A program made the translations under genes and the position numbers. From positions 36,394,001 to 36,458,000 of the forward strand of contig OY540810.1 of NCBI GenBank assembly GCA_961205875.1: a stretch of DNA of 64,000 nucleotides, written 5' to 3'. Positions 1 through 64,000 of the stretch are shown here, in pieces. Under the pieces are notes generated by a model that saw nothing but the letters and a program-made list of their open reading frames with translations, did not search any database and was not told the origin of the DNA. Each line of letters opens with the position of its first letter. The first letter of the stretch is position 1. The DNA is from Sialis fuliginosa. Lineage: Eukaryota; Arthropoda; Insecta; Megaloptera; Sialidae.

Positions 1-139
1 TGAAAAAATCTAAATTTTTACACAAAACCTTGGCTTACCTAAACCAGCGTATGACAGAAAAATTCGCCACGTGTAGAAAAGAGATAGAAATACACTATAT
101 TGTACATTTATTACCGAGAATTATGTTATATCGAGGTTG

Positions 140-171
140 GGGTGCAAAGCACCCAGGGGCAGAGCCCCTAG
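140..171 (+). mobile_element. Helitron-like 3' terminus with two hairpins
   Basis: Two perfect stem-loops stand back to back: GGGTGC-AAA-GCACCC (140-154) and AGGGGC-AGA-GCCCCT (155-169). They run straight into CTAG (168-171) followed by T. A GC-rich hairpin before CTRR, with a T in the flank, is the known 3' signature of Helitrons. The second hairpin overlaps the CTAG instead of sitting about 10 bases upstream, so the match is imperfect. No matching 5' end is visible because the window starts 139 bases earlier. Confidence 0.4.
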
Positions 172-589
172 TAATAAAATAATAAACATAAATAAAATGA
201 TAATTTATTTTAAATATAATAACTTCATATACACAATTTCTACTATTTATACAATTATTTACAGTGGCATATTCAAAGTTATTAGATTTTCTACTTATGA
301 AAATAATATAATTATAAATAAAATATACACGCTACAATATACTATTAGCAAATTCAGTTTCCTATCTGAATATACCACCAATGTTTTTTATACCTACATG
401 CTATTCAGAATATACTATTATTGTTTCTGATTTGTTTTATAATGACGATTTATTAAAACTTAAATGCAGAGCTTTTTAACTTTCAATAACAAAGTAAACA
501 GTTACTTGTTCTTTCAAATAATTGAATACAAAAAAACATATTTATGATCCATCTTGAATTCAGATCTGGATCTATGTTTAGACAAATAC
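172..589. other. AT-rich non-coding stretch
   Basis: Very A+T-rich sequence with only short chance open frames. I see no splice-supported exon, repeat terminus or RNA-like fold here. Confidence 0.6.
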
Positions 590-1160
590 CAGAGCCGGCC
601 CTAGGGCGGGGTGGTCGCTGGATCTTTGGGGGCACCTTTATTTTAAATTATTTTCAAATGTTATTGGATTACAATAGTGAGATATTAAAATATAAATAAT
701 TTATTAGTCGCATTCTTCCCCAAAGTTTTGTTTATCTTCTATTTCCGAAATCCATCAAAACTGTAGGTACTTTTTTGTTCTCTATAAAATTACAAAGAAA
801 ATAAAAATGAACTTGCTGTTTATTTGTTTAGGAGATTTGATCAATCAATCATTTTAGTTTTGATTTGTTCTTATATTACGATTTATGGAATGCTCACACG
901 CACATGATGCACGGAGATTCAATTTCATGATGACATATCTCTGGTTCTATTAGTGGTAGAGTTCAATTTAGGCTCGTTTTGTTCATAATGTAGTCTAGTA
1001 TAAATTAAGTTTTATGAATTTTTTTCATCAAAATCATTTTAAAAAATGTACAAGATAATATACAAAAAAAAGAAGAAGACATTTTCGGCGATTTTTGAGC
1101 ATTTTTTTGTGTGGGGAGGGGGGGCGTGCAGTGAAATAAATCTCACCCGGGGCGGATCTG
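590..1160. mobile_element. hAT-type non-autonomous element
   Basis: The left end reads CAGAGCCGGCCCTAGGGCGG, and the right end, reverse-complemented, begins CAGATCCGCCCCGGGTGAGA. The termini share the CAG(A/G)GCCGGCC style of the elements at 23420 and 29389. Flanks are acaaatac on the left and gcaaatgc on the right, a 6/8 match to an 8-bp hAT target duplication. The interior is AT-rich with no long transposase frame. A G-rich run lies near the right end. It is probably an old, decayed MITE. Confidence 0.65.
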
Positions 1161-3044
1161 GCAAATGCAGTAGATCCTCAAGTAAGTTTACTGTAAATAT
1201 TTCTAGAATTGTCTTATTATTTTATATATCAAAATGTTACCTATATACCTACTTACAATCGAATTTTAAATTTGTCACATTCTACATTGTTGGGTTGGAT
1301 TAATTTTATTTATAAGTAAGAATACTGTATGATATAAATTTTTTTAACAAAAATATTGAGTATATCTATTAATAAATTTTCAGAAAAGTAAATTACATGA
1401 TTCTATGTGAAAATTTAAAATTATTATTTGTATTATAGTATTCACATAAAATCTATATTAAAGCAGAAATTGATACAGTACAGATATTAAACCTTTGCAC
1501 TTGGATGTTGCCGTATTGGCGACACTAAATAATCATGTCATGGCTCGCAATCATCGTAATTTTAGGCAAGAATGAGTATGGTATAATTCACCTGACTTGC
1601 TCATATGTTTGCTTTCTGATAACGACAACTTTGTATAGCAAAATCACGTTTTTTGAAAAAATTGGTCCAAGTTGTTTGTAGGTATATCAGAAAAATCTTC
1701 ACAGTGCAAAGGATTAAAACTTTGAATTATTAGTATCAAAATCCACATTAAATTTTTTAACGCAATAGTGACTTGGTCCAGATTGTATGCTGACCAGTAG
1801 AGTAATAATAAAACAAAACCAAATAAAATATTGAAGAACGAACCAGAAAAACCTTTGGGGAATTGATACCGGTCGCCACACTATCGTTCTGAACAGTGTT
1901 AGTTAAAGATGCTCTTCAGTATTTTATTTGGTTAAAGTACAACCTGTCTTTATTGCAATTTAGTAGTTATTTTTATATATAAAAAAACTAGTTTGAACCA
2001 CTTAGAGTTAATAAATATTACGTCACTATAAATACATTTAATAAAAATCAAAAAATATATTTTTCCCATTAAGTATTGTTTAGTAGTCACATCAATATAT
2101 TTGTATCTTATTTTATATATGTTATAAAATGCATCTATAATTGATTCTACTCTGAAAAAAGTTATAATATAAATATATATATTTAAGTTAAATAAAAAGT
2201 ACATATTAATATACAAAATGCAGTACATGTATTGTGTATAAAGAACTAAAATAAATTATAATTTAACGTAAAGTGAGCTTTACAATAATATAATCTTTAA
2301 TGTAACGATATTTATGAAATGTTCAGATGCAGAAAAAAACAAGAATATTTAATTGTGGATAGTAAAGAATAATTTACAGGTATACAGTGTCCCATCTTAA
2401 AAACAGCTATTTTTCTTGAAAACGGTTTAACTTACAATTAGAGAACTGGAACAAAGGCTACATTTCATGGTTTGTTTCCCTAGTTTTGATGACTTATATT
2501 AATATTTTTTGTGATGTTTAACTAACAGTATCAACATTATTTTTTTTTATTGCACTGCAGTAATTTTTACACACTGTTGGAAAAATGATTTTAGGTTGAA
2601 CAAAACTGTATTGGTAAAGTTTAAATATTTCTGGTTTGAATAAGTCAGTTTAAATTTTATAGAACAATTTATTCAACATAAAATCGGCTTCCCTTTGTGT
2701 AAAATTTACTAGTGTAATTTAAAAATTTTATATAAAAATATAAATCAAAAACAAAATAACAAGCAATGAAAATTGGCCTTTGTTTCAAATCTCCAGTTTA
2801 AAAAAAAGCTTGGTTCTTCAAAGATCGGAAATTCTGTAAAAGTGAATTAGAAAGAAATAAAGTAAGTCGCTTTAGCTTCTGAACAGCTCATATATGAAAT
2901 AAAATGATATTAAGAAAAAATAAATAATGGTAATGTATGTGATCAAAAGGTAACGATTGCTAATAAAAAATAAAAATTACCTTAAATTCAACTAAGCATG
3001 CTAATTTAATAAAATTAGCAAACAACTAATAACTACATTAAAAT
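1161..3044. other. AT-rich intergenic DNA downstream of TMEM120
   Basis: No coding exon can be supported. It contains one short inverted repeat (1817-1934, listed separately). The 3' UTR of the minus-strand TMEM120 gene should extend into the upper end of this stretch, but I could not single out one polyadenylation signal. Confidence 0.55.
1817..1934. repeat. Short inverted repeat, possible MITE
   Basis: The arm at 1817-1836 (aaccaaataaaatattgaag) is matched in reverse complement by 1914-1934 (cttcagtattttatttggtt) with about one mismatch. The 77-bp middle does not pair. It is a small terminal-inverted-repeat element or chance inverted repeat; no clear target duplication was seen. Confidence 0.4.
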
Positions 3045-5492
3045 TCAGTCGTGATGATTTTCTTTATTTTGAGAATTTTTTCGTGATACTCCAGTGAGTT
3101 TTTGTGCCATAAGTTGATATTTTAATCTCATCTTTGTTTGGAATTTCTGTGGGATGACCATACAAGTTGTTATCGTATTACCCAAGAAAATTCCTAAGAA
3201 TGTGAAACTTAAAACTGGAACCTACAAGTGATAATTACAATTATTTTAAAAATGAACCAGTATTTATAATAATGATTAATAAAGATGTCTAACTTACATG
3301 CCATGTTGCATTTGGATGATAACTCAATACATACAATGAATACGCATTATACAACTGGAACACGTAACCACCGAACAAAACTGGTAGTAGAAAACTTAAT
3401 CCTCTCCACATCCAGGAATGAAAACCTTCGATGGTAATATCCATGTTGTGCCTTTCTCCCAATGCTTTAAGTCTATAAAGAGCACCTTGTTGATATCTGA
3501 ATTGTAAATACTGAACTACACCTGAAACAAATAAATTGGTATCATATTTTGAAAATCAACAATGGATAAAATAATTAAGTGAAATTGACCAAAATACTTT
3601 GATGAATGTGAGAATATACACTTACTTATGTAACAATTAAACCACATAAACTGATACCGGAATTGTTGCCAAGCATCTGCATCTGGCCAAATAAGAAGTA
3701 TCCCTGCAGCAAACGTTGATATAAAGTGATGTAAACGCCACCAACCTTTTATACGAGAACCATTTACTTTTAAAATACTTTCACGAATTGTAAGTGTGCA
3801 ATAGTACCATACTAACAAAAACACATAAGCCAATTCTAACACTCTACAAGAAACAAATTTAATTATTTAATTTAAAATAACAAAAAAAACATGGTTATTT
3901 ATCGTTTTAGCATCTTAAATTTTTTGGTGAATCTATATATTTATAACATCTCAGACAACTACTAATGTTAGTCTATACAACAGGTTCGGGAAAATTATAC
4001 TACAAATGGTTGAAAAATCATTTAAAAATTAAACAAACACATCATTTTATTTATATTTAAAGATATTTGTGTACCTTGATACTCTATTATTTTAATTACA
4101 ATAAGGCAGTAATAAAATATTTTAAATAATTTTTAATTTAGTGCAGATATTTATCATTTTAATATTTCTTGACAGGGCCGTAACTAGAGGCTCTGGGGTA
4201 GTAAGTGACTGAGGCCCTCATTTGATGCAAAAAATAAAAATTGAAGACCTTTTTTTGTTGCTACCTCAATTTTACGCTTGTTACTATTGTTACTATTTTT
4301 TTGTTCCTAGCCAATCTCAATTTTTATACTGCTGCGGGACCCCCCTATACTCGGAGGCCCTGGTGGTAGTTATGGCCCTGTTTCTTGATGTTTATTTGTA
4401 TGTGAATATTACAAATCATACTTACAATTAGACAAAAAATGACCAATGTTAAAAACAATATAGATTAACCACAATATTACTTGCGACACTAAAACAATAA
4501 ATAAAAAAAGAAATACCTGTAATTGGTAACTAAATTTATGACAGACATAAAAAATCCAATTGCACTAAGAATTAACTTGAATTTCTCGTACTCATCTTTA
4601 TATTTAAATCTGGAAGAAGAAAAATCATAAATTATTTTATGTTGCAATATTTTTATTGTGTATTATATTTATCTTTTTTTTTCGATTATTCATATTCAAG
4701 TAACAGGTTATAAAATATCTATATTAACATAGATAAATAGGTACCTACGATTTATGTTTACTTAAAAAATTGTTTAGTATCTATATCTTTAAGTGTTATT
4801 TAACTTTGAATTCAAAAAAGATAATTACAAAGTTCAAAGGTAAAATTATTATATAAGTACACATAATTCAATACATTTTATAAAACAACTGTATCCAAGG
4901 CTAAAAAATTATCTTCAAGATAATTTTCTGCAATAAATGCATATTATTGCATAGAAACATGAAAGCAAAATATTGTTTTTAATGATTTACTAACTTATCA
5001 TTTTTGTTGAGTATAGACACATTAACGTTTCCAAGAATTATTTTTAAATATCTTCCATTTGTCTTTGGTAATGTCTGTTCCATTTCACTAAGCTGTACAT
5101 TTCTCTTTATTTCTTCTTTTTCTAAATTACATATTTTTACAGTCTCTTCTTCACTAGTAGCTCGTTTACGTAAACTAAAATATAAGTTTAAATATTAATG
5201 AATAGATATTTGCGAGCTAATGTGACTATGAAATATAGTTACGTTCTTAAAGTAGAATTTATAAAACTCATTCTGTAATTTTGATGACTTATTCCTTTTA
5301 AACATTGTTCTTGTAATTCACTAAGTTCTTCTAATTTAGTTTGATATTGACGATTTAACAACTAGAAAATAATTGTATGAAAATAACACATACTCAAACA
5401 TGATTATAACCTAACTTTACCTCAAGTTCCTTAAATTCTACTGTTAAATCTTCCCAGTCCTTAATGACTGATGCTACAGATGGTCCATCCAT
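3045..5492 (-). CDS. TMEM120: Transmembrane protein 120 homolog (TMEM120)
   Basis: Seven exons splice in frame to 360 aa: 5421-5492, 5243-5361, 4995-5174, 4517-4609, 3626-3843, 3298-3521 and 3045-3221, all with GT-AG introns. Human TMEM120A is about 340 aa. The N-terminus carries the family motif KDWEDL (residues 11-16) and a charged, coiled-coil-prone stretch to about residue 100. The membrane domain begins near residue 135. Strongest diagnostics are [15 protein letters not shown] (164-178), NGSRIKGWW (182-190), and LGERHNMD with HSWMWRGL (248-269). Family members sit in the inner nuclear envelope and ER, have six membrane helices in an ELOVL-like fold, bind coenzyme A, and affect fat-cell differentiation; an ion-channel role (TACAN) is disputed. 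The start ATG at 5492 is followed directly by family sequence. The long third intron (from the 3' end) carries a hAT MITE. It is divergent from PRORP. Confidence 0.95.
4173..4380. mobile_element. hAT-type MITE in a TMEM120 intron
   Basis: 208-bp element with terminal inverted repeats CAGGGCCGTAACTA and TAGTTATGGCCCTG, flanked by a perfect 8-bp duplication tttcttga at 4165-4172 and 4381-4388. The length of the duplication and the CAG...CTG termini are hAT hallmarks. It lies in the intron between TMEM120 exons at 4517-4609 and 3626-3843 and does not touch splice sites. It has no coding capacity. The exact duplication suggests a fairly recent insertion. Confidence 0.85.
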
Positions 5493-5870
5493 TTTATAAA
5501 GCACTATAAAATAGTTTAAGAACGAAAAACTACAGTATATTATCCTCAATTATTGTTCAGTTCTACTTGTTCATTCAACAGTTGCACAACACATTGGAAT
5601 ACATAATCAAATAGTTGTCATATATATCAAGATCGTATGATGAAATACGTAAATAAAAATGACCCCATAAATAAAAGAAGATAAAAGATAATAATAGCTA
5701 AGATTATTACTTTCTAAGTAGAGACAGCAACTACGCATTTTTATTTGGCAAATACTTCTAATGTCAGTGATATCAGGTACGTCAACAATAAAAATATTAA
5801 TCCCTAGTTTTTAAATGACAAACATGTGTTTTTGACAGTTCAGTAGAGGTTAATGCTTGAAAATTAAAAT
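5493..5870. promoter_or_regulatory. Shared divergent promoter of TMEM120 and PRORP
   Basis: Only 378 bp separate the two start codons, which point away from each other. The interval must therefore hold both 5' leaders and core promoters, making a bidirectional promoter likely. It is AT-rich, and I see no unambiguous TATA box or initiator that I would assign to one gene. Assignment is from position only. Confidence 0.6.
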
Positions 5871-8822
5871 ATGATACAAAATAAATTAATTTTGACTTTT
5901 AGAACTGTTTCAAAGCGAAATATAACTAATGATATAATATTATACAAAAACAATCATTTAAAAAATGGTATGTGCATTAAAATTACAATAAGTTTTTGTA
6001 TTTTGTCTTCTAAATCAAAATAAAATTTTAGTTAATTCATCATCCAAATCCAGGAAGAATAATCTTGCTAATATAATAACAATAAAAAAGAGAGAGCAGT
6101 TTGATTTCATTAAAACTATTACAAAGAATGCAAATGATATAAGAACTTTGAATTGGGACAATATTAGACAAGATATATTAAAAAATAATTATAATACAAC
6201 TGAAACTAATCTTGATGCTACAGTTATAACTGGCTGCATGCAGAACGAACAATTAGATCTAGCTCTATCTTATGTATCTTATTTAAATGAAAAAAATGTT
6301 AACATTAATGTTGCAACAATAGGAAAACTTTTAAAATTATTTTATTTTACATATAAAGGCCAGAATATAAATAATGAAACGGAAGAAAAAATACTGCATT
6401 TGTAAGTAATAGTAACATTTATATTCAGTGGTGTAGCTACTTTGAAGCAATTGGAATAGAATGCTCCAAGTGCGTGATCACAAATTAATTAAAAACAAAA
6501 TAAAAATTTTTCAAAAAGAAGGGTGAGGCAAGAGAGCAACAACAAATTAAAATCACACATATTTGAGTTGGAACAACTAGCGGTGTACTAATTGAAAAAC
6601 TCTGGTAAGAGTGAAATCACCCTTTCATAATAGTTTTGTTGGATTTTAATTATACTTTTTTTGACTAATTCCACTTCTTTTTTTAAATTTTTCCTATGTG
6701 TTTAGAGTTGGACACATTTAATTTATCTTGCTCTAGAGTACTGAATACGTAGCCACACCACTGTTTTTATTTATTAATAAATGAAATATAATCTATTGCG
6801 ATGACATTAAGAACACATAATTTATTTTTATAGTGCAGATATTTTATCAAAAAAAACATCTATACTAGATGCAAATACAGCAGAAAATTTAATTCACGCA
6901 TTATCGTTAACAACAAAATGGAATGATTGTTTAAAATTAATTAATGAAATTAAAATAACATCAACTCCTAGTGCAAGTACTTATAGCGCTGTTACTGTAG
7001 CAGCTTTTGTAAACAAGAATGAAGAGCTTGGATGGAATATCTTAACTGAAATGAATAGTATGCCTTTATTTTAAATATATTATATTGTCCTTATCCAGTA
7101 TTCTCTAATCTATCATTCATTTTATTACTTTTATACAAACATTAATAAAATGTAATGTTACGTGATTTATTATATTACTACAACTCAAATATTTTATTTA
7201 TTTAAAAAACTGCAATAGTGTTATATATTTAATTACGATAGTTTCTTCTGCACGGTTCCACATTCTGTTGTAGTACTTAATAATAAAATCTTCTTATAGT
7301 ATGTTTATTAAATACAAGGATAAATATAGAAGCTATTTATTACTTACCTTTTAGCTAATAATAGGCCACCGTTACCATCAGTTTTTATAGAATGGATTAA
7401 CGTTTCCGAGAAGAATAAAAAAACATATTATAAAGACATTGAAAAAATGTTGAATTATCACAAACAAAATTATAATGTTATCGAGAAAACTGTTGCTGAA
7501 AAACTTTCACAGTCATGTAAAAAAAATGATGTATTATGTATGGAAACAAAAATTACAAAAAGGTATTGGTAAAATTAGAAATACTTAAATTTAACCTTAG
7601 CTCCACACATGTTCATGAATATTCAAGTTCATATAAGTTTTCTTTTCTCTCCACTTTATGATAAAATATCTTCTGTGATAACATTAGTTAATTTTGATAT
7701 ACGATGATTTACTAATTATTATTCACGTTTGTATTTTCATCTTTACTTAATTGCGTGTTTGTAAATTAATGATACAATAATTTATCTACGATATCAAACG
7801 TATGGAGTTGAGGCAAATTGATATATTTTAATATCTGGTTAATTTGGAATTTATTTTGATTATATGCATTATAATATTTTGTTAATTTTTAGAGGATTAT
7901 GTACACATTGTTCGGAAACATTGCAAGCTCCCAAGTTAAATAAAGATGAATTCAGTATATTAAAAGAACGATTTTATAAAAATGTAATGCTAGGTAAAAA
8001 TTTATTTACAAAAACAACTCCGGAAGAACTAACGAAATTTTCAATCTTTATTGAAAACAATAATACTTGCGACATTGTACTGGATGGATTAAATATTGCT
8101 TATTCAGCTGGCGTCCAAAAATCGCCACTGATATATGCAAAATTAGTAAGTATAATTTTATTTTAATGCCAAGTTTTTGTTAATCCATGATTATATTTTA
8201 TTTTAGCTGGCGTCTGTAGTAGATCATTTTATTCAAAGATCTCAGCGTGTTATGGTTCTAGGAAGAACGCACATGAGAAAATGGCCAAAGTCACATATGG
8301 ATTACATCTATAATAATGCATCTGTTTTTCTAACACAAAATTTGTAAGCCTTTATTGTTATTATGAAAATGTCCCTTTAAGAGAATGAGAAAATAATTTA
8401 TTTTGGTGAACCACTGCTGAATTATTTGTTTATCTCTTGTAGATCACAAGATGACCCTTTTCTTCTGTATGCCACTATGCTAAATGGTCCAAATACAGGT
8501 TTCATCAGTAGAGATTTAATGCGAGGTCATGCTTTCCGATTGGGGGATACAGAACTTACAAACATATTTAAACGATGGCAACATCAAAATCAACATCAAC
8601 TGATATACGTTGAGAATAATGGCACTGTTCATCTTAAAGTAAGATTGTTAAATCTTGTTTAATATTTTTATTATATTATTTTTTTTTTAGTATCCTTTAA
8701 AAATTACCCCTGCGGTACAAAAGAATGAAAATCATTGGCACATTCCAATTGAAGATAATGTAGCAAATAAAATAGTTTCATTTGATGTACCTAAAAACTG
8801 GTTGTGCTTAAAATTTGTATGA
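5871..8822 (+). CDS. PRORP: Mitochondrial RNase P catalytic subunit (PRORP/MRPP3)
   Basis: Eight exons splice in frame to 538 aa: 5871-5967, 6032-6401, 6834-7057, 7355-7562, 7893-8145, 8207-8343, 8443-8638, 8691-8822. The enzyme cuts 5' leaders from mitochondrial tRNA precursors as part of the protein-only RNase P complex. The N-terminus (MIQNKLILTFRTVSKRN) is basic and acid-free, as in a matrix-targeting peptide. A helical PPR-like region spans roughly 60-290. The central zinc site shows CTHC (303-306), with His512 and Cys534 near the C-terminus as likely remaining ligands. The NYN nuclease domain keeps all four expected aspartates: Asp364 in VLDGLN, Asp433-Asp434 in QDDPFLLY, and Asp454 in SRDLMR. 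Length matches animal homologs. It should be catalytically intact. An AATAAA lies at 8841, just after the stop. Fly homolog: mulder. Confidence 0.95.
6426..6763. mobile_element. hAT-type MITE in PRORP intron 2
   Basis: 338-bp element with termini CAGTGGTGTAGCTAC and GTAGCCACACCACTG (one mismatch between inverted repeats). Flanks are tttatatt and tttttatt, 7/8 identical, as expected for an ageing 8-bp hAT duplication. It begins 25 bp after the 5' splice site of intron 2 and ends 70 bp before the next exon, so most of that intron is transposon. No transposase frame. Confidence 0.75.
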
Positions 8823-8840
8823 TATTTTTAGTTTTTTAGC

Positions 8841-8846
8841 AATAAA
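8841..8846 (+). terminator. Polyadenylation signal AATAAA after PRORP
   Basis: A canonical AATAAA sits 18 bases after the PRORP stop codon and about 110 bases before the next gene's start. The very short 3' UTR fits the tight spacing of the two genes. Confidence 0.5.
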
Positions 8847-8958
8847 TATAAAAGTTAATCAAGAATGTTGTTGGATAAAAATTGAAAGTTATGTGTTTTA
8901 ATTTAAATTAGGTTTACATATTATATTTGGTAAAAAATACTCTAAATTTTAGTTTATA

Positions 8959-10155
8959 ATGGCAGAAGAAGGTGAAGCAGAATGTAAGTAAATTAATTCT
9001 TATTTGTTATTTATATTGTTCACTGTATTAAACGTTTAAATAAATGAAATGTCATTATCATGAAAAACTAACAAATTAATGGAAATTAAGTAACATATTG
9101 CTGTTATATATTTAAATAAATTGTATTTTGCACAAATACAAAAATTTTAAAGAACCATATACAATCATACCCTGAGTTATGACTCTCCGACTTATGCAAC
9201 TCATAATATAAATTTTTTTGGAATATAAGATTTATATTTATTATATTGAACAGTACAGAATGGAGAGGAGGAAGTTGACGATGCAGGAGAAAATGTTAAT
9301 GATGAAAATGAAAAAGAAGAAATAGATGAAGAAAAGGCTGATGCCGATGGTCAAGAATCGGAATCAGAGTTTTCTTCTAATGACTCTTTTTTTTATGAAA
9401 GTAGGAAACCATTAATGTTATATAGAACAGATCAGTTAGCAAGACCTAATAAACGATGTCTTCTTGATACTTTTGATCGTTTTGGGCAATACTTACCACA
9501 AGATAAATTCTTGCACTTGAAGAAACTCATTGAAGAGTATTATTCGATGACTCCCGAGTATGTATAATGATTAATAAATCAAAATTATAATTTAATATTC
9601 AGATATACCTACATGGTGTAAAAAAAATTTAATACAAAAAAAATTCTGTCCAAAGGCAATCAGAAGCATACTTTAATGAACTAAAAAAGGAAGCAGAGAA
9701 ACAGAAAGTGCGAATGCATACAAAACATAAAATGAGATTAAAACAACGGAAAGTAAAAATTCAACGAGAAAAACAGCGCGCTAAAACAAAATGTGTTCGT
9801 GTTATTAAAAAGTTAATAGTTCGAGCATCAAACACTTCAATGAAGAATATATTAATAACTGAAAGAATGCGAGATATTTCAGATACAGTTTTACAGTATT
9901 TATGTACTCTCCTTGATCTTCCAGAAATGCCAGATAGAAATACTAGCGGTTAGAAAATTTGAACTAATTTGCTTATACTTATTTGTAATAGAAATTTGTA
10001 TTTGTGTATATGATTTTTTAGATCCTGCTTGTAAGTTATTAATAAGTGTATCCGATTGGCTGGCATATTGGGCAGAAAATATTTCTTACGAAGTAGAAAT
10101 TATGAAAGAAAAAGAAAATGAAGTAGAGATTGATGCTGTTGAAGGAGTAAAGTAA
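8959..10155 (+). CDS. Unrecognised 251-aa acidic/basic protein
   Basis: Four exons join in frame: 8959-8983, 9254-9557, 9656-9948 and 10022-10155, with GT-AG introns in consistent phases, so the gene is real although I do not recognise the family. The first exon holds only eight whole codons (MAEEGEAE). Residues 1-50 are strongly acidic (Glu/Asp-rich). Residues about 51-110 form a likely folded part containing RCLLDTFDRFGQYLPQDKF. Residues about 111-165 are Lys/Arg/Gln-rich and helical, with coiled-coil or nucleic-acid-binding character. The C-terminal part (about 165-251) is helical, with SDWLAYWAENISYEVEIM and an acidic tail. No signal peptide or membrane helix is visible. Its ATG lies only 137 bp after the PRORP stop, so its promoter must overlap the PRORP 3' end. 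Confidence 0.85.
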
Positions 10156-10171
10156 AAAATGAAAAATGTAC

Positions 10172-10183
10172 AAAAATAAAAAA
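10172..10183 (+). terminator. Possible polyadenylation signal of the 251-aa gene
   Basis: An AATAAA inside an A-rich run follows the stop codon by about 20 bases. The run is so A-rich that the match carries limited weight. Confidence 0.35.
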
Positions 10184-10259
10184 AAATACAAATACATAAT
10201 TCCATATTTAATTTTTAAATATTTAAAAAATTATACTGTCGGTATTGCAGGTGTTTCTT

Positions 10260-10483
10260 GAACTGTCAAATAAGTTCAATATTTCGCCACCAGGCGGCTG
10301 TAGTTGCGCTCAAGCAGCTGCTGGTTTCGGGAGTGGTGCATGTCGTTTGACGTCAATTTTTATAATTTTTATCATTTTATAAGTTCAAATTTATGTTTTA
10401 ACGGTTTTACAGTGCATCTAAGTTATTTTATAACAATAAAAGTGTACTTTTGTGTGCTGTCGACTAAGTGGCAAATTATAATG
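10260..10483 (+). other. Candidate promoter plus leader exon ending in ATG|GTAAGG
   Basis: A GC-richer patch at 10280-10350, free of recognisable repeat ends, is followed by a leader-like stretch that ends in ATG (10481-10483), immediately followed by a strong 5' splice site GTAAGG. Some animal genes have a first coding exon ending right after the initiator codon. If that is the case here, the following 53 kb without coding exons would be the first intron. No downstream exon exists in the window to confirm it, so this is inference from a splice motif and position. Confidence 0.3.
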
Positions 10484-11715
10484 GTAAGGGAATTAAAAGT
10501 AATACTATACTATATATCTTGAAATGAGATGATTGATGCTGTAAAATTTTCTGTCGTGAATGAGATGTGTATCAAGTATATCAATTTATGTTTCTATAGA
10601 AAGTTATACCCTTATTTATTTACATTGGCCATCATGAGCTTAAATGTTGATCTTGTATGCGGTATTTGACCTATATTGCGACAAAGTGCACATGGTATGG
10701 CCATGCCAGAACTACCCTTCTACAATGTGTGACATAGTTTTGTAAATAAACAAATACTGCTTGATGTATGGTGATTTTTTAAAACTTTACAACTAAATAC
10801 TTACCGTAATATGTATGTGTAACGTATTTGAGCATTGTTTCTTTAAAAATTGTAATATTGAATTAAAATTTTGATTAAATGTACTGTCGTCGGTAATACA
10901 TTGTTTTTTTTCATAAATTAATGTAATAAAGAATTACTATTCTTATAAATTATAGAAGATGTATAAATAAAAATTGACACATATTCTGAAGAACATGTTG
11001 TTTGGCTATTGATTATTTCTCGTTAAAAATATAAATATTTTTAATAAAATTTATTTAAATATTGATAAGCTCGCCGGTTAATTTGTGAAGAGGTACCCAG
11101 TACATACATCAATTAAAATATACCTACATATTTAGTACCTGAAGAGTAGCACTAAGAAAAAGGCAATGTTTTAAATACAAGTAAACAAAAACTATTAAAA
11201 ACATTACTGTTTGTTAATTCATTCTAGATTAAATTGCCATTAACAATTACATAAATACAATTACCTTTTTTTCTTTTTGAAAAAAATATATTTTTACTAC
11301 ATACTAGGTATTTTGGTCGTATGGGTAATATTTAAATGAAATGAAAATCAAAAGTTGAATTAACATTTCAAGGTTAGATTGAACTGGTTATGTATAAAAC
11401 TTTACAATTAAACTAAAGTTGAGTAGTTTTAATAGATAATAATAAAAATTCCTGTCAAAATAATGACATATACTTTTCGAAATAACCTATGTTTCTATGA
11501 ATATTGATCTTTGTTTTTTGCGACCCACCTAATGATTTTGGCCCATGTTAGCCCATGTATTTGTCATGCTTGGGTTACATGTATTTGAATCAATTAGTCC
11601 CCACATTAATTGGTGAAATGCGAATCTGACAAAAATATGTAAGTAAATAACCTTTTTTTGTAGCGAGTTGAATTTGATTTAATTTTGTAAATAGCTATTT
11701 TTGTGGTAAAGTTGA
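10484..11715. other. AT-rich non-coding stretch
   Basis: No coding exon, paired transposon termini or long inverted repeat found. It would be intronic if the leader exon ending at 10483 is real, otherwise intergenic. Confidence 0.5.
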
Positions 11716-11941
11716 TTAACCCAATCGTGCCCAGCGTTACACATACATATGTAACAGAGCGCTTTTGTTAAGATTTTGTGTTTGATGTAAGATTATTTTA
11801 ATTCGAATGGGTTTGAAATCATATTTATTTTCAAGTATTGGACTGAATACATCAACAATGCAATTACCAACGTTCTGGAGTTTTAGTATACATAGATAGC
11901 AATATCGGTAACAAAAAAAACCTCGGGAACGATTGAGTTAA
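11716..11941 (+). mobile_element. piggyBac-like MITE, copy 1
   Basis: The element starts TTAA-CCCAATCGTGCCC and ends GGGAACGATTGAG-TTAA, so both ends carry the TTAA target duplication typical of piggyBac transposons next to CCC/GGG-type inverted repeats. It is 226 bp including both TTAA sites. A second copy lies at 17174-17421 in the opposite orientation and shares the interior (the segment ccaacgttctggagttttag and its complement). No coding capacity. Confidence 0.75.
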
Positions 11942-12806
11942 ATTGATTTGTTTCATAAAATAAAGTGCATATCTAGTTAATTATATATGTAAGTTTGTAA
12001 CAACATCGACATGTGGCAGTTATAAGTACATATATAAAAAATTCTAGACATTATCATATTTTATGTATCCTTTGATAATAGGCCATAAAAACATATAAAT
12101 GTCAAAAAGCCATTGACTAATTTTATATTTTTGCGTGGGCAGAGATATCCGCTCTTCCTTACTTTTTCTTATGTAATCTGATTTTTTTACTTTTATCAAT
12201 GGACAAGTATATTGCCATTCAGAAAAAATACTTGTTAACCTTGTATGCGTCATTATTGAGACTCTGTAGATTTATTACCGTTGTCAAAGGCGCCTAAATT
12301 AGTATGTTTTTAATGACTTGTATGCAATGCAGTACTTGAATTGGAATGTTTCATTATGAGAATTTATTTGTAAGCAGTGTTCTTTTGATAAGTTATCAAT
12401 ACAGAAAATTCTCCATGAACTTATAAATGGGAAAAAAATATTTTTGAAAAACTCGATAAAATATTTTTTTGTGAGATTCAACTTATCACGTATAATTTTA
12501 ATTAAAAAATGCATTTACAAATGTACAGACGTGTATAAATAAATAATTAAAATACATTTGTCCATTTTTACGAAAACCTACTTTTTGTATTATATGTGTT
12601 CTTTGGCTTATGAGTGAAATATCGTACTTAAATAGGTATGAAGTTAAGAAATTCATACATAATTGAGGTATTTAGCAGCTAACTGATTGAACTGACTTAT
12701 TCTAGGGATAGTTTAATAAAAAAATTAAAATAAATAATTAAAGTGTCTCTATAACTTTTTCTACAAACATATTTTTTTATTCATACGGTTTTTAGCTTTA
12801 ATGAAA

Positions 12807-12886
12807 ACTGACAATGAGTGTATTATGGTACAAAATCGAGCAAAAAGCTAAACTTTTTCCTCGATTTTGTCCTATACACTTTCAGT
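12807..12886. repeat. 80-bp imperfect hairpin
   Basis: The two halves pair across most of their length around a short loop near 12848-12853. The arms share gtacaaaatcgag and ctcgattttgtcc, and actg...agtgta pairs with tacact...cagt. Size and shape resemble either a palindromic MITE or a microRNA-type precursor. I recognised no conserved microRNA seed, so a MITE is the likelier reading. Confidence 0.45.
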
Positions 12887-13189
12887 AGACTTCAGAAAAA
12901 TTAGCATTAAAATAAATACCCAAGAAATAAAGTAATAAAATTGGAAAATCAATATAATTGCTCCATAGTTTTATACTTACACCGAAAGAAATAAATATTT
13001 GGAAACACAGATAAAATCGAATTAAATAAATCGATATATAAACACTGCAGTGGAGATTTAAAAAAACGTTAAATTGTGCCTAGATTTGTTTCGATTAAAA
13101 AACAAACCCAGATAGATATTTATTCGTAAAAAGGTGAAAGAGATGTTGCGAGATGTACCTGACTGTTATTTGAGATAATACGCAATACG

Positions 13190-13350
13190 TTTTTAATGTT
13201 TTTTAAAAACGCTCCCAAACAGGATTGCAAAGGCGTCGGAATAAAAAAGCCATTACGGAAAAACATAAAACTCCACTATAAAGATTTGGAAGGCGTGCAA
13301 TAATCCGTGTGTCTGCTTTCTGCGAATGATAACCTTCTTATAAATTGTGT
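13190..13350. promoter_or_regulatory. GC-richer island, candidate regulatory DNA
   Basis: Lower A+T than its surroundings, with no repeat termini and no splice-supported frame. Such patches in an otherwise AT-rich, transposon-filled region are typical of conserved enhancers, but conservation cannot be tested here. Confidence 0.2.
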
Positions 13351-13548
13351 CAGACGGCCGATAAAAATTGCATGAAAAGGGAATCGAAAACAGTAAAATT
13401 TGTCGCATTATCTCGCCCTTTTTGCTTTCTGATTTTATGTATTTTGTGCGTATATCATATGTGTATGTAAGAATACATCATATTGTATTTGTTTATTGTA
13501 TAAATGTTATTTGGATGATAAGATATGTGTATTTTTATTTTTGTGCAG

Positions 13549-15158
13549 TTCCAAGGCAACATGAATTAGTGACGTATTAATTAGTATTTAAAATTCAAAT
13601 TTTGAGAGTGGTTTTCACCTCTTCAATAGCTGTTTAGACACGTACAAATAATAAATGTCCCTTAGGTTCAATTGAACTACAAGTGTACCAAGCCTTATCA
13701 AAATTAGTGAGATAATACTCGCAACGTTCACTTTTTAGACTATAAAAGTTACAAAATTTAGAATATTTCCATTTATTTACCCAAAAATAATTCAGATCGG
13801 TGCATTTTTACAGTACTTAGTTATCGTGAACGAAAGAAAATTCTACATCCAGACACACAGACAGACGCTGTCGCCATGCGGAAATCAACTTTTCTTTACG
13901 TTTTGAAGGTAGTACAATCAGAATCTGCTCTTATCTCGGACACGATTTTTCGACGGTATTATAATACTTCCATTTCTTTCAGAATATGGAAGAAAAATCA
14001 AAAATATTTTAGATACAGAATAGGAATCTATTTTCTATAAGTAAATAGAAAATCGAAAGTGAAACAGGAATTTGAGGATTTTTAGTTTAGTACCTACCTA
14101 CAATTTTTGTAAACATCCATTAAAATATTTAATAATAATTTTTATTTTTGAATGTCGGTCTGAAAGTCGGCAAGAGATTTTTTAAATCGGAACAATCTCT
14201 GAAAAAATTAATTTGGGTTACACATTACACGACTGTGCAGGATTTTCAAATTAAATTTATATGCCCTTTAGCACAATTTTTTAAATCCAACTACATATTC
14301 AACTTCTATTAATTTACTAGTATTTATTTAATTTAAATTGATACAAATATGTTCTTTTTTTTTGTTTCAAATTTGAGTACGTGTAGAGCGGCTACATATG
14401 TGAAATTTACCTGCCATTTTTGTAAGTACAGTGCGAGTGATACATGTAATAAAACGGAACAGTGGACAGGGTTTATCTTGCAGAAAATTGTATAACGGGG
14501 TGCATATGTGTCCCTTTAAGGGGAGGACTTAAATCAATGTACCTTTGGTTTAAAATGGGCCTGTTTCAGAAAGCGTATGGGTATTCAACATTTTCAATAA
14601 ACGCAAGGAAATTTTGCTTTATAATATTATATTTTTCTTTTTACTTTCATGTTCTGAAAGAAATGTAAGTTTTGTAATACCGTCGAAAAATCGTGTCCGA
14701 GATAAGAGCAGATTCTGATTGTACTACCTTTAAAACGTAAAGAAAAGTTAATTTCCGCATGGCGGCTGTGCGTGTGTCTGTGTGGCTAAGTTTTTTTGTG
14801 CCTGGATGAAGAATTTTATTTCGTTCATGATAACTACTGTAAAAATGCACCAATTTAAATTATTATTGGGGAAAATGTTTGTCTCGGTGAGTACTTCAGA
14901 TCTATTGATTTTGGTGTTAATCGGATTAGGGGTTTTAGAAATATTCGGAATTTTGTACCTATTATCGTCTAAAAAGTGAGCGTTGAGAATATTATCTCGC
15001 TAATTTTTATAAGACTTGGTACATTTGCAGTTCAATTGAACCTAACGGACATTTATTTTTTGTACGTGCCTAAATAGCCATTGAAGGGGTGAAAAACACC
15101 CTCAAATTTTGAATTTTAAATACTTATTAATACGTCATTAATTCATGTTGCCTTGGAA
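13549..15158. mobile_element. 1.6-kb foldback element
   Basis: Long inverted repeat: left arm about 13549-13988 and right arm about 14648-15158, separated by a 660-bp spacer. Outer ends are ttccaaggcaacatgaatta and taattcatgttgccttggaa, exact complements. The arms contain matching segments such as cggacacgattttcg-like and ctgcttttat-like blocks, with scattered substitutions and small indels. The spacer is AT-rich without a transposase. A related single arm lies at 35283-35400. It is a non-autonomous DNA element of foldback type; target duplication not resolved. Confidence 0.75.
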
Positions 15159-15812
15159 CAAATTGTCAAATTAGTTATTCTACGAATGTGTGTTTTATTG
15201 TTGACTATTCCCATTGAAATTTTTCATATATTAAAAATTATTTAAAAAGATATTAAAGAACATGGATGTCGTGTATGGTTCTCCATACCGATATTTTTCT
15301 TTTGCTGCATTAATGCATGAGCATTAACTATATTTTATTACTTAAAATTTTAAAATTAACAAGTCAAAATTGAAATAATTTTTATCGGAAACTACAAGTA
15401 ATAAGTAAGAGTAAATAAATCCAATATCGTGTTCAATAATTGAAAAGTTTGTGTGTAAAATGTAGTAAGTGGACGTATTTTCAGCACCGAAAGTTGTAAA
15501 AAGTTTTTCACAACAAATATTGAATGTTGAAAAGTTATGTATTTTTGTGGAAACATTTATGCAGCTCTGTTTGACGGAAGTTGAGAGTTTACAATGCAAT
15601 CAACTCTCTTATACATGCGCATTACGTTTTTTATTTGTGGTACCAATAACGTTTGTATGTAGTAGATTATTGCATGCAATGTTTGTTTATTTCACTTGCA
15701 GTATTGCGTTTGTTATTTATTATAGTTATTTGTGTGTATTATAATATTATATTTGTAGTGGGGTTATGTTTGTGTGGCAGGGTTGCACAGTTTACAAACT
15801 ACAGACGAACAT
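15159..15812. other. AT-rich non-coding stretch
   Basis: I see no gene, paired repeat ends or structured RNA. Open frames here are short and lack family similarity. Confidence 0.5.
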
Positions 15813-15820
15813 TACTAGTA

Positions 15821-16000
15821 CCATAGATATAGAGCATGGACCGCGCATCTGACTCGAAAATAGAGCCATCTCAAAAGAAATAGATAGAAAATGATTTGGG
15901 ATATTTTGTTCTTATGTAAACATGAGTAATTATTTCATTCTTCTTAGAAAAAAAGATAGATATATCCCAAATGCCACCGCATCTCTCTCATTGTTTTGGA
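15821..16000 (+). mobile_element. Truncated MITE related to the one at 63060-63282
   Basis: The start (ccatagatatagagcatgg) and interior (ggaccgcgcatctgactcga, then a gataga-rich run and ccaccgc) match the complete element near 63060. The right inverted repeat (ccatgctctatgtc) is absent; similarity fades after about 16000, so this copy is 3'-truncated. Confidence 0.65.
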
Positions 16001-16126
16001 GAAATGTTATGCGGTGTTCACACCAAAGAAAACAAAACAGCAACACGGTGTTTGAAAACACGTCGTATTTAAAAATGCATAGGCTTTATTTCACTTTTGT
16101 CAAAAAGAGACGATGTTGCTGTTTTG

Positions 16127-16599
16127 TTTTACTGTAACCGATGTAGTAAAACTGGGTTTAAAAATGCATGTAGATAGCACATTACTCCCGACATAACTGA
16201 TCAGGTTTAGTTATGATATTCCTCTTGACCTACGGGCATAGCATAACTAAATCGGAATAAAGACGCGTGTAAACTGCATGGACATAGTTATATCCATTAA
16301 CCAATCTTAAAAAATATATGTATCTGCGGAGTATAGGGATTTTATCTTAATGCACTTTGCATTAACATTTGAAAAAGCGTCGGCAGTTAAAACACCTGAG
16401 ACGAAGAGATGGAAAACAAAAAAAAGCGTGATTCGTGGGACGTAGAGGAGACGAAGTATTTTTGAGATTTCTTGTTGGTACGCTATCGAACTTGTAGCGT
16501 TCTTAAAATCGAAATTATAATTCTAGTTGACGTTACTTATTCTCGTATGTGTAAACCGCACCGCTTAAAACGATTTAACTACATCGGTTACAGTAAAAC
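16127..16599. mobile_element. TIR element, about 470 bp
   Basis: The left end ttttactgtaaccgatgtag is matched by ctacatcggttacagtaaaa at 16580-16599, an exact 20-bp inverted repeat, with weaker pairing beyond. The interior has GC-richer patches (such as acgcgtgtaaactgcatgg) but no transposase frame. Superfamily not assigned; target duplication not evident. Confidence 0.6.
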
Positions 16600-17173
16600 C
16601 GGAATAACAGCGTTGTGTAAACGTACTAATTTGTAAAGTACTCGTGTCTAGAGCTGCTTCATAAATGATTTCCTTAAAAATTTATATATTTCTATTACAA
16701 AAAATAATGTTGTATAAAAAAAAGTTGATTAAAACATACAATAAGAAATGTTTATATTCATATTAAATGCGTGATTTTAAAACATTATATATTCATAACA
16801 AAATACCTCTTGCAATGGAGTTGTTATACCGAAAAAATATACTTCATTAGTAATTCAAGAATTTCTTTCTACATACAAAAAAAATGGTGTGATTAAATTT
16901 AACTGCAAAAATAAACTAAACTATATGATAAACATTACTTATATAGTTACATAAATGAATTTTTATCAGGAATGATAATGTAACATTCTTAAATATCAAG
17001 CTTCCATAATTTAATTGTTGTGTATTTTAAAATAATTTTTTAGTTGAAATAATTATAGTGTAATATTAATTAACATTTAACAACGCGCATGTTTTATAAT
17101 GATTTGTTTTCTATGTTTTATGGATGTATACTATAAATATGTATGTGAACAAGTAAAACTACTATTATCTGCA
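16600..17173. other. AT-rich non-coding stretch
   Basis: No supported feature seen. Confidence 0.5.
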
Positions 17174-17421
17174 TTAACCCAATCGTGACCGAGTTTTTTT
17201 TTTGTTACCGATACTGCTGATTTTTCTGTCATCAATTTATACCTATCTATGTATACTAAAACTCCAGAACGTTGGTAATTGCATTGTCGATGTATTCAGT
17301 CCAATACTCGAAAATAAGTATGATTTCAAACCCATTCGAATTAAAATAATCATACAGCAACGCAAAATCTTAACAAAAGCGCTCTGTTACATATATGTAA
17401 CGCTGGGCACGATTGGGTTAA
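17174..17421 (-). mobile_element. piggyBac-like MITE, copy 2
   Basis: Bounded by TTAA-CCCAATCGTGACC and GGGCACGATTGGG-TTAA, with TTAA on both sides. The interior is the reverse complement of copy 1 at 11716-11941 with substitutions and small indels (shared block: aactccagaacgttggtaat). Longer than copy 1 by about 22 bp. No coding capacity. Confidence 0.75.
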
Positions 17422-17638
17422 TAATCTAGACGGAAAATGTTGGTACTGCAATTTCAAATTACTAAAAGCTATTACTATAATAAATATCTATTTCATTTGC
17501 AATCGTAAATAAAAATAGTAATTTTTTTTCTGCGTTTTTGTGTGATTAGTATTGCAATTTTTAACTTTTTGTAAATTGTATATACTTATAAAAAATGGTA
17601 TTAATATAAAAACAGTAATGTCCGTTATTATAAAGAAT

Positions 17639-17936
17639 TTGCTTGAGTGCAAAAGCAAATTAGCTTGCAGCTAACGCTATCTGCTAGGTGTCAAATTGTT
17701 ATGAAATTGCTTGATATTTTAAAGCAGTGGTAATAAATGTATAGTAATGTAAATACTATGCATTTTATGAGGTACACTTGGCAGCACTTATTTTAAGTCG
17801 CTGATTGTACTTACGTGTCAAGGTTATCATATGTTTTAGTACGATTTCGTTCGCTACATTTGTGAGTGTTGTCATTTATATTAAGTGCCTAGCAGATAGC
17901 ATTAGCTTGAAGTTAATTTGCTTTTGCCTTCAAGTA
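17639..17936. mobile_element. TIR MITE, 298 bp
   Basis: Imperfect inverted repeats of about 50 bp: left 17639-17688 and right 17887-17936, both containing gcaaaagcaaatta-type and gctatctgctagg-type blocks. The upstream flank contains aatgtccgttattataaa (17617), resembling the ATGTCCGGTATTA termini of the elements at 44193 and 62984, so the element may begin there. No frame of note inside. Confidence 0.6.
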
Positions 17937-18479
17937 AATAATATACTATTTATATTAAGTATCAACACAACAACATAAATTTTAGAATTGTACACTATAT
18001 TATCTATTTTTAACGTGTACACACAATTAAGCTTTTTATTAAATTATCGTTTTTGGATAATTTAGTTCTTGAGATACCAAAACGTGTAAATCCTTTTATA
18101 AAAATGTCAAAATATTGATTTTTATTTGCAGTTTTTGGGCAAATTTAAAAAATAATTTAAAATGTTCTAGAAATATTTTTGTGCGAGGGTCGCTATTTAG
18201 ATACTCAGATGGGACACCATTTAAAGGCCCCTTTTACCCACCTATTTTTCTCTTAAATTAATTTTACTTATTTAGTCACATTGGCCAGTGAGTGCTTTGT
18301 ATGCTTTAATACCTGTATAAATTTGGAATATATAATAACCAAATTATTATTTTACAAAAAAAAGTTGTTTTTAATTTAAATAATTTCCATTTGATATAGA
18401 AATCTGATTATAAGTTTCTAGACATCGAGTGTTTACCGAATGATTAAAGTCATTATGGTCTTGAAAGATCGAAAATGAA

Positions 18480-18725
18480 ATTATAATTAAAGGCGTTTAT
18501 CGACGCCTATGTATATCTTTGTTAGAGATATCTATAGCCGAATCACTCTGCGGGAAATCGCGGAAAAGCAATTACCTGATCGTGGCGGGGGTGGAGAAAA
18601 ATCATTAATGTTTCCACGCAAGTGCATAAGAATAATAATCGTGATGACGAGCGCCCGCGCCGGCCAAGACTAATGAAACCTCTTCGCGCGATGGGGAGTC
18701 CCCTTTATTAGAAACTCAGTACCGT
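18480..18725. promoter_or_regulatory. GC-rich island, candidate enhancer
   Basis: The strongest non-repeat GC island of the window, with runs such as gacgagcgcccgcgccggcc and ctcttcgcgcgatggggagt, and TAATGA/ATTAATG homeodomain-like sites (catnaatg near 18605, taatgaaa near 18671). No splice-supported frame. It could be regulatory DNA or an unrecognised promoter; only conservation or accessibility data would show which. Confidence 0.3.
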
Positions 18726-18989
18726 CTCTAACTGCATACATCTTGTATGTGAATTTGTTTGTAGGAGGGACATTTTTTTATTAATTAATTTTTTCTCACA
18801 TACGTTGTGCCTTATCGCCATTTTATTATCTTTTAAGGGGCGTTCATGTATTACGTAAGCAATAATAAGAAAATTGTAGACTCCTCTCTCCTAATGATAA
18901 TTCGTAAGAATTTAAAAAAATATTTTTATTTGAAATCAAAATTAGAACAAAAATCAAATTATTTTAAGATTAACGAACTACTTTTTAAA

Positions 18990-19600
18990 ACGAATTGAAT
19001 AACTAAGGATCATTCATCTTTAGACAAAGAACATCTAAATTCACCAAAGGTAGTTAATTATTGAACAATTTAAATAAAAACCGATAAAGTGTTCAGATAA
19101 ATTGCCTGGAGTTGGTTAACCATTTAATTTTTATACAATTTTACTAAAAAATATTAGTTTGAAATTTTTCTGAAGACACACCTGATTTTTTTCGTATATT
19201 TTTAATTTTTTTGACAATTAACATTTAAAACGTGAAAATGATACCTATTTAATATGTCAAAGTAAATCAAAATATTTTACAACAAACGTTGTAAACCTAC
19301 ATTATAGGAAATTGAATGCTCTACAAAAAAGATTCTATAAACTTTTCACGTAACATGTGTTGTTCTTAAGATATCTTGACAAAATAAATATTTTGGGGCG
19401 TCACCCCTCCCCCTTACACACGATTTCGATGATTCGAAATGGGATCGTCCTCAAGCTAGACCCAACCATTCATCCAAGTTTCATTATTATCGGTTCAGTG
19501 GTTCATGAGTTATGCGTGTGACAAGGATTCACTCGACAGACCACAGACAGACAGACAGACACGGAACGAAAAGTGTTTGTCTTGACCTGGGTGATTGGAA
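18990..19600 (+). repeat. Interspersed repeat, copy with the unoccupied hAT site
   Basis: Shares caccaaaggtagttaatta, the cacccctcccccttac block and the gcgtgtgacaaggattcact block with a second copy at 22978-23419 that resumes at 30083. In this copy gattcact (about 19527) occurs once and continues directly into cgacag and a CAGA-rich run. It therefore shows the pre-insertion state of the site where the composite hAT structure sits in the other copy. Confidence 0.8.
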
Positions 19601-20437
19601 AACCTGCACAGTACTAGAAAAGCAGAAAGTATTATGTCTTAATAGTATTTTTCTATTAAATTGAATTAACGTATTTTAAAATAAACAATCAGAAATTACG
19701 TAAGTAAATTTTTGCCACACTGCCTTAGATTTTTTTCGTATCACTGATCAATTCTCTGAAAGTTACCGGATGGTTCTAAATAAATATTTTAAAATTGAGT
19801 GAAACCAACAGAAATAATGTTTCTTCTTTAAATATACACTTTTATAAAATGATTGAACGAATTAAAAAAAAATCATCAGCCTTGCTGTTTCACTACAATT
19901 TTTTTCAAAAGCTGAAAGAAATATTAAGCATACCTTAAACCCACTATATTCATCCTAAAAGATACTTGAAAGAGTCTGATGAAGTGTAACGAACTGGCAG
20001 CGTGAAGGATTCTGAAAGAGAAATGGTATTAAAGTATAAATTACTAATTACGTGAACTCAAAGCAAAACTGTAATTTATTTTTCTTGGATGTCATTACCT
20101 AGATCAAGTGCATTAATTAGATTCTCTGCCTTTTGATCTATTTTCTATTTTATCTGCAGATTGGCTGTGTTTTTGTGGAATTTGTTTTGAAATTGTATGT
20201 GTGGTAATTTTACTCTTGTATTAAAGTTTTTTAGATGTTGTTTTTTCTTTGAAATGTTCAGTAATATTGTGGTACGTGGGTTGCTAGAAAATGCACAAGG
20301 TTGAATGAAACAAAACAGATAGTTATACATATTTTGGAGATATTAATTTATATTTTCATTTTAAATTTGTATGTATATGTGGGCTTTACTTACAATTATG
20401 AATAGGTCATTTCAGCGGTGTTGTTATATATTTAGTT
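19601..20437. other. AT-rich non-coding stretch
   Basis: No exon or paired repeat ends supported. Confidence 0.5.
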
Positions 20438-20580
20438 TTTTTAACCGACTTAAAAAAGGAAGACTTAAATTCGGCTGTGAATATTTTTTATATAATAACT
20501 CGATTTGGACGATTTTTGTTTGTTTGAAAAAGTATACTCTCGAGGTGGTCACATATACATTTTATCACAATCTGATCATT
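20438..20580. repeat. Fragment with 'aaccgacttaaaaaaggaag' block
   Basis: The block at about 20440 resembles a sequence (aaccgacttcaaaaaaggag) that I recall from many lepidopteran interspersed repeats. It directly abuts the foldback arm. Family not assigned. Confidence 0.4.
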
Positions 20581-21190
20581 ATAGTACGTCTGGTTCGTGG
20601 CAAATAAAGCCAAAACGCTGCACTTTTTGATTGGGGTATGCCACTTTCTGTGGTCATATATAAGGTCAAATGAAAGATTTTCAGATAGGGAGCCACTTTA
20701 AAATCCATGTAGAACACTGTTATATCGGCTATTAAAGATGGTCCCCACGGTTTTTATTAAATTGGCTGTATCTCAGCTCCTAATCATCCGATATCAATTT
20801 TATTTTGTTTATTTTAAAGTTCTTATAAAAGAAATCTTTTTTATCATTATTCATTTTTCTCTAAATTTTAAGGGTTCCCCACAATTTTCCGAAATCTGAA
20901 GATTTCACTTTTCTTACAAACTTAATTGTTATATAACTTGTTTATTGTGCCCAATAATTTTTTTTTACTTCATATAAAAAAGAAAGACATTTTTGTCTGC
21001 GTTCCATTGATAACTAGATAATACTGTTTTACTTAACAACTTCTTTGGAAATAGCGTGTTAAACTAAGAAAAATAGATTCTTTTTGGATCATTCCAAGTC
21101 AAGTTTACCTGTTGGTTTCTCGGATTCGAGATTTTGATGGAAATGTTCATTTATACCTTCCCTGAATCAATTCTGACTATTTTTATCATC

Positions 21191-21235
21191 ATGTCTGTCT
21201 GTCTGTCTGTGTGTGTATCTGTTTGTCTGTAAACG
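21191..21235 (+). repeat. TGTC microsatellite
   Basis: Runs of tgtctgtctgtctg with tgtgtgtat. Similar TGTC/GACA runs occur at 19545, 30100, 32885, 47870 and 61935, often at the edge of interspersed repeats. Confidence 0.8.
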
Positions 21236-21550
21236 CTGGAACTCAAAAATGGCAGTACATAGAGGGGTAAAATTTTATATTAAGGATTAATTTGTTTTAA
21301 AAAAGAAAACCAGATGTTTTTAAAACCGGAAACGGATATTTACTCTCGTAATTTTTGTAATTATTCGAAATATTTCTGAAACGGTACGTGTTGGAAGAAA
21401 ATGTTTAAATAATAATTTACTTATAATATTATTATTTATAATTTATGTTATGTTCAATTCCTCTCAAAAAAAGTTTTTGAGGTTATAATCGTTTTTTTCA
21501 ATTATATTCGAAATGGTTTAAAGCAGAAATAAATTATTGAAATAAAAGTT

Positions 21551-22045
21551 GTAGAGTACGTTATTTTCTATAGTTTATGTTCCATTAATTTTTTTGTATC
21601 TTTTACCAATTAAAAAAAAATCTTTTTTATTTAATTTTTTATTTTTTTCAATTTTTTTTTGAACAAGTTCATGACAGAATGAAATGTTTATAACAAAAAA
21701 TGTAGAGAACGTTATTATCTATAGTTTATGTTCTATTAATTTTTTTGTATCTCTTACCAATTAAAAAAAATCCTTTTTATTTAATTTTTTATTTTTTCAA
21801 TTTTTTTGAAGAAGTTCATGACAGAATGAAATGTTTATAACAAAAAATGTAGAGAACGTTATTTTCTATAGTTTATGTTCCATTAATTTTTTTGTATCTC
21901 TTACCAATTAAAAAAAAATCTTTTTTATTTAATTTTTTATTTTTTTCCATTTTTTTTTAACAAGTTCATGACAGAATGAAATGTTTATAACAAAATATGT
22001 AGAGAACGTTATTATCTATACTTTATGTTCTATTAATTTTTTATA
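21551..22045 (+). repeat. Tandem repeat, about 150 bp x 3.3
   Basis: Units begin with gtagagaacgttatt at 21551, 21702, 21849 and 21999 (spacings 151, 147, 150). Each contains tttatgttctattaattt and a caagttcatgacagaatgaa block. The last unit is partial. The array sits in the loop of the foldback element. Confidence 0.9.
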
Positions 22046-22977
22046 TCTGTCATCAGTAAGCCAAAATTATTTGTTTTATATTAGTAGATACACGTACATT
22101 ATTTTATTGTATAAGAAAGTTCAGTGACATCCATGACAGATTTTTCAATTTTTTAGCTATACCATATGAGAAAATTGATCCCAACATAAAATTTCACATG
22201 ATAAAAGGTAAACATGACATGGAATGATCCAAAAATAGTCAATTTTTATTAGTTTAACACACTTTTTCCAAAGAAGTTGTTGATTAAAACAGTATTATCT
22301 TGTTATCAATGGAACGCAGAAAAAAATGTCTTTCTTTTTTGTATGATGTAAAAAAATGATATTGGGCACAATAAAAAAGTTATATAAAAATTAAGTTCGT
22401 AAAAAAAGTAACATTTTCAGATTTTCGAAAATTGTGGGGAACCCTAAAGAATTAGAGAAAAATGAATAATGACAAAAAATAATCTACTCAATAAGAACTT
22501 TAAAACAAACAAAAGAAAATTGAAATCAGATGACTAGGAGCTCAGATACAGTCAATTTAATAAAAACGGTGGGGGCCATCTTTAATAGCCGATATAATGG
22601 TGTTCTACACGGATTTTAAAGTGGCTCCCTATCTGAAAATTATTCTTTTGGCCTTATCTATGAGCACAGAAAGTGTCATACCCCAATCAAAAAGTGCAGG
22701 GTTTTTTTACGTACCAGACGTACTATTAGTTTCGAAGAAGAACTTAATGTCCTTTTGGAAATATGGAATAGTTTTTTTTACAAACTTTGCCCCTTGAAAA
22801 ATTTTCTGCAGTCGTCTCTGTACAGGGAATAGGGGAAAAGTTTTTTGTGAAAATATTCGTTAGATTTTTATTATAGAAATATAAACAATTATTTTCAAAT
22901 TTATAAATACAAAGAAAAAATTTATCTAAAAAAAAAACATCTGCCAACTAAATGCACAGTGCTTCCTCGTGCTATAT

Positions 22978-23419
22978 TCACCAAAGGTAGTTAATTAATT
23001 ATTGAACAATTTTAATAAATACTGATAAAGTATTCTCATGAACTGCTGTTGACAATTTTGACAATTTCAATCTAAATCTAAATAATGACATTTAAAACGT
23101 CAAAATGACATTTAATATGTCAAAGTAAATAGCAATTTAAAAAAACAAATGACGATTTTTTAAAGTAAATTGAGATAAATCTTTGTAAGGGAATATTTTA
23201 CAACAAACGTAGGAAATTGCTCTATAAAATTTTCACGAAACATGTCGTTCTTGAAATATTTTGAAAAAATAAATATTTTGGGATGTCACACCTCCCCCTT
23301 ACCCACGATTTTGATGATTTTGAAATGAGACCGTCCTCATGTCATACCCAACCATCCAACCAAGTTTTGTTAATATCGGTTGAGTAGTTCATGAGATATG
23401 CGTGTGACAAGGATTCACT
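22978..23419 (+). repeat. Interspersed repeat, copy interrupted by the composite element
   Basis: Second copy of the repeat at 18990-19600. It reads through cacctcccccttacccacga and gcgtgtgacaaggattcact and then stops at 23419, where the composite hAT element begins. Its continuation (cgaca...gacagacagac, then cacggaacgaaaagtgtttg) resumes at 30091 after a second gattcact. The repeat was thus split by a 6.66-kb insertion. Confidence 0.85.
23412..23419. other. Outer 8-bp target duplication, left
   Basis: gattcact immediately before hAT element A1; the same 8 bases follow hAT element A2 at 30083-30090. The paralogous empty site holds gattcact once. Confidence 0.85.
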
Positions 23420-24110
23420 CAGGGCCGGCCGAACGGCCAGGCGACCCAGGCGATAGCCTGGGGCGCTAATTTCGTGGGGGCGCCAATTATTTTAAACTTT
23501 TTTTCTATGTTCTGTTCTAGGGCGCCAAATTTAAGCTATATATATTTTTTGAATAATAGTTTTGATTTTTTCTGCAAAATAATTCATTTTACTTAATAGA
23601 ATGCTTAATATCAAAAATAAATTATTTATTAAACATTTTTTTACAAAACTTGAAAAGCACAGTGCCAAATCTGTGGGTGGCTTTGCTAATTCTTGTAACA
23701 ATTCCGGTTAGTGTAGCTAGTGGTGAAAGAAGTTTTAGTAAATTAAAATAATTGATAAAAACTTATTTGCAATCGGCTATGATAGAAGATAGGTTGAATA
23801 ATTTGGCTATTCTTTCAATTGAAAATAAGGTTGTAGCAAACCTCAATTTTGAGACAGCAATCGATAATTTTGCAGATATGAAAGCCAGGAAGAAATCTTT
23901 TATATAATTTTAGTTATATTATATATTATTTATCAATTATATGTTATATTATATTATTATATTACACTAATGAATTAATAACAAGATAATTTTCTCACGC
24001 TTTTTTTTTTGTGCGGATAATTTTTAATGATCGTCACTGTGGCGGTGGAAAGGGGGGGGGCGTCAAAAAAAATCTCGCCTGGGGCGCCAGAATCGCAAAG
24101 GCCGGCTCTG
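23420..24110 (+). mobile_element. hAT-derived element A1 (left border of the composite)
   Basis: 691 bp. The left end is CAGGGCCGGCC and the right end GGCCGGCTCTG, with subterminal GC-rich matches (gcctggggcgc near both ends). It is nearly identical to A2 at 29389-30082; I see a c/t change in the left GC block, a 4-bp indel near 23540, one a/g change and G-run length differences. It carries the relic of a hAT C-terminal domain. Left flank gattcact, right flank gtaaaaaa: the flanks of this copy do not match each other, which is explained only when both copies are considered together. Confidence 0.9.
23649..23907 (+). pseudogene. hAT transposase C-terminal relic in A1
   Basis: The frame reads VTIPVSVASGERSFSKLK, a stop codon, then LIKTYL, RLNNLAILSIEN and NFADMKARK. 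This is the recognisable dimerisation domain at the end of hAT transposases (as also found in ZMYM1-like proteins). Only this C-terminal part is present and an in-frame TAA interrupts it, so it is non-functional. The same TAA is found in A2, so both copies descend from one already-dead master. Confidence 0.85.
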
Positions 24111-24176
24111 GTAAAAAATATTGTACATTTTTGCTAATAGATACCTCTGAAAACATTGTTCACGAATGTTAACAAG

Positions 24177-24193
24177 ATGCAATTAAGGGTTAA
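24177..24193. repeat. 17-bp inverted repeat at the left edge of the satellite
   Basis: atgcaattaagggttaa here is exactly reverse-complemented at 28424-28440. The last three bases overlap the first satellite unit. Directly upstream, aatgttaac...atgcaatt also occurs as a direct match right of the array near 28570. Confidence 0.85.
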
Positions 24194-27100
24194 GAGCATC
24201 ACGCACTTAAAGACCTTCGCGTGCTACTTCCCTTTTTAAAAACAAGTTAAAACTAAAAAAACAAATAAAAACTCATACGCTAACAAAGAAGTAAATTGAA
24301 TAGTTAATATCTCAGCTTGGCGCGATCGAAGAGACTCCAGTTTTTTTTTTAAAATGTAGCTTACACTATTATCTTTAAGAGCATCACGCACTTAAAGACC
24401 TTCGCGTGCTCCTTCCTTTTTTAAAAACAAGTTAAAACTAAAAAAACAAATTAAAACTCATACGCTAACAAAGAAGTAAATTGAATAGTTAATATCTCAG
24501 CTTGGCGCGATCGAAGAGACTCCAGTTTTTTTTTTAAAATGTAGCTTACACTATTATCTTTAAGAGCATCACGCACTTAAAGACCTTCGCGTGCTCCTTC
24601 CCTTTTTAAAAACAAGTTAAAACTAAAAAAACAAATTAAAACTCATACGCTAACAAAGAAGTAAATTGAATAGTTAATATCTCAGCTTGGCGCGATCGAA
24701 GAGACTCCAGTTTTTTTTTAAAATGTAGCTTACACTATTATCTTTAAGAGCATCATGCACTTAAAGACCTTCGCGTGCTCCTTCCCTTTTTAAAAACAAG
24801 TTAAAACTAAAAAAACAAATTAAAACTCATACGCTAACAAAGAAGTAAATTGAATAGTTAATATCTCAGCTTGGCGCGATCGAAGAGACTCCAGTTTTTT
24901 TTTAAAATGTAGCTTACACTATTATCTTTAAGAGCATCACGCACTTAAAGACCTTCGCGTGCTCCTTCCCTTTATAAAAACAAGTTAAAACTAAAAAAAC
25001 AAATTAAAAATCATACGCTAACAAAGAAGTAAATTGAATAGTTAATATCTCAGCTTGGCGCGATCGAAGAGACTCCAGTTTTTTTTTTAAATGTAGCTTA
25101 CACTATTATCTTTAAGAGCATCACGCACTTAAAGACCTTCGCGTGCTACTTCCCTTTTTAAAAACAAGTTAAAACTAAAAAAACAAATTAAAACTCATAC
25201 GCTAACAAAGAAGTAAATTGAATAGTTAATATCTCAGCTTGGCGCGATCGAAGAGACTCCAGTTTTTTTTTTAAAATGTAGCTTACACTATTATCTTTAA
25301 GAGCATCACGCACTTAAAGACCTTCGCGTGCTCCTTCCCTTTTTAAAAACAAGTTAAAACTAAAAAAACAAATTAAAACTCATACGCTAACAAAGAAGTA
25401 AATTGAATAGTTAATATCTCAGCTTGGCGCGATCGAAGAGACTCCAGTTTTTTTTTAAAATGTAGCTTACACTATTATCTTTAAGAGCATCACGCACTTA
25501 AAGACCTTCGCGTGCTCCTTCCCTTTTTAAAAACAAGTTAAAACTAAAAAAACAAATTAAAACTCATACGCTAACAAAGAAGTAAATTGAATAGTTAATA
25601 TCTCAGCTTGGCGCGATCGAAGAGACTCCAGTTTTTTTTTAAAATGTAGCTTACACTATTATCTTTAAGAGCATCACGCACTTAAAGACCTTCGCGTGCT
25701 CCTTCCCTTTTTAAAAACAAGTTAAAACTAAAAAAACAAATTAAAACTCATACGCTAACAAAGAAGTAAATTGAATAGTTAATATCTCAGCTTGGCGCGA
25801 TCGAAGAGACTCCAGTTTTTTTTTAAAATGTAGCTTACACTATTATCTTTAAGAGCATCACGCACTTAAAGACCTTCGCGTGCTCCTTCCCTTTTTAAAA
25901 ACAAGTTAAAACTAAAAAAACAAATTAAAAATCATACGCTAACAAAGAAGTAAATTGAATAGTTAATATCTCAGCTTGGCGCGATCGAAGAGACTCCAGT
26001 TTTTTTTTTAAATGTAGCTTACACTATTATCTTTAAGAGCATCATGCACTTAAAGACCTTCGCGTGCTCCTTCCCTTTTTAAAAACAAGTTAAAACTAAA
26101 AAAACAAATTAAAACTCATACGCTAACAAAGAAGTAAATTGAATAGTTAATATCTCAGCTTGGCGCAATCGAAGAGACTCCAGTTTTTTTTTAAAATGTA
26201 GCTTACACTATTATCTTTAAGAGCATCACGCACTTAAAGACCTTCGCGTGCTCCTTCCCTTTTTAAAAACAAGTTAAAACTAAAAAAACAAATTAAAACT
26301 CATACGCTAACAAAGAAGTAAATTGAATAGTTAATATCTCAGCTTGGCGCGATCGAAGAGACTCCAGTTTTTTTTTAAAATGTAGCTTACACTATTATCT
26401 TTAAGAGCATCACGCACTTAAAGACCTTCGCGTGCTCCTTCCCTTTTTAAAAACAAGTTAAAACTAAAAAAACAAATTAAAACTCATACGCTAACAAAGA
26501 AGTAAATTGAATAGTTAATATCTCAGCTTGGCGCGATCGAAGAGACTCCAGTTTTTTTTTAAAATGTAGCTTACACTATTATCTTTAAGAGCATCACGCA
26601 CTTAAAGACCTTCGCGTGCTCCTTCCCTTTTTAAAAACAAGTTAAAACTAAAAAAACAAATTAAAAATCATACGCTAACAAAGAAGTAAATTGAATAGTT
26701 AATATCTCAGCTTGGCGCGATCGAAGAGACTCCAGTTTTTTTTTAAAATGTAGCTTACACTATTATCTTTAAGAGCATCACGCACTTAAAGACCTTCGCG
26801 TGCTCCTTTCCTTTTTAAAAACAAGTTAAAACTAAAAAAACAAATTAAAACTCATACGCTAACAAAGAAGTAAATTGAATAGTTAATATCTCAGCTTGGC
26901 GCGATCGATGAGACTCCAGTTTTTTTTAAAATGTAGCTTACACTATTATCTTTAAGAGCATCACGCACTTAAAGACCTTTGCGTGCTCCTTCCCTATTTA
27001 AAAACAAGTTAAAACTAAAAAAACAAATTAAAACTCATACGCTAACAAAGAAGTAAATTGAATAGTTAATATCTCAGCTTGGCGCGATCGAAGAGACTCC

Positions 27101-28427
27101 AGTTTTTTTTTAAAATGTAGCTTACACTATTATCTTTAAGAGCATCACGCACTTAAAGACCTTCGCGTGCTCCTTCCCTTTTTAAAAACAAGTTAAAACT
27201 AAAAAAACAAATTAAAACTCATACGCTAACAAAGAAGTAAATTGAATAGTTAATATCTCAGCTTGGCGCGATCGAAGAGACTCCAGTTTTTTTTTTAAAT
27301 GTAGCTTACACTATTATCTTTAAGAGCATCACGCACTTAAAGACCTTCGCGTGCTCCTTCCCTTTTTAAAAACAAGTTAAAACTAAAAAAACAAATTAAA
27401 AATCATACGCTAACAAAGAAGTAAATTGAATAGTTAATATCTCAGCTTGGCGCGATCGAAGAGACTCCAGTTTTTTTTTTAAATGTAGCTTACACTATTA
27501 TCTTTAAGAGCATCATGCACTTAAAGACCTTCGCGTGCTCCTTCCCTTTTTAAAAAGAAGTTAAAACTAAAAAAACAAATTAAAACTCATACGCTAACAA
27601 AGAAGTAAATTGAATAGTTAATATCTCAGCTTGGCGCGATCGAAGAGACTCCAGTTTTTTTTTAAAATGTAGCTTACACTATTATCTTTAAGAGCATCAC
27701 GCACTTAAAGACCTTCGCGTGCTCCTTCCCTTTTTAAAAACAAGTTAAAACTAAAAAAACAAATTAAAACTCATACGCTAACAAAGAAGTAAATTGAATA
27801 GTTAATATCTCAGCTTGGCGCGATCGAAGAGACTCCAGTTTTTTTTTAAAATGTAGCTTACACTATTATCTTTAAGAGCATCACGCACTTAAAGACCTTC
27901 GCGTGCTCCTTCCCTTTTTAAAAACAAGTTAAAACTAAAAAAACAAATTAAAACTCATACGCTAACAAAGAAGTAAATTGAATAGTTAATATCTCAGCTT
28001 GGCGCGATCGAAGAGACTCCAGTTTTTTTTTAAAATGTAGCTTACGCTATTATCTTTAAGAGCATCACGCACTTAAAGACCTTCGCGTGCTCCTTCCCTT
28101 TTTAAAAACAAGTTAAAACTAAAAAAACAAATTAAAAATCATACGCTAACAAAGAAGTAAATTGAATAGTTAATATCTCAGCTTGGCGCGATCGAAGAGA
28201 CTCCAGTTTTTTTTTAAAATGTAGCTTACACTATTATCTTTAAGAGCATCACGCACTTAAAGACCTTCGCGTGCTCCTTCCCTTTTTAAAAACAAGTTAA
28301 AACTAAAAAAACAAATTAAAACTCATACGCTAACAAAGAAGTAAATTGAATAGTTAATATCTCAGCTTGGCGCGATCGAAGAGACTCCAGTTTTTTTTTT
28401 AAATGTAGCTTACACTATTATCTTTAA
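24191..28427 (+). repeat. 184-bp satellite array, 23 units
   Basis: Twenty-three head-to-tail units, average 184 bp, with very few substitutions between units. Each unit has a GC-richer start (gcatcacgcacttaaagacc, ttcgcgtgctcc), in which gagca...cgc pairs with gcg-tgctc as a small hairpin, a middle AT part, then cagcttggcgcgatcgaaga and gactccag before a T8-T10 run. Variants (catgcac, aaaatcatacg, tgctacttcc, taaatg) mark individual units and reveal a four-unit period in the second half. Start and end are sharp and coincide with the 17-bp inverted repeat. Confidence 0.98.
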
Positions 28428-28440
28428 CCCTTAATTGCAT
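28424..28440. repeat. 17-bp inverted repeat at the right edge of the satellite
   Basis: ttaacccttaattgcat, exact complement of 24177-24193. Together they bracket the array, as terminal inverted repeats would bracket a mobile minisatellite element of about 4.26 kb. Confidence 0.85.
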
Positions 28441-28620
28441 GATTTTTTTTATTTTAACGAAATATTAATTTTTTGAAGCAGAAGTAGGCTAGATTTAAGG
28501 GAAAAATAGTAAAAAAAATCTTTTTTTGAAAATAAAAGTTTATTTCATTTTTTTGACTTTGTAAACAAATGTTAACGTCATGCAATTTTATTATAATTCA
28601 AATGGTTCATAACAGAGGAG

Positions 28621-28740
28621 AAATATCTGCCATGAGTGTCATGGGACTTTCTTATACGTAGTACAGAGATTAAACAGTGTGTGTGTTTGCCATAGGTACC
28701 ATGGGACTTTCTTATACGTAATACTGATAGTGAACAGTGT
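28621..28740 (+). repeat. Tandem duplication, 2 x 60 bp
   Basis: atgggactttcttatacgta occurs at 28641 and 28701, with flanking matches (tgccat upstream, aacagtgt downstream) at the same 60-bp spacing. Two units only. Confidence 0.85.
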
Positions 28741-29380
28741 AGGTGAATCTAAATAATTACATAAAAAATTTCCTTCTGGCTAAATTATAAATGTTGGAAA
28801 AAAATGTATAGGGAATAAATTATAGATAATAACATACTCGACATTTTTTATCTAAAACATTTTTTCTTAATTCAAAAATTTACAAGAGTAAACATCTGAT
28901 TTCAGTTATTACGTTAAAAAAATCACTTGTTATATAATGGAGAGAATAATATTACCTTTTTTTTATTATTAAAATTATATTTTTATAAATTATATAATTA
29001 TTATTAACTATAAACAATGAGGATATGTACATTCGTTAACAAAACTTAGTTTTATTGCTCTTTCGACAAGTGCATGATGTAAACATACGTTAACAAATAA
29101 AAACCATTACATAAATATCAGAACCGAAACGAAAAAATCAAATAAATAATATGAATCACAATGTACATACCTGGTAAACACTATACAAAAAGTTAATTAG
29201 CAAAATCACGCGTATTATAAAAATTAGACGATACTTCTTCAGCGACAATTCGCTCTAATTTAAAAAAACGGTTACTCTGATGAATGTAACAATATATTTT
29301 TTTTAATATGCCATCCGTTCATCATTATTGATAAATTTTCAATTTATTAGAATCTATAGATTGGTTTAATACTTGGATAA
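28741..29380. other. AT-rich right flank of segment X
   Basis: No gene or repeat ends found. Recurrent cgttaacaaa-type words (29034, 29086) echo the gttaacaaga at the left edge of the satellite array. Confidence 0.5.
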
Positions 29381-29388
29381 GTAAAAAA

Positions 29389-30082
29389 CAGGGCCGGCCG
29401 AACGGCCAGGCGACCCAGGCGACAGCCTGGGGCGCTAATTTCGTGGGGGCGCCAATTATTTTAAACTTTTTTTCTATGTTCTGTTCTAGGGCGCCAAATT
29501 TAAGCTATATACATATATTTTTTGAATAATAGTTTTGATTTTTTCTGCAAAATAATTCATTTTACTTAATAAAATGCTTAATATCAAAAATAAATTATTT
29601 ATTAAACATTTTTTTACAAAACTTGAAAAGCACAGTGCCAAATCTGTGGGTGGCTTTGCTAATTCTTGTAACAATTCCGGTTAGTGTAGCTAGTGGTGAA
29701 AGAAGTTTTAGTAAATTAAAATAATTGATAAAAACTTATTTGCAATCGGCTATGATAGAAGATAGGTTGAATAATTTGGCTATTCTTTCAATTGAAAATA
29801 AGGTTGTAGCAAACCTCAATTTTGAGACAGCAATCGATAATTTTGCAGATATGAAAGCCAGGAAGAAATCTTTTATATAATTTTAGTTATATTATATATT
29901 ATTTATCAATTATATGTTATATTATATTATTATATTACACTAATGAATTAATAACAAGATAATTTTCTCACGCTTTTTTTTTTGTGCGGATAATTTTTAA
30001 TGATCGTCACTGTGGCGGTGGAGGGGGGGGGGCGTCAAAAAAAATCTCGCCTGGGGCGCCAGAATCGCAAAGGCCGGCTCTG
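29389..30082 (+). mobile_element. hAT-derived element A2 (right border of the composite)
   Basis: 694 bp, the same element as A1 in the same orientation, with CAGGGCCGGCC and GGCCGGCTCTG ends. Left flank gtaaaaaa (29381-29388), right flank gattcact (30083-30090). Each flank matches the opposite side of A1. Confidence 0.9.
29622..29880 (+). pseudogene. hAT transposase C-terminal relic in A2
   Basis: Same reading as in A1, including the internal TAA after the SFSKLK motif and the closing NFADMKARK block. Non-functional and lacking the catalytic part of a transposase. Confidence 0.85.
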
Positions 30083-30090
30083 GATTCACT
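30083..30090. other. Outer 8-bp target duplication, right
   Basis: gattcact immediately after A2, followed by the continuation of the host repeat (cgaca, then a GACA run and cacggaacgaaaagtgtttg). Confidence 0.85.
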
Positions 30091-30429
30091 CGACAATAAG
30101 ACAGACAGACAGACACGGAACGAAAAGTGTTTGGGTTGACCTGAAACGGAAAGATCAATTTAAAATTTTGAAATCGGAGAACAATTTTTTTTCTCATTTT
30201 AAAACAATCACAAAACTTCTCGTATCTTCGATATGGCGAGGAAGCAATACAGTAGTATCTTTTACATCACGATATCAAGATTAAGATATAATATCGAAAG
30301 TAGGTACATACTAACTTCTTCCAATCTACAAATGAATAGTTCAGAACAATGGGATCGTTTCCAGTATCGTACACTATACATCTTTACCAAGTATGTATTA
30401 TAAAATACTTTCATCTGATATATTCGGTT

Positions 30430-30620
30430 GTATTATCCACACCACAGTTGGCTCGTTGTTGTCTCATTAACGCCCTTACGTAACACGCTACGTCTATCTC
30501 TGTCTGATAGCACGGAGAGCGCCGATGTGTGTCTCCGTTTTTTGCTTCTGCGGTAACATCCTCTAACGACCTTGCGAAAGAGTCGACGCTCCGATTCGGT
30601 GCTTTGGATCGTATTGTTTT
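30430..30620. promoter_or_regulatory. GC-richer island, candidate regulatory DNA
   Basis: Non-repetitive, CpG-containing patch (acgctacgtctatctctgtc, gagcgccgatgtgtgtctcc, aagagtcgacgctccgattc). No splice-supported frame. Could be an enhancer or an alternative promoter. Confidence 0.25.
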
Positions 30621-30970
30621 AAATACGTGTGGTAATTGTCTTATTCACCTCTTATTTACTATTTAGTTGTAATTACCGGTTTCTGAAATAATTAATTAAT
30701 ACAAATTGAATTTGTGTTTATACATTTATTATGTATTTAAAAATTAATCAAGATTTAATAAATTGTTATTTTCTTTTATATACATGAAATGTACTGTATA
30801 TAATATAATATATAATTTATTATGTTTCGAGGATCCCTGAACTGAGCATGAATATATTTTCAAGAGTTTTAGATTAAAATTCATTTATATATCAATTAAT
30901 TTGCACAATTATCACTAAACTGAAAACGGATATTTACATTCGTCAATTTTTCAAAATTTTATTTATTTAT

Positions 30971-31504
30971 AAGGTAGTGGCACCAGTCTTGGTAAGGACT
31001 CCAGTAATGGCAAATTTTTAATTAAATGAATTAGAAATATGTGTTGATATTTGATTACTATCATTTCTGAATATTAATCTATATACATTTAACTGTCTTA
31101 CAGCGTGATTTAATGACAATCGGCCAATAGGTGTCAAATTGGTGGACATTTAAACTAATTATTAGTATAATTTATTTATTAATTATTATATTATCATAGC
31201 AACTGCTTTACATTGTTTCAAATTTGACGATTATTTCTTTTATATCTTTTGTGTCGTAGTACTTATCATTTTGTAATCATTAGAAAGTGTCCATCACGTG
31301 CTCATTACTAGAGAAAAAACATGAACAAAATAAAAAGCTATAATTTAAAAAAACAAACTATATTTGGTGACTTTGGTAATTAAATTGATTAAATAAAGAG
31401 TGAATTATTTTATTTATTATAACAATTACAAAAAACAAGTCCATTAATAAAAAAAAAAACAACGAAAAATTACTTATAGCGGCCATAACTGGTGCCTTTA
31501 CCTT
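30971..31504 (+). mobile_element. AAGGTA-family TIR element, copy 1
   Basis: About 534 bp, starting aaggtagtggcaccagtctt and ending aactggtgcctttacctt; the ends are inverted repeats of about 17 bp. Interior blocks (cagcgtgatttaatgacaat, tcggccaataggtgtcaa, tagcaactgctttacattgt) are shared with copies at 45024, 49326 and 63681. No transposase; non-autonomous family of unassigned superfamily. Confidence 0.8.
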
Positions 31505-32460
31505 ATATATTTAAAAAGTTAATAATAATAGTTTAACAAAAAGTTAAAGAACTAGCTATTTTTTTCAAGTTAATGACAAATAAAATAAACTTTATCAGGT
31601 GTTCTAGTAACAAAATGTGAGATCGCCATAATATAAACTTCATTGTTTTGGAAAGTGATTTTCTTACGTAACTAGTCTTTATAAAATATATTGATTTTTC
31701 CCTAAATAGCTACTTTACTCCTTTCCCCTTCTTGCTATCTATTATCCGGCTCTGAAATATCAATGATAGCAAAACCGTAGATGGGTAACCATAATTCGAT
31801 ATGAAAATATAAAATATTTTTCAAATTGGAATACCGATTTTTCTGCGAAGTTATTTCTATTAATCTCTAGCCAATTTATACTCATATAGAAATATGTGGG
31901 CTCTGGTATGTACTTTTTGACTCCATTTTACAGATTACATGTACATAATCTTATACAATTTTTGTCTATTTGTCTGACTTGACACAAAAACTGCTGAATC
32001 ATTTTTGATGGGACTTTCGCTGCTAGAAAGTCTAAAATTTTAGAATGAGTTAAGTTAAGGATATATTTTATGATAATTGATTTACGGTATAGTATAGATC
32101 CGTAGGTATTTTATCCTTTTGTTACGGAATTTTTTTAACAAATATATGTGAATAATACCTTTCTCCGCCGTATAACACAGTAAAAACTCATACGCTTTTC
32201 ATGGAGAAAAATTACAATTCCTAAATAAACATTTAATAATTTACATACTTATTGTATTTTTAAATAAAATATTATAACTTTTATAATGAGTCTGTAAATT
32301 ATTGCAATACAGATTGTAAATTTTTATTCAGGAATTGTAATTTTTCCTAAAATTAATTTTGTTCGTTTATTGGACGATTGCATCCATATATACGAAATGT
32401 CTACTCGTAACGAAAGGGTTAAGGGAATTTACAGTAAAAATGAAAAGTATAATCAATGGT
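31505..32460. other. AT-rich non-coding stretch
   Basis: No supported exon or paired repeat ends. Confidence 0.5.
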
Positions 32461-32579
32461 AAATTGTGAACGTTTCTTTAGAACAGCAAGTGACGCGGGC
32501 ATTTACTGAATTTGAAAGATATACAGGGAGAATTTAGTCTCGTATATAATAAAACATTTCAGTACGTTTTTATATCGTA

Positions 32580-32770
32580 CTGGTATGCGCCATGGCACAC
32601 CGATGAGTAACCTCTGTAAGTTTGTGAATTTCACGGTCCAGTTGTTCGCGCTGTCTTTCCGCCGCCTTGAACGTTTTCCAAGTTCGTGGGAAGCCTGGAG
32701 GTGTGGGAATCTCGGGCCAAGTATTGACCGTATTCATTTAAATTCATGCTTTAACTGCACCGACTATTTC
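32580..32770. promoter_or_regulatory. GC-richer island, candidate regulatory DNA
   Basis: Contains tgttcgcgctgtctttccgc and gaagcctggaggtgtgggaa within AT-rich surroundings; no repeat signature. The short open frame across it has no family similarity I recognise. Confidence 0.25.
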
Positions 32771-32810
32771 ATATTGTTGTTCATTTAAATGCTATAATTT
32801 CAGTGGCGGG

Positions 32811-33150
32811 TCGGAACGTAAAATTATGTATTTTTTATTTTCTTATATTCTGAAGTGTGCAAAATTGATAAATACGTTGTCGTCTTTCTGTCTGTCTGTT
32901 ATTGCGCTTATAACTTGAGAACCGCTTATCTGATTTACGTGTTTTTTTTTTAATTCATAGATATGTTCTCTGGCCAGGTTATAGGATATATTTTGTTGCG
33001 TTAGGTAACATAAGTAATAAGCAGTGACGATTATAGTAAATTAAATCGAAAAAAAAGATTGCTGCCAACGCGCTCTTTTGCAATACGCTGACTAAACCGT
33101 TAAATATTGTACAAAATAATGTAGTAATGAATTCTGTAGAATCAAAAGAT
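32811..33150 (+). repeat. Interspersed repeat with a GTCT run
   Basis: Contains tctgtctgtctgtta, acttgagaaccgcttatctg and agatatgttctctggccagg. The reverse complement of these blocks occurs at 39440-39710, so they are two opposite copies of one family. Starts near a cagtggcgggtcgg that resembles a hAT terminus, but no partner end was found. Confidence 0.6.
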
Positions 33151-33700
33151 CTAAAATAAAGTCCGCGATACCTTATATATCAGTGAGAAAATTAAAGATG
33201 TTTATGATCTGCGAAACATTAATCTTAGATTAGGAAAGACTATGAATAAATAACGAACAATGCTAGTCCGTATATGAAAGTGTTACCAAAATTTTACGGC
33301 GGCCATATTTTCTTAAATCTCACAATCGTCATTTCCATTCATATTATCCCAGAGGCGTCAGTTGAAAATTTATAATGTGCAAATATGCTTTAAGTTACAA
33401 TTGAATTTAGTATGTCTGTATGAGAGATGATAGTTCCAAATAGACATTTCTCTGTTAATCAATTATCATTTAAATACTTTTAAAGATAATATAAAAGATT
33501 TATTATTAATTAATTTTATAATTCAAAACAATTATTTTAAAATCTGAATGATACGCCAATGATTCGTGGAGCGATATGGTAACAACGTTAGGTAATGTGT
33601 TATTTTTCCTTGTGTAAGACTTAAATATTATTGAAATATAATTAATTCTACCATAGTAACGAAAATAGCCCATCTGCGTTCAAACTGTGTTCAGATAAAG
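33151..33700. other. AT-rich non-coding stretch
   Basis: No supported feature seen. Confidence 0.5.
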
Positions 33701-33719
33701 TTTATCATTCGTTTTATGC

Positions 33720-33920
33720 ACTCGTTTTTATTTGTATGTGCAAACGTCACGAGCCCACGTGTTCCAAGCAGATGCTACCACCTGCGAAGGAAATTGCACT
33801 GTCTTTCCCTGCCTAATTTATCATTCGCTCGCAAACTTTTCACTTGGAAAAGTAGCTGAATGCGCCATTTTATTGTCCTGTAACTGATTCGTACGCGAGG
33901 CCTATTATTCCCGTATTATT
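33720..33920. promoter_or_regulatory. GC-richer island, candidate regulatory DNA
   Basis: Contains an E-box-like CACGTG (cccacgtgttcc) and CACCTGC (ctaccacctgcgaagg) close together, plus acgcgaggcc. No repeat ends. Clustered bHLH-type sites suggest, but do not prove, an enhancer. Confidence 0.3.
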
Positions 33921-35282
33921 TTTTACACAAAAAAAGATTTAGACTACACTGTTACAAAATTGTAGAACAAAGAAACGAAAATTCATATTTTTTTGTAATA
34001 CACTTTAGAAAAGAAATTTCATTGTATTATTATATAACAGAGTATCTATATATAATACAAACTACAAAGTACTTTTTTTCACTAATTTGTTAGATGATTT
34101 TAGATTATATTTTCCTAAATTCCCAGAAATCCAGAATATTAAAAAAAAAACACTTTTTTCTTCATATTAATTAATATTAAACAGTGTATTTTTGATTATT
34201 ACATTTAGTATAGACATTTTTATTCACGAAATATACTTTTTATTAGTGTATCTACTTGCATACTACGAACAATAGGGATAATATTTTTCTACATTTTTGA
34301 TTTATAACTTTCTTGTTGCTGACGTTTAAGTTTTATTTCCTGTATAAAGTATATAAATAAAGATTAAATGCCTAAAGAGAATTTGCTACAAACTACAAGC
34401 ATATTGAGTTTGTTCAAATATAATTTTCTTATAAAGAAATAAAACACATATTATTTGTTACACACGAAGAAAAATAAATTAAATTAAATCTATAAGATTA
34501 TAAGAAACTCAATCGTAAATGTTTGTCACAAAGGCAGATTTCATTTCTTATTAGAGTTATAACAATTTTTGCAATCAGTGAAATGAAAATGCATAAAAAA
34601 CTGTTCGTGCAGCTTAAAGTCTAGAAGAAGAGGACGCAGTTTTCATTCGTATTGGCGTTCAACTGGTACGAGTATCAACAGTGGGCTTATACGAGAAGGA
34701 ATGCAAAATTAAATTAACTGAGTGCTGATGGAGACTCCAGGGAATTTATTTTCTTCCGAGATATTTTATCGCTTTCAGATTTTTTTCGTTCACACCTATA
34801 GCTCGTCTTCCGAATGAATTCACATTGAATTTGATTCCAAATAAATTGGATTGCCGTAATCTTCTTATTTTAATACATTTCACAATACAAATTTCGATGC
34901 ATTTCGATTGGTATCATTGATTTTTTTTTTTGATTCTGAAGCAAAGAAAAAGTAATTACAGTGTGGTTAAATAGTTTTAAAAATTGCTCAAAATGTGTTT
35001 TGTTTATAACTAAAAAAAAAATGTCTAAAACTATAGAAATACAAACCGTGGGTTCGACCCACGAGGTCCACACAACTAAATTCTCAACATGGTATGACTA
35101 TAAATACTTGAATACTGATTATTTATTGTTTCCATATAGTTTATGTGAATTTTTGTTAATATGTATTTATCAGAAATAAAACTTACCTTCATATTATGAA
35201 TATTAGTTTTCTATTATTCCTAATGTCAATAATATACACATTTTTAGAATAACTAATCTGACAATTTGAATTTTATTGCATT
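33921..35282. other. AT-rich non-coding stretch
   Basis: No exon supported. At 35047-35066 gtgggttcgacccac is a short perfect palindrome that superficially resembles a tRNA T-arm (see rejected items). Confidence 0.5.
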
Positions 35283-35640
35283 TCTTTCCATGGTAACATT
35301 TATTAGTATTTAAAATAAAAATTTTGAGGGTGGTTTTTACCCTTTCAATTACTGTTTAGGCATGTATAAAAAAATACTGAAATACATGTTTCATTAGTTG
35401 TATTGTAGAATGTTTATTCATGCTAAGTTTCAAGTAAATCCGACCAAAAAAATATTTTTACACACACAAACTTTTACACTCTTTTTTATCCCCGTAAGGG
35501 TTGAATTTCGAAAAATCCTTTCAGATCATATTCACGTCAAGATTGGCACCCCAACGAAGTCAATAGCATTTTTTATTTGCGAGATTTCGTGCACGTAAAA
35601 AATTACATGCACGTACGTACATACACCTTTCTGAAAATAG
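35283..35640 (+). repeat. Single arm related to the 13549-15158 foldback
   Basis: attagtatttaaaat...ttttgagggtggtttttacc and actgtttaggcatgta match the left arm of the 13549 foldback. The inverted partner is absent, so this is a solo or truncated copy. Its downstream part (tttcgaaaaatcctttcaga, then cacgtacgtacatacac) is unrelated to that arm. Confidence 0.55.
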
Positions 35641-35879
35641 TGTAAATATACTATAGTGACCTTGAAATACAAAAACATTTTTATTTTGATTTTCGAACCG
35701 ATTACAATAACAAAATTACAAAATAATAATTGTAATTTTTGATTTATTTTTTAACCTCTCTTTCTTCACGTACTTGATAACTTGAAAAATATATTTTAAT
35801 TCCCATTAACTGCATATAAAGTATATTTTATAAAACAAAGATTTTATTGACTGTTTCCTATGTGAACTACACAATACTT

Positions 35880-36030
35880 TATAATCTTCGGGCCTCACGC
35901 CTGGGAATATAAATCCGCAATCCGGACAAAGCCACATCGTCGAAGGGTTAAGACAAGTGATTATTCCCGGCTAAACCTCATGCATTATTTAGACGCATCC
36001 TCCGTGTACGGCCATCTTTCTCTAGAATTG
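35880..36030. promoter_or_regulatory. GC-richer island, candidate regulatory DNA
   Basis: Non-repeat patch (cgggcctcacgcctgggaat, ccgcaatccggacaaagcca, tccgtgtacggccatc) just left of a hAT element. No frame supported. Confidence 0.25.
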
Positions 36031-36068
36031 CGTGTACAATGTGTGGGTGCGTGTGTGTGTGAGTGTAT

Positions 36069-36797
36069 CAGTGGCGTAACTAATATACTCATGTGGGAGA
36101 ACCTGTCAGAGGTATTGTATAGTCTATTGAAAGTATAGCTGTACAAAAACAAAAAACAAATGTGTAATAATGTAGTAATCAACAGTAACTAAGCAAGTGT
36201 AATTAGACTTTACACCTTTTTACACCTTAAGGCCTTTTCATGATAATGGAAAGTTCATCAGGCCGTACATTAACAATATATTTCTCATCTGTTCGAAGGA
36301 AGTTGAAAATTATATACAAATATAGATTTTTTTCATCTTTACTATGATAAGATCCAGGCAGTTATAACCGGACGAACAAAACCTTCTCCCGACGTGGATG
36401 ACATATAAGAAGGGAATGTGCCCTGGGGTAATCATGGCAAGTGGCACTTACGAGACCCTTCGATTAATGGAGAGTTTTTGTTTAAAGATTATACACAATA
36501 GGAGCTTATTATATACCGAATAGGGGGGGGGGGGGGATATAAAATATAATAATAATCAAACTTATTCGAAAGAATTATAGTGAACATTTTTCAACTGACC
36601 TCCTCTATATAAATAACTGGTGGGTTTAGAAAAGTTTCATTGTATATTAATTTTTGTTACGTAAGCGTACAGTTTTACTTCAGTTGTTTTATTTTGATGA
36701 GTAAATTAGTATTGAAAATACATTTTGTCGAGTACGTATATAATATATGTGACGATAGCTCATAGAGATTTGTGGGGGGTAAAAAGTTACGCCACTG
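36069..36797. mobile_element. hAT-type element, 729 bp
   Basis: Termini CAGTGGCGTAACT and AGTTACGCCACTG are exact 13-bp inverted repeats of the common hAT type. Flanks gagtgtat and atgtgtgt match 5/8, so the duplication is decayed or not preserved. Contains a G13 run at about 36525. No transposase frame. Confidence 0.7.
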
Positions 36798-37119
36798 ATG
36801 TGTGTTATACACTGAATATTGCATAGAGCAAGACCATATTGTCAGTTATGCACCTGCAAGTCGCAACTCTGATGTTAATGATGATGTCATGATATATTGT
36901 TGTTTTTTAATAGGCTCTAAATATTAAAACCCACGTTAGAGTGTCACAACAAAGAAGGCAAGGCTTCAAACGAGACCACGTTGTGTGTGTGCGTGCGCGC
37001 GATTTCATTCATAAGTCAATAAATATTACTTAATATGATTGCATCAATTATTAATACAATCGTACGGATGTTTGTATACTTTATTGTAAAATTAGACATT
37101 TCGATGCTAAATTAATAAA

Positions 37120-37500
37120 TACTAGTATCGCTCACCGATATTTTACCTACCTTTACGGATCATACACACATGATTTTTTGTGTGCACATCTATGGTAAAG
37201 TATCTAACCTACTTTTATACAAAAATGAGCGAAATCGTAACTGTAATTCAAAATGAATAAATTAAAATTTTCTAAATAAAAACAATGCAATTGAACGCAT
37301 TCTCTACGTTTGACAGAAATCTAAAAGTATATATTTTTGCCGCTTGGTGGCATTGCTATACTCTTGAACGAAGCGAGGGGAAATAAACAAACAGCGAGAG
37401 AGGAAATCATGTGTGTATTTAAACTTTATTTTACCTGCCTTAACGGCAACATACACACATGATTTTTTATTTGAATACATCTATGGCACAGTACTTTTCG
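37120..37500. repeat. Mixed direct and inverted copies of a 'cacacatgatttttt' block
   Basis: atacacacatgattttttgt...catctatggta (37160) and atacacacatgattttttat...catctatggca (37449) are direct copies; aaatcatgtgtgtat (37405) is inverted. They flank a GC-richer patch (ccgcttggtggcattgct). This is probably a rearranged MITE pair. Confidence 0.5.
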
Positions 37501-38097
37501 AATGATATAAGTTTTATTCACCTCCTTTTATAATAAATACTAAAAAAACACAACAATTTTCGATGTTTACGTATTATATATATAGATTTTTTTAAAGAAA
37601 AAGTTAAAATAATTTGTCTTATGTATTTTGTTTTTGGAAAAGTACTTTACTTATATGTAAGAAGATTGAACGTATTTTTGTGAAGGAATTATAACCAAAA
37701 ATAAATTTAAAAACTCGTCAATCTATAAATAAAATAAAAAATACAATTTTATTTTTTGAAATATTAAATTTATGTTAACACCTATATGAAAAGTCTCCAA
37801 ATAAGAAATAAACATACATATGGAATTTTGATTATCAATATAAAATTATTCGCGCATATGCGATGTTTTTCTAACTTTTTGTTGTGTTTCCTTTTTATTG
37901 AATAAAACAAAGTTTTATGAGTTTTTCATATGCTGCTTTATTTTCAAGAAAAGGTAGGTCAAATATTAACATATATGTACGTTCTTCTGTGTTTATTGAT
38001 TTTAAAGTTTGTACATTTCCGTTTTACTAATCAAATACAAATAGAAATTCTTTATAAACATTTCTTTGTATTTTGTATTTCGTAGAAAATGCACGAA
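37501..38097. other. AT-rich non-coding stretch
   Basis: No supported feature seen. Confidence 0.5.
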
Positions 38098-38462
38098 CTT
38101 TACTTATATTATAAATGCAAACGTGTCTTTGTCTTTCTGTCTATCTATTTGTTATCTTTTCACGGCTAAACCACTGAACCGATCTTAATGAAATTTGGCA
38201 GGGAGATACGAGTAGCTTGCATCCTGAGGTAAGACATAGGCTACTTTGTATCCCGAAAAATGTATTAGACAAAAAAATGAGTGTGTGACATTTAACGCGA
38301 AACTAAACACCTGTTTTATCGACTATAATAACAGAAATCTAGATACCTAACATTTTCATTTTTTTTTTATTCATGGGTTTTATGTCAAATGTATTTCCTA
38401 CTTTTCTGACAGCTCCTACATAACCTAAATTCCACGCGAACGAAGTTGCGGGTAACGGCTAG
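38098..38462 (+). mobile_element. Helitron-like non-autonomous element
   Basis: Begins with a degenerate tactta-tattataaatgc head, then a GTCT run, aaccactgaaccgatctt, gaaatttggcagggagata, and ends cgaacgaagttgcgggtaac-ggCTAG followed by T. The internal text and the CTAG|T end match the element at 47828-48594. The pattern is that of lepidopteran Helitron-derived MITEs. No Rep/helicase coding. Confidence 0.65.
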
Positions 38463-39439
38463 TATATTTTTACGGATCTAATTTTAATTTTAGATCAAAG
38501 GTAAGAAAATAGTTTAAAGCAGATAAGGAATTTCTATAAAAATTAATTTACATATTGGCGGGGAGGGTAGGTAATAATATTCTCGGATATTTTTTTAGTT
38601 TTTTTTTTTTTAATTTTATTTTGTCTTTTATGGCATCAAACGTGTTAAATTTTGGTCACATGTCAATTTTTATTATGTAATTTAATAATATATTTATGAA
38701 AGACAACAATAATAATATTTCAGTTTGATTTTAATCTTTAAATGATGTGGAAACCAAACTTGAGAATTAAATATTTGGTGATATTATACCCACAATGAAT
38801 TTACATATGAAAGAGCATCTTCTATATAAAAAATAACCGATTCGCTACGCTTTTTACAAATCTAACATTCAGACAAAAGTGCGGGCTGTTACCCTTGATA
38901 CAGTGGTGGCTCTTGAATAGTTTAAATGAGATGGTTTTTGGTGATATGAAAATAATTTGTTAATATTATTTCTGTGATTATAAACAAATTTTCAGTATTT
39001 TTTTTGTTCTTAATAGATTTTTATATAGTATTAGTTAAGTAAGATATCGTTCAAAAATTGTTTAGAAAAATAATAACTTAACTAATCACGTTCTACTAGA
39101 TAATTTTAAAAAAATTGGGAAATATGTGTCTCATTTAATTTAAACATGCATCTTTTAGTCGCGCGTTATTAATAATATTTTACCTTATATAACTTATTTA
39201 TAGTTATTTCCTAAAATATACGATCAAATTGAATGCTGTAAAGGATAAATTATATCTACATTAAGTACTTATGACGATGAAATCATTTATTTTGATTAGG
39301 ATTAATGTTTTGCAGGTCATAAGTCCACGTAATCAGAACCAAAACATTTTTAATTTTCTTGGTAACATAAAAGCAGTTAATTGTAGCTTAAATATAAAAG
39401 TTAGAATTACGGTGTCGCGAATTTTATTATAGATCTTTT
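38463..39439. other. AT-rich non-coding stretch
   Basis: No exon supported. A lone hAT-like terminus (acagtggtggctcttg, 38899) has no visible partner. Confidence 0.45.
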
Positions 39440-39710
39440 GATTCTACACAGTTCTTTATTACATTATTTAGTTCAATATTGAACGGTTTAGGCAGTGTAT
39501 TGAAAAAGAGCACGTTGGCGGCAAACTTTTTTCCGGCTTGAACGTAACCAAATATAGCCTATAACCTGGCCAGAAAACATATCTATGAATTGACAAAAAC
39601 ACGTAAATCGGATGTGGTTCTCGAGTTATAAACGCACTAACCGACAGACCGACAGACATGGCTAGAAAAATGTAAAATTAATTTTACAAACAATCTTATC
39701 AATGCTTTTG
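39440..39710 (-). repeat. Interspersed repeat, opposite copy of 32811-33150
   Basis: Reverse-complement blocks are shared: cctggccagaaaacatatct, cacgtaaatcggatgtggtt and a gaccgacagacat run. Similarity is imperfect, so both copies are old. Confidence 0.55.
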
Positions 39711-40483
39711 TGCGAGTTAATTAACATTAATTCATAAAATATAAAATGGGTTTTATCAATTCCTATTTTTACCACATTTTCAGGTTTAGTATTTGAATGG
39801 TTGCTATATATCTAGGCCTAAGCCGCCTCTGGCTGACTACAAATCTAAAATATTCATCCGGCACATCAAAGTGTATCCATCGTTGAACCTTAGAAAAGTG
39901 AGACAAACTGCTACTTTATTACGTATATTCATATCTCGTGTCTCGTTTTCAAGGACGACGCAACTGGTGATGTCGGGATAAAGAAAAAATATTCAAATTG
40001 TATGTAAGACTTGACCCTTTTGGTGGTCGTAGGTGACGATATGTATTCAAATCCCATAAGACCCATCGATCATACGCGCTATTGTGCGGTTTCCGAATTC
40101 ACATTTTTCGGTTGGATTTATAAGTTTTTTGTCGACTCGTTCTCTTTGATGTCAGATTTGTTGCTAGCTTTTATTATAATTGCATATTGAAGGACATATA
40201 AATATGTATGTTTCTGATAGCAGTAACTTAAATCCTACCTTTTTTCCCTTCTATGGATGTTAGAGCTACATATATATGATATCTTGAGGTCCTAAATCAG
40301 TTTATTGTTATCTTTAATTCACGTGTGAATTTTAAAAAGGCACTGATAGTATTAATATTAAAAGTAATACATTTAATTGTATTTAGCATTCAAATATGAA
40401 GATAAATAGTATGCAATTTTTAACTATTCTGATAATATTTAAGCTCTAATAGTGTCTTTTCAAAATATCTAAAGTCTTTTAGT
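39711..40483. other. Non-coding stretch
   Basis: Mixed composition, no exon supported and no repeat ends paired. Confidence 0.5.
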
Positions 40484-40828
40484 TTAACCCTCGGAGCCTC
40501 CTATACACCGACTTTGACCGAGAATAGCACACAGGTATTTTAAAAAAGGGCGGTACCACAGTACCACAAAGTTACAATTTTTTTCATGAAATAACATTTT
40601 TAAAATAAAATAAAATTTTTGCGATTTTTTTTAAGTATGTTGAATACTAAAAAGGTACTTGTAATACTTATAAATTCATTTAACATGGTTCAAAGTATAC
40701 CTCTGAATTTTGGTAAGTCAAAAGGTTCCGTAGTTGCGGAATTATAGGCGATCAAAAAGTGAACAGGGTCAGATTGACCCAAATTGTACGCGATGATCGA
40801 AAAAAAAGGTGTGTACTCCGAGGGCTAG
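40484..40828. mobile_element. piggyBac-like MITE, degenerate
   Basis: The left end is TTAA-CCCTCGGAG and the right end CTCCGAGGG-CTAG. Inverted repeats of 9 bp and the left TTAA site fit piggyBac; the right site appears mutated from TTAA. The interior has gggcggtacca...agtaccac and cagggtcagattgaccc short palindromes. No transposase. Confidence 0.55.
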
Positions 40829-42119
40829 TAATAAAAAATAACTTGTGATATGAAAATAGCGAATTATTTAATTAAACACGTTTTTCAAACTAACAACTGA
40901 CATCTTATCCGATAGGAATAGTTCATTTTTTCATTACACCGTGGCCTACGACTAATTGTAAGACACATATCAATTATAAAAAAAATCTATCGAGCAAAAG
41001 CTAAGATAAAGCTAATCTGCGGGGTATCAAATATAAATCACAGTCACTGACAGTTTGTATCAATAACATATAAATATAAATTATCTTACAATTAGTAGTA
41101 GAAATCAACGACCTTATTATACATTTATTGTCACTGTTCTAAAATCCCGAGCAAATTCATAACGATTTGACATCTTGTAGATAGCGTTAGCTTAACTTTA
41201 TTATTTTTTTATTAAGTATTTTCATGTACAAATCAGCTTAAAATATTGTTTTTCATTTTACACATAATATGTAAGCTTTTTTGAAAAGTGTCTTATAATA
41301 AAATTAATAGATGAATTGTCAATTTTTTTCTATTCTAATTAAATGTCCAGTTTCACGAACGACATATATCTTGCAGATACTGTGTTATGGGTTCTGGTTG
41401 ATCAAATTCAAGTTTACCGAACAGTTAGAGCTAAATTTTAGTATTGTAGATACATGAAACAACTTTTTGATTAAAATAGTAATACAAAGGAATATTGAGT
41501 ATGGGAATATTTCATAATCTTACTTTGTGATGGATATTAGTTCGTTTTGTTAGAAAGAATCAAAAGACTTTTTTCTATTTTGAAAAACAACTCTTGCAGA
41601 ACCATTGCACGAAATACTTCAAGTATAAATATTTTCTTTGATTCCATCTTCTGCTACGTGGAAATATTTCTTGGCTTTAAATTTCAAAGTTACATGTAGA
41701 ACTTCACTCTAAGAGAAATATAGGTTAGCTGATTTTGCTTTTGTTGATAGAGCTTTTTTCTATAGAAAACTTTAATCTTCTTTGATGTCAATGTTCTTTG
41801 TTCGCTTCTACTGTAATTTTAGATTAAATCTTTATTTTACGTCAAGTTAATTATTTTTTTCTAGTAAATTGTTTATGAAGTATTATTATGTTCATGTAAC
41901 TCAATTTGACGCGAACTATGTTTATTTTTACGTACATATGTGATGATAGAAAAATTATACGGTTTTAATTTAAATCTTAGAATATTCTATCATGTTAGAG
42001 ATCTTGCAGGCAGTAAATGGACTAATACAGATGTATATCGTGCCTAAACTAATTTTTTAAATGTACTCGATTAGAAATATTTGTTGTTATTTGATTACTG
42101 CTATTACTGAATAAAAAAA
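40829..42119. other. AT-rich non-coding stretch
   Basis: No supported exon or repeat ends. gtagatagcgttagctta at 41177 echoes the TIR of the MITE at 17639-17936, so a decayed fragment is possible. Confidence 0.45.
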
Positions 42120-42710
42120 TTAAAATTCTATGACCCCCTCCCTATTATTCCAAAATTTAAAATTATATTGTTCATTTTAGTATTTGTCATTGATAATCTC
42201 ACCAAAGCCTTGTTACTAAATAAATAGGTTTTTTGAGCCAGTTAGAGGAGTGAGGGACAAAATAAATACTGCTTTTTAGCTCCCTGTGGGCACCATTTTT
42301 TAGTCATAGGGTCAAATTACTAATTGAGATTTACATTTTTTATACACGTCTTGGTATACATTTTTTTTTTGCTTTAAAGCCCCCTGCAGGTGCCATTTTT
42401 GATTTAAAAAAAATAAGAAAGAGGGTCAAATTCCACTGGTTTGGTTATACATTTAGACGTGCCACATACCTTGGTATAAAAAATATTTTTTTACCTAGAT
42501 TTAGCTCCTTAGCCCCCCCCCCCCCTTCCTGAAAAATTATTTTTTCAACTTTGTAAATATTTTACTAGAGGGCATCAATTTTACATGTTCAGTAAAAATT
42601 TAAAGTTTCTAGCTTATATAGTTTACGAGATATTTTGCTTTGACTGAAAAGGACGGACGGGCAAAGTGAGATTAATAGGGTTTATTCGGAACCTTAAAAA
42701 CAGTATAGCT
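42120..42710 (-). repeat. Interspersed repeat ending 'aatagggtttattcggaacc'
   Basis: Contains agccccctgcaggtgccatt, caaattccactggtttggtt, a C13 run and gtgagattaatagggttt...ggaacctt. The same text in reverse complement lies at 50888-51140, and parts recur at 55140-55340. The 'ggttccg...' type end is frequent in lepidopteran genomes. Confidence 0.65.
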
Positions 42711-43410
42711 AGATCTTAAAGCTCGCTAAGAAAACTGGTTAGTATTTTATAGGTTGTACTTTACCCAAATTCTAACAAAAAAAATACATTTAAACTTTTC
42801 TTATAAATAGATTTTTAGGGTTGCAATATTTAAACCTAAAGAAATGTTGGGAACTACTGGTATGAATATGCACTGCCGAATAAAAAATATCGGTTACTAT
42901 TTTTGATTCTCATTCCGTTATGTGAAAACTTTTGCGTTTTTTGTAATTTTACTTTATTCGTTCCATTTAAAATATTGAACTTTATGGCATACCCGGCGTA
43001 GAAATGTCTTTCCAAATTGTATTCTTAGTACACTAAAAGAACTTTGTTTTACACAACACAGATGACTTTATTATTAAAGTTTTTAAAGAAGCATTTTTGT
43101 TTTTTTATTTTTTGTACGACTTCTTGTACTCGTTATCAATTTTTCTTATGTTCAGTATTATTCATTGTACTTCAAAAAAACTTGGGTATTGTACATTGTA
43201 ACGATTCTCTAGAAATTGGAATCAATTAATATGAGTAATGATAGTACGTAAAACGAAACGTGAATTCTTAGTAGCTATTATATTTTATTTATATAATTTT
43301 AACAAATTACTAATAAATATTATATTTTATCTAGAGTATGAAAATAATGGTTATTTCGATTGGAAAATAAATTTAACGCCAACTTTATTATTTTTATTTT
43401 GATATAATTA

Positions 43411-44006
43411 TATTATATACTCTATTTCAGCGGTTCTTAAACTTATGTAGTCTAGGGACCCTCTTTTGAACAATTATTTTTAGGGACTCTCTACAGGGGT
43501 TATTTAAAAAAATTTCACAACCTCATTTTTTTGCTCTATACCTACAATTTTTGCTTTTCAACTGCAATGACCATTGTTTTTTGCATTAAATTTCTTACAT
43601 TTTTTGTTTTTACAACTGCAATGACTTTTTTTGCTCTACATTTCTTACATTTTTTACTTTTACAATTGCAATGACCTTTTTTCAAAAACATTTTATTATT
43701 TTATTTTTTATTAAACATTTTTTCAATTTTTTTGTACTACACAAATTAGCTTTTACAACTGCAGAAATAAGCTACAACTACACACTACAAAAAAGTCATT
43801 AATCATTGGTAAATAGAAAATATAAAAGTACTTTAATTTATGCCAAACATGTTTCACGGACCCCCGGTTAAGAAAGTTAGTTTAAGAACCGCTGTTCTAT
43901 TTCATTTAAGAATGCAGAGGTTACCGTGGTTTTTGACGGTAAAATGCACGATTCGTACCGTCAAAACCCCGGCAACCACTGTATTCTTAAATGAAATAGA
44001 GTATAT
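43411..44006. mobile_element. Palindromic hairpin MITE split by a hAT element
   Basis: Removing the hAT element at 43428-43894 and one copy of its duplication restores an inverted repeat from tatatactctattt-catttaag to cttaaatg-aaatagagtatata. The pairing includes gaggttaccgtggtttttga against a cgtcaaaaccccggcaacc partner, around the loop aaatgcacgattcg. The restored element is about 125 bp and nearly all stem. It must be older than the hAT insertion. Confidence 0.75.
43428..43894. mobile_element. hAT-type MITE nested in the hairpin MITE
   Basis: 467 bp with termini CAGCGGTTCTTAAACT and AGTTTAAGAACCGCTG, exact 16-bp inverted repeats of the widespread hAT (Charlie-like) style. Flanks ctctattt and ttctattt are 7/8 identical, as an 8-bp duplication. 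The interior has T-rich 60-bp repeats (ttttgctctaca, cttacattttt, caattgcaatgacc). No transposase. Confidence 0.85.
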
Positions 44007-44192
44007 ATATTTATTAAGTACTATAGATTTCAGAGTGTCTTATATTTTATGAATACATTAGTTTACCTACTTATTTAAATAATTAAAACAAGTAGGTACT
44101 AAAAATGTACAACGCTCAGTAGATTTATTTACACAAAAAAATGAAACAAAAAAAAATTGATATATCGATGTATTTCTAAATAAGATAATCTA

Positions 44193-44533
44193 ATGTCCGG
44201 TATTATAAATGAGAGAACAAAGTTTGCTAGTTTGCAAACACTTTTAACTGGGTATTAATTCTGTGATAGTATCTATGGATTTTTTTAAAATTTAGAGCAG
44301 TGATACCTCAACTTATTATAATACAGTTAGAGATTCTGACCGTATAAAATAATTTTCATAATATCATCACTGTTTCAATACCGTTGGTGCTTACGTACCA
44401 CGCTTGCGCGAAACATATCAAACACTTCACGAAACTTCAAAGGAACTGTTAGATAGGTTTAATATATATATACCCCATTTGAAATTACTTGCAAACTAGC
44501 AAATTTTGTTAGCTTTTTTGTAATACCCGACAT
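44193..44533. mobile_element. ATGTCCGGTATTA-family TIR element, copy 1
   Basis: 341 bp with ends atgtccggtattat and gtaatacccgacat. Subterminal inverted match: ttgctagtttgcaa against ttgcaaactagcaa. A second family member lies at 62984-63430. Superfamily not assigned. Confidence 0.7.
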
Positions 44534-45023
44534 AAATGTAGACGACTACTTAAAAAAAAAACATAGATTTTAACTGTTTCTTTGGAATTAGGTACATGTT
44601 ATGTGTCGTTGGCCAATTTAATTAGGTTTATATTTTAAACAAGTGTAAGAAACGCTAATCTTAACTTCCCTACATACTTGGTGTCCTGTTGCACCGATAC
44701 AATTACAGTTGATACATTAATGCACGCATATATTCGACACAGGTAGTTGAATTTTAAAGTTAATATCCCGCGAAATTAGTTTTGTTATTCATACAGGTTC
44801 TAAAGGTAAAATGCAACCAGGTTTATTAAGCTGCACTCTCCCATTTTCGGCAATAGTTTAATTAAGCGTTCTTTTTATAGGTAATAATATATAACTTACG
44901 AAAAGGAATAGAAAACAAATAATTTAAAAACAATATAATATCTCGTAATTCAAATCTACAAGAAGCCTTTTGAAAATGAACTATGTTTTCGAATGGCAGC
45001 AGATTTTGTCTATTATTTCTTAT
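44534..45023. other. AT-rich non-coding stretch
   Basis: No supported feature seen. Confidence 0.5.
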
Positions 45024-45548
45024 TGTTAGTGGCATCAGTCTTGGCAAGGACTCCAGTAATGGCAAATTTTTAATTAAATGTAGTGAATTAGAAATATGTG
45101 TTGATATTTTATGACTACCATTTCTGAATATTAATCTATAACTATATACATTTAACTGTCTTACAGCGTGATTTGATGACAATCGGCCAATAGGTGTCAA
45201 AATGGGGAACATTTGAACTAATTATTAGACATTTTTTTTATTAACTATTATTTTATCATAGCAACTGCTTAACATTGTTTCAAATTATCATTTTGTAATC
45301 ATTAGCAAGTGTCCATCATTACGTGCTCATTACTGGTTTTATCTTTGCCATTACTGGAGAAAAAACATGAACAAAATAAAAGGCTATAATTAAAAAAAAA
45401 CTATATTTGCGGATTTTGGTAAGTAATTAAATTGATTAAATAAAGAGTTACTTGTTTTATTAGTAACATGAGTTTATGAGAATTACAATTAATCCAAAAA
45501 AAACTGAAAACTTGCTCTTACAGCGGCCATACCTGGTGCTTTTACCTT
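45024..45548 (+). mobile_element. AAGGTA-family TIR element, copy 2
   Basis: Matches copy 1 through gtcttggcaaggactccagt, cagcgtgatttgatgacaat and the end acctggtgcttttacctt. The first bases of the left terminus have diverged (tgttagtggcatcag). The open frame seen on its minus strand is shared with copy 3 only because the elements are homologous; it is not a gene. Confidence 0.75.
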
Positions 45549-47827
45549 ATGTTTTTTTCATTCTACATATAGAAATATTTGAATTCTATAATTATATTCT
45601 TTTTATGAATGAATTAAAAATTTAAATAGTAGAATGGTGCCAGATGGATTAAGTCAGGGCCAACATAAAACTACTTGTAGGCGTATCGGTGCTTATTAGT
45701 TTAAGTGCCTTAGATATCATATAATATCCGTATCCGGATGAATTTTATAAATGGATGAAATGAATTCATAACAGTATAGTACACCTCTTCAAAATACCAA
45801 ACTGTGTTTATAAATATGTATGAATATTTGATATAGACAAATTGTTGTTTTCATTTGCGATTAAATGCAATTCATAAGGTGAACGTATCGTCAAGTATTG
45901 CAAAAAATATTTGTGTTGCATGTATAAATAATAATATATACTGTTATTATCGCGATAATTCTGAGAACGAAATTTCTTGTGCATAATTCATTCATAACTT
46001 AAAATCCATCTGTTGTAAACGAGATCATGAATTATTCAGACAAATCATTGATGTTGAAAAAATCGTATAAATTATATACCTACTTGTATATTTTATTTAA
46101 AAGGATCGCTGAATTAGTAATGGGCCATTATAGATTTTTTATAAGTACTTGTTGATATAATTAATTTAGATTTCTTATTTAAGTACATTGTATTGCGAAC
46201 TCTCAGTGAAATATTTTGGTAATAAATATAAATTTAATGGTGTTTTTGGCAGGAGTGTATTACCAATTTGATAACAAGGGGCTCGGTGGTTTTGCTGGAG
46301 AATTGTATCCGATCCGAGACAAATCTTTGAGAATTTGTTAAATGGATAGTTTTATATAGTTATTAATGATTTTTTTATCAGTTTAAAAGTTGCACATTTA
46401 TTTGTTGGGTTAGGTTCATATAGTAGCTCGTCTGAACTGAGCCTAAAAATATATTAGTTTGTATTTATTACTATATATTTATAAATGGTCTTGGTTTGGG
46501 GTTATGGAAGTCTGCAAATTATAAGGGCCTTGTGCAAGATCCTGCAAACCTCCTCGAGCATTCACTTGTGTACAGCTCATTTTTAATTCGTGTTGCTTTC
46601 TATGGATATTATTTCACAATATTTCCTTAAAATTCAGATGCTAATAGTGCAATAAACAAAATCTGTTAACGTTATTAGTTTCTTGAGTGTTTAAACGTGT
46701 TTTAATTGCTGCGAATTATTTGTATATGAATAGAGGCATATTTTATCCAACTGAAGCATGTGATTTCGAATTTTGTTTAAAATATATGGAAAACTTAAAT
46801 ATACAAATACACAGATTTTTAAATGTAATTTATCTAAAAAAAGATATCAGAAAAGCAGTCTCACACAAAATAGACTTCATATTTGTCAAATTTACCCACT
46901 CGATGTACAGGGTTATTTTTTTCTAAATATAAAAAAAGTTTTCGTTGTAATATTTAGTTGAATATATTGTATGTGTACCTACTTAATTTCATTTAAAAAA
47001 GTCTTCTGCATGTTTTAGTTTTCTTTTGGGCGTTAATGGGTTAATCTGCAACAATCTGTTAGAAGATTACAATAAATTAATCATTGCATTTATAATATTT
47101 TCTTGATAGGTATTATTAATAAACTAAATTTGTTAATTAACAAGAACTTCTCTTGAAACGTTTGATAGTTTAAGTATTTATAATATTTTCATGAAAGCTA
47201 ACATAAGCCGTATAATAAACATCTAAGAGCTATTCAACATTAATCTACTTACGAATGCATTATCTAAGAGTACATATATACGCATGACGTTACATAACAT
47301 AGTTGTACTTGAAGAAGAAACCTTACAAACAAATCTGTAACACAATGACGTTTAGACAAACCATTTAACACAAGACACGCAGAAAACCGACTGGTAAACA
47401 GAACGTACGTCTGTTAACCAAATATACACACGATTGAACTTAAGTATACGGTTATGATGCATAATTGTTAAGCCCTTTTGGATTGGATATGACACGGCAG
47501 GATTTTGACTGTGGAAGGAATTTCGGTGTAATGGAGTTTGTAAATATTATGTATTTGTAGCTTTCGTTGTAATGACTGAACGAATTGGTGCGGTGGTGCT
47601 TACGATTTTGATTTCACCAAAAACAAGAAATATCAACAATGTAGCAACTGTTTTGTTATATACATAGTATAGTATGTTTTAGTGGAAACAGTACTTACAT
47701 TGTTTACATTTAAAATTAATTTTCATTCGTTTAGCTGTGGGTAAAAAAACTCTAGTTTTGCGTCTGTTGGGGTATAGTTGACACATTAAAAAAAATATGT
47801 AGGAACCTATTTAACTATTTGGCAAAA
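45549..47827. other. AT-rich non-coding stretch
   Basis: 2.3 kb in which I find no exon, transposon end pair, tandem repeat or structured RNA. Confidence 0.5.
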
Positions 47828-48594
47828 TCCATACTAATATTATAAATGCGAAAGTGTGTCTGTCTGTTTCTCTGTCTGTTTGTTACCTTTTCACGGCGAA
47901 ACCGCTGAACCGATCTTGATGAAATTTGGCAGTGAGATAGCTTGCATTGCATTGGACATATGCTACTTTATATCTCGAAAATTCAACCCCTAATGAATTG
48001 TAAGGGGGTGGAAATTTTTTTATTATTTTTAGTAATTAATATTTTATCCCCCGTTACATATGAAGGGTTGTAAGTGGTTTTATATTTGGTTTTATACGGG
48101 GGCGGGGGGATCAAGGGGAAAAACAATGTAAGAAAACTAAAAATAAGAAAAATTTAATATTTAACCCCCTGTCACATATGAAGGGTTGTAATTAGTTACA
48201 TTCGATCTGGCAGGAAAAATACTACGGAAGAGGGGTTATTAGGGGGACAAAACAACCCCTTATCTTACATAGGAGTCGAGACTTACATATATTATAAATG
48301 CGAAAGTGTATCTCTCAGTCTGTCTATTTGTTACATGTTTACGGCTAAATCGCTTAACGGATCTTAATGAAATTTGGCAGTGAGATAGCTTGCATCCCGA
48401 AGAAGGGCATAGGCTACTTCGTATCCCAAAACGGGATTGCAAAAGGGTTGAAAAATGTATATGGGGATTTTTTTTAGTAATAAATATTTCACCCCCTGTG
48501 AAGGCTGTAATTAGTTATTTTCGATCCGGCGGAAAAAATATCATGGGGATAGGAGTTCGAAATCCACGCGAGCGAAGCCGCGGGTAGCAGCTAG
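47828..48594 (+). mobile_element. Helitron-like element(s), possibly two joined copies
   Basis: Starts A|TC-catactaatattataaatg and ends cgagcgaagccgcgggtagc-agCTAG|T, the Helitron arrangement of TC start, CTRR end and insertion between A and T. A second head (tatattataaatgcgaaagt, about 48287) occurs inside, followed again by aacggatcttaatgaaattt, so two copies are joined or one is nested. Heads carry GTCT runs. No coding capacity. Confidence 0.7.
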
Positions 48595-48910
48595 TATTAC
48601 ATATTTTTCTTAATACAAATATTATAATACAAAGAGGTGGAGATTGTGAGTTTGTTTGTTTTTTTCCTACCAAATATTAAATGAGACCAATTCTGATTCA
48701 TCATTTTTGTAAGCTACAGTTTTGGGAACACTTGTACAGCATGATGTACGATAATAATTACAAGCAACCACTACTTTACATTATACATACGTACTCGAGT
48801 CGCGGGTGGCTGTGTCTCACACACACACACATGCATACATACACAGCACATTTGATTCGCATCTGGCATTGGGTGGATATGAAAAGACTATGCTAATGCT
48901 CATTTGATAT
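48595..48910. other. Non-coding stretch with CA microsatellite
   Basis: Holds a short CA run (48819-48832) with acatgcatacatacacag next to it. Nothing else supported. Confidence 0.5.
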
Positions 48911-48929
48911 ATGCGACATGTACGGAATA

Positions 48930-49090
48930 GTAAGCTCTGTTTAAACACGGCTAGGACACGTGAGTGTGTGGCCGCGACAGATGCTCCTCGCGTGTGTAGA
49001 AGGGGAGTAGTAGCGCATTCTGGCCGGAGGCAGGCAGACGTCGTTGCATTCGGAGAGAGTGATGCATCTTTTGAATGTCTTCGAATTTTC
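48930..49090. promoter_or_regulatory. GC-rich island, candidate promoter or enhancer
   Basis: Contains gctaggacacgtgagtgtgt, ggccgcgacagatgctcctc and ggccggaggcaggcagacgt, with a CACGTG E-box. It shows no match to the repeat families seen here. A short frame crosses it without recognisable protein features. Confidence 0.3.
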
Positions 49091-49325
49091 TAACTGAATT
49101 ATAATATGAACCGATATGTTTCCTTGTATTATTGCATAGGGTGGATATATAATTTCCTGAATTTGAACTTTTAGTAACGTTTTGGAAAGAACTCTTCTGT
49201 TAGTTGATTCTTGAGATATCTCCATACCGGTGATATTGTTGTTTTGATTCAATTGTATAATTATATATCGTGGAGTTACTGCCAAAAGTTGGTATGATAA
49301 CTCCACATTTTAGGTAAATTGAGAT

Positions 49326-49853
49326 AAGGTAAAGGCACCAGTTATGGCTGCTATAAGAGCAAATTTTCTTTTTTTGGATTAATGGGCTTGTTTTTTGTAA
49401 TTCTCATGAAATCATGTTACTAATAAAATTAGTATCTCTTTATTTAATCAATTTAGTTACCAAAGTCCGCAAATATAGTTTGTTTTCTAAATTATAGCCT
49501 TTTATTTTGTTTATATTTTTTCTCCTGTAATGGATAAAGTAAAACCAGTAATGAGCACGCAGTGATGGACACTTGCTAATGATTTCAAAATGATTAGTAC
49601 TTCGACATAAAAGATATAAAAGAAAGATTCGTCAAATTATAAACAATGTAAAGCTATGATAATATAATAAATAATAAATAAATTATACTAATAATTAGTT
49701 TAAATGTCCACCATTTTGATACCTATTGTCCGATTGTCATCAAATCACGCTGTAAGACTGTTAAATGTATATAGATTAATATTCAGAAATGGTAGTAATC
49801 AAATATCAATTTGCCATTACTGGGGTCCTTGTCAAGACTGGTGCCACTACCTT
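49326..49853 (-). mobile_element. AAGGTA-family TIR element, copy 3
   Basis: Reverse orientation relative to copies 1 and 2: begins aaggtaaaggcaccagttat and ends gactggtgccactacctt. Both termini are intact, making this and copy 1 the best references for the family. Confidence 0.8.
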
Positions 49854-50880
49854 AGAGACGAATTCGAAATTGATAATTATATAACTTTCGTTGCACAAAC
49901 CAATATTTTACAGTTGAATTAGCTGGGGCAGATGTGCCGTAATACTTATCAAGCCATATCTTTGTTTAGATAGTATTTTTCCTCATCAAAAAACAATGTT
50001 TAATCAAAACACGAAATTCAATTTTTTACATGATTAAAAAAATAACAAAAGTAGCGTCGCACCGAAGGCTGTAACTTGAACAAGAGTGCATGAAATGTCA
50101 TGAAATTTTGACAGTATTTTAGTTAAGGCTGGTACTCTATAGGAAGCATAAGGATTTTTTGTTTTTGTCATCATCTGTATATCAGGCCAAAGGTTTTTCA
50201 GCCCATGTAGTAGTTATTATTTTCATAACTTTTGTAAAAGAGTAATTACGAATAATTTTAATACTTATAATATGCATACACTTGATTATTTACATAACAG
50301 TAGAAGCAATCTTCGATCTTAAAAAAAAACTATTTCGGACATTTAGTTCTATCGTAAAATGGTGATATTGTATGAGTTATAAAAATAATACTCATACAAA
50401 TGTACTACGAGTACGTACTCTATACATATATATGAAAACCTTTTCAGTGTTCTGTGGCAAAAATTGTTTATCAATTCATAAAAAAACCCAAATACAAAAT
50501 CTATTTTACAAGAGTTTGTTCACATTTGAAAAGAAAAGGATCGAGTGTAAGGATTACTTTAGGAGTTTTGTGGAGAACTACTATTCGATACGTATCCATA
50601 TTATCATAATCTCTCTCCTTCGGTGTTAGCCACGCACAGCATCCGCTTATATATACATATTTGTGTATGTCTATGTGTTTAAGGAAGCGACATGTTGTCC
50701 ATAAGTATGACAGTAACCATACCAAAGCAACCATTATGGCATTTCCAACTTCGTAATATTTAGCTTGATTGTTTCACCTGTTATATTCATAAACAAAATG
50801 TTACCATTATGTTTTATGTTTATCTCGACTTTCTGTAACATCTATACCTGATATTATAAGAAATCAATATAAGAGTTTTC
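49854..50880. other. AT-rich non-coding stretch
   Basis: No exon or paired repeat ends supported. Confidence 0.5.
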
Positions 50881-51190
50881 GTTTTTAAGGTTCCGAAGAA
50901 ACCCTATTAATCTCACTTTATCACTATAAACTATATAAGTTAGAAACTCGAAATTTTTACAGAACATGTAAAATGATGCCCTTTAGTAAAATATGTACAC
51001 ATTTTTTGAAAAAATAATTTTTCAGAGGGGGCGCGAAGAGAGTAAAGCAAGACAAAAAATATTTTTTATGTGGTACGTCAAAATGTATAACCAAACCAGT
51101 GAAATTAGACCCTTTCTCTTATTTTTCTCTAAATCAAAAATGACGCAAACATTTGCACCGTATTCGTAAAATGAACGGTTTCAGAGAAAA
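50881..51190 (+). repeat. Interspersed repeat, opposite copy of 42120-42710
   Basis: Starts ggttccgaagaaaccctatt and continues cagaacatgtaaaatgatgc and gtataaccaaaccagtgaaa, mirroring 42400-42700. Confidence 0.65.
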
Positions 51191-51429
51191 ACGCGAAAAA
51201 CTATGAAAAAATGTAACCCGACCGCCATTTATTTTAAGATGGCTGTGGTAGCACAACTTGGATTAGTTCGGATTTTTTTGGGATGATCAGGGACACTAGT
51301 AGAACGTTTTAATCAAAAATTATTTTGGTCCGAATTAGGTCCCGATTTCAAATATATTCATGCTCATCTCATTTTTTAATTTCGATTTAAAATGTTCGTA
51401 TCTTTTCATATAATTACATTTATACATTC

Positions 51430-51780
51430 GTATATGAGGCCGCCGTTTTTGTGGTTGTCCACATAAATCATAAATCTGCAATTCAGCCATATGTAACAAC
51501 ATGTCGCATGGGATTATTACGCTAAATAAAATTCAGAGAGAGAGAACACCCTTTAACGTCACCATTAACATCCCATTAACGCTAAGTAAATTGTGAACGA
51601 GAACCATACCTGGTTTATCACGGTAGGCCGTGGCTGCGCTGTGACCAATTGTTTATCCAGCGAGAGTCGATTACTCCCTCGACCCCATTAATGAGTTTTT
51701 GCTGTACGCATTTTTAAACAACCCTTCTGTAGGCGCTAAGAGATGGCTGTAATGCATATTTATAGCCCCGTTTTAATTAG
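51430..51780. promoter_or_regulatory. Low-AT island, candidate enhancer
   Basis: About 350 bp without repeat signature, with moderately GC-rich sequence (gtaggccgtggctgcgctgt, ccagcgagagtcgattactc) and homeodomain-type TAAT sites (cccattaatgag, ttttaattag, cattaacg). Length, composition and site clustering are what one sees in developmental enhancers, but no conservation test is possible here. Confidence 0.3.
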
Positions 51781-53149
51781 ACATGTTACAATGGCTCTTT
51801 TGTGTTGATACCTTTTTATATAGAATGTATAATCAAGTCCGGCAATTGATTTAGGTGCTGTTTGCTTTGTTGTGGTACATTTAATGAAGATCGGAGATGG
51901 AGCATTTATTTACATATTGTTTGATTTTGTAACGTTGCTGTTGTATTTTGTATGCTGATGGTTTAGATCGTTTTTCTTCTCAGGTAAATTAATGATACTT
52001 AACTCGAATCGCTGTTTTCTATTTAATGAATAGGTCCGAGTCGTGATTTCTTTTAGATATTGATTTTTACTTTTTTATACATACATGAAATGTACTGTTG
52101 TAACGCTCACGTTACCAATGAATGATCGAATAAGTACATTTGCTGTTTAAGTGCCTCCGCGTTTGATTACCATCTGGGTTGTCGGGCCTGGGGGATTTAT
52201 CGTCCCCGATTTTCAAATTCTGACGTCACCTAAAATAGATAAAGGTACGCACCTTCGCTCTGCCGAAACACTACTGATTCACTTCCTAGCATCTCACTGT
52301 ATCCCTCCTAATGCTACGTCATTCCTGTTGTGACTTAATATGCGTTACATTGAAGTGAGCATGAAAAAATTCGAACTCGAGATTTTAACGGAATTACACG
52401 TTTTGAGGGTCCCTGAATCACGTACGACTATTATCTCAATGACGTCTGAGTGTGTATGTCTGTCCGTCTGTCTGATCGCTCTACAGCCAAAACAGCGAGA
52501 CTTACAAAAATATAATTTTAAACTTAAGGTTCTTGTATACTGTAGATGTGCACCTCCTATTTTTAAAAACTATCACTAAGGAAATATTATTTTTTCTAAA
52601 TTTATTTTTATTTTATTTATTTATTATTTTATTTCAAATGAATTGACCAAAAAATATTAATTTTAGTTTCTATTAAAAATAATTTTAATAATATGAATAA
52701 TCTAGCTATATCTATGAAAATAAAGGCATTTATTATTACAACTGTTAATTAAATAGATGTAAAGAAATAATAATATCTAAAACTTAAACTGTTGAAATAT
52801 CAAATAAATATAACTTCGTTAACGCTTTGAATTTCGATTTACAATTTTCATAGTATACTCTCAATATATTTTACTTTCAAAATATGTCAAAAAAAATCGA
52901 AAATTTTTAGTCGTCACACCGCAGTACTGTCTTAAATACACTTAAATATTATTTTTTTTAAATATTTTATCGTATTAACGTTATATATCATAATAAAATG
53001 TTTTATTCAAAATTTAATTAGATGAATTTAAGAAGAAGGAAAATTAAGTAAAAATTAGCAGTATGTACTACAAAACTACTACTCATTTTTTTAGATTTAA
53101 AATACAAAAAAAAATGAAAAAATAAGTTTTAAATATACCTCATATCACA
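51781..53149. other. Non-coding stretch
   Basis: Mostly AT-rich. A GC-richer patch near 52150-52330 (tgggttgtcgggcctggggg) and a GTCT run near 52455 are present. No exon supported. Confidence 0.45.
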
Positions 53150-53480
53150 TACAGAAACGTGGCACCAATCTCATTGTAAATAAATAAAAAACCGGAAACC
53201 CGAATAGAACGACATTGAATTCCATCATATATGGAATATTTGATCTATTCGTATTCCAATTCAGTGAAATCTAGGGAGGAGAGCATATTTTGAATTGCAC
53301 ACAATGCATTCTGATGTTAAGTCTGCGTTTCTGCAGATACGCCGGTCCGCGGGATTGAACAACGCGCCAGCACAAAGCGAAGTACTCAGAAGATTTCCAT
53401 CTTATTTACTTTCAACGGCTCCAATCTTCAAGAACTTCTTCCATCCGCTTATCACTCCAGAGAGAGAGGTTTAGAAGTTA
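53150..53480. promoter_or_regulatory. GC-richer island, candidate regulatory DNA
   Basis: Includes gatacgccggtccgcgggat and acaacgcgccagcacaaagc. No repeat termini, no supported frame. Confidence 0.2.
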
Positions 53481-55139
53481 TACGGTGTTGTATTCGACGG
53501 TATTGTTAGAAAGATGGTTTTTTTATTTGTAAGGAAAGATTATAAATAAAATACATATTTTAAATTTGGATGTCTTGGTTAGGGTCTATTTATACTATTT
53601 ATTTTTTTCGTAAATTATTTGATATTTTTTGGTTGAAACATTTAATTGTTCACCTCTAATTTTTAGGTTCGTACAAAATTAAAAATATTGCTTATTAATA
53701 CAATAAATTTACAAAAAACATATTTGTTTTCCAATTAATTTAATCAGTTTTGAAATTTATCCTTCTATTAGATCAAATTTTAATATTTGAATATGACTTT
53801 TTCGAAACTAATGATATAAATTGATAATTTATTGATGATTTATAAAAAAAAACCTTAAAAATTGCCAAGAAAAAGGTTTTTTAATGTATCAAAAAAACTG
53901 AAAGTAAAAATTACAGAAAACTCAAGTTATGTTATTCGATATCGTGAACGAAAAACGATTGGTGAATTTAGATTAGGATGCCATGAATTGAAAATTTTCC
54001 TTGGAGTGTTCTTTATGTCTAATAGGTAACCAGATCTTTCAAACGACATAGAAAGTTTTTAATTCTAGAGAGATGTTTTCAAGTAAGGCTAGTAGTGGTT
54101 AGTTTACAAGTCTTAATATTGACATCTTTTCGAAAACACGAAGCTTTCCAAAATTATTTCTTCCCTTTTCAATACAGAATATGACTCATTATCGTAGCTA
54201 AAGATGCACACAAGCGAGAAGGATAATATAATGCAAAAATTCGTAATTCGAAAAATTTGGACATAACATCTTTTATAAATTGACAATTTTATTGTACTAT
54301 TCATAAAAAAATAGTTATTTAATCATCAATCATTTAAATATCACGATAAGTACCTGCAAAGTCGTTTATATAATATGCTATCTATAATTGAATAAGTGTT
54401 TTTTGTATCATCACTATAATTCATACGTCAATTGTATAGCGACTTGATTTTCTAACATCTTGAATCTTGTAAGGGAGATCAAACAAATTCAATACTTACT
54501 GGTCAGTACAGGTAAATAGATGAAAGACATCTATAAAAAGAAATGGCAACCATTGGGTAAATAGGTATTGACCATCAGTCAAAAGGATACATCTATCTAT
54601 CGGATGGAACATTATAAAAGAGCGCCTAATAAAAAAAGATAATAAAAAACATCTCTGAATCGTATTCTTGGGTTGTTTTTTTTTACTTCTTTTTGTACTA
54701 GATTAATGTTGGGTTTCATAAAGCAAAAATAATCCTGATTATTTAATCGACCGTTTTCAAACCACGATTAATGTTAGTGGTAAATTTCGGTCACAATATT
54801 CACTAACTGTGATTATTCTGTACGTAATACCGTGTATAACGTTTAGAATTAATATAATGATGATTTGTTAACGGACGATTAACTAATAGGGATGAATTTT
54901 ATTTTGCAGAACAAAAAACAGTTCTTATTAACACGTTTTTATTAGCTTGACTTACTTTACTTCTAACATTGTAAGCAAATCTTACAACTCACTTTTAACC
55001 CATTTCTAATTGTAGTATTGATTTGAAACTTACCAAACTTATACAATTCTGGTGACAATATGCTACCATCGAGCTTCTATGATGATGGGGATGGTCAAAG
55101 GGACTCCTCAATTAAATCTTACTTTTTTAATTAATCTTA
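53481..55139. other. AT-rich non-coding stretch
   Basis: No supported feature seen. Confidence 0.5.
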
Positions 55140-55340
55140 CTTTGTCGTCCGTTCGTCGTTTCCAGCCAAAGCAAAATATCTCTTAATTACAGAACATGTA
55201 AAATGACGCCTTCTAGTGAAAGATGATTAAAAAAAATAAAAATAAAATATTAAAAATGGCGACTGAGGGCTTTAAAGCAAATAAAAAAAAACACAAAAAA
55301 GTTGTATACCAAGGCGTATGGGTTGTCAAAATGTAGATCT
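55140..55340 (-). repeat. Fragment of the 42120/50881 repeat family
   Basis: Shares tacagaacatgtaaaatgac and a gccttct-agtgaaa stretch with the 50881 copy, followed by gagggctttaaagcaaa. Truncated. Confidence 0.5.
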
Positions 55341-56639
55341 CAATTAATAGAATATGACACTATTTTTATATATTTTTCTGACTCAAAATGCTCTTGTAAG
55401 TGGCTTCAAACAACCTACGTACTTCGGAATCCTTATAGCATACAACGTGTATGTCTTGAACGAATATTTTTTCTATTATAAACGATTTAATCTCAACTCC
55501 AAGACGAACAAATCTTACCAGAGTTTAATATTTGTCTAAAGTTCTTAGAAAACAAGATTTAACAACTACAATCGGTCAACTTTATTCCAATAAAAAATAT
55601 TAAAATTATATAAATCTGTTTGATATATTTGCCAACGATATGACACCATGATGATAGATCGGGTAATGATGTTTCATATTTCAAACATAGCAAGGATTTG
55701 TGCTCTCACTTGGAATCACGTATTGTCAATAATACCTTTTACATATTGTGAATGCGCGCGCGCGAGGCTGATTATTTTGTTTTCATTCTGTAATTATTTT
55801 CAGAGATTCAACCAGATAATTTACAGTTAAATTATATTCTCAACGAAATTATTCTGTTTGAGGAGGTATACACATGTATGCATGTTTTACATTTTGTAAT
55901 CTGTGGGTTGGTATGAGATAACATCCGGTTTAAAAATGGTATTGATTTTTATGTTATATACAACGGTATGTAAATATTATTCCGGAATATTTTCAGACTG
56001 TGTATTTTTAAAATATTTATTTTTTATTATTTTTATCAAGTTTATTTATTACAATAGATTTTTTAACATCTCATTGTTATTTTGCAAGCATATAATTTTT
56101 TTCATTTTTCTTTATATTTTGATCCTCAGTTACTTTAATTATCAGTTTAGTTAATGCCGTTTTTTATCAGAAAGTATAGTTAGAAGTACATGTTTGGAAT
56201 CTGTTGTATTTAAAAAACGAAATCAAATTGGGAAGTAAGGCAAGATGCTGAAATTGTAACTGAAGAACAACCTTTTGAAGAAAAAATTTTTGCTATAAAA
56301 TATAACTATTTTTTTAAATATGTAACATTTTGTCCCTACTCTGGGGTGAGATGTTTTATATATTATTATAACCAGATATTCGTTAATATAAAAAAAACCC
56401 TCATATCCTACATTGGCAGAATATGACGTTAAGAATATAATAGAAATACTATATTATGCTACGCAATTACATTTAAGTATCTTGTAATTTATAATGTTTA
56501 TCTTCTAATATAATAAACAAAATTGATTTTATTGTACTAGTATAATAATTAAAATATACATGAATTAAACATGTTCATTATAATGATATTACCTTAATTT
56601 GTTCTTTCTACCTTTTTAGCGATTGTATAAAAATTATAT
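55341..56639. other. AT-rich non-coding stretch
   Basis: No exon supported; the longest frame (near 55900-56150) is Phe/Ile/Tyr-rich purely from AT composition. Confidence 0.5.
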
Positions 56640-56689
56640 CCGTGTGGAACAAATAATATATATTATGAGCTTCACCCGTTTCTGTATTT

Positions 56690-56890
56690 CAAAATGGACT
56701 CGGCGAAGAAATTCGGACACAGAAAAATGTGGCAAAAATTATATTCGGCAATCTCGACACGAATTTGTGATTTAAAACCTCTTCAGAGTTCAACGTCAGT
56801 TGAGAACGGTTCAATTGAATTCGGGGCGGACTGTTGTGGATAAAATCACGTTTGCGAAACGCGTCGCCTTGCTTAGGGATTTAGGGGAAT
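56690..56890. promoter_or_regulatory. GC-richer island, candidate regulatory DNA
   Basis: Contains atggactcggcgaagaaatt, gaattcggggcggactgttg and gcgaaacgcgtcgccttgct. Non-repetitive by eye; no splice-supported frame. Confidence 0.25.
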
Positions 56891-57056
56891 CATTACAATA
56901 TGAATATTTGTTACAATATATATGACCACTTCACACTTGCACCGAATGGTTTTCAAGCTAGCGGTTATGTGTGTGGAATTCATTTTCAAATTTACTGATA
57001 TTTTTTTATGTAAAATATTTAAAATGTAATCTATTTGTAAAATATACGAATTTCTT

Positions 57057-57620
57057 ATAGTCCTCTGTCCCGGATTTAAATTTTGAAATAAAAAATACTC
57101 CTCTGAAACTTCGTGAGTGGATTAATTTTGGCGTAACCTACAATTTTTTTATTTTCGAAAATTCTGAGAATTGGGGCGTTTTTGATGTGGCATGCGTCAA
57201 ACATGTTTAGGGCGTAGGTCAGGGCAAAAGACCCTTGATTTTTTTAGGCCAGTATAACCAAAACATTTTACTATTATTTATCTAGCAATTGTGCAAAAAT
57301 CAGTCGGTTATTTATAAATTACATAACATCATGAATTTGACATGTTGAGAGTGTAAGTCTCGCTAAATGCCCCAATATTTTTCTTGGTCAATATATTTCC
57401 CGATGTTGGCGTTATAAAATCTTGTAATTCAAGTAAAAAATAAAGGGTTATTCGTAAATTTCCTATAACTATCGTTAAATTGATATGTTTGACGCATGCC
57501 ACATCAAAAACGCCCCAATTCTCAGAAAAAAAGTTGTAGGTGACGCCAAAATGAATCCACTCACGAAGTTTCAGAGGAGTATTTTTTATTTCAAAATTTA
57601 AAGCCGGGACCGAGGACTAT
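57057..57620. mobile_element. 564-bp foldback MITE
   Basis: Arms 57057-57206 and 57484-57620 are inverted copies with outer ends atagtcctc and gaggactat. They share aatactcctctgaaacttcg, gggcgtttttgatgtggcat and gcgtcaaacat with their complements. The 277-bp loop has no frame. Target duplication not resolved. Confidence 0.8.
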
Positions 57621-57689
57621 TATAGTTACTAGGTTACGATAATTATTATTTAAAATAAAATAGTGAAAAAAAATAAATAAACTGAAAAT

Positions 57690-58060
57690 TTCTTCTTCTA
57701 CATAGTTATCCGATTTGGCTGAGTTTTAATAGGGTTTTATTCTAATAGTAGATGTAGTGATTTCAAAAGGATTGCTGTTGATTTATTACGATTTGCGACA
57801 TGTGTTTTGCCGTCACTTAAAAATGTTATATAACCAAGAAATTGAACTTTATTTACAGTTTTATAACAGAAAATTAAAACCAATCGAAATTAAACTAAGT
57901 AAATATGGAGATTGTAATGTTCTCTTTTAGAAAATGTAAACGTTTAAGTGGGTTACAGAAGAAATATAATATATAATGCTCATTTTAACAATTTTCATAC
58001 GATAAAATTTTTAGAATGATTATAGAACACACATCCAAGCATGCTTGGGATGTGCAATAA
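57690..58060 (+). repeat. Interspersed repeat, copy 1 of a pair
   Basis: About 370 bp (ttggctgagttttaataggg, gttttgccgtcacttaaaaa, gaaaatgtaaacgtttaagt) shared in the same orientation with 60640-61010. It ends near cacatccaagcatgcttggg, a near-perfect palindrome. Confidence 0.75.
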
Positions 58061-58139
58061 TATTTAAAAACACTGAAAAGTCGTTAAAAAGCTTTAATTG
58101 AAGAGATGTCCGATAAAAGTCAATGTTTACCAAACATTC

Positions 58140-58370
58140 AGGTCAAAGCTTGGTTCGATCGACTGATAAACGGACGCAGTGTACATGAGTGGCACACTTT
58201 TTGCACCGCTTGTCCGATAAGTTATTGCTCCCGTGGTGAACGTAACTCATGGCCGCGGTGTTGAAGCTGCCTTCGTACACTCCAGAGGATGATTTTCTCT
58301 ATACTCTCGTCGCTTTTAGCATTTAGATGTGCGTGTATTATAGGTGCTGCTGCTTGTGTTTGTAATTTTC
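58140..58370. promoter_or_regulatory. GC-richer island, candidate regulatory DNA
   Basis: Contains gatcgactgataaacggacg, catggccgcggtgttgaagc and ctacactcgtcgct-like sequence. No repeat ends and no supported frame. Confidence 0.25.
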
Positions 58371-58639
58371 ACAAGTCAAAGCAGTTAATGTTTTTTTTTA
58401 ACATGTGTACCTACCTACACTTTTTTTGAAAGAAATATATTTCTGAAAATTTATTTATTGTTATTTAAAAATGGATTGTTCAGGAGCTAAACCTGAACTC
58501 GAACCGAACCAATTTATAGTCAACCTTTTTTTAATAGGTTTAAGAAATTATTTTAAATATTTTTATCACTTTGATTTTTAAGTTTAATAGAAATCAAATA
58601 TATTTTAGTATATTAAGAGGTGTATGAACACAAACAGAG

Positions 58640-58770
58640 TATATTGTCGGCGTAGCTAGGGGTTGGTGAAACTGCCCCTCCCTCCCACCAAAATGGACTT
58701 GACAACGAAAAAAAAGCCTTCAATAATACCAGGGGGCGCTTTTTTGGTTTTTCAGCGACCTCTATCTACG
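58640..58770. repeat. Possible hAT remnant
   Basis: gtcggcgtagctaggggttg on the left and tctatctacgcttccg on the right are rough inverted matches of the GGCGTAGCTA style of hAT ends. The CAG starts are lost and no duplication is visible. Confidence 0.3.
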
Positions 58771-58799
58771 CTTCCGTATATTATGCCGGTTTAGGACAA

Positions 58800-58846
58800 C
58801 TCGCCGCGGCTATCTTGTTGGCTCGCGGTGAGTTGGCCGCGGCGAG
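58800..58846. repeat. GC-rich perfect hairpin
   Basis: ctcgccgcggc (58800-58810) is exactly complemented by gccgcggcgag (58836-58846) around a 25-bp loop that itself contains gctcgcggtgagttgg. This is the most GC-dense structured spot in an AT-rich region. Confidence 0.7.
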
Positions 58847-58850
58847 CTAT

Positions 58851-60600
58851 TATTTTGGTACATGATAATTTTTTATTAGTGTTTGAGCACAAGACAAATT
58901 CTAACTAATACAAAAAATATATGACTATTTATATAGTAAAAAAATTAATAATTTTTTTTATTCATTTTCAGATGAAACAACGAAATCGACTAGGTGAAAA
59001 CATTTTTGTTAATTCGGTAAGTAATATGGTATATTTACAATAAATATTTTCATAATATAGTATAAATATTTTCCATAAAATACGTTTATATAAAAAATTA
59101 AAGTACTTATACAAAAAAGTGACGTCTTTATTAATTGCATTTATGTTAATAAATCGTAATAAAGTTTAAATAAGATTATTTATGCTACACTTATTATCAA
59201 CTTCACAGGAGTGAAGTTGACTGAAATATTTATTATTCAATTTGAAATCAATCTTATTTGTTAGCGTGACGTAGATTGATCAATTTTAAATGCTTAATAA
59301 TGAATGAGCTTTCTATCAAGTTGAGGAACAAACGTTGAACAAACTCTTAAACCAAGCACAAACTTTTTATCGCAACTTTTCAATTCAAAGTGAAGGATTC
59401 AATGGGTTTTTTCTGTAGTCATCCGTAAGATAAATTTGGGAATTATTTATTTATTTCTGTGTTATACATTTCGCTATAATTTATTTAAAAAGTTTATAAT
59501 AGATATTAAATAAATTTTGTGTGTTGTTGAAAGTGCTTGTAAAGTTTTCTTGTTGTTATTTGAGTTGTGTTTTGTAACTGGATGAAATTTTAAATTGTTC
59601 TTCTTTGAAGTAATGTATTTACGAAAATATTTAATTTGTTGTTTTGGTTTGAAAAGTTTAAGAGAAAGAATTTGAATTATTTCTTTTTAACATTTACAAT
59701 ATACAGTTGACCTTTAAAAAAACATATTACGAATATTTCATAAGGTCGAATTATTGATTTAAAAGTATCTTTTGTCGAAGTATTAATAAAAAGTATATTT
59801 CTTGTTGTTATTTAATTCTAATACTGTTTATAAACAAATGAAAAATTACTAATTCTTCGCAATAGCCTATCAAAGTTTTGATATAAAATGAAATCTACGT
59901 TCTTAAAGATACATAAATAATCATAGTTTTTATGGCACTCATTATTTTTGGTCTACAATTAGCGACAAAAACATACAAAACAAATTCTCGCAATTTTCAA
60001 ATAATCTCGCATAACGATAATGTTGTGAATTACTTGTTGAATTTAAGGATATTAGAATTAACAACGAGCACGCGAATGAATTCTTATTTTACACACAGGT
60101 AAGTTAAACACTTACATAACAGGTTTGATATACACAAACACATAACACTTTCAACTGAAGGCATTATCGTAAACGCGGCAAACAGCCTGCTCTGATGATA
60201 GTTACAGCGGAAAACGACGCCCGCCTCTGGCGACGCGATCTTGTACCATTCAAATCAGTGGCGTTACAAATATGGCGAGTTCTATCAATAAGTTTATACA
60301 TTATAATCGATAATAATATACAAATCTGTACAATGTAAATTCTTAAAGTTTTTAAAGTCTTCTATGTGTCCTTTTACAGGCAATATTAAGAAGAATTTTG
60401 TCTGTATATCTGGGAAAACACTGAACTGATTTTTATAAGATTTTCACTCCTAGAAAGCCTTAGGTTTTATAATTAGTTTAAGCTCTATGATAATTGATTT
60501 ACGACGAGACCGTATTAAAAATAGCATGGCTTGGCCATAAAATGTACACTCCTTAAACTTTTTTTTTTAACTATCAGACTAACTAATATATCTCGATCAT
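58851..60600. other. AT-rich non-coding stretch
   Basis: No exon supported. A small GC-richer patch at 60175-60265 (cggaaaacgacgcccgcctc) may be regulatory. Confidence 0.45.
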
Positions 60601-60639
60601 TTTTTTCAGAAATATCGTTTTTCTTTTAAATAAACTGAA

Positions 60640-61010
60640 CATTTCCTTATTTCTAGTAATCCTATCTGGCTGAGTTTAAATAGGGTTCTATTCTGATAAT
60701 AGATGAAGTTAATTCAATAGGATTTCTGTTAATTCATTACCTTTTGCGAACTGTAGCGTGTTGCCGTCACTTAAAAATTTTAATTTCTCGACAAATTGAA
60801 CTTTGTTTATATATTTATAACAGAGAATTAAAACCAATTGATATTAAACTAAGAAAATATGAAGACTGTAATTTTCTCTTTCAGAAAATGTGAACTTTTA
60901 AGTGGGTTAATAAAGAAATTTAAGATATAATATTCATTTTATCAATGTACATACGCAATTTTTTTTAGAACGAGAATAGAACACATTTCCCAAGCATAGC
61001 TTGCTTGGTG
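60640..61010 (+). repeat. Interspersed repeat, copy 2 of a pair
   Basis: Direct match to 57690-58060 (gctgagtttaaatagggttc, gttgccgtcacttaaaaatt, ttttaagtgggtta), differing by substitutions and small indels. Confidence 0.75.
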
Positions 61011-61789
61011 TATCGTTGCATGCAACGCGAATTTCGTTGCCGTTTGATTACTAATATTTCACCCTGAACGCACTTAAAGAAGTATAACTTCAAATAGTCT
61101 TGTATTGGTTACTGACGTTTATTTTCTATTGATTTCATTTTTTTAATAAATCTTTATTCAATTACTAATAAATACTTATAAAAGTATTAAAACAGTAAGT
61201 ACTTTTTTGTAGATAAAATAAAACAACTAAAACAATTCAGAAATGTACTCACTGGAAAGTTCACGTCTATATGTAGTTTGCTCGAAAATTGAACAAAACT
61301 TTTCCTTCCCAAGAAACCTGAGAATAACACCCAAAAGATTAATTTTTCGCAGTTTCGCGCTAGCAATACTCTTGTACACAACATGATTGTTACGCACCTG
61401 ATATGGATTCTCTCATCATCCTATGTGCATAATCGTAATTTAGGTGCTAAAACAATTTACTCTAGGTGTAAGAAAGAGACTCGGGCGGTTGGTAGGCGTG
61501 CTGGAACAAACTAAAAGCAAGCTCTTAGGGATGCTAAAAATAAATTGTTTAGATGTTTGTGGTTTGTGCGTTTTTATGCAGAAAGCTGATCGCTTGTTTA
61601 AATATTTATTTACGTTTTTATCGGAAAAGCGTGTTTAGGTATTAGGTTCACTTTGAAAGTTTTTTCGAAGCTTTTCTGATGAATTTATTATTACGTTAGT
61701 GGTTTTTTATACAAAGGTTGAGAATTGTTTTGGAACGTGGTACTTATATTTAAACACCTGTATTTTATTCAGTCTGTTCTTTTGTAAAT
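61011..61789. other. Non-coding stretch
   Basis: No exon or repeat ends supported. Confidence 0.5.
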
Positions 61790-62130
61790 TTAGTATCTAT
61801 TCATTTATCAAAATGGCTAACTTAATCCTAGTTTTTAAAAACTAGGATGTCATAATGAAATAAGATTATAAATTCTATTCATCTTGGTGTTCAGTAACTA
61901 AAAGGTTGTGACATATAGTCGAACGAATATACCTACAGACAGACGGACATACACACAAACATACAGACAGACAGATAGACAGACGGGCGGATGAACATTT
62001 TCATTTATCAAAATGGCTAACTTCGTTATCCTAGTTGTTAAAAACTAAGATTTCATAATGAAATAAAGTTTTGGTAAACATGTTTCTCGTAAGTTGTAAA
62101 TTCTTTTCATCTTGGTTTCGGTTTCGTAAA
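61790..62130 (+). repeat. Direct duplication around a GACA run
   Basis: catttatcaaaatggctaac...tcctagtt...aaaaacta...cataatgaaataa occurs at 61800 and again at 62003, with ttcatcttggt after each. Between them is a cagacagacgg/acagacagacag run (61935-61990). Confidence 0.75.
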
Positions 62131-62983
62131 CAAGGTGTAAACGAGAAAAGGCTCGTCTCGACGTGAAACTATAAAAATACTAATACAGTAACACCTCGTA
62201 ATAATGGCTACTACTCGCTTAACGGTGTTTCACAATAACGTCTGCGATATATTTTTATTTCTTTTTCGGTTGTAAATCATGTATTTTACGTACTAAATAT
62301 ATATTTAAAGGTAAACATTGTGTAAATTTCCATTTCTATCATTGTTTTATAGTTAGTGTTATTGCATACTTAATATATATTAGTACATAGTAGGTAGTTT
62401 TGCTTAGAGGCACTCGCGAGGCACACAAAAAGCCTTAATTCATTTATACCGGCGTTTTTCACTTAACGGCAACGGTCCGGTCCCAATTATTTTACAAAAT
62501 TTTTGAGTTATGAAAAAATATCAATCATGAATTCATTTATTGTAAAGCAATTTTTCCCCATAAAAAAATATTGGTATCTAAAAAATTAATAAACTTTAGT
62601 AATAAAATACCTTTATTCCTGTATGAAAATTAAAAAATCGACAGAATATCGACTGCAAACATATTAATAAATGTCAAACAACACAAGAAAAACTGTTTCC
62701 TATTGTGAGATCAGTAGAACAAAATAAATAATTTTTTTAACTGTATGAATACCATTTTAGTTAAATCATAAGACCATATTAGAATATATGACTCAAGTTA
62801 ACATATACAAAACTACATAAGAACAATACATTGCTTGAATGATATTAACCTTTAAAAATAAGGCTTATTAACTTATTCAGAAAATAAAACAAGAATGCAA
62901 ACAAAAGTGTAGGACAAATTACCTTTTGTTTTATTAATGGCAATTTATTATTATCGTTAGCCGCAACAGTTATTTAGAAATAA
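62131..62983. other. AT-rich non-coding stretch
   Basis: cagtaacacctcgtaataat at 62184 resembles a pogo/Tigger-type terminus, but no partner end was found. Nothing else supported. Confidence 0.4.
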
Positions 62984-63430
62984 ATGTCCGGTATTACTTA
63001 TATGACAGTTCTTTTTGAGTTTTTGACAGATAGTTGCACGCGCAATAAGTTGGTTGTTACCATAAACATAGAGCATGGACCGCGCATCTGACTCGAAAGA
63101 GAGCCTTATCAAAAGAAAGAGATAGAAAATGGTTTGGGATATACTTGTTAAACAGGAGTAATTATTTCATTCTACTTAGAAAAAGAGATAGGTATAAATA
63201 ACCCAAACGCCACCGCCTCTCTTTCTGTTTTGAAGAAATGTTACATCATTATGTTAATACAGTCCATGCTCTATGTCTATGGTTGTTACCATTTTTACTT
63301 ACTGTACATTCAACTATCTGTCAAAAACTTCAAGAGAACTGTCATATAAGTTTGATATCCCGTTTGAAAGTGTTTACAAGCTTGCAAATATTTGTTTGCT
63401 ATATAGTATATAGGCAGTAATACCGGACAT
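62984..63430. mobile_element. ATGTCCGGTATTA-family TIR element, copy 2 (interrupted)
   Basis: Ends atgtccggtattac and gtaataccggacat. Subterminal inverted matches include atatgacagttct and agaactgtcatat, and tttttgacagatagttg with caactatctgtcaaaaa. The middle is interrupted by a second MITE (63060-63282). Without it the element would be about 220 bp. Confidence 0.8.
63060..63282 (+). mobile_element. MITE nested inside the TIR element
   Basis: Termini ccataaacatagagcatgg and ccatgctctatgtctatgg are inverted repeats with one mismatch. The direct words ggttgttaccat at 63052-63063 and 63281-63292 flank it, so the target duplication lies within ttgtta or slightly more. A truncated relative sits at 15821-16000. 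Confidence 0.8.
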
Positions 63431-63680
63431 TAATGATGCTAATTGATTATAGATATATTTTTTGTAGGCCTTTTTTGCGCAAAATATTATAAAACTTAAA
63501 AAATCCGAATTTTAAAGTTAAATTCGTACACCTCAAACGGGTACTTGTCGATTGGTATAATACTAATAAAATTGAAATATAAGTTTTATTGGTTAATAGT
63601 TCGATGTCCAAATTCATTTATAAATTACAGGTACACTAAAGATTTCTACACCAACAAAAAATACACTAATAGATAAATAA

Positions 63681-64000
63681 AACACCAGTAATGGCTATTT
63701 TTAAATTAAATGTACTGAATTAGAAATATTTGTTGATATTTGAATACTACCATTTCTGAATATTAATCTATATACATTTAATTGTTTTACAGCGTGATTT
63801 GATGATAATCGGCCAATAGGTGTCAAAATGGTAAACATTTAAACTAATTATTAGTTTAATGTATTTATTAATTATTATACTATCATAGCAACTGCTTTAC
63901 ATTGTTTCAAATTTGATGATCCTTTCTTATATATCTTTTGTGTTGTAGTACTTATCATTAGCAAGTGTTCATCACTGCGTGCTCATTACTGGTTTTACTT
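63681..64000 (+). mobile_element. AAGGTA-family TIR element, copy 4 (cut by the window end)
   Basis: Starts abruptly at aacaccagtaatggctattt, having lost the first ~20 bases of the family start, and continues through cagcgtgatttgatgataat and tagcaactgctttacattgt to the window edge. Confidence 0.7.

What the first reader, a model, noticed from the sequence alone, without database searches (positions are those of the whole stretch)
23412..30090. Crossed target duplications: hAT - satellite segment - hAT composite
Two near-identical hAT elements in the same orientation flank 5.28 kb. Read directly: gattcact-A1-gtaaaaaa ... gtaaaaaa-A2-gattcact. Neither element has matching flanks of its own, yet the outer pair matches and the inner pair matches, 8/8 each. 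Two independent insertions cannot give this. It is what a single crossover between a circular DNA (X carrying hAT in gtaaaaaa) and a chromosomal hAT (in gattcact) leaves, or what excision and insertion of a tandem A-X-A unit as one macrotransposon leaves. Either route implies that satellite-bearing DNA went through a circular or tandem (A-X) intermediate and was re-integrated using a hAT element.
Basis: partly seen in the sequence, partly recalled or inferred. Interest (0 to 1): 0.88.

Follow-up and report, generated by a model that had tools for sequence, protein, structure and literature searches.

The report
hAT-bounded composite transposon carrying satellite DNA
What looked like one odd insertion is a copy of a mobile unit found at many places in this genome: two short jumping-gene copies that appear to move together and carry a block of satellite DNA between them, as bacterial composite transposons carry their cargo.

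Summary
The crossed duplications are real: gattcact-A1-gtaaaaaa ... gtaaaaaa-A2-gattcact, 8/8 each. They do not record a one-off crossover here. The host genome (392 Mb) holds many copies of the unit. Of 21 copies examined (20 fetched at 10 kb plus the window), 17 show both outer ends; each has its own 8-bp duplication (16 at 8/8, one 7/8), and all 21 have gtaaaaaa after A1. A pattern for the core's right end joined to satellite matches 178 places; of 46 listed exact ones on three contigs, 43 have a hAT end close upstream. X is a 184-bp satellite array (10 to 43 monomers in 19 copies with complete arrays) between the halves of a TTAA-flanked, piggyBac-like MITE split by the hAT. Two satellite arrays with the unsplit MITE and no hAT exist; one locus holds three hAT copies alternating with core in tandem. 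Shared variants of A1, core and A2 go together, so the unit moves whole, presumably by hAT transposase acting on A1's 5' and A2's 3' ends. Best reading: a proliferated macrotransposon with satellite cargo. Transposase, present activity, host species and founding step remain unknown.

The parts
23412..23419 (+). outer 8-bp target-site duplication, left (GATTCACT)
23420..24110 (+). A1: non-autonomous hAT copy; its 5' end is the outer left end of the composite
   Evidence: hAT dimerisation remnant PF05699, E 2.8e-9
23665..23904 (+). remnant of hAT transposase C-terminal dimerisation region in A1 (one stop inside)
24111..24118 (+). inner GTAAAAAA, right flank of A1 (one half of the earlier hAT duplication in the MITE)
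   Evidence: single unsplit copy in L044-L046
24119..24193 (+). right part of the TTAA-flanked, piggyBac-like MITE (XL), ending AAGGG-TTAA
24177..24189 (-). 13-bp terminal inverted repeat CCCTTAATTGCAT of the MITE, right end
24190..28427 (+). satellite array, 23 monomers of about 184 bp
28428..28440 (+). 13-bp terminal inverted repeat of the MITE, left end, next to TTAA
28424..29380 (+). left part of the piggyBac-like MITE (XR, about 0.96 kb)
29381..29388 (+). inner GTAAAAAA, left flank of A2
29389..30082 (+). A2: second hAT copy, same orientation; its 3' end is the outer right end of the composite
30083..30090 (+). outer 8-bp target-site duplication, right (GATTCACT)
19221..19589 (+). paralogue of the host repeat with a single uninterrupted GATTCACT (empty-site relative)

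Best explanation
The locus is one copy of a proliferated composite DNA transposon (macrotransposon). Inferred history: (1) a piggyBac-like MITE inserted at a TTAA in a 184-bp satellite array; (2) a hAT element inserted in that MITE at GTAAAAAA; (3) unequal exchange within the array (or an array-derived circle) duplicated the stretch, giving hAT - MITE right half - satellite(n) - MITE left half - hAT; [quoted passage not shown] (5) the unit spread to an estimated 100 or more places, while the satellite core changed length by unequal exchange and inner hAT ends decayed in some copies. Shown here: the anatomy, locus-specific outer duplications, co-inheritance of shared variants, arrays with the unsplit MITE, a tandem array, loss of inner ends. 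Inferred: the transposase, the order of steps, the founding exchange and the total number.
For: Outer duplications differ per locus: 16 of 17 two-ended copies 8/8, one 7/8, out of 21 loci examined; another 8/8 (CATATTGG) at L039/L043. Patterns: A-GTAAAAAA-XL 44 places, XR-A 111, MITE-to-satellite 178; 43 of 46 listed exact MITE-satellite junctions on C1-C3 have a hAT end or fragment close by. Co-inheritance: A1-left vs core (XR) variants r 0.65, 0 of 5000 permutations as high, 17 loci; L022 and L025, with different duplications and 25 vs 11 monomers, share A1, XR and A2 variants; over 22 paired of 44 A1 junctions A1 type goes with A2 type, Fisher 9e-5, copies being related and so not independent. 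Unsplit MITE in satellite arrays without hAT at two loci. Products of exchange in arrays: L012, 11-monomer block twice in L022, tandem hAT/core at L041. Empty-site relatives for 3 of 18 copies tested, window, L009, L015, and a weak one (67%) for L028.
Against: Movement is inferred from copies, not seen. An all-site comparison of A1 and A2 distances over 13 loci gave no correlation (r 0.00, p 0.49); only shared variants show the linkage. Some variants cross between A1 and A2 (col 230 T in L021 A2, col 369 T in L026 A2), so exchange between copies occurs. In 3 of 21 loci (L011, L012, L016) no right end was in the stretch fetched. L017 has a 7/8 duplication. The two unsplit-MITE arrays could in principle be precise hAT losses.
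Confidence: 0.92

Rival explanations
1. Single crossover between a circular satellite/MITE/hAT molecule and a resident chromosomal hAT at this very locus.
For: Gives exactly this arrangement of duplications; X closes into a ring in satellite register with 23 whole monomers.
Against: The same unit is at many loci with matching outer duplications. It would need a separate event and a near-identical resident hAT at each. A1-left variants, which this model takes from the resident hAT, track core variants. The 3 interior single hAT copies that I could fetch are 80-94% identical to A over their main pieces; but 22 of 58 exact hAT ends in the outer fifths of C1 and C2 have no listed partner and were not examined, so young solo copies are not excluded.
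Confidence: 0.03
2. The founding composite, before it spread, arose through an extrachromosomal circle (integration by recombination at a hAT, or a cointegrate-like transposition) rather than by unequal exchange in the array.
For: Structure is formally the same; satellite arrays are known sources of circles (recalled; one search is a listing), and passages on maize alternative transposition describe circles.
Against: No circle or circle-specific junction was looked for or seen; products of in-array duplication of embedded elements are seen at L012 and L041, so no circle is needed.
Confidence: 0.25
3. An LTR-retrotransposon-like or other long-direct-repeat element whose terminal repeats merely resemble hAT.
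For: Direct repeats of about 690 bp, an interior of several kb and outer duplications mimic an LTR element.
Against: Repeat ends are CAGGG...CTCTG, not TG...CA; duplications are 8 bp; the repeat holds a hAT domain remnant; solo relatives with 8-bp duplications exist; the interior begins and ends with the same GTAAAAAA; mean within-locus A1-A2 divergence (0.91%, 13 loci) equals that between loci (0.96%), whereas LTRs are identical at insertion.
Confidence: 0.01
4. Assembly artefact from a repeat-graph tangle of hAT and satellite.
For: Repeats of this kind can be mis-joined; no reads were available here.
Against: Distinct matching 8-bp duplications at 17 loci plus L039, locus-specific monomer patterns and empty-site relatives are not what mis-joins give.
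Confidence: 0.02

Closest known systems
Maize Ac/Ds macrotransposons and Composite Insertions (PMC4270019, PMC9910405, PMC3260210; passages seen)
   Same: Two hAT ends from separate copies mobilise the DNA between them, with 8-bp duplications; large passengers tolerated; passages report excision, reinsertion, increase in number and presence in several maize lines.
   Different: The passages seen describe individual alleles; none reports a family of this size. Here one fixed composite is at many loci, carries a satellite array, and both inner flanks come from one earlier hAT insertion.
Bacterial composite transposons (IS-cargo-IS) (recalled)
   Same: Two element copies flank cargo; outer ends define the mobile unit; inner ends may decay; one flanking copy can be lost alone.
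   Different: hAT ends, flanking copies whose transposase is only a remnant, non-coding satellite cargo.
Satellite-carrying non-autonomous Helentrons of oyster (PMC7492417, passages seen) and Tetris of Drosophila virilis (PMC4079207, listing only)
   Same: A DNA transposon spreads tandem-repeat arrays through the genome.
   Different: In the oyster passages the repeats are the centre of one element without target duplication; here the array lies between two whole hAT copies with 8-bp duplications.
Circular-intermediate reintegration of satellite DNA (recalled; review listings)
   Same: Would explain permuted order and dispersed short arrays.
   Different: Not required here; dispersal is explained by transposition with outer duplications.

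Membership tests
hAT superfamily (for A1 and A2) | 8-bp target-site duplication | tested here: met
   16 of 17 two-ended composites at 8/8, one 7/8; solo relatives L050, L051 8/8, L049 7/8
hAT superfamily (for A1 and A2) | short terminal inverted repeats | tested here: met
   CAGGGCCGGCC and, from the 3' end, CAGAGCCGGCC, 10 of 11 matching
hAT superfamily (for A1 and A2) | hAT transposase domain | tested here: met
   remnant only: PF05699, 37.1 bits, cut-off 21.4; no intact transposase in A
Macrotransposon / composite transposon | outer ends of two element copies used together, one duplication around the whole unit | tested here: met
Macrotransposon / composite transposon | parts inherited together in new insertions | tested here: met
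   contrary all-site result
Macrotransposon / composite transposon | mobilised by an identified transposase | not testable with these tools
   no assay; one search lists hAT open frames but their ends were not compared
piggyBac superfamily (for the split MITE) | TTAA duplication and CCC...GGG ends with short inverted repeats | tested here: met
   TTAA at both satellite junctions, 13-bp perfect inverted repeat CCCTTAATTGCAT; satellite monomers carry the same TTAA uninterrupted; the CCC/TTAA rule is recalled
piggyBac superfamily (for the split MITE) | piggyBac transposase relation | not tested
   element is about 1.04 kb; no transposase search was made
LTR retrotransposon | TG...CA repeat ends, 4-6 bp duplication, primer-binding site | tested here: not met
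   CAGGG...CTCTG ends and 8-bp duplications; primer site judged by eye only
Integrated circle (eccDNA) at this locus | outer halves of A1/A2 derive from an unrelated resident hAT | tested here: not met
   A1-left variants track core variants over 17 loci; a family-wide test, not one of the window copy alone

The most novel reading that the evidence does not exclude
A bacterial-style composite transposon has evolved in what looks like an insect: a hAT composite has become a main young form of its hAT lineage, is turning into a single element (inner ends lost in some copies), and is a vehicle that scattered a satellite over at least 14 of 20 contigs, with stages before and during its birth still readable in the same genome.
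Probability: 0.58. Interest if true: 0.78.

Novelty: new variant of a known kind. Interest (0 to 1): 0.63.

Why it matters
How satellite arrays get into the rest of the genome is a long-standing question, often answered with circles or with repeats inside one element (recalled). Here the array, two whole hAT copies and outer duplications point to transposition of flanked satellite. It also shows macrotransposition, which I met only as maize cases, as a family-level way of life. Such units mimic LTR elements (long direct repeats plus duplications) and may be misannotated in other genomes.

Tried and rejected
Circle crossover at this locus, LTR-like element, assembly artefact: rejected as above. 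Species identification by a protein search with a window frame gave nothing. Pattern scans of viral contigs for the hAT end and the satellite gave 0; other collections were not scanned. Rfam on 23400-30100: 0. An all-site A1/A2 distance test gave no signal. Literature: 10 searches (one search returned none). 'Macrotransposon' is in 7 papers of the held library; I saw passages of four and the listing of three, and none of what I saw describes an animal family. That is no proof of absence in print. The total number of composites was not counted: a pattern for the A-XL junction shortened by 8 bp was asked repeatedly and never answered. The XR-A pattern holds only 10 bases of core, so its 111 matches include some that are not core (2 of 100 listed look so); 29 of the 100 listed adjoin one of the 40 cores scored.

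Full report
Observation. The window shows gattcact-A1-gtaaaaaa ... gtaaaaaa-A2-gattcact exactly as reported. A1 and A2 are 691 and 694 bp, 98.8% identical, same orientation. They look like hAT elements: imperfect inverted ends (CAGGGCCGGCC / CAGAGCCGGCC, 10 of 11) and a remnant of the hAT dimerisation domain (PF05699, E 2.8e-9). A paralogous host repeat in the same window holds GATTCACT once without insertion.

What X is. X has 23 monomers of a 184-bp satellite. Taken in circular order, its two non-satellite ends join at GTAAAAAA into a 1.04-kb element framed TTAA-CCCTTAATTGCAT ... ATGCAATTAAGGG-TTAA. By its ends that is a piggyBac-like MITE, at a TTAA present in the monomers. The hAT had landed in this MITE, so the inner GTAAAAAA pair is one earlier hAT duplication seen from both sides.

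Prediction and test. This predicts an unsplit MITE inside satellite without hAT. A genome scan for the unsplit site (up to 3 mismatches) found three places, all exact. Two (L044, L045) are MITEs inside short satellite arrays, 99% identical to the window halves apart from some 20 gap columns (98% to each other), with no hAT found within or at the edges of either array. The third (L046) is a truncated MITE end outside satellite, next to TTAA.

The unit is mobile. The window lies in a 392-Mb, 20-contig genome. A query of A1 plus 90 bp of X gave 40 scored matches (of 767 candidates, the window among them), each spanning A1 and the start of X. With the window that makes 21 loci. All 21 have A1-GTAAAAAA-XL-satellite at the left. 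In 17 the second outer end was found: the outer duplication is 8/8 in 16 and 7/8 in one (L017), each locus with its own. Of the other four, L009 lacks A2, its right duplication abutting the inner flank with one base missing, as if A2 had excised alone; L011, L012 and L016 show no right end in the stretch fetched. L039 with L043 adds one more 8/8. Joined flanks of 18 copies were compared with the sequence in hand: uninterrupted relatives of the target were found for the window copy, L009 and L015, and a weak one (67%) for L028.

Numbers. Pattern matches: A-XL 44, XR-A 111, MITE right end to satellite 178, hAT 5' ends 388. On contigs C1-C3, 43 of 46 listed exact MITE-satellite junctions have a hAT 5' end 0.25-2 kb upstream or a hAT fragment within 0.7 kb, 38 at the standard distance; the three without include unsplit L044. 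So probably most of the 178 are in composites, but I did not count composites directly. On C1-C2, 36 of 65 listed exact hAT ends have a same-strand neighbour within 12 kb; the unpaired ones were mostly not examined.

Moves as a unit. Variants found only in A1 recur across loci (col 189 T in 10 of 21 A1 and 0 of 12 A2 with that column; col 194 A in 4 A1; col 700 C in 3 A1). Col 369 T marks the same four A1 but also L026 A2, and col 230 T five A1 but also L021 A2. Cols 42-43 AA are found only in A2 of L022 and L025, both with the 194/700 A1 type. XR col 157 T occurs in exactly L019, L022, L025, the col-700 loci. A1-left against XR: r 0.65, p 0.0002, 17 loci; A1 against A2 on informative sites: r 0.76, p 0.003, 13 loci; A2 against XR: r 0.35, p 0.026. 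On all sites A1 against A2 gave r 0.00, p 0.49; I think private changes swamp the signal. Genome-wide, 22 of 44 A1 junctions could be paired with a listed XR-A junction (100 of 111 listed): A1 type C pairs with AA (4) or A-run (2) A2s, type G with standard (15) or A-run (1); Fisher 9e-5 for standard against the rest, chosen after seeing the table, and 0.002 for AA against the rest. Mean within-locus A1-A2 divergence (0.91%) equals that between loci (0.96%), so A1 and A2 are old partners, unlike LTRs.

Evolution of the unit. Satellite copy number runs from 10 to 33 in 18 loci and is 43 in L016 (the count of 15 for L017 includes one decayed monomer outside, 14). First monomers share marks (37A in 15 and 78A in 16 of 21) rare in the others (2 and 5 of 384), so edges are inherited and the inside turns over. 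L022 has an 11-monomer block twice. L012 has a 1.73-kb long-inverted-repeat insertion twice, 99.94% identical, with six monomers between. L041 has three XR-A units in tandem, the first two continuing into XL and satellite. These are products of the kind of exchange needed to turn satellite-MITE(hAT)-satellite into hAT-X-hAT. A2's 5' end is missing in 5 of the 17 two-ended copies (L015, L019, L024, L026, L028); that their outer ends are present is how they were chosen.

Mechanism and limits. The economical account is hAT transposase pairing A1's 5' end with A2's 3' end, as for maize macrotransposons (PMC9910405, PMC4270019, PMC3260210; passages seen). Not shown: the transposase, present activity, the host's name, and whether the founding duplication used a circle.

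Noticed in passing
window 20581-22726: Inverted arms of about 530 bp (87% identical) around a 150-bp tandem repeat (21550-22042): another foldback-like element with a tandem core.
   Followed up: no
L012 3415-5142 and 6231-7958: A 1.73-kb element with 675-bp inverted repeats inside the satellite, present twice at 99.94% identity with six monomers between.
   Followed up: partly
L038, L039, L040: Three loci share a 568-bp left flank and an A1 that lost its last 8 bp, which suggests a composite inside another dispersed repeat that carried it along.
   Followed up: partly
G000, XR-A junctions; L013, L041, L042: 57 of 100 listed junctions have the inner A-run grown to about ten A, apparently a derived subfamily; 9 of the 57 adjoin a scored core.
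   Followed up: partly
G000 contigs C1-C13: Copies lie near the ends of C1-C2, mostly in the low-coordinate part of C3-C5 and in the upper 60% of C6-C13: insertion or retention bias.
   Followed up: no
L009 1004-6265: A2 missing with one base lost at the joint, as after solo excision of one flanking hAT.
   Followed up: partly
window 7864-8166: Open frame that resembles an exon of mitochondrial RNase P protein (recalled; protein search found no match).
   Followed up: partly
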